Positions 1 through 64,000 of a stretch of DNA of 64,000 bases are shown here, in pieces (positions within the stretch are counted from its first letter, which is position 1; every line of letters starts with the position of its first letter). The position numbers were made by a program, and so were the translations under genes. This stretch comes from Methanocorpusculum sp. GTDB taxonomy: Archaea; Halobacteriota; Methanomicrobia; Methanomicrobiales; Methanocorpusculaceae. The stretch spans positions 124,001 through 188,000 of the forward strand of contig NZ_JAUSPQ010000007.1 of NCBI RefSeq assembly GCF_030655665.1, given 5' to 3'. The notes under the pieces are model-generated. The model was not told the origin of the DNA, searched no databases, and was given only the letters and a program-made list of their open reading frames with translations.

Positions 1-946
1 GATACAAATACATTCCATTCGCTCTTTGTAATTATTCCAGAAAAAAAAATCAGGATTTTTTGTCTCATACAATGCTCCTGGAGGGACAGCAGCACGATAC
101 GACCTCCTTGTGGAGTATGTCAACCAGTTTTATCCTCTCACCGAAACAGTGACATCGACCCCGGACACAAACCCGGGCACATCGTTGGAGAAATACGCGG
201 GAACCTACCAGTCAACCCGCCATAATTACCGGACTTTTGAATTCTTCATTGATCCACCCAAACAAATGGTAGTTGAGGTGGGGGAAAACAACACACTCCG
301 TTTGATAAAAGCAGACACAACATCTTCAGAATACATCGAGATTAACCCAGGCGTCTTCAAAGAATTGAGTGATACACCATCGTTCTACGGGAATATGGTC
401 TTTCGTGAGAATGAGAATGGTGATGTAACGTTCCTCTGTTACGAAAACCTTCCGGTCTTCGCGTATGAACGGGTGCCTTGGTATGCTACCGATGGTTTTA
501 CTGAAGGTGTGCTCTCCGTTGCTGTTGTACTTCTTCTCACTGTTTTCCTCTGGCCGGTTATGGCACTGTCCCGGAGAATATACGGGAAAAAAGGTGAAGT
601 GATACAGGAAAAAGGACTCCCGTTCTATGCCCGTCTGATCGCCTTTTTATCCTCCGTTATCAGCATTATCTTTGTGTTCTGTCTTCTCCCGATTGTTCAG
701 AACAATGAAGGACTGATAAATTTGTATGAATGGGATGCAACACCCCCGTTCATCCTGACTGCCATTCTAACGGTCCCGGTGATTTGTGTTTTATTATCGA
801 TCGTAACCGCAGGTTTCACAGTCGTCGTCTGGAAGATGCAATGCTGGCGTCTCTGGCACCGGGTGCATTATACGCTCGTTACCATAGGACTCTTTATGCT
901 GATATGGTGGATGAATTATCAGAATTTGTTCTTCTTCCGGTTATAA
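1..946 (+). pseudogene. C-terminal part of a beta-lactamase-like serine hydrolase with membrane tail, frameshifted
   Basis: Only the 3' part lies in the window. Frame 1 reads DTNTFHSLFVIIPEKK up to a run of nine A (41-49), and frame 2 continues as SGFFVSYNAPGGTAARYD and on to the stop at 944-946. This spans the familiar 'FHS...PE...GFFVSYN' end of class C beta-lactamase/PBP-like serine hydrolases, so one extra A in the homopolymer appears to split the gene. The rest holds a soluble stretch and about four to five membrane helices (roughly 500-940). An internal GTG at 110 could restart translation but would give only the tail. Either a real frameshift or a sequencing error is possible. Substrate unknown. 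Confidence 0.6.
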
Positions 947-1245
947 CGGATATCATACACTCATTTTTTCATATCAATTCATTTTCAGCCGTTTTTGAGG
1001 ATAAGGACATCACCGGTTGCCCAAATACAATCAACATATATGCCGAAAGTCGAAAAAATCATCCGGCAGACATTTATATCATCAAAGGAATTTGTTATTT
1101 TAACATGCAGCAATGTTATTGAGTGAAATAGCTAAGCTCATATCGCAAAGAAATACGAATAGGCACCTCAAAAAGAGCAGACCAAGACTATTCCCCCTTT
1201 GCGGTTGAGAAAAACCTGCTGCACGTCTAAATCCGGAATGAAACC
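947..1245. other. Intergenic, no gene seen
   Basis: This 300-base gap between the broken serine hydrolase and the alpha/beta hydrolase is A+T-rich. A 130-codon frame crossing 730-1122 is an overlap artefact without recognisable protein features. I see no RNA gene or clear repeat. Confidence 0.5.
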
Positions 1246-1971
1246 ATGCCAACATTACACGTCAATGATATCGAAATGTATTACGAAACCCGCGGAGAGG
1301 GAAAGCCGCTGCTGATTATCTGGGGAATCGGTGGTGAAATCCCGCCGCTTATTGACCGGCTTGCAGAATCAACTCAGGGTAAATACAGACTCATCTTGTT
1401 CGACAACCGGGGTTCCGGGAGAACGGACAAACCGGACATCCCGTATTCAATTTCCATGATGGCAGATGATACATCCGGCCTCATGACGGCAATTGGTATC
1501 GAACAGGCCCATGTCATCGGCATTTCGACCGGTGCCAGGATTGCCCTTTCACTCGCAGCAGAGCACCCAAAACAGGTGAAAAGCCTCATTCTTCACGTGG
1601 CTGCTGCCCGCTCTCCTGATAAAGAAGACAAGGATGCGGCCGCATCGTTTGAACGACTGCGTGCTGCCATGACACAACCGGGATTTATGGAAAAAGTGCT
1701 CGCCTACCCACCTACGATCGAATCATTCTTCCGGCAATTCGAGGCTTTGAGGGAATTTGACGGCAGATCACTGCTGGGGAAAATTCAGTGTCCCGTACTG
1801 ATCGTGAACGGAACGCAGGATGCATCGACACCGGTCAGATACGCAGAAGAACTCGAGGCAGGAATCCCGGATTCACGTTTGATCCTTGTAGACAGTGATC
1901 ACCTTTTTGCAAGAACAACGCCCGACCTCCTGATCACGCCGGTTCTTGCATTCCTGAACGAAATTGAGTGA
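1246..1971 (+). CDS. Alpha/beta-hydrolase fold protein
   Basis: A 241-residue single-domain alpha/beta hydrolase of usual length. The catalytic triad is visible: nucleophile Ser in GISTG near residue 93-97, acid Asp in NGTQDAS near 192, and His in SDHLFA near 220. The oxyanion strand is IWGIGGE, and FDNRGSGRTDKP is the usual loop before the nucleophile elbow. The family includes esterases, haloperoxidase-like and C-C hydrolases, and the substrate cannot be read from sequence. There is no signal peptide, so it is probably cytosolic. It stands alone, about 50 bases before the DUF3089 gene, with its own upstream gap. Confidence 0.85.
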   Translation: MPTLHVNDIEMYYETRGEGKPLLIIWGIGGEIPPLIDRLAESTQGKYRLILFDNRGSGRTDKPDIPYSISMMADDTSGLMTAIGIEQAHVIGISTGARIALSLAAEHPKQVKSLILHVAAARSPDKEDKDAAASFERLRAAMTQPGFMEKVLAYPPTIESFFRQFEALREFDGRSLLGKIQCPVLIVNGTQDASTPVRYAEELEAGIPDSRLILVDSDHLFARTTPDLLITPVLAFLNEIE

Positions 1972-2025
1972 AGAGACGCCCTAAATCAAACATAATATAA
2001 ATCTTTCAGGACAGATAACAAGATT

Positions 2026-3096
2026 ATGAGCGTAAACCAAAGAGAAACACTGGATGATCTGCGAGGTAAGGAATTAGGCATTCCAACAAAACTACCCGCC
2101 TTTAACCCGGACACGGATGTACCGGCGGCTCCGGATTATACAAATCCCAACAGCTGGCTTTCGATGCCCGCATATTTCAGCACGGAAAAGCAGCCGGTCG
2201 ATGTGTTCTGGGTATATCCCACCATCCTCTCTGATAATATAACCTATCTGATGGACATCAGCAATTCGGCATTACGGGAGAAAGCGCACTGGACACTTGT
2301 GGAACAGGCCAGCATATTTGACGGGCAGGCAAATATTTACGCACCGTTGTACCGGCAGAACAATGTGAAAATAAATCCTTTGATGCTGACCGAAGCAAAA
2401 CCCATCTTTGATCTGGGACAGCAGGACCTCATCCGTGCTTTTGATTATTTCCTGAACCATTTCAACAAGGGAGAACGGCCTATTATTCTCGCGGCCCACA
2501 GTCAGGGATCGGTCAGGGTCGTTGAACTCTCAAAGGCAGGAGAACTCCTGACCGGTGATGCCGAATCACTGAAGAGACTGGTGGCGGCATATGTTATTGG
2601 CTATTCGATTACACCTGCAGATCTCAAACAAAATCCGCTGATGAAGATCAGTGAAAATGCAACGGAAACGGGGTGTTTTATCACCTATAATACGATATCC
2701 AATGCAAAATGCAAAGAAAAGCAGGGGCCGACAATCATTCCCGGAACATTTGTGGTAAATCCCCTGACCTGGAAGACCGACACCACGTTTGCATCTGCTT
2801 CGGAAAATATCGAAGCAGTGTTCTTCAAACATGAGCATCCAAAAAATCCCGACAGGCACCCGAACTTTGCAGCAGCGAGAATCGTAAACAACGCGCTCGT
2901 GATAACAAACATATCCAACCCGGAAGAATTACCGGCAACCAGTGCCACCTTCCCGGAAGGTGTCTACCACATGTATGATTATGCGATCTTTTACGAGAAT
3001 CTCAGAAAGAATGTCGGCGATCGGATCCGTTCGTATCTGGAGAATGAGAACGTCACAAAAAATGAAATAAACCAGATCCTTTTTTCTGAAATCTGA
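2026..3096 (+). CDS. DUF3089 family lipase-like protein
   Basis: A 356-residue protein matching the DUF3089 family, an alpha/beta-hydrolase-like group. Characteristic pieces are VFWVYPTI near residue 65, the ANIYAPLYRQ segment near 100, and a nucleophile elbow AAHSQGS near 157-163. The C-terminal portion (about 240-356) has the family's long substrate-cap region. No signal peptide or membrane helix is evident. It follows another hydrolase on the same strand and may be co-transcribed, although 54 bases separate them. Activity is unknown; the serine elbow suggests esterase or lipase chemistry. Confidence 0.75.
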   Translation: MSVNQRETLDDLRGKELGIPTKLPAFNPDTDVPAAPDYTNPNSWLSMPAYFSTEKQPVDVFWVYPTILSDNITYLMDISNSALREKAHWTLVEQASIFDGQANIYAPLYRQNNVKINPLMLTEAKPIFDLGQQDLIRAFDYFLNHFNKGERPIILAAHSQGSVRVVELSKAGELLTGDAESLKRLVAAYVIGYSITPADLKQNPLMKISENATETGCFITYNTISNAKCKEKQGPTIIPGTFVVNPLTWKTDTTFASASENIEAVFFKHEHPKNPDRHPNFAAARIVNNALVITNISNPEELPATSATFPEGVYHMYDYAIFYENLRKNVGDRIRSYLENENVTKNEINQILFSEI

Positions 3097-3185
3097 TGGT
3101 CAGTATTTTTTTGAACAGTCTTCATTTGATAGGATAGCATACCGAATTTTCTGTAAAATTCATGACAATAAGATAGAAAATGAAA

Positions 3186-4088
3186 TTATGCTCTTCTTCT
3201 GTTTCCTGAATGACCAGTATCCACTTCCGGGGGAACAAACGACGGGGGCCGGATCCCTACTTTTCTGAACTCCGCCAATGCCCTCCGGGAGACTTCCGAT
3301 TTGAACTCAAATTCAAACCGGAGATCGTTGACATATCCCTTTGCACGGACACGCTTGTAGAACGGGAAATCGTCAAGCAGCACTGTATGGGTATATTTTT
3401 TTGAGATGATCACATATTTTGATGTGACAAGGGCTTCCTTGAGGATTTTCATGGCCTTCTCCGCATCAGAATCCGGGTGGACATAGAGATCGATGATGAT
3501 CATCATGGCAAGGTCGCCCGCATTGCCGCTGGTTACCGACTGGGTGAATATCGTACCATTCGGAGCCGACACCTGTTCATCGCCAGGAGTCTGTAATCGG
3601 GTAGAGCGTATCCCGATATTTTTTACCTCCCCGTACTTTTCTCCGATGGACACCATGTCGCCGATCTGATAGGGTTTTTCAAAGATAATGATGATACCCG
3701 CGATGATATCGGCAAAAAGGTCTTTCAAGCCGAACCCGATGGCGGCGCCAAAGAGTCCCGAGAATGCGAGTAATAGGGTCAGCGAAGGTTCGATAACAGC
3801 AATGAGGATGTAATAGAGGGCGACCACATACACGACAAGCTTCAGCAAGGGGATCAGCATGGTGATCGTGGTCCGATACCGGCCCATCCGTTCCGAGATA
3901 TGTGTCAGGATAAAACCGAGCAGCCGATTGAGGACATACGCGAAGATAATGATGAAAAGAACATACAGGATAAGGTTCGCATCTATGGTTTTGAGCGGGA
4001 GTTCAGCCAAAACGTCTGTAGTAACATTGGAAATCAGAGTGTCAGCCGAAACACTTGTCGTAACATTAGAGAGCAGAGTATCAGCCAT
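3186..4088 (-). CDS. MscS-type mechanosensitive ion channel
   Basis: Small-conductance mechanosensitive channel protein of about 300 residues. Three membrane helices lie in the first ~150 residues. They are followed by a pore-lining, Gly/Ala-rich TM3 (SGLFGAAIGFGLKDLFADIIAG) and then the beta domain with FEKPYQIGDMVSIG, the hallmark MscS motif. The cytoplasmic alpha/beta domain follows. A GTG at 4097 is also in frame, but the ATG at 4088 is better placed, with GGAGG 11 bases upstream. The upstream ATPase gene ends at 4091, two bases before this ATG, so the two are co-transcribed. Role: release of solutes on hypo-osmotic shock, possibly modulated by the ATPase. Confidence 0.9.
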   Translation of the reverse strand: MADTLLSNVTTSVSADTLISNVTTDVLAELPLKTIDANLILYVLFIIIFAYVLNRLLGFILTHISERMGRYRTTITMLIPLLKLVVYVVALYYILIAVIEPSLTLLLAFSGLFGAAIGFGLKDLFADIIAGIIIIFEKPYQIGDMVSIGEKYGEVKNIGIRSTRLQTPGDEQVSAPNGTIFTQSVTSGNAGDLAMMIIIDLYVHPDSDAEKAMKILKEALVTSKYVIISKKYTHTVLLDDFPFYKRVRAKGYVNDLRFEFEFKSEVSRRALAEFRKVGIRPPSFVPPEVDTGHSGNRRRA

Positions 4089-4090
4089 GA

Positions 4091-5128
4091 TTACCACAGC
4101 CTCCGGGTCTTTTTCAGATACTCGGCAACCGGCTCAAGTGCAAACGCCGGAATACTGTAATGCCCGTCATCATTCCCCACAAGCTCCTCTTGGACAAGAC
4201 GGTAGAGGACGCGCCTGATATCCATCTCTGACCCAACGATCGCGATCAGATCTTCCTCCCGCAGGGATTTCATGGACAGGATGATCGTGAGGATGAATGA
4301 TTCGCTGGTATCGAGATTGATGGAATAGGTAGTCTCGGTGATCGCGTTCAGAGATATGGTATTATCTTTCAGGCTCGACTCCCAGAGAATGAGGGAAACA
4401 CCAGGGTTTCCCCGGGAGATCCTTTTGATTTTTTCAAAGATTAGGTCCTCGATGGACATCTGGATACGTTTTTTCCGGGGGAGCCGGCGGAACATGAAAG
4501 TAAAGTTCAGTTTTATCCAGGGAATTGAAACTTCGGAACCTTTGAACGGCAAACGGACCTGTTTATGGACCAGAGAGAAAAACATTGAGCGTTCGGCAAC
4601 CCCGTCATTGATAAACTGGATCTCCCCGGGCTTATGCCGGGACAGGATCATCTCCTTGAGAACCGGCGTGTCCATCTTCTTGAGAACGATAATGGTCGGG
4701 AAATATGCCTCAATGTTCATGACGGCCGAAAGATACTGCCAGCTGAACAAATTCCATGTCGTGATGAAGAGTTTCTTTGAAGAGATCAGTGCAAGCAAAA
4801 ACGCATCAAGGACATCAAACCCGCCGATCTTCCGCGTTGCAAGGAGCCGGCAGTTATCTATCAGGATAATATCCCCGGGAAAGGCAGAAAAATCCGGGAG
4901 GGAGGAGGGCGACATCCCAAACTTCAGCGGAAGGTAGTGTACCCTTTCACCGTAAAGGCGCCGGATCTCATTGGCGATCGTGGTCCGGCCGCCCAGCGGT
5001 TCGGCAACAATGGCGATGTGCGCCGGGGCACCGTCCCCATACCGTTCAATAGTCTCTGCGATTTCCTGTAGCTCTTTCTCAAGACCGATAATGGGTCTGT
5101 CGGAAACCGCATTCGGGTTTTCTGCCAT
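4091..5128 (-). CDS. P-loop ATPase-like protein with C-terminal winged helix
   Basis: A 345-residue protein beginning with an ORC/STAND-like arrangement. The P-loop region is AEPLGGRTT near residues 43-51 and a Walker B strand DIILIDNCRLL lies near 90. The P-loop is unusual: the first Gly is Ala and the invariant Lys is Arg, so nucleotide binding may be altered. The C-terminal ~80 residues (LREEDLIAIVGSEMDIRRVLYRLVQEELVGNDDGHYSIPAFA) look like a winged helix. It is followed immediately by the MscS channel gene, so it may be an accessory or regulator of that channel. No precise family could be named. Confidence 0.6.
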   Translation of the reverse strand: MAENPNAVSDRPIIGLEKELQEIAETIERYGDGAPAHIAIVAEPLGGRTTIANEIRRLYGERVHYLPLKFGMSPSSLPDFSAFPGDIILIDNCRLLATRKIGGFDVLDAFLLALISSKKLFITTWNLFSWQYLSAVMNIEAYFPTIIVLKKMDTPVLKEMILSRHKPGEIQFINDGVAERSMFFSLVHKQVRLPFKGSEVSIPWIKLNFTFMFRRLPRKKRIQMSIEDLIFEKIKRISRGNPGVSLILWESSLKDNTISLNAITETTYSINLDTSESFILTIILSMKSLREEDLIAIVGSEMDIRRVLYRLVQEELVGNDDGHYSIPAFALEPVAEYLKKTRRLW

Positions 5129-5363
5129 GGATTTATTGTACCTGATAATAAGATATCCGGGGAACTATTAAAGGATATGCAGAAACTTGACAGACTCCTG
5201 CGGTTTCTTTTATGAAATTTCAAGGAAAATATTCGTAGAAAGCCATCGAAGAGTGGACTCGGACGGGAAAAAGAGCTCCCCGTAAGCAACTGAACGAAAG
5301 GATAAATAATACAGAAATGACGGGTTCAAAAGAAAACTGGACGACTATAACATCAAATCCAGA

Positions 5364-5448
5364 TGCGAGGGATGGGATTCGAACCCAAGAACTACTACTA
5401 GACTAGCCCCTCAAGCTAGCGCCGTTGACCTGGCTTGGCTACCCTCGC
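5364..5448 (-). tRNA. tRNA-Leu (anticodon GAG)
   Basis: On the minus strand a full cloverleaf is visible. The acceptor is GCGAGGG/CCCTCGC, and the anticodon arm CTAGC-TTGAGGG-GCTAG puts GAG at positions 34-36. There is a long class II variable arm as expected for Leu, a T-arm with GGTTCGAATCC, and discriminator A. No intron and no encoded CCA. A TATA-like TAAATAAAT lies at 5481-5489, about 33-41 bases upstream of the mature 5' end. Confidence 0.97.
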
Positions 5449-5578
5449 ACTGTGCGACCTATACATGTGGGTCAGTCTAGTAAATAAATCTACTGAATTT
5501 AAACAGATGCATCGGACATCACTGTACAAAAATCAAGGCAAGCGTATATATGTATTCCGTGATAGACACAAAGATACA

Positions 5579-6079
5579 ATGTGGCGGAGAATACTCGAAC
5601 AATTTCAGGACTCACCCTCGCAGCAGCGTGTCGTCCGTTTTCTTCTTGAGAACGGTTTCGGCGTTTCTTCAGAGGGAAAAACCGTAGTAAACGGCATAGA
5701 AATATCCGCATCCGCGCTCGCACGCGTGATAAAAGTGGACAGACGGGTCGTGGACTCCACCCTGCGCCGGATCTGCGAGATCGATGAACTGCAGTCTCTC
5801 TTTTCCCGTCTCCGTGTCACCCCGGATCTGACGGACGTCGCCAAAAATCTCGGCCTCTCGGTTATCACCATCCTCCCGAAAAATGCCGGCGATAAAAACA
5901 TAGTCTCCTCGGCAGTTGATGTTCTCGCATCCTATGACCTGCCGCTTAGACAGATATTCGTCACCGACCCCTACGTGGTCGAAACACCGCGCCTAGTCAT
6001 CATAATCGACGGAGTGATTCCGGCAGATGCCATACAGAAACTCCGGAGCCTCCCAACGGTCCAGTCACTCATCCTGTAA
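5579..6079 (+). CDS. ACT-domain regulator of amino acid metabolism
   Basis: A 166-residue protein starting MWRRILEQFQDSPSQQRVV. This is the typical opening of the archaeal 'regulator of amino acid metabolism containing ACT domain' group: an N-terminal helix-turn-helix (about 10-75) that senses or binds DNA, then an ACT ligand-binding domain (about 85-166, with SVITILPKNAGDKNIVSSAVDVLASYDLPLRQI-type strands). An earlier in-frame start at 5435 lies inside the promoter of the divergent tRNA-Leu and is rejected. Ligand unknown, presumably an amino acid. Confidence 0.8.
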   Translation: MWRRILEQFQDSPSQQRVVRFLLENGFGVSSEGKTVVNGIEISASALARVIKVDRRVVDSTLRRICEIDELQSLFSRLRVTPDLTDVAKNLGLSVITILPKNAGDKNIVSSAVDVLASYDLPLRQIFVTDPYVVETPRLVIIIDGVIPADAIQKLRSLPTVQSLIL

Positions 6080-6136
6080 CCAGGATCGATCACAAAAGAA
6101 CAGATTAATTACGTCATATAACTAACACTTAGAGAT

Positions 6137-6370
6137 ATGGTATCCAGCATTGTCCTTCCGATAAAAAAAGTCAACTCACTCGTTGACTCAAAAATTTCTG
6201 TGGAGATAAAAGATGAGGGATGTAAATTTGAGGGAAGGCTTGTCGCAATGGACGAGTATCTCAATCTTCATCTCGAAGAAACCGTTGAGATCACCACAAA
6301 CGGTCGAAGAAACATCGGCACAGTCGTCATCCGCGGAAACAACATCCTCACCATCTCTCCGCTGAACTAA
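6137..6370 (+). CDS. LSm (Sm-like archaeal) RNA-binding protein
   Basis: A 77-residue protein with both Sm motifs. Sm1 covers roughly residues 10-48 (LVDSKISVEIKDEGCKFEGRL then AMDEYLNLHLEE), and Sm2 is GTVVIRGNNILTI near 60-72. These form the bent five-stranded sheet that assembles as a ring and binds U-rich RNA. Length fits archaeal SmAP. The stop is two bases before the downstream winged-helix gene, so the two form an operon; the RNA chaperone and a possible RNA-polymerase-related factor may work together. Confidence 0.93.
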   Translation: MVSSIVLPIKKVNSLVDSKISVEIKDEGCKFEGRLVAMDEYLNLHLEETVEITTNGRRNIGTVVIRGNNILTISPLN

Positions 6371-6372
6371 AT

Positions 6373-6735
6373 ATGTCCAGAGAAGCTGAACTAAACGAAG
6401 CGGACGAAAAAACATTTGCCTACCTCAAAGAGCACCCAAAAGGTGTTCTTCAGAGTGATCTCTGGAAAGCTATTGAGGTGGACAGCCGTACGTGTTCACG
6501 TATCCTCAAAAAACTTGAGGATGCAGGTCTCATCGCCCGGGAAGAGACCAAAAAGGACGGGACACGAACCTATCTCATCACTGTCGTCCACACCTCCCAG
6601 GCGGTCGACCCCAACCTTCTGATGGCAGGGGAATCCATCGTTCCGTGTGTAGCCTGCGATGAGGAGTGTACCGTCGAACACTGTAAAATGCTTGAAGACT
6701 GGGTCTATGAACTGGTCTTCGATGAACTTGAATAA
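6373..6735 (+). CDS. Winged-helix protein with C-terminal four-Cys cluster
   Basis: A 120-residue protein. Residues about 10-75 form a MarR/Rpc34-like winged helix (GVLQSDLWKAIEVDSRTCSRILKKLEDAGLI, wing EETKKDGTRTYLITV). The C-terminal part carries PCVACDEECTVEHC, four cysteines spaced C-x2-C-x3-C-x4-C, which could hold a metal or a 4Fe-4S cluster. Rpc34-related archaeal proteins combine a winged helix with a Fe-S cluster, so a transcription-factor role is plausible, but I cannot assign orthology. It is cotranscribed with the LSm gene, two bases apart. Confidence 0.7.
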   Translation: MSREAELNEADEKTFAYLKEHPKGVLQSDLWKAIEVDSRTCSRILKKLEDAGLIAREETKKDGTRTYLITVVHTSQAVDPNLLMAGESIVPCVACDEECTVEHCKMLEDWVYELVFDELE

Positions 6736-6802
6736 CCTTCTTTTTTCATCTGTCAATCAATAACGAAACCTATTTCTCCATTGCCTACAGATTCAGTGTA
6801 AT

Positions 6803-8293
6803 ATGTCGGCAGGTTTTTTTGACCGGTTCTCTGCAAAGAAACCCTGGATCGTCGAGAGTGTTCCGCCGCCCTCGACCGGTCACGGGGCGGGAATGCAGGT
6901 ACCCGAATACAAGTCCAATCCTTATTTCATCGTCGCATCCGTCGAAATGGGAAATACTACCACCAAATGCATCCTGACAGGTACAAACCTTGATACTGGA
7001 AAATCCTATATCATCAACAAGACCGTGTCCATGAGCAGGGATGTCAGAAAACCAAAAGCTGGAGAAGAAGTCTTTGGAGCTACCCTTGACGGAACGGAAC
7101 TCACACGGGAATCCGTCACTGACCTGGTCAGAGATACCCTGATCAAATGCCACAAAGATGCTGATCTGAGCATCAAGGATGAACTTGATTTCGTTGTCAG
7201 AAGTACAGGCGTAGTGGCTGCCATGGACTCGCCCGAACAAGTCGGCGAGTTCGTCAAGGCACTCGCTAACGGATGCCTGCTCGCCGGCGTCCCGCCAAAG
7301 AAGATGACACCACCGATGGGAATCAACAGCCTCCCGAAAAAACTCAGGGGCTTCTCATATGCCGACCGGCTCGTCTTCACCGGAGCTATTGCCGGCGTAA
7401 CCCCGCCGATCGGATCAACCGGTGTTGAGATGGTCGCAAATGAGATGGAGGGGGAACTGGCAATGGCAGGCATCAAAGAGGGCGCCAAATGGACCGGTGT
7501 CGACTTCAGAAATCCCTGCATCTCCATGGACTTTGGTACCACGCTTGACGGTCGTATCACCGGTGACGTGGATGATAAAGCGGAAAATCCCTTTGCAAAG
7601 ACCATCGGAAACTTCTGCGGCCTCGCCGGGGCAATACCCGATGCAATAATCCGCGGGACAGGTCTCGTCGATAAAAAGAAAGGGACAGCGCTCGATCTTT
7701 TCGGAGAAAAATGCAAAACATCCTCGAACCGCTCAACCAAAAATGCAATGCCCTATGTTGAACGCTGCATGGAGATCATTGACGTCGCCGAAGTCCCGCG
7801 TGAACGGACGCATTTCGGCAAGGTGCCGGTCTGCGCCGATGTTGCCGAAGACTCAGGCATCGTCCTGATCGGTGTCGATATCGGTGTGAACGGAGATAGG
7901 ACAGCCGACCTTGAAGCGATCGGAGCCGAAATCGCCAAAAATGAAAATAAGGAGGTCATCAGAGAGGTCATCGACCGGGTGTGTGCAAACGTCGCACTCA
8001 AAATCATCGACCTCTGTATCAAGAGAAACTTCCTCCCGAAGAACAGCTCGATCGGGTTTACTGGTCGTGCGATCATCTCCGGAAACAAACCTCAGTACAT
8101 CCTCGAAGGCATTATGGAGAGAGGGATCTACGACGACCCGGTCGATCACCTTGTCTTCGTCGACGACGGACTTGCCCGCGGGGCGGCACTGATGGGGCGG
8201 TGTATGAATAGTATCGGTCATCCAAAGTGCCCGATCGGCGGTGTTCGGGGCGGACATTGTATTATGGCAAAACGCCAAAAGATAGGTAAGTAA
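6803..8293 (+). CDS. Methanogenesis marker protein 14
   Basis: A 496-residue protein of the methanogen-restricted marker 14 family (DUF2114). Visible ASKHA-like phosphate loops include VEMGNTTTKCIL near residue 48, SMDFGTTLDGRI near 240 and GVDIGVNG near 356. The nearly invariant stretch VPPKKMTPPMGINSLPKKLRGFSY lies near 165-190. The fold resembles reductive activators of corrinoid proteins and acyl-CoA dehydratase activators, so an ATP-dependent activation role in methanogenesis is suspected; the function is not established. It is followed one base later by a small gene. Confidence 0.92.
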   Translation: MSAGFFDRFSAKKPWIVESVPPPSTGHGAGMQVPEYKSNPYFIVASVEMGNTTTKCILTGTNLDTGKSYIINKTVSMSRDVRKPKAGEEVFGATLDGTELTRESVTDLVRDTLIKCHKDADLSIKDELDFVVRSTGVVAAMDSPEQVGEFVKALANGCLLAGVPPKKMTPPMGINSLPKKLRGFSYADRLVFTGAIAGVTPPIGSTGVEMVANEMEGELAMAGIKEGAKWTGVDFRNPCISMDFGTTLDGRITGDVDDKAENPFAKTIGNFCGLAGAIPDAIIRGTGLVDKKKGTALDLFGEKCKTSSNRSTKNAMPYVERCMEIIDVAEVPRERTHFGKVPVCADVAEDSGIVLIGVDIGVNGDRTADLEAIGAEIAKNENKEVIREVIDRVCANVALKIIDLCIKRNFLPKNSSIGFTGRAIISGNKPQYILEGIMERGIYDDPVDHLVFVDDGLARGAALMGRCMNSIGHPKCPIGGVRGGHCIMAKRQKIGK

Positions 8294-8294
8294 T

Positions 8295-8525
8295 ATGGCA
8301 GACGAAGAATTTGATTTAGTCATCCCTCCTGGAACACCCAGAACGATCATCCGTGATGCTGCGCTGAAGTTCAACGTCGAGATCGTAAGCGTCACCCGCC
8401 CGCTGAGCTATGCAAATATGGTGAACGACGAACGCGAACTTCTGGCGCTCCGAGGAAATAAGGAAGAGATTGAAAAAGCAAATGAATTCCTTTATCAAAA
8501 GATAAAGGAGTTTATTGAAAGCTAA
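8295..8525 (+). CDS. Conserved small protein downstream of marker 14
   Basis: A 76-residue acidic protein (MADEEFDLVIPPGTPRTIIR start) that begins one base after the marker-14 stop, so it is probably translationally coupled. It has a beta-alpha pattern: FDLVIPPG, FNVEIVSVTRP, RELLALRGNKEEIEKANEFLYQKIKEFI. It looks like a small KH- or ACT-sized alpha/beta domain, but I recognise no family. No membrane segment, no cysteine. The context suggests a partner of the marker-14 protein. T-rich DNA follows directly (8526-8541) and may terminate transcription. Confidence 0.75.
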   Translation: MADEEFDLVIPPGTPRTIIRDAALKFNVEIVSVTRPLSYANMVNDERELLALRGNKEEIEKANEFLYQKIKEFIES

Positions 8526-8592
8526 CTTTTTTTATTTTATTAACGGGTCAATCCCCTAAAGAAAAGAGAGGGTGAAAAAATATAGATTTATG

Positions 8593-8898
8593 TTAATTGA
8601 TATTTTCTAGACTGTACCCACGTGATGAGAGAAGTATTTTTACTCTGTCACGGTGATTTCCCTGAAGCTCAATAGAGTTTTCCTTCACGGTGCCTCCGCA
8701 TGCAAGCCGGCCTTTGAGGAACTTGGACAGATCCTCAAGATCGATCTCATACGGATCAAGACCATCAACAACGGTCACTTCTTTACCGTACCGTCTCTTG
8801 CTTACTTTAACACTAATACGTTGCTGTTCTTTTGCGACTTCTTCGCAAATACAGAGTTCCTTTGGTAAACCACATTTCGGGCAGATGCCACTGTTCAT
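8593..8898 (-). CDS. Translation initiation factor aIF1 (SUI1/YciH family)
   Basis: A 101-residue protein with an N-terminal zinc-binding head ([13 protein letters not shown], four cysteines within residues 6-18) and a SUI1 domain. Its conserved elements are [18 protein letters not shown], the basic face for 16S rRNA binding, and [22 protein letters not shown]. aIF1 acts on the 30S subunit to promote start-codon fidelity. Length and domain order fit archaeal orthologues. It lies alone between the marker-14 operon and the minus-strand DUF2115-like gene. Confidence 0.93.
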
Positions 8899-8968
8899 TG
8901 CAGTAGTTAATTGGCGTCGGCAAGTTAAAATATATATGGTTGACTCCCAAAAAACGAACCTTGGGAAG

Positions 8969-9613
8969 TTATCCTTTAAAATTATAAAAATAATTGTTAA
9001 GTTTCTCTTTTTTTGTCACGAGATCCCGTTCGTTTTTCGACAAAAGAAGATCCCGCTCCCTGCTTTGGACCGCCGGACAGTATTTGCAGAAGGCGTCATC
9101 GATATCATTCCATACTGCGCGGACCGGGCAGTAATATTCACCGTCATACTGTTCCACAGAAAAGCCGCCGGGAAACGGCATGCCGACAGGGTGGACCGGC
9201 TCTTCTTTGATGTACACCGTATAGGCGGCTATCAGATATTTCAGGGACCGCAGACGGTCGCCGGGTGTCCCTTTCTTTGCCGCTGTCTGTGCATCGGCCG
9301 CAAATGCTTTCCATGACGAAGGAAGCGGAACCGCAGCATGGATCTCGGCAAGATCATCGGTCATCATCCGGTGATATCCTTCGATGATCTGGATGCGGGC
9401 ATAATACAGGAGAGCCTCAGCGTATTCGTGAGGGACATTCTCCAGCTTTTTTGCGTATCGGTTAAGCATCAGCTCCAGGTCTTCAGGAGAATACAGCTGA
9501 CCTTTTTCTTTAAGAGCAGAAAGAAGCGTCCCTTTTCGAGAAATACGGGCGAGATCATTCCATGAAAAAAGAGTTCCCGAAGGGGAATTCCCCTCACGGT
9601 TCCAGAATCCCAT
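8969..9613 (-). CDS. DUF2115/UPF0305-like protein
   Basis: A 214-residue mainly helical protein. The N-terminal half ([30 protein letters not shown]) and the cysteine-containing C-terminal end ([27 protein letters not shown]) resemble the methanogen family UPF0305/DUF2115, with cysteines near residues 167, 182 and 185 that could bind a metal. It begins ten bases after the stop of the Tes-like radical SAM gene, so the two are one transcription unit; the cysteine motif hints at a redox or Fe-S partner. Family assignment is from memory of the pattern and moderately sure. Confidence 0.6.
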
Positions 9614-9622
9614 CTGGACACC

Positions 9623-11098
9623 TTACTCTGACAGAGGTTTTGCTCCCTTCTTCCATACCTCTTCCCGATAGGTCGGGCCGCTGTTATAGGTACAGAACGG
9701 GATGAGTCTGCCATCCGGGGTCGCATAATGGATACAGCATCTTGAGACACGGTCGGTGTCGTAGTTGAAGGCATCCATGAAATGCATCGTGCCGATAAAG
9801 AGAGCATTTTCGTGGAATTTCCCGATCGAGTCATAGTCGTGTTTGACGAGAGCATCGTAGATGAGTTTCTTCAGATCGATTCGGATCCCTTCGACCTCTT
9901 CCTTTGAAACAGCCTTGTTGATCTTACCTAGACCCGTGGCCATTGCCAGATACTTCCCGGTCTTCCCGGCGGTCTTAAATCGACCCGCCAAGGTGGCTGC
10001 CTCGGCAAAGAACTTCTCCACATCAACGAACCGGGTGATCGGCACGAGATCGCCCTCATCATTCACAAACCCGTAGGTCGCTGCTCCGCAGTGCGGGTGG
10101 GCACAAAACATGATCTGCGGTTTTCCGGTGTATGCCTCGATCAGATCACAGATGGTCATTACCGACGGAATCGGATAGAAATCTGATGACTTGAGTTTGC
10201 CGTTCATCTGCTCATCGATAGAACGGGTGATATCAGGAATGGTGACACGTTCGCGAATGACGTCATCCTCCTTTGCCGCGCCCGTGAAGGCGACCGGCTG
10301 GAAATTGATCCCCCGGATGATGTCGACATTTTTGCTCGCGAACCGAATGATGTCCCCGATCTCATGGTTGTTTTTCCCGTTGATGATCGTCGGGACGAGG
10401 ACAATGCCAAGACCTGCTTTCCGGCAGTTTTCGATTGCCGGCAGACTGGTTTTTTCCAGGAGAGGATTCGTCTCTTTTGAAACGCCATCAAAATGCAGAT
10501 ACACCGTTGAAAGACCTGCATCCCGCAGTTCCTGTGCGAGCTTCGGGTTTTGAGCGAGCTTGACGCCGTTTGAGGCCATCTGCACCTGGCTGAACCCGAG
10601 TTCACGGGCTTTTTTGATGATCTCCGCAAGATCATCGCGCATCGTGGGCTCGCCGCCGGAAAACTGGACCGCCGGACATGCCACAGGCTGTTCATTTCTC
10701 AGGAGTGTGAGCATCGAAGTGATCTCATCGAACGTCGGTTCATACACATAGCCGCATGCTCTGGCATTGGCAAAACAGAACTCGCATTTGAGATTACAAC
10801 GGTTCGTTACATCGATGTTTGCAAGAAGTGTTCCTGATTTGTGATTAGAACAAAGACCGCAGCGGGTCGTACACTCTCCAGGAAGGTCAACATTCGGATT
10901 TTCCACACCCCTGCCGACTCTGTCATAGGCGTCAAACCGCCGGTACATCTCAGCGTCCGACCAATACAGTGTCCTTGCATAACCGTGTTCCGGACAGGTC
11001 CGGCATATCCATATTGCGCCGTCCTCTTCAGTAATCTCCGCGTCAAGCAATTTACCACAAACGGGGCACAGGCTTTTCGTTCTTTTTATCGGCGTCAT
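9623..11098 (-). CDS. tes: Radical SAM tetraether lipid synthase-like enzyme
   Basis: A 491-residue radical SAM protein. There is an N-terminal CPVCG...CRTC zinc-type head (residues 11-34), an extra CTTRCGLCSNH cluster near 77, the radical SAM triad CNLKCEFCF near 97-105, the GGE motif FSGGEPT near 147, and a C-terminal cysteine set (CAHPHCG near 331, SRCCIHYAT and LIPFCTYN near 455-472). This architecture matches the MJ0619/Tes family that joins two archaeol tails into tetraether lipid in methanogens. Substrate assignment rests on family similarity. It is divergent from the CDP-archaeol synthase gene, a fitting neighbour. A Shine-Dalgarno-like GGGAG precedes the ATG. Confidence 0.85.
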   Translation of the reverse strand: MTPIKRTKSLCPVCGKLLDAEITEEDGAIWICRTCPEHGYARTLYWSDAEMYRRFDAYDRVGRGVENPNVDLPGECTTRCGLCSNHKSGTLLANIDVTNRCNLKCEFCFANARACGYVYEPTFDEITSMLTLLRNEQPVACPAVQFSGGEPTMRDDLAEIIKKARELGFSQVQMASNGVKLAQNPKLAQELRDAGLSTVYLHFDGVSKETNPLLEKTSLPAIENCRKAGLGIVLVPTIINGKNNHEIGDIIRFASKNVDIIRGINFQPVAFTGAAKEDDVIRERVTIPDITRSIDEQMNGKLKSSDFYPIPSVMTICDLIEAYTGKPQIMFCAHPHCGAATYGFVNDEGDLVPITRFVDVEKFFAEAATLAGRFKTAGKTGKYLAMATGLGKINKAVSKEEVEGIRIDLKKLIYDALVKHDYDSIGKFHENALFIGTMHFMDAFNYDTDRVSRCCIHYATPDGRLIPFCTYNSGPTYREEVWKKGAKPLSE

Positions 11099-11167
11099 GG
11101 TTAACTCCCTTGAAATATAATTATTATACTAATTCGCGTGTAACTATAAAAGAATGAGAGTGAGAGA

Positions 11168-11755
11168 TTGATAACAGATATTTTGATGACAGTTGGCATG
11201 GCCTGTCTATGGGCAGTATGGATTATGATCCCCGCATATATTCCAAACCCAGCCGCCGCGCTCATTGGCGGAGGGACACCGATCGATTTCGGCAGATGCG
11301 CAAAAGACGGACGACGGATCCTTGGTGACGGAAAAACCTGGCGCGGCCTTATCGGCGGCATCATTGTCGGTATCATCTTCGGATTCATACAGATCTTTCT
11401 GGTTGACTACTTCCAGCTGGATTTCCTGCCGAAACAGACGATTGTCACCGTATGTGCCCTCGCCACGGGAGCTCTTCTCGGCGACATGGTCAAGAGTTAC
11501 TTCAAGCGCAGAATGGGAAAAGACCGGGGAGCCAAATGGCCCCTTGCAGATATGTATGACATGGTCGTCGGGTCCCTTGTCCTGATGACACTCGCATTAC
11601 TCGTGACCGGGAATATCGGATGGTTCGCCGAGAACTTTGACTCGGTCGGATTCCTGGTAGCGACCTTAATTGCGATCCTTATACTGTCACCTCTATTACA
11701 TAGAGGAACAAATATTATCGGATACTTACTCGGGTTAAAGGACGTACCATGGTAA
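11168..11755 (+). CDS. carS: CDP-archaeol synthase
   Basis: A 195-residue integral membrane protein of the archaeal CarS (DUF46) family, which transfers CTP to digeranylgeranylglyceryl phosphate for ether-lipid head-group attachment. Hallmarks are PNPAAALIGGGTPIDFGR near residue 27, the glycine-rich ILGDGKTWRGLIGG near 50-63 and KRRMGKDRGAKWPLADMYD near 115. About five membrane helices. A TTG at 11168 is used here; an in-frame ATG at 11186 is a possible alternative, and neither has a strong Shine-Dalgarno. The gene overlaps pyrE by seven bases. Confidence 0.92.
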   Translation: MITDILMTVGMACLWAVWIMIPAYIPNPAAALIGGGTPIDFGRCAKDGRRILGDGKTWRGLIGGIIVGIIFGFIQIFLVDYFQLDFLPKQTIVTVCALATGALLGDMVKSYFKRRMGKDRGAKWPLADMYDMVVGSLVLMTLALLVTGNIGWFAENFDSVGFLVATLIAILILSPLLHRGTNIIGYLLGLKDVPW

Positions 11756-12258
11756 ATAGAATATTAGATCTTCTGGTTCAGTATAAGGCAGTGGAGTTTG
11801 GGGATTTCACCTTGGCGTCCGGTGCTCAAAGCAGGTATTACATCGATGTGAAAACAGCGATCATGCAGCCGAAACTGCTCTCTGAGATCGCCGCGGAGGT
11901 CGCAGCAAAATACGAGTTCGAGTGCATCGCCGGAGTGGCCGTCGGCGGGGTACCACTCGCCGTGGCCGTTTCTCTGGCAGCAGACAAACCCTGCGCCGTT
12001 ATCCGGGCAGCAGCAAAAGACCATGGGAAAAGCGAGATGATCATCGGAAACGTAAAAGGAAAACGGGTCCTCCTGATCGAAGACGTCACGACATCCGGCG
12101 GTTCATCGAAACACGGCATCAATGAACTGAGAAAAGCCGGGGCAATGATCGATTCCGTCGTCACCGTCGTTGACCGGGAAGGCGGGGCAAAAGAGCTTCT
12201 GGCCGCAGAAGGCATCACGCTGCACCCGCTCGTCAAAGCAAGCGAACTCCTCGCATAA
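11749..12258 (+). CDS. pyrE: Orotate phosphoribosyltransferase
   Basis: A 169-residue type I phosphoribosyltransferase that converts orotate and PRPP to OMP in UMP synthesis. The PRPP-binding motif VLLIEDVTTSGGS sits near residues 106-118. The N-terminal FTLASGAQSRYYIDVKTA is the orotate-side signature, and VAVGGVPLAVAVSLA precedes the flexible loop (AKDHGK). Length is normal for archaeal PyrE. It overlaps carS and is thus co-transcribed with a lipid gene. T-rich DNA after the stop (12258-12268) may end the transcript. Confidence 0.95.
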   Translation: MVNRILDLLVQYKAVEFGDFTLASGAQSRYYIDVKTAIMQPKLLSEIAAEVAAKYEFECIAGVAVGGVPLAVAVSLAADKPCAVIRAAAKDHGKSEMIIGNVKGKRVLLIEDVTTSGGSSKHGINELRKAGAMIDSVVTVVDREGGAKELLAAEGITLHPLVKASELLA

Positions 12259-12300
12259 TTTTTTTCTCATTTCCAAATAGATAAACGCATCAAAAATTAA

Positions 12301-12339
12301 TGTGATATATTTATAACATATTGTGACAAATATATCACA
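12301..12339. promoter_or_regulatory. Inverted-repeat operator before DUF3796/HTH genes
   Basis: TGTGATATAT at 12301-12310 is the exact reverse complement of ATATATCACA at 12330-12339, and a third half-site TTGTGA lies at 12321-12326. This is the expected size of a site for the small Xre-type regulator encoded two genes on, so negative autoregulation is likely. The site lies just before the preferred ATG of the first gene. Confidence 0.65.
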
Positions 12340-12346
12340 TGTGAAT

Positions 12347-12685
12347 ATGATTTCATTGATGGGACTTATCGGGTTCCTTGGCTTTCTCGGATTCTATACC
12401 GGGAATTATGGATATTTCGGATTCTTCGGATTCTTTGTATTCTTCACCTACGCTCTGAAAAAATATGATGAACTCTTTGATGCATATGTGAAAAGATCCG
12501 CAACCACGGCATTCTTTACCTCGGTTGTATTATTCTGCGCAGCACTCTGTGCAGTTGTCATACTCAACGTTCCGGAATATATCCCGATCCTCTTCACATT
12601 GGTGTTCGTTTTTTCGATCATTGTGTTTATTCTCCGTCTGATCATCTACGAAATGATGGAAAACGTTCATTCTCAGGAGGAGTGA
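12347..12685 (+). CDS. DUF3796 membrane protein
   Basis: About 112 residues with four membrane helices. The first contains the family's distinctive [21 protein letters not shown] run, followed by a short charged loop ([17 protein letters not shown]) and two or three further hydrophobic segments. DUF3796 proteins are found beside small Xre regulators in many Firmicutes and archaea; their role is unknown. In-frame GTG codons at 12323 and 12341 exist but fall in or at the edge of the inverted-repeat operator, so the ATG at 12347 is preferred. The stop overlaps the start of the regulator by one base (TGATG). Confidence 0.75.
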
Positions 12686-12882
12686 TGCAGACACGCATTC
12701 GCGAATGCCGGCAAAAACTTGACATGACCCAGGGGGAACTGGCAGAACTCGCGGGCGTGCGTCGGGAGACAATTGTCCATCTGGAAAAGGGGAAATACAA
12801 CCCCTCACTCAAGCTCGGATTCGATCTGGCAAAGATTCTTCAAATGCCGGTGGAAGAACTGTTTTCCTTTGAGGACGAGTGA
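12685..12882 (+). CDS. Small Xre-family HTH regulator
   Basis: A 65-residue protein that is essentially one helix-turn-helix domain ([39 protein letters not shown]) plus a short acidic tail. It belongs to the YozG/Xre-type regulators commonly paired with membrane proteins. AGGAGG at 12675-12680 gives the ATG at 12685 a short spacer. A GTG three bases upstream is also possible. It likely represses its own operon through the inverted repeat at 12301-12339. Confidence 0.9.
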
Positions 12883-12972
12883 ACGAGTTTCCTGCCTCCA
12901 CAGTGATACGGGGCGGCAAATCCCGAGTTATTGGAAACATTATTTGACTGTTGACGCGCCATAGATAAGGAT

Positions 12973-14265
12973 ATGAAAATATTAGTGGCCGGAGGTGGCG
13001 GAAGGGAACACGCCATCTGCTTAGCACTCACCAAAAATGCGAACGTTGAACTCTACTCCGTCATGGGGAAAAAGAATCCGGGAATCGCAAAAATAGCCCG
13101 CGAATCCTTCATCCACGCGGAAACGGATGTCCCCGCAGTTCTGACCTTCGCAAAAGAACACAATATCCAATACGCCGTCGTCGGACCCGAAGCCCCGCTT
13201 GAAGCAGGCCTCGCCGATGCACTCACAAAAGAAGGGATCGGCTGTGTAGGGCCGGTCAAAGCAGCCGCCAAAATCGAGACAGACAAAGGGTTCTGCCGCG
13301 GACTCATGAATAAATACGGGATCGACGGCTGCCCGGCATACAAACTCTGCAATACCCCAACCGAAGCCGCTGCATTCATTCGAGAATATCCAGGTGACCT
13401 TGCAGTTAAACCGACCGGTCTTACCGGCGGAAAAGGGGTCAAAGTTATGGGCGAACAGGTCGACCGCGAAGGAGCAGTCGAATATGCCATGACCCTGAAA
13501 GATCAGGTTATCATCCTCGAAGAACGTCTTCTCGGCGAAGAGTTCACGTTGATGGCATTCGTAGACGGCAAACATCTCGTTCCCATGCCGCTCGTACAGG
13601 ATCACAAACGGGCATTTGAAGGAGACATTGGCCCAAACACCGGCGGAATGGGCTCTTACTCACTCGAAGACCACAAGTTCCCCTTTGTCACCGACGAAGA
13701 CTACGCTCAGGCGATCTCCATCATGCAGGCAACGATCGACGCCCTCGCAAAAGAAGGGAGCCCCTACAAAGGCATTCTCTACGGCCAATTTATGAACACA
13801 AAAACCGGACCGAAAGTGATCGAGTTCAATGCACGGTTCGGCGACCCCGAAGCAATGAACGTCTTGTCGATCCTGACGTCTGACTTCCTGACCATCGCAG
13901 AACACATCATCAACGGCACGCTTTCGGCAAAGGACGTCTCCTTTGAAAAGAAGGCAACGGTCTGCAAATACATTGTCCCAATGGACTACCCCGATAAACC
14001 CCACGCAGGTGATATCATCACCGTCGGTCCGGCAGAAAACACTGTCCTGTACTATGCGAACATCGCTCAGGAAAACGGTGTCTTGAAAACACTGACCTCC
14101 CGCACGATGGCATACGTCGGGATCGGAGACTCACTCGCCGAAGCAGAAAAGTATGCAGAATCGGCATGCAGAAATGTATCCGGAAACGTCAGATACCGGA
14201 GTGATATCGGAACAGAAACCCTGTTTGCAAAACGCATCGCCCACATGAAGGAATTACGATCATGA
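12973..14265 (+). CDS. purD: Phosphoribosylamine-glycine ligase
   Basis: A 430-residue ATP-grasp ligase that joins 5-phosphoribosylamine and glycine in the second step of purine synthesis. It opens with [11 protein letters not shown] and has the ATP-grasp lysine region ([15 protein letters not shown] near residue 140), the [19 protein letters not shown] signature near 207, and the metal-binding [11 protein letters not shown] near 287. Full length. It overlaps argF by four bases (ATGA), giving an unusual purine-arginine transcription unit. A TATA-like stretch lies about 30-40 bases upstream of the ATG. Confidence 0.97.
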
Positions 14266-15179
14266 AAAAAGATTTCATTTCGATCACCGACCTTTCAGCT
14301 GAAGAGTACGAAGACATACTCACACTCGCCGCCCGGCTCAAACGCCAGCGGTATGCGGGTGTCCCCCATCCGCTCCTCGCCGGAAAAACACTCGCGATGC
14401 TCTTCGAGAAGGCATCCACCAGAACACGGATGTCGTTTGATGTCGGCATGTACGATCTCGGCGGATACGCACTCTACCTGAACGCAAGGGACACCCAGCT
14501 CGGCCGCGGCGAAACCGTCGCCGATACGGCTCGGGTGATGTCCCGGTACGTTCACGGAGCGATCATGCGGACCTATAGACACGAAACGATCACCGAGTTC
14601 GCGAAATACGCATCCATCCCTGTCATAAATGCACTCTCCGACAAAGAGCACCCATGTCAGATCATGGCCGACTCGCTCACCCTCAAAGAAAAGTTCGGGG
14701 AACTGGACGGGCTGAAGATTGCCTGGATCGGGGATGGAAACAATGTCTGCAATTCGCTCATCATGTCGTCCGTCCAAACTGGCATGGAAATCGCAGTCGG
14801 AACCCCGAAAGGATACGAACCCGACCCCGATGCGGTGAGATTTGCGAAAGAAAACGGCGGCAAAGTCACCATCTACGATGACCCGGTCAAAGCGGTAACC
14901 GATGCCCACGCGATCTATACGGACACCTGGATCTCAATGGGTGAAGAGGATATCAAAGAGACCAAGCTCAAAGACTTCGTCGGATACCAGCTCGACACCG
15001 CCCTGCTGAACAAGGCAGCCTCGGACGCGCTCGTTTTGCACTGTCTTCCTGCCCACCGAGGCGAAGAGATCACCGACGAAGTTATCGACTCCATGCAGAG
15101 CGGAGTCTGGGATCAGGCGGAGAACCGGCTGCATGCCCAGAAAGCCATTCTCGTTCGGCTGATGGGCCAGGGACACTGA
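14262..15179 (+). CDS. argF: Ornithine carbamoyltransferase
   Basis: A 305-residue cytosolic enzyme that makes citrulline from ornithine and carbamoyl phosphate. The carbamoyl-phosphate motif STRTRMSF is near residue 46, with HPCQIMAD near 129, the domain-joining DTWISMG near 223, and the ornithine/Cys signature [11 protein letters not shown] near 261. It overlaps purD by four bases and is one base upstream of the aldolase. carAB, the source of carbamoyl phosphate, lies elsewhere in the window (48.3-52.5 kb). Confidence 0.97.
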
Positions 15180-15180
15180 G

Positions 15181-15717
15181 ATGCAGCCCGACTTTACGCG
15201 GATCGGCAAACGGCTGTTTTCTGAACATCTGGTCGGAGGAAACTTCGGCAACATGAGCGTGAGGATCGATGAGGGATACTTCATCACCAAAACTGGCTCC
15301 TATCTGGACGCTGACCCGGAACAGATCGTCCTGATGCCCCTAAACGGCCGGGTCACCCCGGGTGCATCCAGCGAATGGCGGGTCCACACCGCCGTCTACA
15401 ATACCTCGGAGCACAAAGCAATCGTCCACGCCCACCCGCCGTATGCCGTGGCCCTCTCACTTCTCACCGACTCTGAGATCATTACTATTGACAGCGAAGG
15501 AAAACTGCTTGCCCCGACGATCCAGGTCGTCGACGGACCCTGCGGATCAGAGAAGCTCGCGGACGTGGTCGCAGAAGGCCTCAGTTCTACAAACATCGTC
15601 ATCGCCAAAGGTCACGGGACCTTCGCAGCCGGACGAGATCTGGATCAGGCATATCTGTACACCTCACTCGCCGAACACTGCTGTAAAGTTCTGTATCTGA
15701 CGAAAACATACAGATAA
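15181..15717 (+). CDS. Class II aldolase/adducin family protein
   Basis: A 178-residue zinc-type class II aldolase resembling archaeal fuculose-1-phosphate aldolase-like proteins. Zinc ligands are seen in HAHPPYAVAL near residues 80-82 and in the His of KGHGTFAAG near 143; GGNFGNMSVR near 19 is the phosphate-side motif. It could act on fuculose phosphate or another hydroxy-sugar phosphate, and methanogen homologues have been linked to sugar salvage and aromatic precursors. It starts one base after argF. Poly-T DNA at 15718-15753 probably ends the operon. Confidence 0.85.
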   Translation: MQPDFTRIGKRLFSEHLVGGNFGNMSVRIDEGYFITKTGSYLDADPEQIVLMPLNGRVTPGASSEWRVHTAVYNTSEHKAIVHAHPPYAVALSLLTDSEIITIDSEGKLLAPTIQVVDGPCGSEKLADVVAEGLSSTNIVIAKGHGTFAAGRDLDQAYLYTSLAEHCCKVLYLTKTYR

Positions 15718-15794
15718 TTTCTTATTTTTTTATTTCCACATTTTTTTCTTGAGGCATTGAGGAAAAAAATTATATGTGAGTATAAGTAAACAAA

Positions 15795-16106
15795 ATGGAT
15801 ATTACTTGGGAAATAATTAAAAATATCTCTCAAATACCATATGAGAAAATTATTTATTTACATATATACAAACATAAAATAATGAATTTCATCTCAAATC
15901 CTGAAACATTAATTAAAAGGGTTTTGTTTTTTGCAGGTGGATTCATCATTGGATTTCCTATCGCAGGATTTATGATGTCGCTTGGCATATTTCCGCAACT
16001 TTGCGGCACCCCGGATATTTTACAAATACCAGTCGTTATCGTGGGATTAGCGTTATTTCTCGCAGGAATGGTATCGATATTCCATGCATTTATGCTAAAA
16101 GAATGA
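15795..16106 (+). CDS. Small hypothetical membrane protein
   Basis: A 103-codon frame with two hydrophobic helices (VLFFAGGFIIGFPIAGFMM and IPVVIVGLALFLAGMVSIFHAF) separated by a loop with one cysteine. The first 29 residues are A+T-rich and hydrophilic, and the ATG at 15882 (MNFISNPETL) could be the true start. No family recognised and no functional clue from neighbours. The base composition is more A+T-rich than the preceding operon. Confidence 0.5.
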   Translation: MDITWEIIKNISQIPYEKIIYLHIYKHKIMNFISNPETLIKRVLFFAGGFIIGFPIAGFMMSLGIFPQLCGTPDILQIPVVIVGLALFLAGMVSIFHAFMLKE

Positions 16107-16217
16107 TTGGATTCTCAAGGACTTTTTTGGAGGGAGCAGAACCCTTTAAGCTAACCTATCCAGCCTAACGAATCGACATAGCAATAAGAAAAACTGCACA
16201 AATAAAAAAAGAGCGGC

Positions 16218-16553
16218 TCAGAGTGCCGCATCGATATATTCTGAAATCCTCGGCACGGAAACGGCACCCACCGGCACAAGTTTACCATTGATCAAAATGA
16301 TCGGCAGCGGCGGGTGATCGACCCTCACAATCTCGACGACACGTTCAGGGATCCCGGCGTCCAGTGACGTGAGCGTCACCGACACCCGGTCGCCGTACTT
16401 CTCATTTAGAGCTTTTTCCAGTGCCGGAAACGCAAACACCATCGTTTCCTTCTCAAAACATTCCACAAGCCCGCAGGAACGATCCTTATCACAGGGGAAC
16501 GGACCACAGGGGCGGTATGTATAGCCAATAACTTCTACAGAGATCGGAGTCAT
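16218..16553 (-). CDS. Thioredoxin-fold protein of unknown function
   Basis: A 111-residue protein. It starts VEVIGYTYRPCGPFPCDKDRSCG, where cysteines cluster near residues 16-27 at the place of a thioredoxin active site but without a plain CxxC. It continues with a predicted helix (FPALEKALNEKYGD) and the strand PPLPIILINGKLVPVG, whose proline-strand-GK pattern resembles thioredoxin/glutaredoxin folds. It lies downstream of the thioredoxin gene on the same strand, 59 bases away, so a redox or metal-handling job is plausible. Confidence 0.6.
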   Translation of the reverse strand: MTPISVEVIGYTYRPCGPFPCDKDRSCGLVECFEKETMVFAFPALEKALNEKYGDRVSVTLTSLDAGIPERVVEIVRVDHPPLPIILINGKLVPVGAVSVPRISEYIDAAL

Positions 16554-16612
16554 GCCTAAAGTATTAGTGCTGAGTGTAAAAAAAGAATGGTGAAGCGTCC
16601 TATCGCTTCAGT

Positions 16613-16882
16613 TCAGATGAGTGCCATAAGAAGGCTCTCAAGCGTTGCTGCATCGGTAACTCCCTCAAGTCGCTGGATGACCTTACCGTCCTTTTCGATG
16701 ATGAGAGTCGGAACTACGCTGATGGAATACTTGTTTGCAAGATCTCCGTGCTCATCCACATCGACCATCTGGACGTCAACCTTATCACCAAGTTTTTTTG
16801 CAAGATCGTGGACAATAGGGCTCTGGATTCTGCAGGGTCCGCACCAGGTGGCGAAGAAGTCATATAATACCGGTTTTGTCAT
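16613..16882 (-). CDS. Thioredoxin
   Basis: An 89-residue thioredoxin, compact as in many methanogens. The active site FFATWCGPCRIQSP is near residues 9-22 and the cis-proline strand SVVPTLIIEKDGK near 56. The longer frame reaching 16921 adds a hydrophobic leader unlike family members, so the internal ATG (MTKPVLYDFF) is preferred. It reduces disulfides in cytosolic proteins. It precedes the thioredoxin-fold gene and may form an operon with it. Confidence 0.93.
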   Translation of the reverse strand: MTKPVLYDFFATWCGPCRIQSPIVHDLAKKLGDKVDVQMVDVDEHGDLANKYSISVVPTLIIEKDGKVIQRLEGVTDAATLESLLMALI

Positions 16883-16959
16883 AATTAAAAGTGGGAGAAG
16901 AACACTAATATAGCTTCCCATCAGGGAATAAAAAATGAGGGGAAGGGGTCCCGGAATAG

Positions 16960-17814
16960 TTATTTGATAAGTGCCCGGATCAGATCACGGTCGAACAGCA
17001 TGCCGGAAAGCCGCTGATCGTTGTCGATGATCGGCATCTGGTCAACCCGTCCGCGTTTCATCCGCAGAGCACAGTCGCTGACCTCTGCATTGTTTGGAAC
17101 AGATATGACCTTTCTGACCATGCAGACCTTGACAGGACGGTTCGGAAGCTCGACTTTGGAGACACCGTAAGAGATCGTGTGATTATCGCGAATACTCTCC
17201 CAAGTCCACTCATCGTCATCCGTTCCGGTCGAGAAGTCACTCGTCTGGACATCATCCTCGATACTTGAGCATCTGATAAGATCACGCTCGGAGATGATCC
17301 CGGTGAGTTTGTTCTCCGAGTTCAGGATCGGCATGGCATCTGTGTGGGCGAGTTCCATGATCCGGCCGACGACCGGCAGAGGGGTCTCTTCCCAAAGGGC
17401 ATACGTCTTTCTGCTGACATATCCATTTCTGATCTCGCAGACATCCCGAAGTTTCGCAACCGCTCCGACAAGATCGGAAACGCTTAAAATACCAATGAGA
17501 TTCTCGCCTTCGACGACAGGCAGACGACGGACATTCATCTTCGTCATGATCTCTGCAGCTTCAGAGAGAGTAACATCAGGACGGATCGTCAGCGGCTCGG
17601 AGGACATGAGAAGGGCAACCTGGGTTTCTTCCGGTTTACGCAGAATATCTTTTCTGGTAACGATACCGAGGAGCTTTTTCTGGGGACCTTTCACCACCGG
17701 GACACCACTAATTCCGGTCCGCTTGAGAATACGCAGAACATCATCGCGGCCCGAGGGGATCTCGACCGTGACAACATCTTTTGTCATGTAATCTTTTGCT
17801 AACATTTCCGTCAT
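16960..17814 (-). CDS. Protein with four CBS domains
   Basis: About 284 residues consisting of two CBS pairs, residues about 1-125 and 130-284. Repeated strands GISGVPVV, VRRLPVVEG, AMPILNSENKLTG and VDQMPIIDNDQRLSG mark the four modules, each ending in an SDL/RDL helix. CBS pairs bind adenosyl nucleotides and sense energy or SAM state. A longer frame starts at 17964, but the ATG at 17814 has GAGGTGA five bases upstream and begins in family-like fashion (MTEMLAKDYM). No catalytic domain is attached. Confidence 0.9.
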   Translation of the reverse strand: MTEMLAKDYMTKDVVTVEIPSGRDDVLRILKRTGISGVPVVKGPQKKLLGIVTRKDILRKPEETQVALLMSSEPLTIRPDVTLSEAAEIMTKMNVRRLPVVEGENLIGILSVSDLVGAVAKLRDVCEIRNGYVSRKTYALWEETPLPVVGRIMELAHTDAMPILNSENKLTGIISERDLIRCSSIEDDVQTSDFSTGTDDDEWTWESIRDNHTISYGVSKVELPNRPVKVCMVRKVISVPNNAEVSDCALRMKRGRVDQMPIIDNDQRLSGMLFDRDLIRALIK

Positions 17815-17993
17815 GATATTCACCTCAGGATTCAGGCCGGTCACACAGATCGACCTAATCGGTTTTCCGTTACAGAAAATCCGTGTGTATTTCTTGGAGT
17901 GCAGGAGATAAATAACGCTTACATTCCTTCGGAGGATTTTGGCGCGAAAATGCCGACGAATCACCTATTCGCGCGGAAAAAAGTTTAGGGGGG

Positions 17994-18422
17994 TTAGTTT
18001 TTGATGATCAGCGTGCTGGTTTTCGCATAGTTGACGATATGCATTGATACGCTGCCAATCAGAAGGCGGTCGAGTTTGCTCTTACCGCGGGATCCGACAA
18101 CAATAAGATCACATTCAAGCTCAAGTGCTGTATTGATGATCGTATCACCGGCATGTCCTGCCTCAAGATGGGGAATGACGTTCACACCTTTCTTGGATGC
18201 TTCCTCAACCAGTTCCGCCATGACATCCCGGCCTTCTTTTTCAAACCGCTGATAGATCAGTTCCCAGGATGTGTCCACCGGTCCGGGCGAGATCATACCT
18301 GACTCGATAACGTAGATTGCATGCAGTTCGGCTTTGGACATTTTTGCCAGTTCAATCGCTTTATTGAATGCAATTTTGCTGATGTCGGATCCATCGATCG
18401 CAACAAGTATCTTGGTAAACAT
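17994..18422 (-). CDS. Universal stress protein, UspA type
   Basis: A 142-residue Usp domain. ILVAIDGSDISKIAF is the nucleotide-binding first strand, and GSRGKSKLDRLLIGSVSMHIV near residues 109-129 is the G-x2-G-x9-G-S ATP motif, so this is probably an ATP-binding member. It sits upstream of the CBS-domain protein on the same strand; both families sense adenine nucleotides. The gap of 180 bases suggests separate promoters. Stress-related role by family only. Confidence 0.93.
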   Translation of the reverse strand: MFTKILVAIDGSDISKIAFNKAIELAKMSKAELHAIYVIESGMISPGPVDTSWELIYQRFEKEGRDVMAELVEEASKKGVNVIPHLEAGHAGDTIINTALELECDLIVVGSRGKSKLDRLLIGSVSMHIVNYAKTSTLIIKN

Positions 18423-18465
18423 TTTTTAGAACCTCCTACTTTATGTGTAAATTACTCCTGCAAGG

Positions 18466-19509
18466 TTATAAAGAGATGGTATTACCCCGGGAAATGACCC
18501 GGGTGATGCCCCGGGAACCGAGCCGGGTGATCAGAGATGTGAGAGGATCCTGCGTCCAGCGGCCGGCATACCCGCCGTCAAGGAGGAGAAGATCGGCTGA
18601 CCCGCCCACCTCGATTCTCCCTCTCCTGCCCATAAGAGAGAAGCCGTCCGTCATCATCCGGAGAATGTCTATGGAATCTATTTTGTATATGGTCTGCAGG
18701 AATGCTGCTTCGGCGAACATATCCGGAGCGACAAACATCACATTGTCGGTCCCGAGAAAAACCCGGCATCCGGCATCCAGCATTTCATGAACAGGCGGAC
18801 GACGGGCATCGGCGGTCGCCCCAAGAAGCCAGTTCGACCGGGGACAGATGACGATCGGGATATCGCGGTCTGTCGCCTCACGAATATGGGCTTTCGTAAA
18901 ATGCGTGGCATGGATGATCAGATCAGGATCGAGAGCAAAAGCCGCCTCAATGTCTTTGACTCCCGCTTCGCCTGCATGCACGGCGAAAAGTTTCCCGGCC
19001 TGTTTTGCAAGGCGGACGGCCTCTTCCTCCGCCGCCGTGCCTTTCGCACTGGAAAGACCAAAACCCTGGGCGGCAAACTCGCCGCCGTCTCTCCCGAAGA
19101 CGAACATGCCCACTGAAGGATCTGCAGCCTGATTGAGAAGATCGACACCTGCCTTTCCCCCTTCCCGGAAATCCGCAAAGCCGAGGGTCCCGGTCACCTT
19201 CATGAACCGAATCGTATCCTGCATTGCAGAGACCAGACGATCCGGGGGCGTTTCCCGCAAAAGCCGGTGCTTCAGCCCGTTCGGCGGGGCGACGAGTTCC
19301 GCCAGCGGCCGGTCGATTGGCGTATCCATCCCGACCGTGTCGGCGATGTGGGTATGCGCGTTGAAAAAGGCCGGAACGATCCATTGAGAGGAGGCGGTTT
19401 TACTCTCGGTCATCTCAGAGATATGCCCGTTTTCGATGACGATTTTCACATTACGCGGGGTAAACTCATCCCCGGTGAATGCCAATCCTTCCAGTATTTC
19501 CCCCTGCAT
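18466..19509 (-). CDS. Metal-dependent amidohydrolase (COG0402-like)
   Basis: About 347 residues of the amidohydrolase superfamily. Metal ligands are seen as FNAHTHIAD (HxH), FAVHAGEAG, IIHATHF and the Asp of FLGTDNVMF. N- and C-terminal beta-sandwich parts are present (ending GSADLLLLDGGYAG). The closest theme is cytosine/adenosine/guanine-type deaminases and chlorohydrolase-like proteins; substrate not identified. The start is placed at ATG 19509 (MQGEILEGLAF) because the extra upstream residues to 19599 are hydrophobic and not family-like. It is divergent from the Sec61-beta gene. Confidence 0.85.
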   Translation of the reverse strand: MQGEILEGLAFTGDEFTPRNVKIVIENGHISEMTESKTASSQWIVPAFFNAHTHIADTVGMDTPIDRPLAELVAPPNGLKHRLLRETPPDRLVSAMQDTIRFMKVTGTLGFADFREGGKAGVDLLNQAADPSVGMFVFGRDGGEFAAQGFGLSSAKGTAAEEEAVRLAKQAGKLFAVHAGEAGVKDIEAAFALDPDLIIHATHFTKAHIREATDRDIPIVICPRSNWLLGATADARRPPVHEMLDAGCRVFLGTDNVMFVAPDMFAEAAFLQTIYKIDSIDILRMMTDGFSLMGRRGRIEVGGSADLLLLDGGYAGRWTQDPLTSLITRLGSRGITRVISRGNTISL

Positions 19510-19562
19510 TGATCCGTGATCTCCTGTTCTTTTATATGGGTAGAGGATGAATATAATAGGAT

Positions 19563-19724
19563 ATGGCAGCAAAGAACTCGGGCAGAGGACTAAGTTCATC
19601 AGCAGGTCTGGTTACCTACTACGATGCAGATGACCGCAAAGCGTTTCACATTAAACCAACAGTTGTGTTAGTGGTCGCAGGTGTCGTCGGTGTCGTCATT
19701 TACCTGCTGAACCTTTTCATCTAA
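19563..19724 (+). CDS. secG: Preprotein translocase Sec61-beta subunit
   Basis: A 53-residue gene too short for standard gene calls. The product begins MAAKNSGRGLSSSAGLV, has YYDADDRKAFHIKP ahead of a single C-terminal membrane helix (VVLVVAGVVGVVIYLL) and ends NLFI. This is the standard archaeal Sec61-beta plan: a flexible Gly/Ser N-terminus, a conserved segment before the helix, and a tail anchor. It forms the SecYE-beta channel in the cytoplasmic membrane. It stands alone and divergent from the amidohydrolase. Confidence 0.9.
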   Translation: MAAKNSGRGLSSSAGLVTYYDADDRKAFHIKPTVVLVVAGVVGVVIYLLNLFI

Positions 19725-19876
19725 GTCCCAAATAATATACTTGAGATTTATTCTCAACTTTTTTCAGATCAACGGATCGACCTTACTCACCCTGGACCCT
19801 ACACCGCATTTATCCGAGGACTCTTTTTCTCACTCAAAAAGCCCTGTGACTGTGGGCACGATCTGCTCATCGCGCA

Positions 19877-19975
19877 AACTTTTGGTTTGCCCGGCTAAGG
19901 GCGAGCCTGACAACTCACCCCGCTCATCACACGAAATTCACGATAAGGGGGACAAGGGCGGAGGGGTGGGAGAAT
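19877..19975. repeat. Palindromic modular repeat, copy 1
   Basis: Starts with a small hairpin (GCAAACTTTTGGTTTGC), then the core CGGCTAAGGGCGAGCCTGA, CTCACCCCGC, a CACACGAAA element and a purine-rich end with AAGGGGGACAAGGG. Copy 2 lies about 260 bases downstream with the same order. Confidence 0.75.
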
Positions 19976-20137
19976 CTCTATTATTTTTTTGGGGTGTTTT
20001 GGTGTGATTTTCGATTTGGTGTATGGGATTCTTTTTTGATGAGCGCATCCATCACACGAAATGCACGAAAACACGACGAAAACACGAAAAGAGAAAAGTT
20101 CGTTGGACGATCTCCATGTATTACCCTCCCCCGTCCC

Positions 20138-20253
20138 CCACGCAAACCTTCGGTTTGCTCGGCTAAGGGCGAGCCTGATGGCTCACCCCGCCCACACGAA
20201 AACCACAAAAATCAACGAAATGCACGAAAAGGGGGACAGGGGTGGAGGAATAT
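20138..20253. repeat. Palindromic modular repeat, copy 2
   Basis: Same order as copy 1: hairpin GCAAACCTTCGGTTTGC, core CGGCTAAGGGCGAGCCTGA, CTCACCCCGC, CACGAAA elements and AAGGGGGACAGGGG. The hairpin loop differs while both stem arms are kept, which suggests selection on the structure. Confidence 0.75.
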
Positions 20254-20408
20254 ATGCTCTTCTGTTTTTAAAAGAGGAGAGCCGATCTCTTTTTTTATCC
20301 CGGGGTGCGGGGCCGCGACTCCGGCGCGGAGCGGTCCGCGGTGGAGATATCTTATTTTTGTATTCAGATCAACGGATCGCTTAAATATTTCAGAAGAGAG
20401 GTATCTGT

Positions 20409-20783
20409 ATGCAGTTTCGGATGATCCACAACAACATCAACGTGCTCGATCTCGACCGATCGATGAAGTTCTATGCAGAAGCTTTGGGACTTTTTGAAGT
20501 AAAACGGATCGTGCCCGAGTCAGGGAACGTTACGATCGTTTTTCTGGGAGACGGTCAGTCAAACCACAAACTGGAACTCACGCAGATCAACGGTCGAACA
20601 AAACCGTATGAACCGGGCGACAACGGAAGGCATCTGGCATTCTCGACCGACGATTTTCAGGGATCCCTCGAAAAACACCAGAAAATGGGCTGCGTGAAGT
20701 CGGTCAACGAGGCAAGCGTGGTCTATTATCTCGAGGATCCGGACGGATACACGATCGAGATCCTCCCGCTCGGCAGAGGATGA
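20409..20783 (+). CDS. gloA: Glyoxalase I family protein (VOC)
   Basis: A 124-residue vicinal-oxygen-chelate protein resembling lactoylglutathione lyase. The first beta-alpha unit is MIHNNINVLDLDRSMKFYAEALG. Metal ligands are the His near residue 7, Glu of KLELTQ near 56, His of GRHLAF near 77 and Glu of TIEILPL near 119. It isomerises hemithioacetals in bacteria; archaea lack glutathione, so another thiol or substrate is probable. It stands alone immediately after the repeat-rich interval, so its promoter may derive from the second 17-bp repeat region. Confidence 0.88.
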   Translation: MQFRMIHNNINVLDLDRSMKFYAEALGLFEVKRIVPESGNVTIVFLGDGQSNHKLELTQINGRTKPYEPGDNGRHLAFSTDDFQGSLEKHQKMGCVKSVNEASVVYYLEDPDGYTIEILPLGRG

Positions 20784-20942
20784 TATTGTATATAAATCTA
20801 TTTAAATTCTGAAAACGAGAGCAAAAAAACGCGGTTTTTTACTTACATAGAGCATATATCTCATTACATTCTGCCGGACTGAAATACCATACTCAGGATA
20901 CTGAGAAACGACCCGTCCGACAGTCTGAATACGAGCTAATTT

Positions 20943-22661
20943 ATGGATATTGATTCGACGATTCCAAGCAGAGAGGGGACCCTCTCCTCTCCGGCGGAAG
21001 AGCTCGACCTCTCGACCCTCTTTCCGCCATTGAACAGCCATCCGAACATCACCCTCACGTATGATCCAAACGAACCTGAGGGTGAGCCATGCCCCGTCTC
21101 TCCGGTCCCGGTCCCCCGGGAGCTGCCGGCAAACACGGCGGCGGCCGTAAAAAGCGCCGGGAGTGCTCTTCGGTATTATAATACCGCCAACCGTTCCTTT
21201 GTCGGGATCTATGCCGGCCGTCTGTGCGAGATCATGGACGGTGTGATCACGCCTCTTGACCGGGGCAGGCTCCGTATCCTGCTGACGGCACTTTCCCGCT
21301 GGCACAAACCGGGCGATGAATCCAAGACCGAGATCCCGCTTCCTTTCGACCTGCTCGAAAGCGTGCTGAAAGCCTCGGCAAAGGAGCTGGACAGACTGCC
21401 GGAGATCAAAGGCGTCCATGTTGGCGCGATGCTGATGCCAGACGGCGGGACCCTTTCCGGCGAAGGCTACGATAAAACGACCGGCTGGTTTTTCCTGAAA
21501 AAAACGGATGTCCCGCCTGTCCCGGAGATCCCGACGGAATCCGACCTGATCCTCGCACGGGAATATATTGATTCGGTGTATCACGAGTTCCTGTTCAAAG
21601 ACCGGGTGGATTATGAAAACAATCTGGCAGCGGTTTTTTCCGCGATGCTGAGACCAAGTCTTGCCGGCCCGTTTCCGATCCATGCTGTTCGCAAAAACAG
21701 TCCGCGGACCGGCGGAAGTTTTCTGCAGCGGGTGAATGAGATCGCCGCGTTCGGGTGTGACCGGCAGGTCTATCCTGCCCCGTCCCGCCCGGAAGAGATG
21801 GAGAAACTGCACAAGACGATCGTAAAGGAGAGTCCGCTCTACGCGGTGATCGACAACGTGCCGCAGGGTGGAAACTTCGTCTCGGATTTTCTGCTGACGG
21901 CGACGTCGGGGAACGGCACGACATCGTTTCGGGATCTCGGGAGCCTGAATCAGGTCGAAAGGGTCGTGACCACGCAGTTTTGTGTGAACGGGAATCATCT
22001 GAAGATCTCTGCCGATGTCTGCGGACGCGTGATCGTGACAAACATTATGGCGCCAAAACCCTGGCAAGAGCTGCGGTTTTCCCGGAAAAAGGATGAGCTG
22101 ATCGCTTATGCGAAAGAGATGCACCCAAAACTCGTGTGGGCGTTCGCGGTTTTCCTGAAAAACTGGATCGCGAAAGGACGTCCGGCGCCTCCGCCGTGTC
22201 CGGGAAATCTGTCGGAGTATCCTGAATGGTATTCTATCATTGCCGGATCGCTGTATGCAGCAGGGTTTAGTAAGGTCCTTTCGAATATGGATGAGGTCCA
22301 GACAGCGGAGAACGAGGCGGAGACGGAAGGCTGCGAGCTTTTGTCCCGGCTGTTTGCCAAGTTCGGGAGCGAGATGTTTTCTCCGGCAGGTCTGAAGACG
22401 GTCCTGGTCCAGGAAGGCGAGATGCGCAAAGATCACCAGGTCTCTTCGCAGACGATCCTGGATTATGCACCGGATCATCTGGTGAAGGCAGCGGTTGCCG
22501 GAACGCTGACGGATGTGATGACGGGTAAATGGATCTCGCAGATCGCGGATCAGAAGTTTGCGGGATATGACCGGTATCTGACGAAGATCCGGGTGACTCC
22601 AGGTGTGAGATACCAACTCGTCCCCGTCGAAAAACAGACAAGCCTTACGGATTCTCTGTAG
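20943..22661 (+). CDS. Phage/plasmid primase-helicase-like protein with degenerate P-loop
   Basis: A 572-residue protein. By pattern it matches the C-terminal part of phage and plasmid primase-helicase proteins. A cap region covers about 75-185 (LRYYNTANRSFVGIYAGRL, then LPEIKGVHVGAMLMPDGG and GYDKTTGWFF). An ATPase-like domain covers about 225-445. In that domain the Walker A position reads SPRTGGS (253-259) rather than G-T-G-K-S, the Walker B-like strand is YAVIDNV (300-306), the sensor-like segment is CVNGNHL (347-353) and an arginine-finger-like region is ADVCGRVIV (357-365). The missing Lys suggests loss of ATP hydrolysis. A hairpin and the TGTAGG array follow the stop at once. Assignment is by my reading; unrelated neighbours suggest a remnant of an integrated element. 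Confidence 0.65.
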   Translation: MDIDSTIPSREGTLSSPAEELDLSTLFPPLNSHPNITLTYDPNEPEGEPCPVSPVPVPRELPANTAAAVKSAGSALRYYNTANRSFVGIYAGRLCEIMDGVITPLDRGRLRILLTALSRWHKPGDESKTEIPLPFDLLESVLKASAKELDRLPEIKGVHVGAMLMPDGGTLSGEGYDKTTGWFFLKKTDVPPVPEIPTESDLILAREYIDSVYHEFLFKDRVDYENNLAAVFSAMLRPSLAGPFPIHAVRKNSPRTGGSFLQRVNEIAAFGCDRQVYPAPSRPEEMEKLHKTIVKESPLYAVIDNVPQGGNFVSDFLLTATSGNGTTSFRDLGSLNQVERVVTTQFCVNGNHLKISADVCGRVIVTNIMAPKPWQELRFSRKKDELIAYAKEMHPKLVWAFAVFLKNWIAKGRPAPPPCPGNLSEYPEWYSIIAGSLYAAGFSKVLSNMDEVQTAENEAETEGCELLSRLFAKFGSEMFSPAGLKTVLVQEGEMRKDHQVSSQTILDYAPDHLVKAAVAGTLTDVMTGKWISQIADQKFAGYDRYLTKIRVTPGVRYQLVPVEKQTSLTDSL

Positions 22662-22955
22662 GATATGTAGGACATGTAGGGTGAATGTAGGGTGAAAATC
22701 CTCCACCCTACATACATTTACGGCTGAATTTTTCTTTGTTTTGGATTTAAAGGAATATTTGTATTTTTATGTAGGGATGTAGGATGATTTTGTGTTGTGT
22801 GAATAGGGAGATGATAGTTGAGAGATATTCTGCCGTAGGAGATGGATCTCAGTTTATCCTACATACCCTACATAGTGTCATAATTATACCTTATTCCCAA
22901 ATTCAAGGAGAATAATGGGTTTTTATCCTACATATGACCCTACATGTATCCTACA
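22657..22955. repeat. Iteron-like array of twelve TGTAGG/CCTACA sites
   Basis: Exact TGTAGG starts at 22657, 22666, 22675, 22686, 22770 and 22778; exact CCTACA starts at 22707, 22858, 22867, 22927, 22939 and 22950. Direct sites in a cluster are spaced 8-12 bases, about one helical turn. Sites face right on the left side and left on the right side. A 17/18-base near-perfect inverted repeat pairs 22769-22785 with 22857-22874. Such arrays are typical of initiator binding sites at plasmid or phage origins or of an operator cluster; here it lies between the primase-helicase-like gene and a helicase gene. Confidence 0.75.
22685..22713. terminator. Hairpin after the primase-helicase-like gene
   Basis: ATGTAGGGTG (22685-22694) and CACCCTACAT (22704-22713) form a perfect 10-bp stem around a 9-base loop, 24 bases after the stop codon. 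It may end transcription, although only scattered T follows. It is made from two of the TGTAGG sites. Confidence 0.45.
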
Positions 22956-22978
22956 TCAATGAAGAGAAATCCAATTTT

Positions 22979-25798
22979 TTATTGAAATTTCGTTTTACTG
23001 AGAAGAGATTCCATATAATTACAATTGGAATACTGATAATTCGTGCAACCGTAGAAAACATCCCCATTTTTCACTTTAACAATTAAATATCCATCTTCAC
23101 ATGCGGGACATTTCTTAATATCATACTTATTTTTTATATCATTTGTCATAAAATTACAAATTTCCGGTTCATTTGTACACAAATAAAGATGAATGCCATA
23201 ATTTTTATTATACTCATACTTAAGCGGACACCCACAAACAGGACATTTATATATTGATTTTTCGGTAACCTTCAAACTCATATCTTCGGGATATGATAAT
23301 GGATAATCTTTGATAAGTTCCAAAAGGAACCTGGAGGGATTATATTTGGGGGTTGCAATATAGATGTGATTTTTTGTTCGGGTCAATGCCACATAGAACA
23401 GTCTACGTTCCTCCGCGAAGGGGATGGTCATATCTTCATGTGTAACAAGTTTCAAAATAGGATCATCTTCTATTTGACATGGGAAACCGAACTTACCTTC
23501 ACGCATATTCAGAAGAATAACATTATCATACCCTAGTCCCTTAGCACTATGCGCGGTCATAAATGCAAGTTTTGCCTCAGGATACTGCACACATCTGATT
23601 TCACGTTTTGATTTGCCTTTTTGTATTTCAGTGAATTTCTTTGTATTCACGAGATTTTTCATATCAAAATTATATCTACCCATCAGGAGAATTTTAGATT
23701 CATATCCATATTCCTCACATATTTTTCCAATAGTACCTGTAACAACATCAGCCAGATTTTGTATTGCATTTTGACTGTCATCATAGGGGACCAGAACAAT
23801 GGGATCTGTTAGGGATTTGGGGGAGATAAGTTTCTTTGTGATCTGACTACTGTTTTTCTGAATAAAAGATCCTGCAATATCTATGAGTTGTTGCGAGTTT
23901 CGGTACGTATGATTAATCTGCAGTTCTTTTCCTGACCCCATAATTTCTCTAAACTTAAGGAACAAGGTAATATCACTACCCGAGAAAGCGAAAATAGATT
24001 GCCAGTCATCACCCACCGCAATTACTTGGGCATGAGTAACATCTGCCAATTCTTTTGTCAGATTGAATCGTTGCCGGGCGATATCCTGGAACTCATCGAT
24101 AATAATGTATTTGTAGGGATGGACAATTCCTTGTTTTTTGAATTCCTTAAGATAGAAATAGGCATCATTGATCATATCGGCAAAATCGATATGATTCGTC
24201 TGATGAAGTTGGTCTTGGTAGTATTCATAGACCTGCTCTGCAATATTGAGAAAAAGTTCCGTTCTTGGATTGGCATTTTCCCGCAGTTTGACAAAATCCT
24301 CATTAGTATATCCTGCGGATTTAAAGAGTCCGATAAACCTATTCAAAAAATCTGCGAGCTTCGAAATATATTTATCTTTGTCAGTAGCCACGAGTTTTTC
24401 GTATACTTCGGTCAAATCCCGGAGTTCCAACCCGAAACCATTCTCTGTTAGTACATCCTCGAGATGATCTATGAGCTGGCGATGATCGTTGTATACGGAC
24501 CACGTTTCAATAAGGGTAGTATGATGTTCTTTATGCAGATTTCGCTTATCCTGAATACTTTTTGTGTATCTTTTTAGTTCAGCTGGTGAGAATATATCAC
24601 TCTGATAATCCTCCGAGATTCCATAATGTTCAAGATAGACATTATTTTCTCCTTGTTGGATGTAGAAATCCGGAGTATACTTCTTTCTGGCATTTGGCAT
24701 TAGATATGGATATGGTCTCTCATATTCATACTCCAGATTATGCAAATAGAGAAAGTTTGCAATCTGTACTTCCTGATTCGAACGGAGATACTCCCCAGTT
24801 AATGTTTTAGTTTTAGCTTCCCGTTTCACTGCAACTTTTTTTATGTATTCACCAAGATTGCTTTTTAGTGATTGATAATTCAGGGAAGCATTATATTCAT
24901 GATATTGATTGAGATTTTCAAACTTGAATACATCTGCAGGGAGATCAAAATAGTATCCCAAAAATAATACCAGATTTCTCAATAATGATTTGTTTTCGTA
25001 TATTTTGGTGATGAGTAAATCCGAGATGATACTGTATGAACCACCATCTCTGATTACCTCCGGGTTACTATTTTCTGAATCTTTTCTCAGTTGTTTGATT
25101 AAACTAAAGGCAAATGAATGAAATGTGGATATTCGAACATTGGGCAGGTGTAGTTTATTGTTAATCCTATCCTGAAGTTCACCAATGGCTTCATTTGTGT
25201 ATGATACAACGACAATATCCTCCTGAGATATACCTTGTTTATCTACGAGGTATTTCACCTTTGCAGCCATGGTCGTTGTTTTTCCAGCACCCGCTCCGGC
25301 GATAATCAGACAATGATCTCCATCGGTTACCACAGCTTTTCGTTGATCCGCATCAAGTGAGATACTTTTATCAATTGGCAAAAGTATCTTGTCGAAGTAT
25401 TCTTTGTTGGATTCGACGAGATTGGATGTTGACCTTTCAGGGTCTGATTCTCTTATTGCATGATATTTTTCAATAAACTGATCTATCTGAGTTTTTTCGA
25501 TTCTTAGGTTTGAAATATTTTTCTCAATATATTTTCTAATTACCGGAGTTGATAATGCACGATAATATGAATCATATTTTTGATGGATATATTGAGATAA
25601 ATCATCATCATATGCATAATTTTTACAATCTTTTTTGAAGGAAGAGAAGATTTCTGGAAGATGAGTGTAATCCAATAATTCAGATGACTGGGCATTTCGG
25701 ATATCGGCTTTTTGTTTTGATGAGGAAATACTGCACGTTGTGCATGCAATCAAACCTTTATTTTTTCTAGCAGTACAAATACGACAGATATTGGGCAT
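22979..25798 (-). CDS. Helicase IV (HelD)-like superfamily I DNA helicase
   Basis: A 939-residue UvrD/HelD-type helicase. It has an N-terminal zinc head with Cys 5, 8, 19 and 22, then Walker A GAGAGKTTT at 168-176 and Walker B IIIDEFQDI near 560. VGDDWQSIFAFSGS follows as motif III, and MTAHSAKGLGYDNV and FYVALTRTK as motifs V and VI. An insert near 345-385 reads YEYERPYPY...YTPDFYIQ...VYLEHYGI, the PD-(D/E)xK-like insert of helicase IV-type proteins. The end has two C4 zinc fingers (CPVCG...CNF, CPACEDG...CNY) of the topoisomerase type. Base composition is much more A+T-rich than the neighbours. It unwinds DNA 3' to 5' by family. A possible anti-phage or plasmid-maintenance helicase; that role is inference. 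Confidence 0.88.
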   Translation of the reverse strand: MPNICRICTARKNKGLIACTTCSISSSKQKADIRNAQSSELLDYTHLPEIFSSFKKDCKNYAYDDDLSQYIHQKYDSYYRALSTPVIRKYIEKNISNLRIEKTQIDQFIEKYHAIRESDPERSTSNLVESNKEYFDKILLPIDKSISLDADQRKAVVTDGDHCLIIAGAGAGKTTTMAAKVKYLVDKQGISQEDIVVVSYTNEAIGELQDRINNKLHLPNVRISTFHSFAFSLIKQLRKDSENSNPEVIRDGGSYSIISDLLITKIYENKSLLRNLVLFLGYYFDLPADVFKFENLNQYHEYNASLNYQSLKSNLGEYIKKVAVKREAKTKTLTGEYLRSNQEVQIANFLYLHNLEYEYERPYPYLMPNARKKYTPDFYIQQGENNVYLEHYGISEDYQSDIFSPAELKRYTKSIQDKRNLHKEHHTTLIETWSVYNDHRQLIDHLEDVLTENGFGLELRDLTEVYEKLVATDKDKYISKLADFLNRFIGLFKSAGYTNEDFVKLRENANPRTELFLNIAEQVYEYYQDQLHQTNHIDFADMINDAYFYLKEFKKQGIVHPYKYIIIDEFQDIARQRFNLTKELADVTHAQVIAVGDDWQSIFAFSGSDITLFLKFREIMGSGKELQINHTYRNSQQLIDIAGSFIQKNSSQITKKLISPKSLTDPIVLVPYDDSQNAIQNLADVVTGTIGKICEEYGYESKILLMGRYNFDMKNLVNTKKFTEIQKGKSKREIRCVQYPEAKLAFMTAHSAKGLGYDNVILLNMREGKFGFPCQIEDDPILKLVTHEDMTIPFAEERRLFYVALTRTKNHIYIATPKYNPSRFLLELIKDYPLSYPEDMSLKVTEKSIYKCPVCGCPLKYEYNKNYGIHLYLCTNEPEICNFMTNDIKNKYDIKKCPACEDGYLIVKVKNGDVFYGCTNYQYSNCNYMESLLSKTKFQ

Positions 25799-25816
25799 AT
25801 TTTATAATTTCAGCTA

Positions 25817-26401
25817 TTATTCCTTCCCATAATTATAGGATAGGATATCATCAATATTTTCAAGAATGAATAACTGGGCTTCCTTTGAATAGAGAGCTAC
25901 GGTGTAGTCCCCATTGACGGATGTTCTCTTTTCGGCAGTAATGCCCATAAAATTGCCTTTTTCGGTTGGTAGTCGAAGAGCCTTCTGAGATATTGGATCA
26001 ACAGATTTTTCCATTAATCCTTGTTCGACGAGCCAGGAGGTAACACTAACTGATTTTATCTTTACCATTGAATCATCTTGAACAACATTATTAATATTTA
26101 TTATAAAATTAGTGATAGTTTGAGGTACTGGCGATATGGATGCCCGAATTTGTTCATCAGTAATCACAAATGGTTTTTTGTCCATCCTTGATGAGCGAGA
26201 TCTCGATTTAGGCATGCCATTTGTTATTATTTCTGATAAGACCTTGGCAGTAAAGAAAAATGAGCGTGCAAGTTCAATATTATTAAGAATTGTATCGTTT
26301 GGGAGTTTATTTTCAGTAAAAGGATCTTGACCAAAAGCCAACATTTCCATCACTTTTTTCGCCCGATCCAACTGCTCCAAATTAAATAAATTGTCAGTCA
26401 T
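25817..26401 (-). CDS. Small partner protein upstream of the helicase
   Basis: A 194-residue A+T-rich gene that starts an operon with the helicase, which begins 18 bases after this stop. The N-terminal pattern (LDRAKKVMEMLAFGQDPFTENKLPNDTILNN) resembles small proteins found beside RecQ/HelD-like helicases, where the motif reads like 'LANGIDPITGE.LP'. Mid region (VSVTSWLVEQGLMEKSV) looks like a small DNA-binding helix bundle. No enzyme motifs. A TATA-like TATTTAAA lies at 26439-26446 for this strand. The family is remembered only as a pattern, so treat the function as unknown. Confidence 0.6.
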   Translation of the reverse strand: MTDNLFNLEQLDRAKKVMEMLAFGQDPFTENKLPNDTILNNIELARSFFFTAKVLSEIITNGMPKSRSRSSRMDKKPFVITDEQIRASISPVPQTITNFIININNVVQDDSMVKIKSVSVTSWLVEQGLMEKSVDPISQKALRLPTEKGNFMGITAEKRTSVNGDYTVALYSKEAQLFILENIDDILSYNYGKE

Positions 26402-26609
26402 ATGAAATCGCTCTTAATGTATGATGGGAGATTAGGATATTTAAATTAACCACAAGTAATAATCTACTAAATGAATGAATCACAACAGAGAGTTGTGGAT
26501 TTAGTCCAATTTTAATATTTGTTAGATTAATTTTTATGAACACTGATCAATTCATCACCCATATCCTTAATACCCTCCCCTCTCTATAGTTTGTCAGAAC
26601 AACAATATC

Positions 26610-28322
26610 ATGTCCATAACGCCCCGCCTCCTCCTCATCGCACTTTTACTGAGCGCTCTGTGTATCCTCCCCGCCGCGGCCGAGCTTCCGTCCTCCTACG
26701 ACCCGCGGGACCTGAACCTCACCCCCGTGATAACCGACCAGGGAAATTTCGGACTCTGCTGGGCATTCGCCGCCGTCAGCTCACTCGAATCCAGCATGAT
26801 CTATCAGGATCCGGAAAACTACACCGGGATAGATCTCTCCCCCTACCACCTCGCGTACTTCACCTACAACCGCGAAGATATCAGCGACCTGACATCTCCT
26901 TTTCCCGGACTTGAAGAAATCGCCGGAGACATTACCATCACCCCCTCTTGGGATATCATCGACAACATCCGCGGACTGAATACCGGCGGCTATGAATATC
27001 AGGGAAAATACTCACTTGCTTCAGGGATCGGAGCAGTGAATGAATCCCTGGTCCCCTTCGACTCGTACGGAAACAACACACCGATCTCACCGGATCTCGC
27101 CATCTCCGAAAACGAGATCCTGCTGGATTCTGCCTTCTCCATCTCCCTCGACGATACAGACGCCATAAAAACGCATCTCATGCACAGCGGAGCAGGCATA
27201 CTCTCATTTTACGTAGCCTACGATGAACCCTACCTGACCCAGATAGACACCGGCGACTGGGCGTATTATCTTGGATCAACAGACAAAGACACTCTTCCAG
27301 ATGCCGGAGGTCACGCCGTTCTTCTCATCGGGTGGGACGATACCTTTGGATCCTTTGATCTGACGCCCGATCAGGACGGAGCCTGGCTGATCCAGAACTC
27401 GTGGGGAACTGACCCCGCAAACTGCTCGTATATCTGGATATCCTACAATGAGCCAAGCCTTGGCGGGATCTTCTTTTATGTCGGAGGAGAACCGCCCTAC
27501 GATCACAATTATCAGTATGACGGGGGAACGCTGGCAAATGATCGCCCAACCGACCAGACGACCGTGTCGATCGCGAACGTGTTCACCGCCGGCGGGGACG
27601 AGCTGATCAGAACAGTATCTCTGGATACGAACCAGTCAGTGAGATACAGCGTATCTGTGTACACTGACCCGACGGAGAATGCCCCGGATACCGGCAGATT
27701 GTCTGCACAGCAGAGCGGCGATATTCCCTATCCGGGATATTATACGATCGATCTGGATGAGCCGGTGCCGATAGAAAAGGGACAGACCTTTTCTGTCGTG
27801 TATGAGCTCGAAACAGACGGGCTGCTGAATATTTCGATCGACTCCTCTATCGTATCAGAGGATGCCGAGACGGTGACTTTTGCAAAAGCGGGACAGAGTT
27901 ATCTGAATGACGGGACGGGATGGACAGATATGAGTGCGGACGGGGAGACGAATCTCCGGATCAAAGCATTCACGAACGATACGGTGTTTTCGATCACGGT
28001 CGATCCGGTCGCTGTTTCGATAAAAGAGCAGGGTGTTTCGGTTACCGGAACGACGAACTTCGCAATCGGAAGGGAGATCACGGTGACGCTTGTCTGTCCG
28101 AACGGAGATGTCCGGGCAGAGACGGCTGAGGTGAGGAAAGGTTCACCGGCGAATTTCTGGGAGGTTACGTTTTCCCCGGTGAAGCTGACGGAGGAGGAGT
28201 ATTTTGTGTCGGCGGTGAGAAACGAGGTCCTGGCGGAGGGGGTGTTTGTGCCGAGCGGATTTAAGGATATGCTGGTTTTTGGAGCGAAAGGGACGATCAT
28301 GCCGGCGAAGAGCGTAGTTTAG
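26610..28322 (+). CDS. Secreted papain-like cysteine protease (C1 family)
   Basis: A 570-residue protein with an N-terminal signal peptide (LLLIALLLSALCILPAAA). The C1 catalytic domain occupies about residues 25-300: DQGNFGLCWAFAAVSSLESS holds the catalytic Cys near 48, GGHAVLLIGWDD holds the His near 235, and WLIQNSWGTD holds the Asn near 262. A beta-rich domain follows (about 300-460), resembling the lectin-like domain of microbial C1 peptidases. A final Ig-like segment (about 460-570) is possibly for surface attachment. No membrane anchor is obvious. Role: extracellular protein degradation or surface maturation. Base composition matches the host. Confidence 0.85.
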   Translation: MSITPRLLLIALLLSALCILPAAAELPSSYDPRDLNLTPVITDQGNFGLCWAFAAVSSLESSMIYQDPENYTGIDLSPYHLAYFTYNREDISDLTSPFPGLEEIAGDITITPSWDIIDNIRGLNTGGYEYQGKYSLASGIGAVNESLVPFDSYGNNTPISPDLAISENEILLDSAFSISLDDTDAIKTHLMHSGAGILSFYVAYDEPYLTQIDTGDWAYYLGSTDKDTLPDAGGHAVLLIGWDDTFGSFDLTPDQDGAWLIQNSWGTDPANCSYIWISYNEPSLGGIFFYVGGEPPYDHNYQYDGGTLANDRPTDQTTVSIANVFTAGGDELIRTVSLDTNQSVRYSVSVYTDPTENAPDTGRLSAQQSGDIPYPGYYTIDLDEPVPIEKGQTFSVVYELETDGLLNISIDSSIVSEDAETVTFAKAGQSYLNDGTGWTDMSADGETNLRIKAFTNDTVFSITVDPVAVSIKEQGVSVTGTTNFAIGREITVTLVCPNGDVRAETAEVRKGSPANFWEVTFSPVKLTEEEYFVSAVRNEVLAEGVFVPSGFKDMLVFGAKGTIMPAKSVV

Positions 28323-28387
28323 GTTGATAGGGTATATTGACATTCTTATATGAAGAAAGGAGTCGGGATGGGTGTGGATGTATGAGG

Positions 28388-28577
28388 AAAACCAACCGCG
28401 AATCGGCGCGAATCCGCCCTTCGGGCGAGGCGAATCGGATTTGCTATTCCTCACTCTCGCAAGTCTCTCGCAAGGCAAAGCCTTGCTCGGCTGAGGTCGC
28501 CCCTACGGGTCAGCCTGCCCTCGACTTGCTCGTCCCTTCATCGGGATCGTTCGGGCAAATCCTGTCGCCGCCCCAGC
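28388..28577. repeat. Left arm of a large imperfect inverted repeat
   Basis: This arm and 28682-28832 read as near reverse complements. Shared blocks include AACCGCGAATCGGCGCGAAT, CCTCACTCTCGC, TTGCTCGTCCCTTCATCGGG and GTTCGGGCAAATCCTGTCG. Between shared blocks the arms carry different small hairpins: this arm has CGCCCTTCGGGCG, AAGGCAAAGCCTT and a CTCGGCTGAGG...CAGCCTG module that the other lacks. Open frames here lack credible protein features. Confidence 0.85.
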
Positions 28578-28681
28578 GGCTCCCGTGAGGGGGATAGACA
28601 CTGAGCAGTCCTAAAAATGGTAAAATGTTCTTTTACTCCCGACCCTAAATGAGAAAGGGGAGAAAATTATCATGGGGAGGC

Positions 28682-28832
28682 GCTGGGGCGCCGACAGGAT
28701 TTGCCCGAACGGTCCCGATGAAGGGACGAGCAAGACAGCGAAGCTGGATTGCGAGAGTGAGGAAAAGCAAATCCGATTCTGGGAGCAAGCCAAAGGCTTG
28801 CGGGATTCGCGCCGATTCGCGGTTGGTTTTTC
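28682..28832. repeat. Right arm of the large imperfect inverted repeat
   Basis: This is the reverse-complement partner of 28388-28577, about 105 bases downstream. It carries GCAAGCCAAAGGCTTGC in place of the left arm's CGCCCTTCGGGCG hairpin and lacks the left arm's extra module. The 28578-28681 spacer contains nothing I recognise. Confidence 0.85.
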
Positions 28833-29010
28833 TCTTGTGTCTACATGAACGCCATACACGAAATCGAAGCACATCTCATAAGTACATCAGTTTTTTCATG
28901 TATCCATACCCGGCATTATTTTTTCGGGAGTAAGAGTATGTATTGAGACTTGAAATATATAAAAATGGAGATTTCACATTATTAATGTGCTTTAAACTGT
29001 ACTTTTTTGA

Positions 29011-29649
29011 TTATTTTTCCCGAATAAATAAAACAAATCTAATTAGTGAAAGCACAATTCCAGAAATAATACAAATAATACCTATTATTAGGAGTAGTTG
29101 GTTGAATGAAAGTAATATACCAATTGAATAAATAATCGCTCCAATAGGGAGAAGGATCAAACTAACCGGCCATAATTGAGATGATATCTTAAAACGAACA
29201 CCCTCTTTCGGAGGAGGAGTCAATGATATTGCAATAAGTAATAGGACAAGAAAAAGGATAGATACAATGATTAAACAAATACTGAAGCATGCCAGATTAC
29301 CTTTGATTAAAGAGTAAATCGTCACAGGGATAAATGAAATCATTAGAGCCAAAAGAAAACACAAGAGTTTCGTCTCAAATCCCGAAACGGGTTTCTTGAG
29401 TAAAGTGAATGGAATGTACCAATACAAGATACCCAAGAAAAATGCGATCACACTAGCACAGATAAGAAATACCGTTACACCCCAAGTCTCTCTTGAATCA
29501 GGAAAGCAGGCAGAAAACATTGAAGGAATGCCAATGAACGCCATTATCGTAGACAGGGCAATCACGAGAAAATTCCAATTGGTTTCTTTGACGGCAGGGG
29601 CGGATGTTTCGTTCAGTTTTATTTTCTTTCTATCACGGGAAATAACCAT
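29011..29649 (-). CDS. Hypothetical six-helix membrane protein
   Basis: A 212-residue protein with a short basic N-terminus (MVISRDRKKIKL) and about six hydrophobic segments covering nearly the whole chain (WNFLVIALSTIMAFIG, VFLICASVIAFFLG, LLCFLLALMISFIP, CLIIVSILFLVLLLIA, PVSLILLPIGAIIYSIG, LLLIIGIICIISGIVLSLI). No family recognised. A+T-rich, unlike the preceding protease. It ends close to the repeat-bearing interval and stands alone, divergent from nothing obvious. Confidence 0.6.
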   Translation of the reverse strand: MVISRDRKKIKLNETSAPAVKETNWNFLVIALSTIMAFIGIPSMFSACFPDSRETWGVTVFLICASVIAFFLGILYWYIPFTLLKKPVSGFETKLLCFLLALMISFIPVTIYSLIKGNLACFSICLIIVSILFLVLLLIAISLTPPPKEGVRFKISSQLWPVSLILLPIGAIIYSIGILLSFNQLLLIIGIICIISGIVLSLIRFVLFIREK

Positions 29650-29746
29650 GAATGTGACTGATCTTTATACTTACATAAATCTATCCGGGATGAAATGACC
29701 AAAACGTGAAAAAAAGAATGTTGCCTGATCTGTCAGGTGAAAAAGG

Positions 29747-30373
29747 TCAGATCCCTTTTTTATGCAGATGATATGAGTAGATGAATGGTGCTGCGACCAT
29801 CACGATGATCACCCCGAAGAAGACCGGGACCCAGAACCAGACGAGGAACGAGTTCACGATCAGCACAAACCCGCCGATCATCCAGAGATACCCGGCGAGT
29901 CGATGGGTCCGTCTCCAGTTTTCCTCGCTTTCAAGCGTCCATTTGATCCGAATTCCGGCGACCGGATTCTGTTTTGTCTTTGGAAAGTAGTTGCCGATGA
30001 TGATAAACACAACGCCTACCAGGACCGGGGCAATGATCTGGATCGGGATATCCGCACCAAGACCCTTAAACAGGGCGATCGGAGCGATCACGAGCGCGAT
30101 TATCGCACAGAGCCAGCGGGAAAACTTGATCATCATGCTCTGATTTTCCCCGCCGTATTTTCTGGTCGAAACATTTACGATGATGTTAAAGAGACACAGA
30201 AGCATCGGAATACCGAATACTACGAGATCTTTAGGTCCCCAGCTGTCCGGATTGCCGGCAAAGTCGAAATGGATCGGGATCGAATCGGGCAGTTGGTCAT
30301 ACAGCAGTACCCCTAGAGCGATCGGCAGAAGACAGATCACCGATGTGATTATCAGGGTTTTATCAATTTTCAT
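29747..30373 (-). CDS. SdpI family membrane protein (DUF1648)
   Basis: A 208-residue membrane protein with the N-terminal DUF1648 signature (LPDSIPIHFDFAGNPDSWGPKD near residues 29-47) and the C-terminal SdpI domain (GNYFPKTKQNPVAGIRIKWTLESEENWRRTHRLAG near 128-162). About six helices. In Bacillus, SdpI confers immunity to the SdpC toxin and signals to SdpR; related proteins are widespread and often serve unknown roles. Here it is overlapped by 11 bases by the upstream ArsR/SdpR-like regulator, so the two-gene arrangement of that system is kept. No SdpC-like toxin gene is seen nearby. Confidence 0.88.
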   Translation of the reverse strand: MKIDKTLIITSVICLLPIALGVLLYDQLPDSIPIHFDFAGNPDSWGPKDLVVFGIPMLLCLFNIIVNVSTRKYGGENQSMMIKFSRWLCAIIALVIAPIALFKGLGADIPIQIIAPVLVGVVFIIIGNYFPKTKQNPVAGIRIKWTLESEENWRRTHRLAGYLWMIGGFVLIVNSFLVWFWVPVFFGVIIVMVAAPFIYSYHLHKKGI

Positions 30374-30638
30374 TTTGTACCTCTTTGAACTGGGAGATCC
30401 AACACATAAGCTCCTCGAACACCGAGAGATTCAGCTCATAATACACGAAGTTCTTGTATTTTGTTTCCGTCACAAGATCCGCTTTTTTCAGCTGGGACAG
30501 ATGATACGAAATCGTCGCTCCGGTCATGTCGAAGTGCCCGGCGATATCTCCGGCAGACATCTTCCCCTCTTTTAAGAGCGTGAGGATCTCACGCCTGACC
30601 GGATCAGATAATGCTTTGAATGTCTCGGGAAATCCCAT
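30363..30638 (-). CDS. ArsR-family regulator, SdpR type
   Basis: A 91-residue winged-helix regulator. It starts FPETFKALSDPVRREILTLLKEGKMSAGDIAGHFDMTGATISYHLSQLKKADLV, the SdpR/ArsR pattern, and has no obvious metal-binding cysteine motif. It overlaps sdpI by 11 bases. The operator candidate at 30668-30707 lies directly upstream. By analogy with Bacillus it represses its own operon, with SdpI possibly sequestering it at the membrane. Confidence 0.9.
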   Translation of the reverse strand: MGFPETFKALSDPVRREILTLLKEGKMSAGDIAGHFDMTGATISYHLSQLKKADLVTETKYKNFVYYELNLSVFEELMCWISQFKEVQNEN

Positions 30639-30667
30639 AATACTACCATACTCTTTTGACCGTGAAA

Positions 30668-30707
30668 CTATTTAGATGTATTTCTAAATTGATGATTTTC
30701 TAAATAG
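30668..30707. promoter_or_regulatory. Inverted-repeat operator of the sdpR-sdpI operon
   Basis: CTATTTAGA (30668-30676) and TCTAAATAG (30699-30707) are perfect reverse complements, with a third TCTAAAT half-site at 30683-30689. Placed 30-69 bases upstream of the regulator start, this suits ArsR-type autoregulation and could also affect the divergent TfoX-like gene. Confidence 0.65.
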
Positions 30708-30767
30708 ATCCGGCAGTCAGGAAAGACTTACGTTCTTTCATACAGATAATCTATCTACGGAGAAATC

Positions 30768-31022
30768 ATGGGCGAACTCGCTGCATTACCAAACATCGGC
30801 AAAGACACCGAAGAAAAGCTGAACAAAGTCGGAATCACGACTGCCGCAAAGCTGCGTGAAACCGGCAGCAGACAGGCTTGGCTTATGATCAGGGGGATCG
30901 ACGACTCCGCATGTCTCCACAGACTCTACGGGCTGGAAGGAGCGGTTTTAGGCGTAAAAAAAGCGGCGCTGTCCGCCGAAACAAAAAAAGAACTGAAAGA
31001 GTTCTACTCTTCGTTCAGTTGA
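30768..31022 (+). CDS. TfoX C-terminal domain protein
   Basis: An 84-residue stand-alone TfoX_C domain: LAALPNIGKDTEEKLNKVGITTAAKLRETG is a helix-hairpin-helix-like segment and LHRLYGLEGAVLG is the conserved core. In bacteria the C-terminal domain of the competence regulator TfoX has this fold; isolated versions are common and of unknown function. Divergent from sdpR and may share its control region. Convergent with a small membrane gene. Confidence 0.85.
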   Translation: MGELAALPNIGKDTEEKLNKVGITTAAKLRETGSRQAWLMIRGIDDSACLHRLYGLEGAVLGVKKAALSAETKKELKEFYSSFS

Positions 31023-31028
31023 CCGAGG

Positions 31029-31247
31029 TCATTCATTTTTTTGTTCAATCTTCTTGAACTTCCCATACTTCCCGCCGATAATGATAATGATAATTCCAAC
31101 AAAGATACCGACTATCATCAGGATAAAGTTCTGGTAGTAACCTGAGAACACAACTGATGATGCAATTATTACAGCAACACCGAGCAGGACAATGGCCGTT
31201 GAAATAACAGAACCTTCTTTCGTAAGATACTCAAAAAATGAGGACAT
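31029..31247 (-). CDS. Small two-helix membrane protein
   Basis: About 72 residues: MSSFFEYLTKEGS, two hydrophobic helices (VISTAIVLLGVAVIIASSVVF and FILMIVGIFVGIIIIIIGG) and a basic tail KYGKFKKIEQKNE. The ATG at 31247 is preferred over 31307 because the added residues are not hydrophobic and lack similarity to a leader. No family recognised. Confidence 0.55.
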   Translation of the reverse strand: MSSFFEYLTKEGSVISTAIVLLGVAVIIASSVVFSGYYQNFILMIVGIFVGIIIIIIGGKYGKFKKIEQKNE

Positions 31248-31438
31248 ACTTCTAACATACACTTCAACTCTAAATAAATGTATGGAGGATTCGATAATCC
31301 AGGGCATCCAAACACCCCGAACTTCACCCCATATTCCAAGGCTGCCTGCCGCGAACGGCCAGTACGGGAACAGTTAATTTGCATGCATAGCCTACATATA
31401 GGCATAGGAACGTCCGGGTACAGGAAAGGGACACTGAT

Positions 31439-34400
31439 ATGGTTTACAGGATATTTGTTGAGAAAAAACCCGCACTGGCAAACGAGGCACGAGCATTGCA
31501 GAATGAACTGCAGAGTCTGCTGGGCATCAAAGAACTGACATCGGTCAGAATAATCAACCGGTACGATGTCGAAAATATAGAAAAACCGCTGTTCGAATAC
31601 GCAAGATCAACGGTTTTCTCCGAGCCTCAGCTGGATATAACGTATGATGAGCTGGAGCCCGCAGGCGACGACGCCATGTTTGCCATCGAGTATCTGCCAG
31701 GCCAGTTCGACCAGAGAGCGGACAGTGCCGCCCAGTGTATCCAGCTGATCTCCCAGGGAGAGAGACCGCTCGTAAACACCGCACGGGTGTATATTCTCAA
31801 AGGAAAAATCTCCAAAGAACAGCTGCTTGCGATCAAAAAATATGTGATCAACCCGGTCGAGAGCAGAGAGGCATCTCTGGATAAACCGGCGACCCTTTCC
31901 GTAACCTACCATATCCCGACAACCGTCGAAACGCTCACCGGATTCACCAAGCTGGATGAGAAAGGTCTTACCGGCCTTATCCGCGAACTTGGTCTTGCGA
32001 TGGATCTGGACGATATCAGATTCAGTCAGCAGTATTTTATTCAGGAAAACCGGGACCCGACGATCACCGAGATCCGGATGATCGATACCTACTGGTCGGA
32101 TCACTGCCGCCACACGACGTTTTTAACGACGATCGACAAGGTAACGACGAAAAGCCCGCTTCTCCAGAAAGCATTCGACGACTACATCGCAGTCAGAAAA
32201 GAAGTCGGCCGGGAAAAACCCGTCAATCTGATGGATATCGCGACAATAGCCGTCCGACATCTGAAACAGGCAGGAAAACTCGACAAGCTGGACGAGTCCC
32301 CTGAAATCAATGCATGTACCGTGAAAATAACGGTGAACATAAACGGCAGAGACGAGGACTGGCTTCTTCTGTTCAAGAACGAGACCCACAATCACCCGAC
32401 CGAGATCGAACCGTTCGGCGGAGCGGCGACCTGTCTTGGCGGAGCGATCCGTGATCCCCTGTCGGGCCGTGCCTACGTTTATTCAGCGATGAGACTGACG
32501 GGCGCCGGAGATCCCCTGACCCCAGTAAGCGAGACGCTGACCGGGAAACTTCCGCAGAGAAAGATCGTCTCGACGGCGGCGGCGGGCTACAGTTCGTACG
32601 GAAACCAGATCGGGCTTGCTACCGGGATGGTCGATGAACTCTATCATCCGGGATACGTGGCAAAGCGGATGGAAGTCGGCGCCGTTATAGGTGCCGTCCC
32701 CATGGAAAATGTCCGGCGCGAAGTCCCGGCCGATGGTGACGTCGTGATCCTGTTAGGCGGACGGACAGGGAGAGACGGATGCGGAGGGGCGGCAGGTTCC
32801 TCGAAATCCCACACGGTAGCTTCGCTCACGAGCTGCGGAGCGGAAGTCCAGAAGGGAAATGCTCCCGAGGAGCGGAAGATCCAGAGGCTTTTTAGAAACA
32901 AGGAAGCTTCACGTCTTATCAAACGGTGTAACGACTTTGGTGCCGGCGGGGTTTCGGTCGCGATCGGAGAGCTTGCCGATGGTCTGGAGATCGATCTGAA
33001 CGCGGTCCCGAAGAAATATGAAGGTCTTGACGGGACCGAACTCGCGATCAGCGAATCGCAGGAGAGAATGGCCGTTGTCGTAGACAAAAACGACGCGGAA
33101 ACGTTCCGCTCCCTCGCTCATGCTGAAAATCTCGAAGCAACGGTCGTTGCCCGGGTCACGGAAGATCCGCGCCTGATCATGAACTGGAACGGGAAAAAGA
33201 TCGTCGATATCTCCCGCGAATTTTTGGATACGAACGGTACGGAAAAACACATCAAGATCGACCTCGCTGACCCGCAGCCGTTTGAAAAAGAGATGAAAGG
33301 CGGATTTGCCGAGAACTATGAAAAACTCGCCGGCGACTTAAACATCTGCTCGAAGAGAGGTCTTTCCGAGAGGTTCGACTCGACGGTCGGCGCCGGAACG
33401 GTCCTGATGCCGTTTGGCGGAAAATATCAGCTGACCCCGATCCAGGCGATGGTGAGCAAGATCTCGGTGGAGAAGAGCGATACCGAGGACTGTTCCCTGA
33501 TGGCATGGGGATTCAATCCGATGATCTCGGAGAAGAGTCCGTATCACGGAGCGTATCTCGCAGTCGTAGAAAGCGTCTCGAAGCTTATCGCCACCGGAGC
33601 TGAGTTTTCGGATGTGTATCTCTCGTTCCAGGAGTATTTCGAGAAGCCGGGCAAGGATCCAAAACGCTGGGGTAAGCCGATGAGCGCTCTTCTCGGCGCA
33701 TTTGCGGCCCAGATGGGGCTCGGCGTCGGGGCGATCGGAGGGAAGGATTCGATGAGCGGTTCCTTTGAGAAACTTGATGTCCCCCCGACACTGATCTCGT
33801 TTGCCGTGACGACGGAGAAGATCAAAAACATCGTGACGAACGAGTTCAAGAGTCCGGGCCATAAGGTCGTTCTGCTGAAAGCCGAGTATGATGAAAACGG
33901 TCTCCCGAAGGCTGAATCTCTGATCGCAAATTATCATCTTGTCACCATGCTTATGAGAGAGGGGAAAATCCTCTCCTGTTATACCCCTGCCTTGGGCGGG
34001 ATCGCCGAAGCCGTATTAAAAATGGCATTCGGGAACATGGTCGGATTCGTGTACGACAGCAGCGTCGATCCACAGGATATTTTTGGATACAACTACGGAG
34101 CATTTATTCTCGAACTCGCCGATGACTCCGAGATCGGTGTCCCGTTAGGTATGACAAAGTCGGACGCTTTCATCCGGTATGCCAGTGTAAAACTTCCGCT
34201 GGAAACGCTTCTGAACGTGTACGAAGCAAAACTGGAATCGGTCTATCCGTGCAATATCCCGCAGGGATCGGGCAGGATCAAAAAGATCAAGTGTGAGACC
34301 CGCAGTGCCGTGAAACCGCGTGAGCGAACTGCCCATCCGCGGGTCCTGATCCCGGTTTTCCCGGGAACGAACTGTGAGTATGACAGCGCAAAGGCCGTAG

Positions 34401-35134
34401 CAAAAGCCGGCGCAATTCCCGAGATCCTCGTGATAAACAATCAGACGGCAAAGGACACTGCCGAGTCGGTCGACCGGGCGGCGGACGCGATCCAAAAATC
34501 CCAGGCAATCTTCATTCCGGGCGGTTTTTCCGGCGGAGACGAACCCGACGGGTCAGGGAAATTCATCACGGCATTCTTCCGCAATGCAAAGATCAAGGAT
34601 GCCGTCCACGATCTTTTACAGAATCGTGACGGGCTGATCCTTGGGATCTGCAACGGTTTCCAGGCACTGATCAAGTTAGGGCTCGTTCCCTACGGAGAGA
34701 TCATCGACGTGGATGAGGATTCGCCAACGTTGACGTTCAATACGATCGGCAGACATCAGTCAAAACTCGTCCGCGTACGAGTATCTTCCGTAAAATCCCC
34801 CTGGTTCTCCAAGGTGAATGTCGGGGACGTTTTCGCGGTGCCAATTTCGCATGGTGAAGGAAGATTCCTCGCAAATGACGATGTGCTGAAGCAACTCATC
34901 GAAAACGGTCAGGTAGCAACGCAGTATGTTGATCGGACCAATCATCCGACCTCGGATATCCACTACAATCCGAATGATTCGATGATGGCGATCGAAGGGA
35001 TCACCTCGCCGGACGGGCGCGTGCTTGGTAAGATGGGACATGCGGAACGTATCGGCGACGGGCTGTACAAAAATTATGATGAAGCGTTTGATATGAAACT
35101 CTTCGAGTCGCTGGTCGAGTACTTCAGACCCTGA
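31439..35134 (+). CDS. purL: Single-chain phosphoribosylformylglycinamidine synthase
   Basis: A 1231-residue fused PurS-PurL-PurQ enzyme that converts FGAR and glutamine to FGAM. The N-terminus VYRIFVEKKPALANEARALQ is typical of the clostridial/Bacteroides large form. The PurL part contains YWSDHCRHTTF near residue 221 and two AIRS-like halves (THNHPTEIEPFGGAATC near 312-328, and the later half to ~970). The PurQ-like glutaminase has its nucleophile in ILGICNGFQALI near 1065 and HGEGRF near 1138. Archaea usually carry separate purS, purL and purQ, so this fused form suggests bacterial origin. It stands alone with T-rich DNA before it. Confidence 0.95.
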   Translation: MVYRIFVEKKPALANEARALQNELQSLLGIKELTSVRIINRYDVENIEKPLFEYARSTVFSEPQLDITYDELEPAGDDAMFAIEYLPGQFDQRADSAAQCIQLISQGERPLVNTARVYILKGKISKEQLLAIKKYVINPVESREASLDKPATLSVTYHIPTTVETLTGFTKLDEKGLTGLIRELGLAMDLDDIRFSQQYFIQENRDPTITEIRMIDTYWSDHCRHTTFLTTIDKVTTKSPLLQKAFDDYIAVRKEVGREKPVNLMDIATIAVRHLKQAGKLDKLDESPEINACTVKITVNINGRDEDWLLLFKNETHNHPTEIEPFGGAATCLGGAIRDPLSGRAYVYSAMRLTGAGDPLTPVSETLTGKLPQRKIVSTAAAGYSSYGNQIGLATGMVDELYHPGYVAKRMEVGAVIGAVPMENVRREVPADGDVVILLGGRTGRDGCGGAAGSSKSHTVASLTSCGAEVQKGNAPEERKIQRLFRNKEASRLIKRCNDFGAGGVSVAIGELADGLEIDLNAVPKKYEGLDGTELAISESQERMAVVVDKNDAETFRSLAHAENLEATVVARVTEDPRLIMNWNGKKIVDISREFLDTNGTEKHIKIDLADPQPFEKEMKGGFAENYEKLAGDLNICSKRGLSERFDSTVGAGTVLMPFGGKYQLTPIQAMVSKISVEKSDTEDCSLMAWGFNPMISEKSPYHGAYLAVVESVSKLIATGAEFSDVYLSFQEYFEKPGKDPKRWGKPMSALLGAFAAQMGLGVGAIGGKDSMSGSFEKLDVPPTLISFAVTTEKIKNIVTNEFKSPGHKVVLLKAEYDENGLPKAESLIANYHLVTMLMREGKILSCYTPALGGIAEAVLKMAFGNMVGFVYDSSVDPQDIFGYNYGAFILELADDSEIGVPLGMTKSDAFIRYASVKLPLETLLNVYEAKLESVYPCNIPQGSGRIKKIKCETRSAVKPRERTAHPRVLIPVFPGTNCEYDSAKAVAKAGAIPEILVINNQTAKDTAESVDRAADAIQKSQAIFIPGGFSGGDEPDGSGKFITAFFRNAKIKDAVHDLLQNRDGLILGICNGFQALIKLGLVPYGEIIDVDEDSPTLTFNTIGRHQSKLVRVRVSSVKSPWFSKVNVGDVFAVPISHGEGRFLANDDVLKQLIENGQVATQYVDRTNHPTSDIHYNPNDSMMAIEGITSPDGRVLGKMGHAERIGDGLYKNYDEAFDMKLFESLVEYFRP

Positions 35135-35220
35135 CCAGGTTCTCTTTTGTATGAAAAATAGGAAAGTCCCCAGGAAAAATACTATAACATTAAGACTATA
35201 TCTATTGAATAAGGATTATC

Positions 35221-36084
35221 ATGAGTAAAAGCGGGCTGATCGTCGAAGGAGGGGGGATGAAGTGTGCGTATAGTGCAGGCATCCTCGACCGATTCCTGGA
35301 TGACGGGATTTGTTTTGATGAGTGTATAGGTGTGTCGGCGGGGGCTGGCAATCTGGCATCATTTCTCGCGAACCAGCGGGAAAGAAACCTGCATTTCTAT
35401 ACGATATATCAGAACCATCCAGAGTATCTTGGGATGAGGAATTATCTGAAGCACGGCTCATACTTCAATCTGCAGTACATCTATGGTACGATCACCAACT
35501 CCACCGGTATCGACCCGGTGGATTATCAGGCTCTGACGGCAAATCCCGCAGAGTATTATCTGACGGCGACGAACGCCAGAACCGGCGAAGCTGAATATTT
35601 ATCCGGACATGATATGAAGCGGGATGATTTTCGCGCTATCATGGCAAGCTGCGCCATTCCGGTCGTGTGTAAACCGATCGAGCTGAACGGCAATCTGTAT
35701 TTTGACGGCGGGGTTTCGGATTCGATCCCGGTACAGAAAGCACTTGACGACGGCTGCGATAAACTGGTGGTACTGCTCGAAAACCCGCGCACTTTTGTCC
35801 GTCAGCCCCAGAAATACAAACCATTCTATCATTTCTTCCTGCGGAACTATCCGGAGATCGTCAGGAAAATCGACAGACGGCATTTCGAGTATCACAAGGT
35901 GATAGCCTATGTCAAAAAACTGGAGGAGGAGGGAAAAGCATTCGTTTTTGCCCCGTCCCACCAAGGGGCAGTGAAAACCACTACCAAAGATTCACAGGAT
36001 ATACATGAGCAGTATAACCTTGGCATCGCTGATTACGATGCCAGACGTGACGAATTGAGAGAGTTTCTGAGCGGGTCATCGTAA
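35221..36084 (+). CDS. Patatin-like phospholipase
   Basis: A 287-residue patatin family protein. The oxyanion loop GLIVEGGGMKCAYSAG is near residue 5, the nucleophile Ser lies in GVSAGAG near 39-45, and the catalytic Asp is in YFDGGVSDSIP near 160. No signal peptide, so it is a cytosolic or membrane-associated acyl hydrolase. Archaeal lipids are ethers, so bacterial or dietary ester lipids are a possible substrate; this is inference. Single gene after purL with its own upstream A+T-rich region. Confidence 0.92.
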   Translation: MSKSGLIVEGGGMKCAYSAGILDRFLDDGICFDECIGVSAGAGNLASFLANQRERNLHFYTIYQNHPEYLGMRNYLKHGSYFNLQYIYGTITNSTGIDPVDYQALTANPAEYYLTATNARTGEAEYLSGHDMKRDDFRAIMASCAIPVVCKPIELNGNLYFDGGVSDSIPVQKALDDGCDKLVVLLENPRTFVRQPQKYKPFYHFFLRNYPEIVRKIDRRHFEYHKVIAYVKKLEEEGKAFVFAPSHQGAVKTTTKDSQDIHEQYNLGIADYDARRDELREFLSGSS

Positions 36085-36206
36085 GGTATCAACCTGATCA
36101 ATCTCTCATTTTTGCATTTAAACAGCATGACTTTTTTTCACGGGGATGTAATTTTGACCCGCAAACATTGATTAATAATAGTTGAAAGGGAATAGGTGAG
36201 GTGATT

Positions 36207-36749
36207 ATGATCGAGACGAAACGGTTGATCCTTCGGCAGATCGTAGCCTCCGATGCAGAAGATATATTTGCCTATTCAAGGGGACCAAACACCGGTCTGA
36301 ATGCGAGCTGGAAACCTCACGAAACGCTGAGAGAGACCAGGAGAATCATGCAGGAGGTGTTTCTCGGCCAGGGGAGCGTTTTTGGGATCGTGCTGAAAGA
36401 AACCAATGTACTGATAGGTAACATTGGTCTGATCGGGGATGAGATGCGTGAGAACGATTCGGTCCGGATGCTCGGGTATGCTCTTGGGGAAGATTTCTGG
36501 GGACATGGTTTCATGACCGAAGCAGCAAAGGTTGTTATTGGTTTCGGGTTTGAAACGATGCAGCTCGATCTTATTTCGGCGACATGTTATCCCTTCAACG
36601 TCCGTTCGAGGCGGGTCCTCGAAAAACTCGGGTTCCATTATGAAGGAACACTCGCTCTCGCAGAAAAGAGATATGACGGTAAAGTTTTCGATAAGGATTG
36701 TTATTCCTTAGCGAAGACTGCGTATTCTGAGAATAAGCAGGGATCCTGA
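36207..36749 (+). CDS. GNAT acetyltransferase, RimJ/RimL type
   Basis: About 180 residues with the GNAT fold. IETKRLILRQIVASDAEDIFAYSR is the family's N-terminal strand-helix, GYALGEDFWGHGFMTEAAKVV holds the acetyl-CoA pyrophosphate loop (Q/RxxGxG/A type), and ATCYPFNVRSRRVLEKLGFHYEG is the C-terminal signature. ATG at 36207 follows GAGGTGA; a GTG at 36201 is also in frame. It probably acetylates the N-terminus of a protein such as a ribosomal one, substrate unknown. Isolated gene. Confidence 0.9.
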   Translation: MIETKRLILRQIVASDAEDIFAYSRGPNTGLNASWKPHETLRETRRIMQEVFLGQGSVFGIVLKETNVLIGNIGLIGDEMRENDSVRMLGYALGEDFWGHGFMTEAAKVVIGFGFETMQLDLISATCYPFNVRSRRVLEKLGFHYEGTLALAEKRYDGKVFDKDCYSLAKTAYSENKQGS

Positions 36750-36831
36750 TAAAAAAAAGGTAGTAAGTCACTATTTTTCTGTTGTTTGACCGTGATATAC
36801 GCGGCCAAAAGGAGTTCGGTTTTTTGCGGGA

Positions 36832-37386
36832 TCATTCGCAGATCAGCTGTTCGCGTCTGAGTGATTTTATCTTTCGTGCAGGTTTTAACCCAAGATGAAG
36901 CAGGAGAAGACCCATTACAACTAGGAAAACCACACATCCAAGGTTCAGCCACGCCATTTGACCCAAAACGATCCATCCATAGATGAACGCAGCCAGATTT
37001 GCCGCGGCAATAATGAACTCGAGCCAGACAAAAGTAAACCAGAGATTTTTCATCGTTGAGAGGCGTTTTATCTTTGAGTCGATGTCGGTGTAAAGTTCGA
37101 ACGGACCGCTCGCCGCCTCTTTTCGTAAGTACACCCATCTGAACACAGATGCTACACAGACAACGCCGGCCTCTTCCAGGAATCTGAGATAGGCAACGCT
37201 TTCCGGCGACGACGGAAGATTTTCCAGAAGTTCGATTTGGTAGATGTACTTTCCCGGCTCGGTCTCTTCGAAGGTGTATTTCCCAAAGAAGAAACTGTAT
37301 AAGGACATGCCCTTTGCCGCCATCTCGTTCAGCCACTTCTCCTCTTTTTCATAATCGGAGATCCATCTCCATGTTGCGTGCTTCAT
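36832..37386 (-). CDS. DUF2812 membrane protein
   Basis: A 184-residue protein with a soluble N-terminal DUF2812 region (EKEEKWLNEMAAKGMSLYSFFFGKYTFEETEPGKYIYQIEL) and two C-terminal membrane helices (WFTFVWLEFIIAAANLAAFIYG and LGCVVFLVVMGLLLLHLG). DUF2812 proteins regularly pair with PadR regulators in Firmicutes, as here: the PadR gene ends four bases into this one. Role unknown; a sensing or envelope-stress function is often supposed. The pair is probably of bacterial origin. Confidence 0.88.
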   Translation of the reverse strand: MKHATWRWISDYEKEEKWLNEMAAKGMSLYSFFFGKYTFEETEPGKYIYQIELLENLPSSPESVAYLRFLEEAGVVCVASVFRWVYLRKEAASGPFELYTDIDSKIKRLSTMKNLWFTFVWLEFIIAAANLAAFIYGWIVLGQMAWLNLGCVVFLVVMGLLLLHLGLKPARKIKSLRREQLICE

Positions 37387-37706
37387 GATGTTGCCCCCGT
37401 GATCTTTCTACCGTTTTTAAGAAGTTCTTCGAGTCTCTGTATTTCATAACTCACTACTTTTTTTCCGGATTCGGTTATCTGATACTCTTTTTTTCGTGAG
37501 TCTGATTCGCCGGCAGAGATGATCCATCCTTTTTCCAGCAGCGTATTGATCGCTCCATACAATGTTCCCGGCCCCAGATTGACCCGGTCACTACTCATTA
37601 TTTTTACATTCTGCATTATCCCGTAGCCGTGCATCGGTTCGTAGAGAGAGAGCAGGATGTAATAAGCTGCTTCCGTAAGGGGAGATTTTTCCAACGTAAG
37701 TGTCAT
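37383..37706 (-). CDS. PadR-family transcriptional regulator
   Basis: About 107 residues. The PadR winged helix runs TEAAYYILLSLYEPMHGYGIMQNV to GTLYGAINTLLEKGWIISAGESDSRKKEYQITESGKKV, with a short C-terminal dimerisation helix. The ATG at 37706 (MTLTLEKSPLTEAAY) is preferred to the frame opening at 37748, because the additional residues overlap the operator-like repeats. It likely represses this operon by binding the repeats at 37722-37773. Confidence 0.92.
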   Translation of the reverse strand: MTLTLEKSPLTEAAYYILLSLYEPMHGYGIMQNVKIMSSDRVNLGPGTLYGAINTLLEKGWIISAGESDSRKKEYQITESGKKVVSYEIQRLEELLKNGRKITGATS

Positions 37707-37721
37707 GATGTATTCCGTGTG

Positions 37722-37773
37722 ACGATGTATCGTTAAGCGATGTATCACTTGACGATATATTGTTGTATCGTCA
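37722..37773. promoter_or_regulatory. Operator repeats before the padR operon
   Basis: Three related elements. ACGATGTATCGT (37722-37733) is a perfect palindrome around a 2-base centre. GCGATGTATCAC lies at 37738-37749. TGACGATA (37750-37757) with TATCGTCA (37766-37773) is an 8-bp inverted repeat spaced by 8. They fit the ATGTAT-type half-sites of PadR binding and lie just upstream of the padR start. Confidence 0.65.
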
Positions 37774-37838
37774 TCCGATATAATAGTTGCTGGAAAAAAG
37801 GGGAGGGGTTCATTACGTCCTGCTGGTCATCAGTTCCG

Positions 37839-39788
37839 TCAGGCACGGGCAAATCCCCCGCCGAACCCTGAAGAGACCGATCCGTACGATCCCGCAGTTT
37901 CATCCAGCGTGATCTCTGTAACGGTAGTCCCGATCATAAGTGTATAGGTCGAACCGATCGTCATATCCGGGGAACTGATTATCACGGAATTAAACGAGAG
38001 CGACGAGGTATAGGTGAGGAGGACGCTGCCGGAGGCATCGGTGAGCGAAAGTATTGTCCCGGCCTGGGTACTGGTATCGAAGTTATACATGATGGATGCC
38101 TGCGTCGATGAAGAATCGAATCCTTCCGCCATCGAAGAACTTCCAATTGCCAATACGATACCCCCATTGACAACACACGTTCCGCCGGACTCGGCCCCCG
38201 CATCAATTGCACTGTTTCCGTTGTTGTTTGCCTCGACATACAAGGTACCGCCGTTTATTGTGAGATCACCGTTGGAATCCACACCGTCTCCCGAGGAGGA
38301 GAACACCGAGATTACTCCGCCGGTGATCGTGAGCTGGGCGAGATCCCCGCTTTCGGTAAGGACGGAACTGAAAGAGTCCATGTCAAAGCTGCCGCCGCCC
38401 ATCATAAATCCGCTCCCGTCAGCCCCGCCTCCGGCATTCATACAGTCATCGGTCGAGGTTATGTCGATCTGGCCGCCGTTAATGGTTATCGCAAAACCTT
38501 CCAGCCCTTCGTAGCTTTGGGTAATCGTGACCGAACCATCGTGTATCACGAGATTCTCATCGGCATGGATGCCGTCATCTCCCGAAGCGATGGAAAAGGT
38601 GCCTCCCTGAATCGTCACATCGCTATTGGAATGGATACCGTCGTCCTCACAGTCGAGAGTTATTGTCCCGCCGGTGATGAGAACAAGTTCGTCGGCCTTC
38701 AGGCCTTTTGCACTCACGCTGTCGTCATCTGTGGTTGTAGTTGTCGGAGTGAAACCCTGGCCCCCGCCCATTTGAGCAGTCATATTTCCGTCGAAGGCGG
38801 ACCTGGTCATATTCATTTCACTTCCCGAATCAATGCCTGACGAAACAGGCATCGTAGTCATATCGGGAACACTGCCTGTAAATCCAAGATTTCCCGAGAC
38901 AGCGGTCCCGCTTCCTTCGCCGGTGGTGATATCGATGTCGCCTCCGGCAATCCGAAGAATTGTTACGGCTTCAATTCCATCACCAGTAGAGGTGATCGTA
39001 ATACTGCCTCCGTCGATCGAGATGAATCCTTTTTCTTCATCATCCATCTGATCGGCCTGTATCCCTTCGTCACCGGCATTGATGGTTATGGTGCCGTCAT
39101 AGATCTTCACGGAATTCTTTCCATGGAGTCCGTCGCCGACTGCAGTTAAATTGTATGTGCCACCGGCGATGATTAGATTGTCCTGCGAGGAAATCGCGTG
39201 GAGATAGTTGCCGGTCACGATCAGCGTACCCTGACCATTGAGCGTGAGATCGCTGCGTGAGTAAATCACGGCTTTGGCTTCCTTACCGTCGATTGTAGCG
39301 GCATACACACTGCCGTCTTCGAGGGTATTGACACTGCCTTCGGCGAGAGTGATGAATACTTTGTCGGCCTGTGCCGCATATATGGCCGGGTTATCCGAAC
39401 AGGAAATATCAACGCCGTCAAGAACGAGCTGGACCTTGTCACTCTCGCCGGCATATATAACGATCTGGCCGTCGGAAAGACTGCCGCGTGCGATATACGT
39501 GCCTTCATCGGTGATGGTTATCACATTGCCATATACCGAAGCCCCGGATCCGTCAACATAACTTGCTCCGTCGGCAAGATACAGAACCGTCGCTGAATCT
39601 TCGTCATATGAGGGATCGAGATCTTTGGCGGAGTAGGTGATATCTATAGTGATACCGTCGGTTGATACATTTCCCGTTTCTGCGGATCCGAGAACGGACG
39701 GAGCAAACAGAATGAGACTCGCAAATACTATTCCAAGTGCCAGAAGAACGAACGTGACGATGGCGATCCGTTTTTCTGATGGTTCCAT
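37839..39788 (-). CDS. Cthe_2159-type beta-helix carbohydrate-binding surface protein
   Basis: A 649-residue protein. An N-terminal membrane anchor or signal (RIAIVTFVLLALGIVFASLILFA) precedes a Gly/Asp-rich repeat protein. Short rungs such as ITIDGGSITITSTGDGIEA, DITINGGTLYVEAN and TIQGGTFSIASGDDGIHAD recur throughout, the pattern of a right-handed parallel beta-helix in the carbohydrate-binding DUF4353/Cthe_2159 family. Clostridial relatives bind polygalacturonate. The C-terminus is Gly/Ser-rich (SVSSGFGGGFARA). Probably binds cell-surface or plant polysaccharide outside the cell. The bacterial relatives and lone position suggest transfer. Confidence 0.8.
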   Translation of the reverse strand: MEPSEKRIAIVTFVLLALGIVFASLILFAPSVLGSAETGNVSTDGITIDITYSAKDLDPSYDEDSATVLYLADGASYVDGSGASVYGNVITITDEGTYIARGSLSDGQIVIYAGESDKVQLVLDGVDISCSDNPAIYAAQADKVFITLAEGSVNTLEDGSVYAATIDGKEAKAVIYSRSDLTLNGQGTLIVTGNYLHAISSQDNLIIAGGTYNLTAVGDGLHGKNSVKIYDGTITINAGDEGIQADQMDDEEKGFISIDGGSITITSTGDGIEAVTILRIAGGDIDITTGEGSGTAVSGNLGFTGSVPDMTTMPVSSGIDSGSEMNMTRSAFDGNMTAQMGGGQGFTPTTTTTDDDSVSAKGLKADELVLITGGTITLDCEDDGIHSNSDVTIQGGTFSIASGDDGIHADENLVIHDGSVTITQSYEGLEGFAITINGGQIDITSTDDCMNAGGGADGSGFMMGGGSFDMDSFSSVLTESGDLAQLTITGGVISVFSSSGDGVDSNGDLTINGGTLYVEANNNGNSAIDAGAESGGTCVVNGGIVLAIGSSSMAEGFDSSSTQASIMYNFDTSTQAGTILSLTDASGSVLLTYTSSLSFNSVIISSPDMTIGSTYTLMIGTTVTEITLDETAGSYGSVSSGFGGGFARA

Positions 39789-40172
39789 TATCTCACCCTG
39801 ACGAGCAACGGGCTTCTGGAATCAGGGATAAAACCGGCAGACCAGATATGCAAAGCAGAAAACGATTTCTCTGTTTGGTATTTTGTAGATTCTTTTGATG
39901 ATTGAGGGGAGATAATTGTCATATTGTACTTCCATTATACTTTCTGAGAGTCAGAGACCCGCATGTTCTCACAGCAGGTTGTACGAATCGAAATTGATTC
40001 TTTTCTCTCATTCAGAAATATATATTAAAGTAAAACATATTTAACATTTTGGTGCAGTAACTATACATAAGTCTGTGATCAAAGCAGATGTCGATGGTAC
40101 GGAATACTCGATAAAACCGATGTAGCCGATAAAGTTCGGGATGCGGAACCGGACCTTCATTTGTAGAGAGGC
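39789..40172. other. Intergenic, no gene seen
   Basis: About 380 bases between the beta-helix gene and the DUF1848 gene, both on the minus strand. A+T-rich runs near 40015-40060 could form promoters. I see no RNA gene, operator or protein. Confidence 0.5.
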
Positions 40173-41102
40173 TCAAAAGAGAGGCGTCTGACCGTCACGC
40201 AGACGTGTCTGACGGGCATTGGTGACGATATCGCCGTCGGCCGATGTGCCGATGAGGAAGGGGGAGGAGGAGTCATGGAGCGAACGATTGTTTTGGACGG
40301 TTTTTTGATCATAATTCGCATAACAGTACACACATCCGTGACCACAGGTATTGTAAACACCGATATCGCAGTTGAGCAGACAGGAGCAGGAGCTGCGTGT
40401 CGATATGCTGCCGGAATCGTGACGAAGTTTTTGCCCGACCGCACGTTCCAGAACCTCACGGGTGAGGCATCCGGAACAATCGACGCCGTATGGTGAGAGT
40501 TCCGATCCTTCAGCACAGGATTTTATTTTTATTCCGTACTCGCGACCGATCTCACAGAATGTTTTTCCAAGAGTGATGCGATCCTTTGGTTCCATTTCCT
40601 TTCCGGCAGGGAAGTTTCGTCTGGTTTTTTCATAGAGGTCGAGGAAGCTGATGACGCAGACGTCGGTGTATCCGGAAAGTTCCGCCGCCATTTTTTCAAA
40701 TGCAACGGTGTGATACTCAGGGGAATATTTTTCTGTCAGAAAAATCGGGTCATACCGCCAGCCGATCCGGTTGAGTCCGACGATTCGGGATAGGTTCTGA
40801 AATGAATCGATCACTTGTTCGACCGAAGGAACATGAGGTTCGATCTCTTTTCCGTATGGGGTGATGGTGACATACCAGAACTGACCGAATCCGTCCAGTT
40901 CATGGATTCTCGGAAGCATCGGTGCAGGATTTTTGGTACAGAAGTTGATACAATCCACGAGATCCGGGTTCAGCAGGTATTTCGTAACCTTCTGAGGAAA
41001 ATACGGGTTACGTACGAGAACATACCCTTCCTTGATACGATTGTAGAACCATTCGCTGAAAAATGCAGGGATATCTGTCCTGCTTCCGGTATTGAGGATC
41101 AT
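40173..41102 (-). CDS. DUF1848 family protein
   Basis: About 309 residues. It starts at MILNTGSRTDIPAFFSEWFYNRI, the DUF1848 opening, followed by VLVRNPYFPQKVTKY and the FCTKNPAPM strand. The C-terminal cysteines (SSCSCLLNCDIGVYNTCGHGCVYCYANYD near residues 235-263) include a CxxxCxxC-like arrangement usual in the family. It is distantly related to radical SAM-type proteins (SPL-like), and a Fe-S cluster is expected. Function unknown. The frame open to 41195 adds hydrophobic residues not shared with the family, so ATG 41102 is used. Confidence 0.9.
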   Translation of the reverse strand: MILNTGSRTDIPAFFSEWFYNRIKEGYVLVRNPYFPQKVTKYLLNPDLVDCINFCTKNPAPMLPRIHELDGFGQFWYVTITPYGKEIEPHVPSVEQVIDSFQNLSRIVGLNRIGWRYDPIFLTEKYSPEYHTVAFEKMAAELSGYTDVCVISFLDLYEKTRRNFPAGKEMEPKDRITLGKTFCEIGREYGIKIKSCAEGSELSPYGVDCSGCLTREVLERAVGQKLRHDSGSISTRSSCSCLLNCDIGVYNTCGHGCVYCYANYDQKTVQNNRSLHDSSSPFLIGTSADGDIVTNARQTRLRDGQTPLF

Positions 41103-41233
41103 GGCGGGTTCACTCTGATAGATTTTATTTTCGAGGAGATATAAGGGGTGCGGGAAAACAAAAACAGAAAAGGGCGTGATGAAAAAATACCACAAGCAAA
41201 AACATATTATTAAAAAAATAAAAAATGATTATG

Positions 41234-41383
41234 TTAGTTATGGTTTGCAATGTTCAAGATTGCAATACACCCAACAGCAAACATAAAACCATACCAAAAT
41301 GTACGAGCTTCTGGTTTGAATGCTTCTTTTGGTATGGCAATATTCAATTGGTTAGTAGAACCAGTTTTTTTTATTGACATCAT
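41234..41383 (-). CDS. Tiny single-helix membrane protein
   Basis: 49 residues: a soluble first half (SIKKTGSTNQLNIAIPKEAF) and one helix (FWYGFMFAVGCIAILNIA). A purine-rich GGGGTGAG lies 5-12 bases upstream of the paired ATG codons (41383 and 41380), supporting translation. It follows the membrane-anchored HTH gene by 78 bases, on the same strand, and may be functionally linked. Family unknown. Confidence 0.5.
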   Translation of the reverse strand: MMSIKKTGSTNQLNIAIPKEAFKPEARTFWYGFMFAVGCIAILNIANHN

Positions 41384-41461
41384 TACGATCTCACCCCCCT
41401 TTTGAATAAGTAGCAAAAAGGCGGACCTTTCTGCCCTTCCTTCGACTTTTTATCTGGTTCA

Positions 41462-41755
41462 TTATTCATTATTTAGTGCCTCAAACAATTTAGCCAAAAG
41501 ATAGACCCCGGCAGTAATTATAGCAATCATGGCAAGCAATGTCATAAGATCATTATTTTCCATTTCTCCGAGAGCCGCAACGTATTTATTGATAGTATTT
41601 TTATTAATTCCAGTCTGTTCTGAGATTTGAAGATTATTATACCCCTTATTTCTCAGGAGCATAATATCTTTGAGAAGGGCAGGATTAAGTTTATATTTTT
41701 TTGATATCTGAATGAACTTCTCATTTGCTCTTTCAATATTATCATCATATGTCAT
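41462..41755 (-). CDS. Membrane-anchored HTH protein
   Basis: About 97 residues. A helix-turn-helix region lies at about residues 27-62 (LLKDIMLLRNKGYNNLQISEQTGINKNTINKYVAAL), followed by one membrane helix (MTLLAMIAIITAGVYLLAKLF) and a short tail. A Shine-Dalgarno is not evident, so leaderless translation is possible; upstream DNA is very A+T-rich (41755-41830). The combination of DNA-binding head and C-terminal anchor suggests a membrane-tethered regulator. The partner target is unknown. Confidence 0.55.
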   Translation of the reverse strand: MTYDDNIERANEKFIQISKKYKLNPALLKDIMLLRNKGYNNLQISEQTGINKNTINKYVAALGEMENNDLMTLLAMIAIITAGVYLLAKLFEALNNE

Positions 41756-42049
41756 ACAATAATATTGGAGGTCATAATATATAAGTATTATTGACCATAT
41801 TTGGTTATTTAAAACATTATTAGTTAACATGACTATTCAAATTAACCAATAATAATCTTGATCACGAATTACTTACCTCCAAAGTATTTCTCACGATAAT
41901 CAATATAATCTCCGCCATATTTTTAAGAGTGCAAGAAGAGAATGGTTACATAAAGTAATTGCATCAAGAAAAACGGATTGAAACAGTTTTTGGAGAAAAC
42001 TTTCACGAAAATACAGTTAATTTAAATTTGATTTCAGAAAAAGAAAAGA

Positions 42050-42121
42050 AGCCTCAGGCGAGAGTTGAACTCGCGACCTCGTCCTTACCAAGGACGCGCT
42101 ATACCACTAAGCCACTGAGGC
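42050..42121 (-). tRNA. tRNA-Thr (anticodon GGT)
   Basis: Minus-strand cloverleaf with acceptor GCCTCAG/CTGAGGC, anticodon arm CGTCC-TTGGTAA-GGACG (anticodon GGT), T-arm GCGAG-TTCAACT-CTCGC and a discriminator U, as is usual for archaeal tRNA-Thr. No intron and no encoded CCA. Confidence 0.96.
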
Positions 42122-42236
42122 AACAAAATATTGCGATAACAAGATACAACTCAGACTCATTTAAACATTATGAATCGAGGGCATAATTTTGAAACTGAAA
42201 ACAGCCCCGTACCAAAAAATCAGGGGCAAACCCCAC

Positions 42237-43463
42237 TCACGCGCACAACATCCTAAGGATCGTTTTCGCCGCGACAAAACCTGTGGAAAATGCCGCCTGA
42301 ATGTTGTATCCTCCGGTATCCCCGTCGATATCCATCACTTCTCCCGCAAAAAAGATGCCAGGAGCGATTTTCGACTCACAGGTCTTTTTATTGATCTCCG
42401 CAAGCGGGACCCCGCCGGCAGTACACATTGCCACACCGAAATCTCCGACCCGCTCAACAATAACAGGGAACCCGGTCAGGTTTTCGACTAGTGCGCCCCG
42501 CATCTTCGACGTCAGCTGCCCGCCGGTCGTTCCTTCAGGAATACCGGAGATCTCCACCAGAGCGCGAGTGAGACGATCCGGACAGGAAAGACCGGAAAGA
42601 AGATTCTGGATCTGCTTCCCTCCTGACTCGGCGGTCCGTTCTTTGAGAAGGGTATCAACTTCCTCCGGGGAAAGAGGAGTGAACGCGATTCTGAGCTGAT
42701 CTCCTGCCCGCATCCACCTCGACGCATCCAGGATCACCGGACCCGAATAGCCAAAACGGGTGATCAGCAGATCGCCCTCCCGGGTCATCAGCTTCTTCCC
42801 TTCGTGCCATATGCTCACCTTCGCCGGAAGAGAGATCCCTGAAAGATCCCAGAGCAGATGGTCATCGACATATACCGGCGTCAAAGAAGGTTCCGGCAAA
42901 ACGATCGTATGACCCAGCGATTCCGCAAAGGCATAACCGTCCCCCGTCGAGCCGGTCCCAGGGTATGACATCCCGCCTGTCGCGATCACCACGTACTTTG
43001 CCTGATATGCGGTGAGGGAAGTCTGCACAGAATATCCTCCGTTGTTTGGGGCGACAGACTTCACCACCTCCGAATAAAATATCTCAACTCCTGCCTCATC
43101 ACAGGCATCCAGCAAAGCATCCAGCACATCATCCGCCCGAAGCGAAACGGGGAAGACCTTATCGTTCTCGTTTGTGAACAAAGGCACGCCGCGATGTTCG
43201 AAGAAATCCATCACGGTCTCGTTCGAACACGCCATCAGAGAAGGCTTCACAAAATTCCCATGATCCCCATAGTTTCCGGTGAACGTTTTCACATCACCGG
43301 AATGCGTGAGATTACACTGACCGGAACCAGCCAGCAGAAGTTTTCGACCCGGCAGTTTCATCTTTTCCAGAATGAGAACCTTGGCCGGTGCAAGATGGGC
43401 GGCACAAAACAGTCCTGCGGGTCCTGTCCCGACAACGATCACATCATACTCACGCATACTCAT
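42237..43463 (-). CDS. HI0933-family flavoprotein (YhiN-like)
   Basis: A 408-residue NAD(P)/FAD-dependent oxidoreductase. The FAD-binding Rossmann motif is VVGTGPAGLFCAAHL near residue 11, followed by the family-specific GRKLLLAGSGQCNLTHSG near 40. The second FAD motif KYVVIATGGMSYPGTGSTGDG is near 155-175 and the C-terminal GIFFAGEVMDIDGDTGGYNIQAAFSTG near 370. These proteins reduce unknown substrates. The ATG at 43463 or three codons later at 43457 can start the protein. It is divergent from the structured leader of the S15 operon. Confidence 0.93.
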   Translation of the reverse strand: MSMREYDVIVVGTGPAGLFCAAHLAPAKVLILEKMKLPGRKLLLAGSGQCNLTHSGDVKTFTGNYGDHGNFVKPSLMACSNETVMDFFEHRGVPLFTNENDKVFPVSLRADDVLDALLDACDEAGVEIFYSEVVKSVAPNNGGYSVQTSLTAYQAKYVVIATGGMSYPGTGSTGDGYAFAESLGHTIVLPEPSLTPVYVDDHLLWDLSGISLPAKVSIWHEGKKLMTREGDLLITRFGYSGPVILDASRWMRAGDQLRIAFTPLSPEEVDTLLKERTAESGGKQIQNLLSGLSCPDRLTRALVEISGIPEGTTGGQLTSKMRGALVENLTGFPVIVERVGDFGVAMCTAGGVPLAEINKKTCESKIAPGIFFAGEVMDIDGDTGGYNIQAAFSTGFVAAKTILRMLCA

Positions 43464-43514
43464 TGTATGTACGTACGTCCCAAACCCTTATTATTGATCC
43501 CCTCCAACATATAC

Positions 43515-43727
43515 GAAGCACTTAGGTGCTGACTGAAGTAAGTCCGACGTGTCTGTCTACTAAGACACTGCCATATGGCTATGGGATTACGACGAGTCAG
43601 CTGTATTATACATGCTGCTCTTTTCGTGACTTACGACCATACCTGTCAAATTACAGTATCCGCGAATACGTCGTCAGGTTGGTTCTCCACCCGGTACGGA
43701 TGGGCGGACAGTCTCTTTCGCGAGGTG
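43515..43727 (+). ncRNA. Structured leader or small RNA before S15
   Basis: A region of about 210 bases rich in stems. They are AGCAC/GTGCT (43517-43530), GTGTCT/AGACAC (43549-43568), the palindrome GCCATATGGC (43570-43579), and a long hairpin at 43589-43627 with ACGA/TCGT, GAG/CTC, CAGC/GCTG and TGTA/TACA steps around a TTA loop. A TATA-like stretch lies near 43485-43494. It could be a 5' leader for S15 autoregulation or an independent small RNA. I do not recognise it as tRNA, RNase P RNA or SRP RNA. Confidence 0.5.
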
Positions 43728-43734
43728 ATAAATA

Positions 43735-44193
43735 ATGGCACGAATGCATGCTAGAAGAAGAGGAATTGCATCCTCTGTGAGACCATACAGAAAAGAAGTT
43801 CCTGCCTGGTCCAACTCCGATGTAAAAGAGATCGAGGGTAAAATCATCGAGATGCGCAAAGCAGGACTTTCCTGTGCACAGATCGGTCTCGTTCTCCGTG
43901 ACAAACACGGAGTCCCGAACGTAAAACTCGCAACCGGTAAGAGGATCAATGCCATCGTTCGTGAGAACGACCTTGACACTGACATCCCTGAAGATCTGCG
44001 TAACCTTATGCACAAGGCTCTCGGAATGAGAAAACACCTTGAGCAGAACAAGAAAGACCTTCACAACAAACGTCAGCTCCAGCTGACCGAAGCAAAGGTC
44101 CGCAGACTCGTAAAGTACTATGTCGGCAGCAAACGCTTACCCACTGGCTGGGTCTACAAGCCGGAGACTGCAGAGATTCTTCTGTCCAGATAA
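43735..44193 (+). CDS. rps15: 30S ribosomal protein S15P
   Basis: A 152-residue archaeal S15P (the S13e type). The basic N-terminal extension MARMHARRRGIASS and the core GVPNVKLATGKRINAIVRENDL and HLEQNKKDLHNKRQLQLTEAKVRRLVKYYV match the family. It binds 16S rRNA helices 20-22. GAGGTGATAAATA precedes the ATG. It begins the operon with the GAN nuclease, Pcc1 and S3Ae. The leader before it may mediate autoregulation. Confidence 0.97.
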   Translation: MARMHARRRGIASSVRPYRKEVPAWSNSDVKEIEGKIIEMRKAGLSCAQIGLVLRDKHGVPNVKLATGKRINAIVRENDLDTDIPEDLRNLMHKALGMRKHLEQNKKDLHNKRQLQLTEAKVRRLVKYYVGSKRLPTGWVYKPETAEILLSR

Positions 44194-44206
44194 ATCATCA
44201 TAACCC

Positions 44207-45406
44207 ATGTCACTTGAAGAAGCCGCAAAAAAAATCGCTGACCGCCTGAGAGGGATGGAGTACGTGGAAATGTACGCCCACCACGATGCGGACGGCATAT
44301 CCTCGGCGGCGATCATGTCCATTGCCCTGAAACGGGCGGGCATCGCGTTCAGGCTCAGGTTCCTACCTGTTCTCACGAACACCGATGTCACGAATCCGGA
44401 CATTTCCCTTCTTTGTGATCTGGGTGCGTCGTGCACCGATTTACCGGAAACGACAATGATCATCGATCACCACGTGCCTTACACCACCTCCCAATACCAT
44501 ATCAACCCGCGACTGTTCGGTGCAGACGGCGAGACGGAACTTTCCGCTGCCGGATGCGCTTATCTGGTCGCAAATGCCCTTTTTGATAATCGTGACCTTG
44601 CCGGTCTGGTTCTTCTCGGCATCATCGGAGATGGTCAGAAACTCATCGGGATGAATGAAAAGATCATCGGTGAGGGGATCGCGAATAATCTGATAAATCC
44701 GGGGAGAGGAATTCATCTCGCCGGCAGGAAAACCAGAGAGCAGATCGAATCTGCGTCCTCACCCTATCTTCCTGGTCTTTCCGGAAACAGCGGAGAAGCT
44801 GAGGAGATCACAAAGATCTGCTCGGCAAAGACGTCGGATGAGACTTACCTTGGTTGTCTGTTATCAGAAATAATCGCACGGTCCAGTGCTTCGTATGATG
44901 CTCTGATGAACCTGTACGGTGATACCTGGAGCCTTGAGAGAGAGAGCATCCAGAATGCCCATGCCCTGACAACAGTCGTTGATGCCTGCGGTAAAGCAGG
45001 CAGAACCGATATCGCGTTCGGGCTGGCATGCGGAGATGCTTCCCTTCTGAAGGAATGCTGGGAGACCGCCCTTTCTTTTAAGAAAAGGGTGATCGAAGCC
45101 GCAGGTTCAGCGAGACGGGTTGCAGCGAATGCATGGATGGTGGATTCTGTCGATACGGTAAGCGATGTCGCTGACATGTTTGCCGAATCGGAGAACCGAC
45201 CTCTTTTCGTTCTTTGCAGAGGAGAGTCTTATCTAAAAGTCTCTGCCCGTGCCCCCCGGACCGCGAACGTAGACTTTGAGCAGTTCATCGGAACTGCAGC
45301 AAAAACGTTTGGCGGAAACGGCGGAGGTCACAAGACCCGTGCAGGAGGGGAACTCCCGCTTGCATGCGAGGCTGAGTTTATCAGATCTCTGGGGGCATTT
45401 GTATGA
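44207..45406 (+). CDS. RecJ-like DHH nuclease (GAN)
   Basis: A 399-residue DHH-DHHA1 phosphoesterase. The metal-binding motifs are HHDADGISS near residue 25, the second motif CDLG near 69 and MIIDHHVPY near 84. The C-terminal DHHA1 motif FGGNGGGHKTRAGGEL is near 368-383. In archaea the GINS-associated nuclease GAN is an RecJ-like 5'-3' exonuclease at the replication fork, and orthologues sit next to S15P and S3Ae. It overlaps pcc1 by four bases. Activity by family. Confidence 0.92.
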   Translation: MSLEEAAKKIADRLRGMEYVEMYAHHDADGISSAAIMSIALKRAGIAFRLRFLPVLTNTDVTNPDISLLCDLGASCTDLPETTMIIDHHVPYTTSQYHINPRLFGADGETELSAAGCAYLVANALFDNRDLAGLVLLGIIGDGQKLIGMNEKIIGEGIANNLINPGRGIHLAGRKTREQIESASSPYLPGLSGNSGEAEEITKICSAKTSDETYLGCLLSEIIARSSASYDALMNLYGDTWSLERESIQNAHALTTVVDACGKAGRTDIAFGLACGDASLLKECWETALSFKKRVIEAAGSARRVAANAWMVDSVDTVSDVADMFAESENRPLFVLCRGESYLKVSARAPRTANVDFEQFIGTAAKTFGGNGGGHKTRAGGELPLACEAEFIRSLGAFV

Positions 45407-45654
45407 AGATTTACGGTGAAATCAGGTCGAAGAATCTGAGTGCTGATGAGATCGAAAAATCTCTCGCTCCGGATAACGGCGGATTTATCGAAACTTCTTT
45501 TGAGGACGGGTGTATTGTAGCAAGGGTGAACGGTGAGTCGCTTCGGTCGGTTATCGCGACAGTTGATGATTATCTGATGAATCTCTCGGTTGCAGAACGT
45601 CTCATCGAGACGATCTGTGAAGAGAATACGTTAAAAAATAATTCAGGTGAATAA
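45403..45654 (+). CDS. pcc1: KEOPS complex subunit Pcc1
   Basis: An 83-residue Pcc1 domain (MKIYGEIRSKNLSADEIEKSL, ARVNGESLRSVIATVDDYLMNLSVAERLI) that dimerises in the KEOPS complex for N6-threonylcarbamoyl modification of tRNA A37. Length matches archaeal Pcc1. It overlaps the GAN gene by four bases and S3Ae starts two bases after its stop, so all are co-translated or co-transcribed. Confidence 0.93.
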   Translation: MKIYGEIRSKNLSADEIEKSLAPDNGGFIETSFEDGCIVARVNGESLRSVIATVDDYLMNLSVAERLIETICEENTLKNNSGE

Positions 45655-45657
45655 ACC

Positions 45658-46278
45658 ATGGCAAGAAAAAAGCAGAGTGGTGGACGCAAAATCGAGGGCT
45701 GGAAAGCAAAGAACTGGTATAAAGTTCATGCACCGGAGTTCCTCGGTAAGCAGTTCATTGGAGAGATCATCTCTTCAAATCCGGAAAATGTTCCGGGTCG
45801 TGTAATGACGGTTAGTCTGGGCGAACTGATCCAGGACTATTCCAAACAGAATGTTCGTACATCCTTTAAGATCATGACCGTTGCAGGAGATGCAGCATAC
45901 ACCCAGTTCAACGGTCATGAGATGACAAAAGAGTTCGTTCGTGCAATGGTAAAGAAAAGAGCCACCCGTGTCGACAGCACGATCACGGTCACTCCTCTTG
46001 GCAGCACCCGCGAACTTCAGGTCACTATCACTGCATTCACTATCAACCACGCAAGACTTGGCCAGGTCCAGGAACTTCGTTCAATGATGGTGAAGGTCGT
46101 TGAAGACGCCGCAAAAGAGTCAGACTTTGAATCCTTTGTTTCCGCTATGCTGAAAGGCGATCTTTCCAAGAAGATGTTTGCCGCATGCAAGCCGATCTTC
46201 CCGATTCGCAGAATCGAGATCATCAAGTCCGAGTCGGTCAGCTCAGCAGCAGACCGTGCAGCAGCCCTTATCCGTTAA
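45658..46278 (+). CDS. rps3ae: 30S ribosomal protein S3Ae (eS1)
   Basis: A 206-residue archaeal S3Ae. The lysine-rich start MARKKQSGGRKIEGWKAKNW, the RTSFKIMTVAGDAAYTQFNGHEM region and C-terminal FPIRRIEIIKSE are typical. Located in the small subunit near the mRNA exit. It starts three bases after pcc1 and ends the operon at an intrinsic-like terminator. Confidence 0.96.
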   Translation: MARKKQSGGRKIEGWKAKNWYKVHAPEFLGKQFIGEIISSNPENVPGRVMTVSLGELIQDYSKQNVRTSFKIMTVAGDAAYTQFNGHEMTKEFVRAMVKKRATRVDSTITVTPLGSTRELQVTITAFTINHARLGQVQELRSMMVKVVEDAAKESDFESFVSAMLKGDLSKKMFAACKPIFPIRRIEIIKSESVSSAADRAAALIR

Positions 46279-46300
46279 ATACGGATAAACTCTTTTTTTT
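46268..46300 (+). terminator. Hairpin plus poly-T terminator after S3Ae
   Basis: TTATCCGT (46268-46275) and ACGGATAA (46281-46288) form an 8-bp stem with a TAAAT loop that includes the stop codon; TCTTTTTTTT follows directly (46291-46300). This is an unusually bacterial-looking intrinsic terminator for an archaeon. Confidence 0.7.
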
Positions 46301-46388
46301 AGAGATACGCACAGTATCTCAGAAAACTTCGCCGAGGCGGAACCACGTATGTCTCAAGAATAATGACAGTGGAAACCTGAGTTCACAT

Positions 46389-46880
46389 TCATTCATTTTC
46401 GGTGAATGCAGGATCCCACTGAACATGGGAGATGGAGATCCCGGGTCGCGGGTTTTCGATGACAAGGTCATCCCCGTCTGCAAAAAGCATCATGCCGGTG
46501 AACTCATCAGCAGAACAGAGGAGATGCTGCTCGGGATGGGTCCCGCGTTTTATGTCACACCGCATTTCGATTTTTTCTGCGGCCGAAACGACATAGGAAA
46601 GGCGCTTTCCTGCCGGATGTGTTTTTGGAAGAGCGATGACCGGCAGATGATATGTCCGGACCATCTCAAGAAGATAAAGAGCGGGAAGAACTTCACCGCC
46701 TTCCGGCGCTGACACGATGATCAGATCGCCCGGGTACACACCCTGGACAATCTCGTCCGTGTCGGTCTCGATCAGAAGAGGGAATTTTTCGAAGGCTTTG
46801 GAAATTACAAGAAAAGAAGAGATTCCACGGATGATGACCGGCTGGTCACCTCTCAATGGAACGCGAAGATCACCGGTCAT
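46389..46880 (-). CDS. Conserved hypothetical protein downstream of a zinc ribbon
   Basis: A 163-residue alpha/beta protein (MTGDLRVPLRGDQPVIIRGISSFL..., with GDLIIVSAPEGGEVLPALYLLEM and MMLFADGDDLVIENPRPG). It has no signal peptide and no obvious catalytic motif. It begins five bases after a small zinc-ribbon gene on the same strand, so the two are an operon. I recognise no family. It lies between the S3Ae operon, convergent with it, and an MFS transporter. Confidence 0.7.
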   Translation of the reverse strand: MTGDLRVPLRGDQPVIIRGISSFLVISKAFEKFPLLIETDTDEIVQGVYPGDLIIVSAPEGGEVLPALYLLEMVRTYHLPVIALPKTHPAGKRLSYVVSAAEKIEMRCDIKRGTHPEQHLLCSADEFTGMMLFADGDDLVIENPRPGISISHVQWDPAFTENE

Positions 46881-46885
46881 TCAAG

Positions 46886-47044
46886 TTACATCTCGGTAAC
46901 GTCTTCTGACTGGCAGGTCGGGCACATCGGGTGTTTGCCGATTCCCGTAAACGTCGCCCCGCAATCATTACATTTATACTTCTTACCTCTGCCCTTTAAG
47001 GGGTCATTGAGGTCAACATCGACAGGTCCGCCTGCTGAACACAT
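46886..47044 (-). CDS. Small zinc-ribbon protein
   Basis: A 52-residue protein too short for usual gene calls. After an acidic start (MCSAGGPVDVDLNDPLKGRGK) it has YKCNDCGATF and MCPTCQSEDV, two Cx2C knuckles with about 12 residues between, a classic zinc ribbon. It precedes the conserved hypothetical gene by five bases. Similar tiny ribbons bind nucleic acid or act as redox adaptors; function unknown. Confidence 0.75.
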   Translation of the reverse strand: MCSAGGPVDVDLNDPLKGRGKKYKCNDCGATFTGIGKHPMCPTCQSEDVTEM

Positions 47045-47127
47045 AATTCATTTTTGGGCGGGCGTTGTATTATGTGTGTCGGTGAATACTCAAACCCTTT
47101 ATCAAATCACGTCGAATATCAACACAA

Positions 47128-48330
47128 ATGTCAGAAGAGAGTGTACAAAAAAAGTTCATCATCTACTTTTGCATAATCGGCTGTTTTGCGATATTCTCGA
47201 CAACGATCGCGAAAAACCCGGTGCTCCCCTTATTTACAGAATCCCTTGGAGCAAATGACGCATATCTGGGACTGATTGCCGCCGTTTCTCCTCTCGCCGG
47301 AATTTTGTTCAGTTTTCCAATAGGAGTGATATCAGACAAGCTTGGTCGAAGAAAACTCCTCATTGCATCGGGATGCGTATTTCTCATTGCCCCGTTACTC
47401 TATCTTCTGATAACAGATCCGATCTTTCTCATACCCGTCAGATTCTTTCATGGATTGGCGACCGCGATTCTTGGACCGGTGATCGGAGCGATAATCGCTG
47501 AAAAATTCGGGAGCAGAAAAGGAGTGATGATGGGAACGTACAGTTCAGCCACGCTCGTCGGCAGGACTGCCGCCCCTCTGGTAGGAGGGTTTATCCTCAC
47601 GCTGTTTGCCCTTGCACCGGGATATACTGCATATCATATGGTGTATCTTGCAGCGTTTTGTGCTGCCATTCCGGTATTTATTCTGATACTTTTCTTCCAT
47701 GATACAAACGGCAGTGTCAAGAAGATAACCATTGCCGATTTCACAAAGAGTCTGAAGACTTTTCTTTCGAACAAAGGTCTGCGTGCAGCATCCATCGCTG
47801 AGATGATTACCTACTTCTGCTTTGGAACGTTTGAAACATTTTTACCAGTCTATCTTCTTTTCACCGGCGTTCCCGCATGGCAGACAGGGATCATTTTTGC
47901 CGTGCAGGTCGTGGTCATTGCTCTGACGAAGCCTTTGTTTGGCAAACGGGCAGACAGCGGAGATCCACAAAAACAAATCGCCGTGGGTATGCTTATTACT
48001 GGAGTATCCCTTGGAGCCATGGGTCTGGCTGCGGATTTTTGGATACTGCTTGCCCTCAGCTGTGTTTTTGGGATAGGCATGTCCCTTTCGACCGTCGCGA
48101 CGAACGTTTATGCTGCAGATACAGCAGAAAAAAATGAACTGGGAGCATCACTCGGCGCCCTCTCCTCGATCATGGATATCGGGCATGCCTCGGGTCCGCT
48201 TGTATGCGGGATCGTTATTACCTTAGCCGGATATCAGACCGGATTTGGCCTTTGCCTTCTCCTGTCAGTATTTGCGACAGTCTTTGTGCTGATCACCGGG
48301 CAAAAAAGGGAAATGAGTAAGGGTTATTAA
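47128..48330 (+). CDS. MFS transporter
   Basis: A 400-residue membrane protein with about twelve helices. The MFS inter-helix motif GVISDKLGRRKLLIASGC is near residue 71 and the second-half copy GKRADSGDPQKQIAVGM near 274. Charged loop and helix spacing fit a drug/small-molecule exporter (DHA-like) but substrate is not known. It converges on carB, with a four-base overlap of the two stop ends (48327-48330). Confidence 0.92.
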   Translation: MSEESVQKKFIIYFCIIGCFAIFSTTIAKNPVLPLFTESLGANDAYLGLIAAVSPLAGILFSFPIGVISDKLGRRKLLIASGCVFLIAPLLYLLITDPIFLIPVRFFHGLATAILGPVIGAIIAEKFGSRKGVMMGTYSSATLVGRTAAPLVGGFILTLFALAPGYTAYHMVYLAAFCAAIPVFILILFFHDTNGSVKKITIADFTKSLKTFLSNKGLRAASIAEMITYFCFGTFETFLPVYLLFTGVPAWQTGIIFAVQVVVIALTKPLFGKRADSGDPQKQIAVGMLITGVSLGAMGLAADFWILLALSCVFGIGMSLSTVATNVYAADTAEKNELGASLGALSSIMDIGHASGPLVCGIVITLAGYQTGFGLCLLLSVFATVFVLITGQKREMSKGY

Positions 48331-51300
48331 CCGATGTAGTGGCTCAGCGGTTCGATGGTGACCTTGTTAGTCTTCATCGACTCTATTGCCTGTACCGCAG
48401 CTTCAGCCCCGAAGATCGTCGTGATATACGGGATCGAGTAATCGATACTTGCCCGCATGATCTGCAGATGATCTGCCCGTGCATTTTTATCGCCGGGTGT
48501 GTTGATGAGTAAATGAACATCCAGTGCCCGGATCATATCCAGGATGTTTGGAGAACCTTCCTGAACCTTTCTAACAAGGTTCATCGGGATATCATTCTGG
48601 CCAAGGAACTTCACTGTGCCTTCGGTACCGTAGAGTGAGAAACCGAGATCGTGGAGTTTCTGAGCGATGGGTAATATTTCCATCTTCTGGGTATTTGTTA
48701 CCGAGATGAAGACATTTCCTTTCAGCGGGATGGTGTTGTCAGCTGCCTGACTTGCCTTGTAGAATGCTCTGCCGAAGTCGTAATCGATACCGATGACTTC
48801 ACCAGTACTCTTCATCTCCGGACCGAGGATCGGATCGACACCCGGGAGTCTGGAGAACGGAAGAAGAACTTCTTTTACTGCAACATGTTTGATCTCTTTT
48901 TCCTCGTACCCGAGATCTGCAAGTTTCTTGCCGATCATCAGTTTTGCTGCGATCTTTGCAAGAGGAATACCGGTTGCTTTTGCGACAAACGGAACGGTCC
49001 TGCTGGCCCGGGGATTTGCCTCAAGGACATAGACCTTTCCTTTGTGCAGAGCATACTGGATGTTGATCAGACCGATAACACCGAGGGAAAGAGCGATCTT
49101 TCTTGTGTAGTCTTTGACCGTTGCGATCTGTTCAGGGGTAAGGGTCTGGGTCGGGATAACACATGCGGAGTCTCCGGAGTGAACACCGGCTTCTTCGATG
49201 TGTTCCATCACACCGCCAATGAGAACGTCTGTTCCATCACAAACTGCGTCCACATCCAGTTCCGTTGCATTGTCAAGATATCTGTCGATCAGGACTGGGT
49301 GGGTGTTGGAAACACGCACTGCTTCTTTGATGTAGGTCTGAAGTTCGAGTTCATCGTGAACAAGTTCCATTGCCCGGCCGCCGAGGACGTAGCTTGGTCT
49401 TACAAGGACAGGATATCCGATCTTGTTGGCGATCGCATAGGCTTCCTTTTCGGAGTAAGCAGAGCCGTTTGCCGGTGAGGGAATGTTGTTGTTTTCCAGA
49501 AGGACGCTGAACCGGTTTCGGTCTTCAGCAACATCCATATTTTCGGGACTTGTTCCGAGAACTTTCGTCTTCAAGCCGAAGAGTTTGATTTCTTCCTGAA
49601 TTGGGATGGCTAAGTTTACGGAGTTCTGACCGCCGAACTGTACCATAACACCGTCATAGTCGCCTTTTCGGAGGATGTTGACAACATCCTCAAGCTGCAT
49701 GGGTTCAAAGTACAGGCGGTCCGAGGTGTCGAAGTCGGTTGAGACCGTTTCGGGGTTATTGTTTAAGATATGGACCTCAATCCCTTCTTCACGCAGGGAC
49801 TTGACTGCGTGAACAGTACAGTAATCGAACTCGATTCCCTGACCGATACGAATTGCACCGGAACCAAGGATGAGGACCTTTTTCTTGTCGGACTGAGTAA
49901 GTTCGCACTCCTGTTCCCACGTGGAGTAGTAGTAGGGAGTTTTTGCGGGGAACTCTGCCGAGCAGGTGTCGACCATCTTGTAGGTCGGCAGACCAACAAG
50001 GCTTTCGATCTTGTAGATGTTCCAGCCGGTAAGTTCACGGATCTCGGCGTTGGAGAAACCGAATTTCTTGGAGGTCTTGACAAGATCTTCTGTCGGGTGG
50101 TCACGGAGCTCAAGCTCAATGTCCACGACATTCTGGATCTTTTCTAAGAAGAACGGCTCGATCTGAGTGAGATCGTAAACTTCTTTGACGGTCATTCCAA
50201 GGCGGAAAGCATCAAAGAGTGTGGGGAATCTCTCATCGGTCGGACGGGAGAGGATCATCCTGATCTCATTTAAGTCGGTGTGCCGGTAGATATCCGTATC
50301 AAGCGAGCGGAGAGCTTTCTTGAATCCTTCTTCAACGGTACGGCCGATCGCCATGACCTCGCCGGTACTTTTCATCGATGTGGTAAGGGTCCGGTCAGCG
50401 GTCTTGAACTTGTCAAAAGGCCACCTGGAAACTTTGACCACGACATAATCGACAGCCGGCTCGAAACATGCAGGTGTACATCCCGTGACCGTGTTCTTGA
50501 TCTCGTCAAGATGCAGACCGATGGCCACTTTTGCTGCCACACGGGCGATCGGATAACCAGTTGCTTTGGAGGCAAGAGCCGATGAACGCGAGACACGCGG
50601 GTTGACTTCAATGACCCGGTAGTCACCGTTATTGAAGGCGAACTGAATATTACATCCACCCTGGACGTTGAGTGCACGGATGATTTTGATTGCAGCACGC
50701 CGCATGATGCCGAACTCGTCAGAGGTGAGAGTAAGGATCGGAGCAACGACAATCGATTCTCCGGTGTGGATACCCATCGGGTCTACGTTTTCCATACCGC
50801 AGATGATGATACAGGTATCTGCCGCATCACGCATGACTTCAAACTCGATCTCGTTCCAGCCTTTGACCGATTCCTCGATCAGGACCTGGTGGACACGCGA
50901 CTTTGTCAGACCATGTTCTACGATATTTCTGAGTTCTTCTTTGGTGTTAGCAACTCCTCCGCCGGCTCCGCCAAGTGTGTATGCCGGACGAATGATTGCG
51001 GGAAGACCGACTTCTTCGAATGCTTCATCAAGCTGTTCGATCTTGGTTAAGATGAAACTCCTTGGGATCGGCTCGCCGATCTCGATCATCAATTTCTTGA
51101 AGAGATCACGATCTTCACCATGATAGATAGCTTCGAGCGGGGTTCCAAGAATCTGGACGCCTTCAAGAGCCCCCATTTCATAGAGTTCGGCTGTAAGGTT
51201 CAGACCGGTCTGACCGCCCATCCCTGAGAGAATGCCGTCAGGTTTTTCCTTTTTGATGATTTCTGCGATGATTTCTGCTTTAAGAGGTTCAACGTAGACT

Positions 51301-51488
51301 TTATCGGCGGTTTCCGGATCGGTCTGGATCGTTGCAGGATTGGAGTTGACTAAGACAACTTCGATCCCTTCTTCACGAACAGCTTTACATGCCTGAGTTC
51401 CTGCATAGTCAAATTCGGCAGCCTGTCCGATCTGGATAGGTCCTGATCCAATGAGGAGGACTTTTTTAAGTGAAAGGTTTTTAGGCAT
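48327..51488 (-). CDS. carB: Carbamoyl-phosphate synthase large subunit
   Basis: About 1053 residues of two ATP-grasp halves that make carbamoyl phosphate from bicarbonate and ammonia. The first half has KVLLIGSGPIQIGQAAEFDYAG near residue 9 and the second half VLILGSGAIRIGQGIEFDYC near 556. The C-terminal MGS-like allosteric domain ends with INTPGDKNARADHLQIMRASIDY. ATG 51488 (MPKNLSLKKVLLIG) is chosen over the frame reaching 51626. It overlaps carA by eight bases. Supplies both argF and pyrimidine synthesis. Confidence 0.97.
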   Translation of the reverse strand: MPKNLSLKKVLLIGSGPIQIGQAAEFDYAGTQACKAVREEGIEVVLVNSNPATIQTDPETADKVYVEPLKAEIIAEIIKKEKPDGILSGMGGQTGLNLTAELYEMGALEGVQILGTPLEAIYHGEDRDLFKKLMIEIGEPIPRSFILTKIEQLDEAFEEVGLPAIIRPAYTLGGAGGGVANTKEELRNIVEHGLTKSRVHQVLIEESVKGWNEIEFEVMRDAADTCIIICGMENVDPMGIHTGESIVVAPILTLTSDEFGIMRRAAIKIIRALNVQGGCNIQFAFNNGDYRVIEVNPRVSRSSALASKATGYPIARVAAKVAIGLHLDEIKNTVTGCTPACFEPAVDYVVVKVSRWPFDKFKTADRTLTTSMKSTGEVMAIGRTVEEGFKKALRSLDTDIYRHTDLNEIRMILSRPTDERFPTLFDAFRLGMTVKEVYDLTQIEPFFLEKIQNVVDIELELRDHPTEDLVKTSKKFGFSNAEIRELTGWNIYKIESLVGLPTYKMVDTCSAEFPAKTPYYYSTWEQECELTQSDKKKVLILGSGAIRIGQGIEFDYCTVHAVKSLREEGIEVHILNNNPETVSTDFDTSDRLYFEPMQLEDVVNILRKGDYDGVMVQFGGQNSVNLAIPIQEEIKLFGLKTKVLGTSPENMDVAEDRNRFSVLLENNNIPSPANGSAYSEKEAYAIANKIGYPVLVRPSYVLGGRAMELVHDELELQTYIKEAVRVSNTHPVLIDRYLDNATELDVDAVCDGTDVLIGGVMEHIEEAGVHSGDSACVIPTQTLTPEQIATVKDYTRKIALSLGVIGLINIQYALHKGKVYVLEANPRASRTVPFVAKATGIPLAKIAAKLMIGKKLADLGYEEKEIKHVAVKEVLLPFSRLPGVDPILGPEMKSTGEVIGIDYDFGRAFYKASQAADNTIPLKGNVFISVTNTQKMEILPIAQKLHDLGFSLYGTEGTVKFLGQNDIPMNLVRKVQEGSPNILDMIRALDVHLLINTPGDKNARADHLQIMRASIDYSIPYITTIFGAEAAVQAIESMKTNKVTIEPLSHYIG

Positions 51489-52542
51489 CAGGGATTCCTC
51501 TGTACATGATATCGTAAATTGGTTTTTCCACGCCGTCGTAAATTCCATCGTGTTCCGGGTGGAACTGTACACAGTACACGCCAAGGTCGTTGTTGACGAA
51601 TCCTTCGACCGTACCGTCGTTTGCATTAATACAGTTTACTTCACAGCCTTCTGGGAGACTGTCGGCGACTACGGCGTATCCGTGTCCCTGGAAAGTTACG
51701 GCAACCGTTCCGTCAGAGAATTTAACAGGCTGACTTGCTCCTCTGTGACCAAGTCTGAGTTTTTCGACCTGACCTCCTAGAGCTGCAGCGATGATTTCCG
51801 AACCCATGCAGATTCCGTGTACCGGGATGGTTCCAAGGATATCTTTCACACAGGAGATTGCTTTTGGTGCGGCAAACGGATAACCCGGCCCATTCGTTAG
51901 GAAAAGGGCACTCGGTTTGTCAGCAAGGATCACATCGGCCGGCGTTCCGTAGGGGTAGACATAGATATCTGCACCGCGGTTTTTCAGGCTGGTGAATACT
52001 GATTTTCTGCATCCAAGATCAAGGACGGCAATTTTTTTGCCCTTTCCTTCGATGTGATATGGAGCCGGACAGGTTACACCTGGAATAAGTTCGCGGGTTT
52101 CCTGGATTGGAGCAGCCTGCGCCATGTTGACGGCTTTGTATCCGTCATCAGAGCCGGTGATAAGGGCAGCACGCATAACTCCCTGTTCACGCAGTTTGAT
52201 GGTGAGCATCCGGGTGTCAACACCTTCGATGCCCATGAGACCGTTATCCTCAAAGAATTCGCCAAGGGTTGGCTGATGTTTTGGATGAACGCAGAGTTCA
52301 CGCACAATTGTTCCCGCAGCGTGAACTTTGTCATGCTGGAGCTGATCTTTATTTGCTCCGTAGTTTCCGACAAGTGGATAACCGAACATAAGTAGTTGTC
52401 CGGATACACTCGGGTCACTAAGGGCTTCCATGTATCCTGAGGATACAAGGGTGACAACCAATTCACCGGAAGCAGAACCTTCAACGCCAAAGCCGGTTCC
52501 AGTGATGATTGTCCCATCTTCAAGTCCTAAGACAGCCTTCAT
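51481..52542 (-). CDS. carA: Carbamoyl-phosphate synthase small subunit
   Basis: A 353-residue glutaminase subunit. The N-terminal CPSase domain begins MKAVLGLEDGTIITGTGFG. The class I amidotransferase domain has its nucleophile in VHGICMGSEIIAAALGG near residue 245, with His/Glu in VQFHPEHDG near 330. Standard carAB order. The upstream region (52543-52620) is A+T-rich and contains the promoter. Confidence 0.96.
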   Translation of the reverse strand: MKAVLGLEDGTIITGTGFGVEGSASGELVVTLVSSGYMEALSDPSVSGQLLMFGYPLVGNYGANKDQLQHDKVHAAGTIVRELCVHPKHQPTLGEFFEDNGLMGIEGVDTRMLTIKLREQGVMRAALITGSDDGYKAVNMAQAAPIQETRELIPGVTCPAPYHIEGKGKKIAVLDLGCRKSVFTSLKNRGADIYVYPYGTPADVILADKPSALFLTNGPGYPFAAPKAISCVKDILGTIPVHGICMGSEIIAAALGGQVEKLRLGHRGASQPVKFSDGTVAVTFQGHGYAVVADSLPEGCEVNCINANDGTVEGFVNNDLGVYCVQFHPEHDGIYDGVEKPIYDIMYRGIPDA

Positions 52543-52702
52543 GATTTTGTACCATTATACATGTCTACAGGATAGATAATAAGATTAATCAATGATGACA
52601 ATTTATATTTTTTATAATATATATTCAATTTAAAAAATATATGGCAATAATTAAAAATAACAATATATTTTAGCAAGAACAATATATGTCGTTACAGAAG
52701 AT

Positions 52703-54094
52703 ATGTTCATTACCCACGGTAACCCACTACAAACATGTATGAGACTTGGAGCCGTCATAGCATTATTCGTCCTTATGTTATGTACAACCACGTTTATGGC
52801 TGAGACAAAAACCCAGGAGAGAAAAAATCCAGTTATATTTATACCTGGCATCATGGGGAGCCGATTATACGATTCTGAAGGCAACATCGTCTGGATGGAG
52901 TATTCTCTGAAACTCACAAAACTTGGAGAGAGGATGAATATGCGGAATACCTTGATGGTGAAAAATAATGGGATCGATCAGGTAACGTTAACCGAACATG
53001 AGCGCGAGTACGGGGTGATGGGCCCATTCGAATATCCATATAAAAAAATAGTAGACCGCCTCTGTGATGAGTTTCCAGATAGGGGAGTATACTTTTTTTC
53101 CTATGATTTCCGTCAGTTAAAATCTGATTCCTCAGATTTGTTACATCAGCAGATTCAGAATATCCTGCAAAAGACCGGCGGGTCTAAAGTTGACCTGGTA
53201 GCACACAGTCTCGGCGGGCTGGTCGTTTCAACATATCTGGAAACATATGGTGAGGAGCACATCAGGAAAATCATAATGGTCGCAACCCCGTATGAAGGAA
53301 CGCCCGATACAATAAACACAGCTTTGACCGGGGAGCTGACATACGTCCCGGCAGGGTGGCTTGAAGCAGTAACTAAACTTTCGAAAGAGGTGCGGATAAG
53401 TTTTCCTTCGACAGCAGAGCTGATCCCAACGAATGCATATGACGACCTGCACCCGGTATATCTGTATACAGAAAACATTCCAATAAGTGATGACATACAA
53501 GCGACGGAAAACACGTTTTCAGAGGGAGAGCCGTATTACACACCCGCCGGTTTTACCAAAGACGCAGGACAGAATGTCTACAAACCGCTGACCGGGAATC
53601 AATATGAGATCATTCTGAGAAAGATCTTTGGTGATGGACATGCCCTCAGACTGATAAATGACAGCCGGATAATCACCACAATGGATAGATCATACTTTGC
53701 CGTCGGCATAAATCATCAGACGATACGGTCACTGATATTCTCGGATGCTCCATCGGATCCCGGGATTACTCACATAATATACGATCACGCAGGTGACGGA
53801 TGTGTTCCGGAGGAGTCAGCAACTATGTATGGATATCTCGAAACTCTTGGAAAGGACACACAGGGGAATGAGCGTTTACTCAAAGTAGAAGCAGAGCATG
53901 GGGGTATTACAAGTCATGACAAAGCGCTGGACTGGATCATTACGATTCTCTCTGACAAATCAACTGCGAACATCCAATCAGATCCAGTCATCACAGACAA
54001 AACAGTCATGGTAAAGATTGCAGGCCGCCAGGAAATCATGTCCAAACTACAGAATTTGGTTACGTCAATCAAAAATCAGAAAAACACTCAATAA
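52703..54094 (+). CDS. LCAT-like secreted lipase/acyltransferase
   Basis: A 463-residue protein with an N-terminal signal or anchor (LGAVIALFVLMLCTTTFMAET); ATG 52703 or the in-frame ATG at 52739 may start it. The lecithin:cholesterol acyltransferase fold is visible: VIFIPGIMGSRLYD near residue 45, WMEYSLKLTKLG, and the serine elbow VAHSLGG near 166-172. The acid and His residues lie near 360-400 (DHAGDGCVPEESA, EHGGITSHDKALDW). It acts on phospholipid or neutral lipid esters outside the cytoplasm. Single gene between carA, divergent, and secD, convergent. Confidence 0.85.
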   Translation: MFITHGNPLQTCMRLGAVIALFVLMLCTTTFMAETKTQERKNPVIFIPGIMGSRLYDSEGNIVWMEYSLKLTKLGERMNMRNTLMVKNNGIDQVTLTEHEREYGVMGPFEYPYKKIVDRLCDEFPDRGVYFFSYDFRQLKSDSSDLLHQQIQNILQKTGGSKVDLVAHSLGGLVVSTYLETYGEEHIRKIIMVATPYEGTPDTINTALTGELTYVPAGWLEAVTKLSKEVRISFPSTAELIPTNAYDDLHPVYLYTENIPISDDIQATENTFSEGEPYYTPAGFTKDAGQNVYKPLTGNQYEIILRKIFGDGHALRLINDSRIITTMDRSYFAVGINHQTIRSLIFSDAPSDPGITHIIYDHAGDGCVPEESATMYGYLETLGKDTQGNERLLKVEAEHGGITSHDKALDWIITILSDKSTANIQSDPVITDKTVMVKIAGRQEIMSKLQNLVTSIKNQKNTQ

Positions 54095-54106
54095 AAATAA
54101 AAAAAA

Positions 54107-55600
54107 TTATTTTGCCATGATCTCCATCACAACCTTACCATATGCAGGGCGGGTGAGGAGAACACCGATCAGGATACCAAGGATACTGATGATCGCAAAT
54201 CCCTTCAAGGTGGAAAGATCCATGATGATCAGCGGGAACATGGCGATGATAACCGTGGCTGCTGAAGTCATGATAATAACAAGAGCACGTTTCAGGCGTT
54301 TGAGATATAGTGCCTGAGACGGGACACGACCTTCATGCATGACCTCGTCTGTAATGATGACCAACTGATCTATACCCGTTCCGAGAACCGCGATCAACGC
54401 CGCGATGGCCGCAATATCCAGCTGCTGGATGAAAACGGCAATACCGAGAAGAATGATGATCTCGGAAACATTCGTGGCGATCATCGGGAGAACGATCTCA
54501 GGAGTACGGTATCTGAGGTAGACCATCAAAGCAACTGCCGCAAGAGCAGCAATTGCTGCTATCAGACAGACAACTTTGAAGTAGTCTCCAAGGACCGCCG
54601 AAGTTGAACCGGACCCGGCGATTTGAACCTGAACCGGAAGAGCACCGGCACGGAGATGGATCTCAAGTTCCTGTGCCTGTGCTTTACCTTCATCCCCGGA
54701 ACCGGTTCCGGCATACAGACTGTTCACCGGATTCTTAGCGATCGAAGATGCAAGATCAGATGAGAGTGGTGCACTGTACACGAGATTACCATCAAGATAC
54801 ATTTCCAGTTCGTGGGCAGTCGGGTTCGTGGTTGCACCATAATAGATGCAGGCCTGCTGAAGTGCTTCTGCACCGGCATTATCAATACCGAATGCTACAC
54901 CCCAGTTGTTAGAGCCAGCAGGGTTCTGGGTCGGAGTCTGGACCGAAACGACCGAGTCACCATATAAGACATGAGCCGTTTCATTTCCGGTCGTAACGAT
55001 ACGAAGCTCGAAGAGACCCTGTGTCCCGACAAGTTCCTGAGCTGTTTGCAGATCTACGCCCGCCATCTCAATGCGGACAAATTGGGTAACACCATCCATA
55101 TTCGTGAGCGTGTTGACCTTCACATCACTCGTTCCAAGACTGTTTAACTTGGATTCGAGAATACGCTTAATCGTATCTGCCGTATCAGTACCAACTCCTG
55201 GATTTGACCCAACATATGTGGCACCTGCAGCCTCAACTGCGGCACGAAGTTCATCTACGGTCGCAGATTTCTGAACTTCGATCTTGGTCAGACTGATAGG
55301 AACAACAGTACAGTCAAGTGTTTTTCCCACACTTTCCGCTACTACGTTAACATCAGCACCCTGACCAATGGTGACGACTTCGGACTGGAGCTCCAGTTGT
55401 ATCCATGAACCTCCATCCAGATCGAGACCGAACTGCAGATTCGTAAAACCTTCACGGTCACCAAACGGAACAAAGATCGCCGCAAGTGAAAGAGCCACCA
55501 GTACAAGTACAAGAATCACCCGTGGGTCACGAATCACAGCACTCCAGCCGGTGTACTCCTTCTTCGCTTTTTTCGGGGCAGGGCTTTTTTTGGAACTCAT
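54107..55600 (-). CDS. secD: Preprotein translocase subunit SecD
   Basis: A 497-residue RND-type membrane protein. A leading helix (VILVLVLVALSLAAIFV) is followed by FGLDLDGGSWIQLELQS, the conserved SecD segment, a periplasm-like beta domain (about 60-300) and five helices in the C-terminal third (ILLGIAVFIQQLDIAAIAALIAVLGTGIDQLVIITDE). With SecF it drives late steps of protein export. It overlaps the end of secF by four bases. Archaeal SecDF lack the SecA ATPase partner. Confidence 0.95.
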   Translation of the reverse strand: MSSKKSPAPKKAKKEYTGWSAVIRDPRVILVLVLVALSLAAIFVPFGDREGFTNLQFGLDLDGGSWIQLELQSEVVTIGQGADVNVVAESVGKTLDCTVVPISLTKIEVQKSATVDELRAAVEAAGATYVGSNPGVGTDTADTIKRILESKLNSLGTSDVKVNTLTNMDGVTQFVRIEMAGVDLQTAQELVGTQGLFELRIVTTGNETAHVLYGDSVVSVQTPTQNPAGSNNWGVAFGIDNAGAEALQQACIYYGATTNPTAHELEMYLDGNLVYSAPLSSDLASSIAKNPVNSLYAGTGSGDEGKAQAQELEIHLRAGALPVQVQIAGSGSTSAVLGDYFKVVCLIAAIAALAAVALMVYLRYRTPEIVLPMIATNVSEIIILLGIAVFIQQLDIAAIAALIAVLGTGIDQLVIITDEVMHEGRVPSQALYLKRLKRALVIIMTSAATVIIAMFPLIIMDLSTLKGFAIISILGILIGVLLTRPAYGKVVMEIMAK

Positions 55601-56502
55601 TGTTTCGCACCTCTGTTATCCTTTTTAGGTTGTTTTGGCGTTGCCTGGGATTTTTCCGACCCGGACAGATACATGCGGAGAACTCCGGCATTGAAGCCCC
55701 AGGTAAAAATAATATCACAGATAAGACCAATGATCAGGACGGCTGCAATAGAATACAGCATGGGAACCTGACCGATAAATGCAACAAGGAACATGGCAAC
55801 GATTGCGGCAAGGGTCGTGGTAGTCATAATGATACCTGTCCGAAACGCGCCCTCCATTTTTTCCTCAAGCTTTCCCTGACGCTTAAGGACTTTCGTTGTC
55901 AGCAGGATGTTGCTGTCAACAGAGTAACCGATAAGCATCAGAAGAGCGGCGGTCGTCGCAAGGGATAATTCAATTCCAAGGATGTTCATTACCGCGGCGG
56001 TTATGGTGATATCAGCCACACCAGCACAAACCACCGTAAGGGCAGGGACGATTTTTCTGAACGCAATGAAAACCACCACTGCCATCCCGATGAAGGCGAA
56101 CAAAATCGCCCACATCGCCTGGGACTGGAGGGTTGCTCCAAAGTTTGCACCTATCTGATCAATGCTCGCCTCAGGATATTTCGAAAGAGTATAATCGTTA
56201 AACGTCATCATGTCCTCATTGGACATCGGACCAAACTTAAGGTAATACCCTCCCGAGCCAATACCTTCGTCAACGGATTTCAAATCATATCCATTGTAAA
56301 AAGCGACAATTTCTTCTTTGGTATCATCCGTATGAATGGTAACCGCTGTTCCACCGGCGAAATCAATACCGGGTGTGACAGGCATTCCTGTCAATGCAAA
56401 CGTTATGCCGACGATCACCAGAGCGATACCAAAAAGGACGGCAGGTATTGCCATCATACGTTTTGGATCGTATTTGTTGATGTCGTATTTGGGGAGTTTC
56501 AT
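55597..56502 (-). CDS. secF: Preprotein translocase subunit SecF
   Basis: A 301-residue partner of SecD. The first helix is followed by GIDFAGGTAVTIHTD, the SecF signature. The C-terminal helices include VADITITAAVMNILGIELSLATTAALLMLIGYSVDSNILLTTKVLKR, which carries the conserved DSNILL motif. It ends in a basic tail. Gene order secF-secD is the reverse of the usual bacterial one, and archaeal examples share it. Confidence 0.95.
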   Translation of the reverse strand: MKLPKYDINKYDPKRMMAIPAVLFGIALVIVGITFALTGMPVTPGIDFAGGTAVTIHTDDTKEEIVAFYNGYDLKSVDEGIGSGGYYLKFGPMSNEDMMTFNDYTLSKYPEASIDQIGANFGATLQSQAMWAILFAFIGMAVVVFIAFRKIVPALTVVCAGVADITITAAVMNILGIELSLATTAALLMLIGYSVDSNILLTTKVLKRQGKLEEKMEGAFRTGIIMTTTTLAAIVAMFLVAFIGQVPMLYSIAAVLIIGLICDIIFTWGFNAGVLRMYLSGSEKSQATPKQPKKDNRGAKQ

Positions 56503-56563
56503 ACTGAACTAATATTTACGTTCAATGAATATATACACGTTCATATGTATGAAAAAAGAGAGA

Positions 56564-57370
56564 TTATTTTGTTTCAGAGATTCCTTTCTGTTCAAGCATG
56601 TCTGCTACGGTCGCATTTGCGTGATGATACCGCTGACGATTGGCAGTTTTTCCACCACAGGACAATGCTTCAACAGGGCAGAACTGAAGGCAGGCAAGGC
56701 AACCCTCGCAGGTATGGAGCCACTCTTTTTTTCCGTGAGGAAGGGGGTGGATATTGTTTACCGGACATATCCTAACGCAGATTTGACAACCGTTACACGA
56801 AGGGCTGACGACAAATTTTTTGTCGAAGTTGTGTATGTTTCTGATGAAGGGGCCATACATAAGCCTCATGATGCTGCCGATCACAGTGAATCCCACGATA
56901 GAACCCCGGCGTTCTTTGATATCCTCCACAATAACTGCCACTTTACGAAGCGCGTTTTCCCGGATGGTCTTCTCAACGGACTTCTCCGGCGGAGCGCTGA
57001 AGGGGATATAGTTATCGGGCATCTGGATCCACCAGGCTGCGTTAAGTTTGTGCCCGCTTTTCTCGCACAGAGCAGCGATCTGTTTTGTCGGCGAACCGCT
57101 TTTTCCTCCTTCGGTAACAACAGAGAAAACATATCCTGCATGTGAGAGATCAAGAAGCGCGAAAAAATTTACAACGATTTTGGGGAGACCCATGGCATAA
57201 AGCGGGTAAACTATTCCGACGTTTACATCATCGGGAACAGTGACCTTCTCGCCGATGAGCATGAGTTTAGGGATGGGGGCGAGTTCGGTTTCAGGGAGTC
57301 GGGTGGATATTGCTTTAGCCACAGCGAGTGAATTACCCGTTCCGGTAAAGTAGTAAAGTATTGTTTTCAT
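56564..57370 (-). CDS. EFR1-type flavodoxin/ferredoxin
   Basis: A 268-residue protein of the EFR1 group. An N-terminal flavodoxin-like domain begins MKTILYYFTGTGNSLAVAKAI, and a C-terminal pair of 4Fe-4S clusters is CNGCQICVRICPVNNI and CEGCLACLQFCPVEAL. It carries electrons between flavin and Fe-S partners in the cytosol. GGAGGTG lies nine bases before the ATG at 57370; a GTG at 57382 is also in frame. It stands alone, divergent from the TPP riboswitch region. Bacterial and archaeal anaerobes share this family. Confidence 0.9.
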   Translation of the reverse strand: MKTILYYFTGTGNSLAVAKAISTRLPETELAPIPKLMLIGEKVTVPDDVNVGIVYPLYAMGLPKIVVNFFALLDLSHAGYVFSVVTEGGKSGSPTKQIAALCEKSGHKLNAAWWIQMPDNYIPFSAPPEKSVEKTIRENALRKVAVIVEDIKERRGSIVGFTVIGSIMRLMYGPFIRNIHNFDKKFVVSPSCNGCQICVRICPVNNIHPLPHGKKEWLHTCEGCLACLQFCPVEALSCGGKTANRQRYHHANATVADMLEQKGISETK

Positions 57371-57609
57371 GGTGAAGCGCACCTCCGTTTGATAAATATG
57401 GAAAGTCTAGACGATTAATCCTTGTGGCTGAGTAAAATGATTTTACTCCAATAATTTCCAAATACGGGACAGTGGAACCGGCAACATAACCGATAAACAA
57501 GGACAGGAGATATATCAATCCTCTATGCATCAGATAACATGCAAACTAATTGATCCATTTTTCTCATCCGAATTACGAACATTCCTTATGTCATGAACAC
57601 AGACATGAT

Positions 57610-57698
57610 ATTGGGGTGCTGTTGCAGATCTAAATCTGACTGCAACGGCTGAGATTATACCCATATAACCTGATCCGGGTAATGCCGGCGTAGGGAGT
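57610..57698 (+). promoter_or_regulatory. TPP riboswitch (THI element)
   Basis: The thiamine-pyrophosphate riboswitch core is readable. GGGGTGC starts at 57613. A P3 stem GTTGCAG/CTGCAAC (57621-57627 and 57640-57646) leads into GGCTGAGATTATACCC (57647-57662). These are followed by ACCTGATCCGGGTAATGCC and GGCGTAGGGA (57668-57696). All strongly conserved blocks are present. The P1 stem looks short and contains a wobble. It lies immediately upstream of thi4-thiE, so it should lower expression when TPP is high. Confidence 0.93.
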
Positions 57699-57726
57699 CG
57701 TTTTCCTATATTTGCCTGTGCATTAT

Positions 57727-57745
57727 CCGCCTAGATTCAGGGAGG
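57727..57745 (+). promoter_or_regulatory. Candidate Shine-Dalgarno sequestering hairpin
   Basis: CCGCCT (57727-57732) can pair with AGGGAGG (57739-57745), which contains the ribosome-binding site of thi4 (ATG 57754), with one G-A mismatch. This would be a translational expression platform for the riboswitch. It is an inference from pairing alone. Confidence 0.4.
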
Positions 57746-57753
57746 ATAACAGA

Positions 57754-58521
57754 ATGGATTTGGAAGTAACCAAAGCAATCACAGATTCCTGGTTTTTAAG
57801 ACTACAGAATAATCTTTGTTTCGATGTGGCAATTGTAGGAACAGGGCCGTCAGGGCTTATTGCCGCACTAAAAATTGCAGAAGCAGGCTTTAAAGTCTCT
57901 ATGTTTGAGAGCAAACTTGCTCCGGGCGGCGGTATGTGGGGCGGAGCCATGCTGTTTTCATCAGTTGCGATTCAGAATGAAGCTGTATATATTTTGGATG
58001 AACTTGAGATTCCCTATGAACGATACAACGATAATCTCGTCATATGCGACAGTGTTCTGGCAACCTCTGCCCTGATATATAGGGCAGCAAAGAGAGGTGT
58101 CCTAATTCACAACGGTATGAGCGTAGAAGATGTGGTATTTAAGGACAATAGAGTGTCAGGAGTTGTTGTGAACTGGGGTCCTGTTGTAAGAGAAGGACTT
58201 CATGTAGACCCTCTTTCATTCAGAGCAAAGATTGTGGTAGATGCAACTGGACATCCCTGCATGATTTCAGAAACAGTTGCAAAAAAGAATAATGTCACTC
58301 TCAATACGCCGACTGGAAAAGTCTGTGGCGAGCGTTCTCTAAATGCCGCTGAGGGTGAGACAGAAACAGTGCTAAATACCAAAGAGATTTATCCGGGGCT
58401 CTATGTCTGCGGTATGGCAGCAAACGGAGTATTTGGATCCCCGCGTATGGGACCAATATTTGGAGGAATGCTTCTTTCAGGAGAAAAAGTTGCGAAACAG
58501 ATTATTGAAGAGTTAAAATGA
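57754..58521 (+). CDS. thi4: Thiamine thiazole synthase (Thi4)
   Basis: A 255-residue Thi4 that builds the thiazole precursor of thiamine from NAD and glycine. The Rossmann motif DVAIVGTGPSGLIAALKIAEAG is near residue 24, followed by the glycine-rich APGGGMWGGAMLFS near 53. The thiazole-binding C-terminal GMAANGVFGSPRMGPIFGGMLLSG is near 227. GGGAGG precedes the ATG. The segment VDATGHPCMISETVAKK near 164-180 covers the sulfur-donor position of Thi4; yeast has Cys there and methanogens often have His, whereas I read Val at the matching place, with one Cys nearby (HPC). Alignment is uncertain. It overlaps thiE by four bases. Confidence 0.92.
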   Translation: MDLEVTKAITDSWFLRLQNNLCFDVAIVGTGPSGLIAALKIAEAGFKVSMFESKLAPGGGMWGGAMLFSSVAIQNEAVYILDELEIPYERYNDNLVICDSVLATSALIYRAAKRGVLIHNGMSVEDVVFKDNRVSGVVVNWGPVVREGLHVDPLSFRAKIVVDATGHPCMISETVAKKNNVTLNTPTGKVCGERSLNAAEGETETVLNTKEIYPGLYVCGMAANGVFGSPRMGPIFGGMLLSGEKVAKQIIEELK

Positions 58522-59150
58522 CAAAAAATGATTTCGGGCTCTACCTGATAATCACAAAACCTTTTTTTCCCTATAAAAAAATCGCCGAAACTGCGGTTAA
58601 GTATAATGTGAAATATCTCCAGTTGAGAGAAAAAGAATTAAGCGACAGAGATATTCTGCAGGCTGCTGGTGAAATCATGAGTGTAACAAACGGAACTGAA
58701 ACTCGGTTTGTGCTGAATGACAGGGCCGACCTTGCATATCTCTGTGGTGCGGACTGCCTTCATCTGGGCCAGGAAGATATCAGCATAACAGATGCAAAAA
58801 AGATATGCGGCGAAAAGGTTAGTGAATTTGGACTCTCGACCCATAATCTGAAACAGGTAAAAGAGGCCGTAAGGCTAAAACCTGATTATATCGGATTTGG
58901 ACCGGTATTTCAGACCCCCACTAAGAAAATACCCGACCCCGTCACCGGAACAGAAATCATCGCTGAGGCAGTAGAATTGGCCGGAGATATTCCGGTCGTT
59001 GCAATCGGAGGCATCAATGGAGAAAATCTCACCAGTGTTCTGGATGCAGGTGCAAAAAACGTGTGCATGGTCAGATATTTTATGGACAGCGTTCATTTTG
59101 AGACGAGAGTAGAAAAGACGGTTGACATCCTGAAAAATTACGACAGATAA
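58518..59150 (+). CDS. thiE: Thiamine-phosphate synthase
   Basis: A 210-residue TIM-barrel enzyme joining the thiazole phosphate with HMP-pyrophosphate. It has KYLQLREKELSDR near residue 34, FVLNDRADLAYLCGADCLHLGQED near 63-85, GFGPVFQTPTKK near 125 and VAIGGINGENL near 160. Length usual. Coupled to thi4. No ThiC or ThiD gene lies in this window, so the pyrimidine branch is elsewhere. Confidence 0.96.
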   Translation: MTKNDFGLYLIITKPFFPYKKIAETAVKYNVKYLQLREKELSDRDILQAAGEIMSVTNGTETRFVLNDRADLAYLCGADCLHLGQEDISITDAKKICGEKVSEFGLSTHNLKQVKEAVRLKPDYIGFGPVFQTPTKKIPDPVTGTEIIAEAVELAGDIPVVAIGGINGENLTSVLDAGAKNVCMVRYFMDSVHFETRVEKTVDILKNYDR

Positions 59151-59164
59151 TTCGAAAAAAACAG

Positions 59165-59238
59165 TGCTGCGAGAGGGATCCGAACCCCCGATCTCGGGAT
59201 TATGAGTCCCGCGCCCTAACCAGCTAGGCCACCGCAGC
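59165..59238 (-). tRNA. tRNA-Met (anticodon CAT), elongator-like
   Basis: Minus-strand cloverleaf. The acceptor GCTGCGG pairs with TCGCAGC through one G-U, the anticodon loop CTCATAA has CAT, the T-arm GGGGG-TTCGGAT-CCCTC is complete and the discriminator is A. An initiator would show AGCGGG-type ends and a GGG/CCC anticodon stem, which are not seen. It could also read isoleucine AUA codons if modified; sequence alone does not decide. Confidence 0.9.
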
Positions 59239-59390
59239 AAATATGCATTACAAGAATGCTGTATCCTGATATATAGATTACGAAATGCCGGATCAATACA
59301 TATGTCAGGTTATACGGGATTTCTCCCTGTGATCGATGTCTCCCAAACCCAAAAGGGTAATACCTCACCAATGAAACGTATCTGACAAGC

Positions 59391-60182
59391 ATGCCCCGAC
59401 CAAAAATACTCTTAACGAATGATGACGGAATCAACTCCGGGGGTCTTTGGGCCGCGTATGACGCCCTATCACTATTCGCTGATGTTACGGTCGTCGCGCC
59501 GGCAACCCAGCAAAGTGCAGTAGGCAGATCGATCTCCATCTTCGAACCGATCAGGATGAATGAGTTAACGATGCATGGAACTCAGGCATACTCAGTCGAG
59601 GGGCGGCCGACAGATGCACTCCTCCTTGGACTGTATGGACTCGGACTCAGGCCAAACCTTGTAGTATCCGGTATCAATCTTGGAGAAAATATCTCGTTTG
59701 AATCGATCACGACCTCCGGCACGGTGGGTGCTGCGATGGAAGCGGTCAATCAGGGGGTCCCTGCCCTCGCATACTCACTCCAAATGAGTGATCAGGGAAA
59801 TAAATTTGCAGATCCCCGGTCCCACACTACAGATTTCACCCAGAGCAAAGAGGTCGTCACGAAGCTCACCAAACTATTTCTGGAAAAAGGTTTCCCCGCA
59901 AAAAGTCAGCTGATCAATATCAATATCCCAGCTGAAAAAATAGAGGGATATGAGGTGACCGTCCTTGGAGAACGAATATTCGAAACCTCGGTCGAACAAA
60001 GGATCGACCCGAGAGGCAAACCTTACTACTGGATCAATGGAACACCTCTCTACATCCCGGAAGAGCATTCAGATGTGACGGCACTCAGGAATAATCAAGT
60101 TTCGGTCACCCCGCTTTCGATGGACAACACCGCATACAAAGCGTGCAGTGAATTGAAAAATATGATCGTGGATATTAATTAA
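59391..60182 (+). CDS. surE: 5'-nucleotidase SurE
   Basis: A 263-residue SurE hydrolase. The first motif LLTNDDGINSGGLWA supplies two metal-binding Asp residues, PATQQSAVGRSIS lies near 38, and GINLGENISFESITTSGTVGAA is near 94-115. It dephosphorylates nucleoside monophosphates. The stop overlaps the convergent flavodoxin gene by four bases. Confidence 0.95.
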   Translation: MPRPKILLTNDDGINSGGLWAAYDALSLFADVTVVAPATQQSAVGRSISIFEPIRMNELTMHGTQAYSVEGRPTDALLLGLYGLGLRPNLVVSGINLGENISFESITTSGTVGAAMEAVNQGVPALAYSLQMSDQGNKFADPRSHTTDFTQSKEVVTKLTKLFLEKGFPAKSQLININIPAEKIEGYEVTVLGERIFETSVEQRIDPRGKPYYWINGTPLYIPEEHSDVTALRNNQVSVTPLSMDNTAYKACSELKNMIVDIN

Positions 60183-60685
60183 CACATCCGCGAGACAACA
60201 GTAGCCACGTAACGCCCGAAATGCTCAGCCTGACGAAGATCGTTCTCAGTTAGCTGACCGTCAGCAGCTAGTCCGTAATGCCCGCCGTTGTGTTCATCGT
60301 TGTTTGCTTCGGGAGAGATCGGATCGCCAACAACGATCATGCCGTGGATCAGCATTGCCTGAACGATCGATAGGATCGCGGTTTCTTTTCCCCCGGTCCG
60401 GTCCCCGGCTGTGGTGAATGCAGCACCGACTTTTCCAACAAGTTTGCCGCGCACAAAGGTGGTGTCATCAATAAACTCTTTCAATTCCGCAGCCACACCC
60501 CCGAAATACACCGGGGAACCAAGAATTATTCCATCATAACGAACAAGATCGCTCGCACTCACACGATTAAATGCGAGAACATCGACATCAATCCCATCCA
60601 CCTCTTTTGCTCCCTTGCCAATCGATTCAGCAAGGATTTTGGTTTTACCGGTCCTGCTGTAACAGGTTACGAGTATTGAGGGCAT
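60179..60685 (-). CDS. Flavodoxin family protein (WrbA-like)
   Basis: A 168-residue flavodoxin-like protein. The FMN phosphate loop is CYSRTGKTKILAES near residue 8, and SPVYFGGVAAELKEFID near 75 and FTTAGDRTGGKETAIL near 105 bind the isoalloxazine ring, resembling WrbA-type quinone reductases. Cytosolic. Convergent with surE. Confidence 0.9.
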   Translation of the reverse strand: MPSILVTCYSRTGKTKILAESIGKGAKEVDGIDVDVLAFNRVSASDLVRYDGIILGSPVYFGGVAAELKEFIDDTTFVRGKLVGKVGAAFTTAGDRTGGKETAILSIVQAMLIHGMIVVGDPISPEANNDEHNGGHYGLAADGQLTENDLRQAEHFGRYVATVVSRMC

Positions 60686-60733
60686 GCCTATTAGATTGGA
60701 GCCAAGGCATTTTAAAAATTGGTTTTGGGAAAA

Positions 60734-61069
60734 TTATTCATACTCGGGTTCATCCTCATCAACACCGTTTTTGTAATACCAGAGATTATAGGTTTCATAC
60801 ATCCCGAGCTCAACCGCGATTTGGACGGCTAGAGTATGCCAGCATTCTTTCCCGTAAAGCAGGGCATTACAACTGCAAAACGAGCCTTCAACAAAGTATT
60901 CATCTGTGTTCCCGACAACAACAAAATAATCCCGATACTTTTTTACCCGTTTTTCTCTTACGGCATCAACTGCTTCCAGCCCCCGCTTTCCGTATGCATC
61001 AATGAATGCCGTACGCACAACATCATTGAGTTCACCTTCTGTTTTGAGGATCTGGAACGGATGGATCAT
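60734..61069 (-). CDS. SWIM zinc-finger protein
   Basis: A 111-residue protein with a SWIM motif, FCSCNALLYGKECWH near residues 72-86 (C-x-C-xn-C-x-H), which binds zinc and often DNA or partner proteins. An acidic tail (NGVDEDEPEYE) follows. It overlaps the end of the Nif3-like gene by four bases, so they are co-transcribed. Function unknown; SWIM proteins in archaea are linked to DNA repair by family context. Confidence 0.85.
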   Translation of the reverse strand: MIHPFQILKTEGELNDVVRTAFIDAYGKRGLEAVDAVREKRVKKYRDYFVVVGNTDEYFVEGSFCSCNALLYGKECWHTLAVQIAVELGMYETYNLWYYKNGVDEDEPEYE

Positions 61070-61788
61070 TGGATGATTGAAGTGACCGGAATATCTTCAA
61101 TGAACTCCCAGCCATGGGTTTTTGCAAGCACACGCATACCGGGAGCTTCGAGAGCATAATGAGTAGCTTCTATACAGGGAATGGGTGATTCACGGGCAAT
61201 ATTATACTTTAATTCGGATGCCATGTAGGCTTCTGCCCCGAGAGAAACAGCCTCCAGAATCAATTCAGGATCGAACGCCGAACCTCCGGCAACCGCAAGT
61301 TTCGTGACATCGGACACATCACCCCATACGCGAAGACCGCAGCCGAGAATATGGGAAATCTCAGCAAAACTTTTCGACATGGTTCCAACAACACCAATAG
61401 AGGCAGGGGTCTTCTCCATTCTTACCCAATCGTTGAGCCCGATCTCCTGTGCAAGAACATCGTTTATTCCTCCTTGAGCATGATCAAAATTAGTATGCAT
61501 GGCATAGAGGTTGATATTATTCCGGAGTAATGGACGAAGAATATCAACATTTCTCCCGGTAACTCCGTGCATCGCATTCCAGAATGCCGGATGGTGAACC
61601 ACAAGTGCATCGAACCGTTCCTCTGCAGCACGCTCGCAGACATAAGGTGTGGCATCCAGAGCACATCCCACCTTTTCGATCCTGTCGGTTCCGTCAACGA
61701 TCAGACCAATGCGACCTTCATCAAAATCCTCAGCCAGCATCGGCGGAGCAATTTTTTCCAGAAGATCTATGAACGCGTCTTTATGCAT
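61066..61788 (-). CDS. Nif3-like dinuclear metal centre protein
   Basis: A 240-residue Nif3/YbgI family protein. GLIVDGTD, the metal-binding VVHHPAFW near residue 71, and MHTNFDHAQGGINDVL near 98-110 carry the His/Asp ligands of the dinuclear centre. The start at 61788 (MHKDAFIDLLEK) is preferred; ATG at 61794 or a longer frame to 61857 are possible. It is reported as GTP cyclohydrolase-like or chaperone-like in other species; the precise role is unclear. It is followed by the SWIM gene. Confidence 0.9.
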   Translation of the reverse strand: MHKDAFIDLLEKIAPPMLAEDFDEGRIGLIVDGTDRIEKVGCALDATPYVCERAAEERFDALVVHHPAFWNAMHGVTGRNVDILRPLLRNNINLYAMHTNFDHAQGGINDVLAQEIGLNDWVRMEKTPASIGVVGTMSKSFAEISHILGCGLRVWGDVSDVTKLAVAGGSAFDPELILEAVSLGAEAYMASELKYNIARESPIPCIEATHYALEAPGMRVLAKTHGWEFIEDIPVTSIIQ

Positions 61789-61810
61789 AATCATAATGGG
61801 GAGTAAGATA

Positions 61811-62371
61811 TTAATTGAGTTTCTTAATCCGGAACTTTTCCGGTTCGGATTGTACATCCTCCTCGACGTTCCGAAACGTTGAGATCGGTTTTATGGTGAG
61901 AACATTGATGTAGAGGGACCCGGCATTGGTAGCTTTGCCAAAAACACGGCCAAGTACCTCAACATCTGCTCCGACCCCGACAAGCGGATCAGGCAGGGCA
62001 AAACGTTTAGCAACGACCTGACCAGTCGTATCCTGAATCAGATAGGAGGGTTTGTTCATCATGAGCCCGGTGACTTTCAGAATTTTTCCTTCTATAAGCA
62101 CGACACTTCCTCTCATCGCCGGAGAGAGCTGACGGGCTCTGACAAGTTTTGCGTGACTGCGGTACTGCGGGGCTTCACGAAGAACCTGTTTCTCATTCAG
62201 ATAGGAAAGCCAGAGAGGAAGACCTATGAGAAGAGCACAAAGTGGGAGACCTATATATAGATAGATAAGATCTTTGCTGGAACCGTAGGTCATTGCACAC
62301 ATAACTGCAAAAAAAATGGTTGCAGCAAGGAGGAGGGGAGGTAGCCTGACGGTTATGCCTTTTATTTTCAT
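61811..62371 (-). CDS. Membrane-anchored OB-fold-like protein
   Basis: A 186-residue protein. Two helices near the N-terminus (LLLAATIFFAVMCAMTYG and LIYLYIGLPLCALLIGLPLWL) are followed by a beta-rich soluble domain (SVVLIEGKILKVTG, SYLIQDTTGQVVAKRF, VGADVEVLGRVFGK, LYINVLTIKPIS). The strand pattern suggests an OB-fold of the single-strand-binding or YceI-like kind outside or inside the membrane. No recognised family. It precedes the Nif3-like gene on the same strand. Confidence 0.65.
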   Translation of the reverse strand: MKIKGITVRLPPLLLAATIFFAVMCAMTYGSSKDLIYLYIGLPLCALLIGLPLWLSYLNEKQVLREAPQYRSHAKLVRARQLSPAMRGSVVLIEGKILKVTGLMMNKPSYLIQDTTGQVVAKRFALPDPLVGVGADVEVLGRVFGKATNAGSLYINVLTIKPISTFRNVEEDVQSEPEKFRIKKLN

Positions 62372-62399
62372 CTGAGTAAGAAATGGGAGGGGGGAGATT

Positions 62400-63083
62400 A
62401 TGAAGATAACGCTGATTCAGGTCAGAGGATTGATTACATCTTCTTACCCACTACTAATCACACATATGACCCGTCATCAGGTTAAGATCCCATCCCTTCT
62501 CATGACCACGGTATTGGTCGGTATTTCCTCACTAGACGAGACGCTTTTTGCTACAGCAAAACCTTGCCCAATCTGCGGTGGAAAACCCCAGCCATATGAT
62601 ACCAAGAAAAAACTCTATGTGACGTTGAGAACCCCAATGGGACGGAAAAGAATCACGGTCAACATCCGGAGATTCAAATGTAAAAAGTGTGGGAACCTCA
62701 TTTACGCACAAGAACCGTTCTATCCGGATACCAGACTAGGTTCTGCGATCGTGGATATGGCAATTTCTCTGTCAAGGCTCCATTCCTACTCTCACACCGC
62801 TGAGATCATGAAAGCACTGGGAATTGAAATCGACCGGGGTTCGGTCCGGAATTATGCATTATCGGATCTGGCAATTCCTCAGGCAAATTTTCTGTACGGT
62901 ATGCAGCTGCCAAATTCATTCATCTCCCTTATGACAAAAGAGATTTCGGGACCGAAAGGATCTATCTCATCCCAGGAAATCCTGGCATCAAGTGGTTACC
63001 CGGCTTCCTACAAGGTACCGACGGATGGAAAAGGAACTTCAGCAGAGTTCCAAAAACAGAAAAAACTCAAAAAGAAAAATTAG
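62400..63083 (+). CDS. Zinc-ribbon/HTH protein derived from an ISL3-type transposase
   Basis: A 227-residue protein. Cys pairs at about 56/59 (CPICGG) and 94/97 (CKKCGN) frame a zinc ribbon, followed by an HTH region (RLGSAIVDMAISLSRLHSYSHTAEIMKALGIEIDRGSVRNYA, about 110-150). This is the N-terminal DNA-binding half of ISL3-like transposases. No DDE catalytic triad follows; the chain ends in a basic tail (KQKKLKKKN). So it is either a truncated transposase or a domesticated DNA-binding protein. No inverted repeats or target duplications are seen around it. Confidence 0.65.
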   Translation: MKITLIQVRGLITSSYPLLITHMTRHQVKIPSLLMTTVLVGISSLDETLFATAKPCPICGGKPQPYDTKKKLYVTLRTPMGRKRITVNIRRFKCKKCGNLIYAQEPFYPDTRLGSAIVDMAISLSRLHSYSHTAEIMKALGIEIDRGSVRNYALSDLAIPQANFLYGMQLPNSFISLMTKEISGPKGSISSQEILASSGYPASYKVPTDGKGTSAEFQKQKKLKKKN

Positions 63084-63117
63084 AGTTCCAAAAAACAAAT
63101 ATCGTTCAAACGATTTT

Positions 63118-64000
63118 TTATATCTGAGAAAAACCCGCTATCTCTCGTACGGCATATGCCGGTAAAGCATCTGCAGGGATTCCCAGTGCAGCCGTAAGAT
63201 CGATACCGCCGACAAGCGGAGCAAAGGTCGGAGAACCGATACCGCCGACAAGGATGACATCGGCTCGTGCATCCTTTCCAGCTTTTTCCACTGCACTGCA
63301 GACAAGATTCTTTTGAGCAGTCCAGAAGGCTTCGGCAATTTTTACAGCACCCTGTTCCCCAATCTCTTCCAGATCAGCACAGACAGTTCGGGCAAGACGT
63401 CTAAGGCAGGCATCGCGTGAAACTTCTTTTCCGTCAGGTGTGGCGGATGAATATTCATCGGAACCGATGTGTCCAAGAACAAAATGGGCGTCCCCTGAAC
63501 AGGCAAAATATTCGGTAGAGAACGGGGTCTTGACCCCGTCGATCTCCGCAGAATTTGCAAGAGTAGCGACCGGTGTTCTAAGCATTCCAGTATAAACGAG
63601 ATATCCCGCCTGAAGACGAAGAGTATCGGTCAAATTGATAAGTTTATCAAACCGGGCAAAAGGGACGATATCTGCGGTTGTACTGCCGATATCCAGCATC
63701 ATTCCATTCGGATAAGTTCTTCGAAGAAGATCGACAGAGGCAAGCCAGTTTGCAGCTGCAAGTTCCGGACATGCTTGGGTATGGAATTTTGCATCGGTCC
63801 CGTAAAAAACAGCGTCAGGAAATGTTTGCCTGACGGCATCGACAATGAATGAGATACCTTCGGTTTTATTGAAAAAACCATCGGCAAGTTCTCCACTCAT
63901 TACGACAGCAGCATTGTCGGCAGATGCATAGGCACTGACGATCTCTGCCAGATCAGATTCCTTCCAGAGCGGACAATAGTGAATGTGGACGCCGTGTTCG
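63118..64000 (-). CDS. mfnF: H4MPT-linked C1 transfer pathway protein, probable MfnF (partial)
   Basis: The reading frame continues past the right window edge, so the N-terminus is missing. The visible ~294 residues belong to the hydantoinase/oxoprolinase-like group tied to one-carbon metabolism. They show GMMLDIGSTTADIVPF, an ASKHA-like phosphate motif, and VILVGGIGSPTFAPLVGG near the end. In methanogens one member, MfnF, couples gamma-glutamyltyramine to the furan in methanofuran synthesis, which fits this organism. Assignment to MfnF rather than a paralogue is tentative. Confidence 0.7.
   Translation of the reverse strand, partial: EHGVHIHYCPLWKESDLAEIVSAYASADNAAVVMSGELADGFFNKTEGISFIVDAVRQTFPDAVFYGTDAKFHTQACPELAAANWLASVDLLRRTYPNGMMLDIGSTTADIVPFARFDKLINLTDTLRLQAGYLVYTGMLRTPVATLANSAEIDGVKTPFSTEYFACSGDAHFVLGHIGSDEYSSATPDGKEVSRDACLRRLARTVCADLEEIGEQGAVKIAEAFWTAQKNLVCSAVEKAGKDARADVILVGGIGSPTFAPLVGGIDLTAALGIPADALPAYAVREIAGFSQI

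Follow-up and report, generated by a model that had tools for sequence, protein, structure and literature searches.

A TPP aptamer in the thi4-thiE leader of a methanogen

Are archaeal TPP riboswitches relics or imports? A locus of Methanocorpusculum sp. bears on this question: in the window, the 64,000-nt stretch of DNA analysed here, a first-pass annotation had placed a TPP aptamer upstream of thi4, remarking that known archaeal ones are few. That remark agrees with the literature, in which only the fluoride riboswitch of Thermococcus kodakarensis was counted as experimentally determined in archaea (2021 paper, PMC8241225) and TPP was named as the only widespread bacterial riboswitch class met outside bacteria (PMC3766115). 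In the passages of PMC8241225 that cite Speed et al. 2018, the T. kodakarensis element appears, like ours, as a natural archaeal riboswitch presumed to act on translation; it differs in ligand and fold and has been studied experimentally, whereas the window switch is known from its sequence.

The cmscan search of the window revealed a TPP aptamer (RF00059, the THI element) at 57602-57713 on the plus strand; it scored 67.8 bits, where the gathering cut-off is 54.3 (E 3.5e-11 for the window), and matched the model over its full length, positions 1-105 of 105. The span first proposed, 57610-57745, starts just inside the 5' edge of this aptamer and stops at the end of the thi4 Shine-Dalgarno sequence (SD). 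As is usual for the family, the element precedes thiamine-biosynthesis genes; it ends 40 nt upstream of thi4 and thus lies in the 5' leader of thi4-thiE. The ligand-binding core, GCUGAGA and CCUGAU...GGGUAAUGCCGGCG.AGGGA, was read in both the sequence and the alignments, and the whole thi4 leader outperformed 200 of 200 shuffles in folding (z -3.56). Binding of TPP by this aptamer would be expected from the known class. Unlike the typical RF00059 element, that of the window resides in a methanogenic archaeon, misses the optional P3a stem, has a longer P3 and a weak P1 in which three of the five model pairs form, and is faced by an anti-aptamer strand aimed at L5/P5.

Both gene names given at first pass proved right. 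The thi4 frame (57754-58521, plus strand) encodes a thiazole synthase that the tree assigns to the bacterial-type Thi4 group; it scored 295 bits with TIGR00292 (cut-off 148.3), and the structure closest to it is 7rk0, 'Thiamine thiazole synthase'. Following the TIGR00292 family description, the enzyme may be predicted to be sulfide-dependent rather than of the single-turnover type that donates a cysteine sulfur. The thiE frame (58518-59150, plus strand), for thiamine phosphate synthase, overlaps thi4 by 4 nt and scored 166.3 bits with TIGR00693 (cut-off 145.1). A candidate archaeal TATA-like box, CTTATGT, occupies positions 57585-57591 of the plus strand, ~24 nt before the GGGG of the aptamer, and would start the RNA near P1, at approximately 57607-57614; a T/A-rich box recurs at this distance in 11 of 11 archaeal loci.

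On its 190-kb contig, the cassette is flanked by secDF-EFR1 on one side and by tRNA-Met-surE on the other, the tRNA-Met (CAT; 59164-59238, minus strand) coming directly behind it. That the host is archaeal, as first noted, is further attested by an S15-Methanomicrobia ribosomal protein leader in the same window (RF03137, a known family; 43517-43590, plus strand, 64.2 bits) and by two single-contig congeners bearing the same element. Elsewhere, the source genome holds a second, resident ThiE in a ThiM-ThiE pair (G000:C5:77024-78387). Like many relatives, it also has two ThiC paralogues above cut-off (G000:C6:52057-53322 and 285266-286462); no TPP aptamer was found near either of them, the one in the window being the sole RF00059 match in the whole 1.81-Mb genome (98% complete).

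A conserved strand that can pair with the aptamer or with the SD region

The first-pass annotation had also pointed to a potential pairing that hides the thi4 ribosome-binding site. Indeed, the leader contains a switch strand, GCATTATCC (GCAUUAUCC; 57720-57728, plus strand), that can form 9 bp with GGGUAAUGC (GGGTAATGC; 57677-57685, plus strand), a stretch comprising the last two bases of the P5 5' strand, loop L5, and the first base of the P5 3' strand. The UUAUCC of this strand (TTATCC in the DNA) and the CCU that follows find alternative partners in AGG and GGAUAA around the SD (57739-57749), yielding an SD-sequestering hairpin, UUAUCC-G-CCU / AGG-GA-GGAUAA, at 57723-57749 of the plus strand (-9.1 kcal/mol in the window). 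Anti-aptamer pairing and SD hairpin compete for one strand and are mutually exclusive; involvement of the SD in an alternative pairing is shared with bacterial translational TPP switches. The SD, GGGAGG (57740-57745, plus strand), is located 8 nt before the ATG, and the 16S rRNA of the source genome ends in ...GGATCACCTCCT, complementary to GGAGG, which identifies 57741-57745 as a proper Shine-Dalgarno sequence.

We compared this platform across 13 loci, 11 archaeal and two bacterial. The 9-base switch strand is identical in all of them, within spacers that vary around it, those before it in both length and sequence. Its pairing with L5/P5 gave standard pairs in 100% of the cells of the 13-locus alignment, and in 31-56% when slid by 1-3 columns; a 9-11 bp complement taken alone occurs in ~0.3-16% of shuffled spacers. 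The L5 pairing showed no covariation across these 13 loci, the aptamer holding L5 invariant; the pattern is thus one of conservation, and covariation was dropped as proof of the anti-aptamer helix. As for the SD hairpin, one two-sided change was observed, its pairs being mostly conserved. Folding of the 3' part alone produced a comparable hairpin in 12 of the 13 loci, the exception being L003, where it is no better than shuffles.

When the window leader was folded freely, the anti-aptamer state came out 8.5 kcal/mol more favourable and the unpaired value of the SD was 0.76; it fell to 0.24 when the aptamer was enforced. The same treatment lowered SD exposure at nine of the 13 loci, left it approximately equal at two (L002 and L009), and shifted it the wrong way at two others (L003 and L010). 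Folding and conservation thus back a hidden ribosome-binding site, with exceptions, and anticipate a TPP-induced translational shut-off with which the folding of most relatives, not all, agrees. The best reading of the platform is ligand-induced SD sequestration, with putative repression of translation by TPP, for which ligand binding and the direction of switching would follow the known class.

Switch and Thi4 are found together in Methanomicrobiales

Within the genus, six out of 25 genomes contain a match to RF00059; the class as a whole gave 11 among 232, every one of them from the order Methanomicrobiales. Five of these 11 genomes represent a second family, one member of which matches a Methanogenium MAG (L045). 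Nine loci exceed the RF00059 cut-off, the other two reaching 52.9 and 52.7 bits. The aptamer is upstream of a Thi4 gene in 11 of 11 switch-bearing genomes, all fully covered copies of thi4 are intact, and ThiE comes next in all loci except L013, truncated by a contig end. The cassette thiE is broken by a frame change at L004:2420-3045 (single-contig genome G031) and by an internal deletion of ~120 codons at L011:2445-2686 (Methanogenium-type G397; identical in L045). Aptamer and thi4 are intact at L004 and L011, and both genomes have another ThiE elsewhere; the cassette thiE therefore looks dispensable, switch and thi4 being kept.

Within the genus, Thi4 above cut-off occurs in exactly the six switch-bearing genomes and in none of the 19 switch-less congeners (e.g. 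G016, G032, G012, and G017), several of which are incomplete. Switch and Thi4 are thus present together or missing together, in line with the first-pass idea that the riboswitch arrived with thi4-thiE. ThiC, ThiM, and a further ThiE were identified in most members of the genus, and the more complete switch-less Methanocorpusculum genomes retain ThiC and ThiM-ThiE in the absence of Thi4, which suggests that much of the genus relies on thiazole salvage rather than synthesis. Judged by SurE identity, the switch-less genomes tested (64-76%) are more distant than a switch-bearing one (90%), so that the distribution could be explained by a single acquisition within one subclade of the genus. Four switch-less genomes keep secF-EFR1 without thi4-thiE behind, and in the two that were read EFR1 is trailed by other genes. 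Starting from surE, no empty site could be compared, as surE of the switch-less congeners is not beside the other flank. In two switch-less congeners, other genes separate tRNA-Met from EFR1 over a distance of ~3.5-4.3 kb, and the stretch around it may therefore be a site of gene turnover.

Bacterial relatives of the cassette

The best relatives of this Thi4 beyond these archaea are bacterial proteins, 54-61% identical, from Bacteroidota, Spirochaetota, Cloacimonadota, Neomarinimicrobiota, and Verrucomicrobiota. Among 38 bacterial loci scanned, which derive from homologues sampled by similarity to the query, 13 carry a TPP aptamer immediately ahead of thi4, which is followed by ThiE in 12, and the order aptamer-thi4-thiE was found in Spirochaetota, Bacteroidota, Cloacimonadota, and Neomarinimicrobiota. 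The cassettes of a Spirochaetes MAG (L048) and a Neomarinimicrobiota MAG (L111) share with the archaeal loci the element, the gene order, and also GCATTATCC followed by an SD, whereas the remaining bacterial loci lack this strand; cassettes of the same order occur further at L049, L050, L051, L053, L064, L091, L094, L098, L100, and L122. Convergence on GCATTATCC is possible because any L5-pairing strand must read much alike. The TATA-like box, on the other hand, sets the archaeal loci off from the bacterial cassettes.

Phylogenetic analysis of Thi4 united the switch-linked archaeal sequences in a single clade (100/99). A split (100/98) divides this clade, together with the bacterial proteins, from the resident archaeal Thi4, and forcing the two archaeal groups together was rejected (p-AU 0.016). 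The resident Thi4 of Methanomicrobiales (e.g. L018 and L156-L160) belong to the same enzyme family, TIGR00292, but constitute a separate clade (100/100), and no aptamer was found at resident archaeal thi4, thiE, or thiM-thiE loci. Similarly, the ThiE tree groups the switch-linked proteins with bacterial ones (98/95), but an AU test did not reject their grouping with archaeal ThiE (p 0.143). The first-pass annotation had looked to these two phylogenies for a bacterial origin: both place the switch-linked proteins with bacteria, the covariance match exists, and close relatives carry the aptamer. Since the inner bacterial branches are poorly ordered and the bacteria were chosen by query similarity, the trees point to bacteria as a whole rather than to a nameable donor. 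L009 and L010, which belong to one genus, fall apart within the archaeal Thi4 clade, a hint that the cassette may have moved among methanogens. Phage records gave no more than short matches with the core of the aptamer. Collectively, the bacterial grouping, the common gene order, and the presence of GCATTATCC in two bacteria make it most likely that the cassette came whole from bacteria.

Alternative readings of the locus

Many bacterial TPP riboswitches work through terminators, and the aptamer might likewise act on transcription, by attenuation, instead of translation. Short T-runs do occur in some spacers, and TTTT stands at 57701-57704; however, no terminator-like site was found on the plus strand of the leader region, and the SD takes part in the alternative pairing in 12 of the 13 loci, so attenuation strikes us as improbable. 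We give equally little credence to a decayed or unresponsive relic, in which the aptamer would be read through and thi4-thiE expressed constitutively. The weak P1, the platforms of L003 and L010, weak by folding, the second, unregulated ThiE, and the cassette thiE broken in two relatives are all compatible with decay. Against it, the core of the aptamer persists along with the switch strand and the SD hairpin in 11 archaeal loci that span two families and have diverged spacers, and thi4 is intact wherever fully covered.

Concerning origin, an ancestral archaeal riboswitch could have descended vertically and been lost in most Methanomicrobiales. Reports of TPP riboswitches from each of the three domains (PMC3766115, PMC3486863) would fit this, as would the single clade that unites the switch-linked genes of both families and the ThiE test, which tolerates an archaeal grouping. 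Against such descent, the switch-linked Thi4 sides with bacteria and stands away from the archaeal Thi4 resident in the same order, no aptamers accompany resident thi4 and thiE, and the platform strand is common to two bacteria; the probability of this reading is accordingly low. Bacterial contamination of a metagenome-assembled genome can be practically dismissed. The genome of the window is in 11 contigs, and another match of the phylum scan, L007, does resemble a bacterial contaminant contig, yet the identical secDF-EFR1 / tRNA-Met-surE order in a single-contig 1.80-Mb congener (G013) led us to reject this reading; G031, also a single contig, bears the element as well, and switch-less congeners retain secF-EFR1.

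L007 itself (G199:C51), with an aptamer of 79.7 bits and thi4, was set aside as an archaeal case in view of the ribose-type ABC-transporter genes on its contig and its long-branch Thi4; it is probably a bacterial contaminant in a MAG filed under the same archaeal phylum. L008, on a 3.2-kb contig, was also left out of the archaeal cases. Separately, a sub-threshold TPP aptamer (42.3 bits) was detected directly upstream of ThiM-ThiE at L012:1501-1646 (G346:C9; wider stretch L204), on a contig from another lineage of the phylum that is clearly archaeal by its Cbf5, archaeal uS4, RNA polymerase D, and SecY genes. Its SD (AAGGAG) seems to lie inside the 3' strand of the aptamer itself, and L012 may represent a separate archaeal TPP riboswitch, independent of the cassette, that occludes its SD directly.

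Proposed regulation and significance

We thus regard it as very probable that the window harbours a true TPP riboswitch, acting as a translational repressor of the thi4-thiE operon, in a cassette transferred from bacteria into Methanomicrobiales. Without TPP, GCAUUAUCC at 57720-57728 would pair with L5/P5 of the aptamer (57677-57685), leaving the thi4 SD free for Thi4 and ThiE to be made. Upon TPP binding, the aptamer would keep P4-P5 and let go of the switch strand, which would then pair with the SD in the hairpin at 57723-57749 and block the ribosome; thi4 would be silenced, and probably the overlapping thiE too. Riboswitch, thi4, and thiE would have entered Methanomicrobiales as one bacterial cassette. 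Once placed under an archaeal promoter, it would have enabled a host already equipped with ThiC and the ThiM-ThiE salvage pair to make thiazole de novo under regulation.

Neither the riboswitch class nor the genes nor the control logic are new, and Rfam scans of public genomes would list such sites; indeed, a bulk scan of GTDB genomes that included the TPP family is already published (PMC11621547). Among the papers covered by our literature search, none describes a TPP riboswitch from Methanomicrobiales; the 2019 survey 'Riboswitches in archaea' (Gupta and Swati), met as a citation in PMC11549558, could already list it. The interest of the locus resides in its archaeal host, the cross-domain transfer, and its testability.

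Riboswitches are hardly documented in archaea, and here a whole regulatory unit can be traced from one domain to the other along with its genes, two bacteria even sharing its expression platform. On balance, we favour the view that methanogens received a complete bacterial riboswitch regulon, made up of aptamer, L5-targeting translational platform, and thi4-thiE. Under an archaeal promoter and with its platform preserved, this regulon would function with archaeal ribosomes, and in Methanocorpusculum it would determine whether a de novo thiazole enzyme is present at all. Cultured relatives probably carry the switch and Thi4; together with the joint absence of both from congeners, this would allow a direct test of a bacterial-type translational riboswitch in an archaeal cell.
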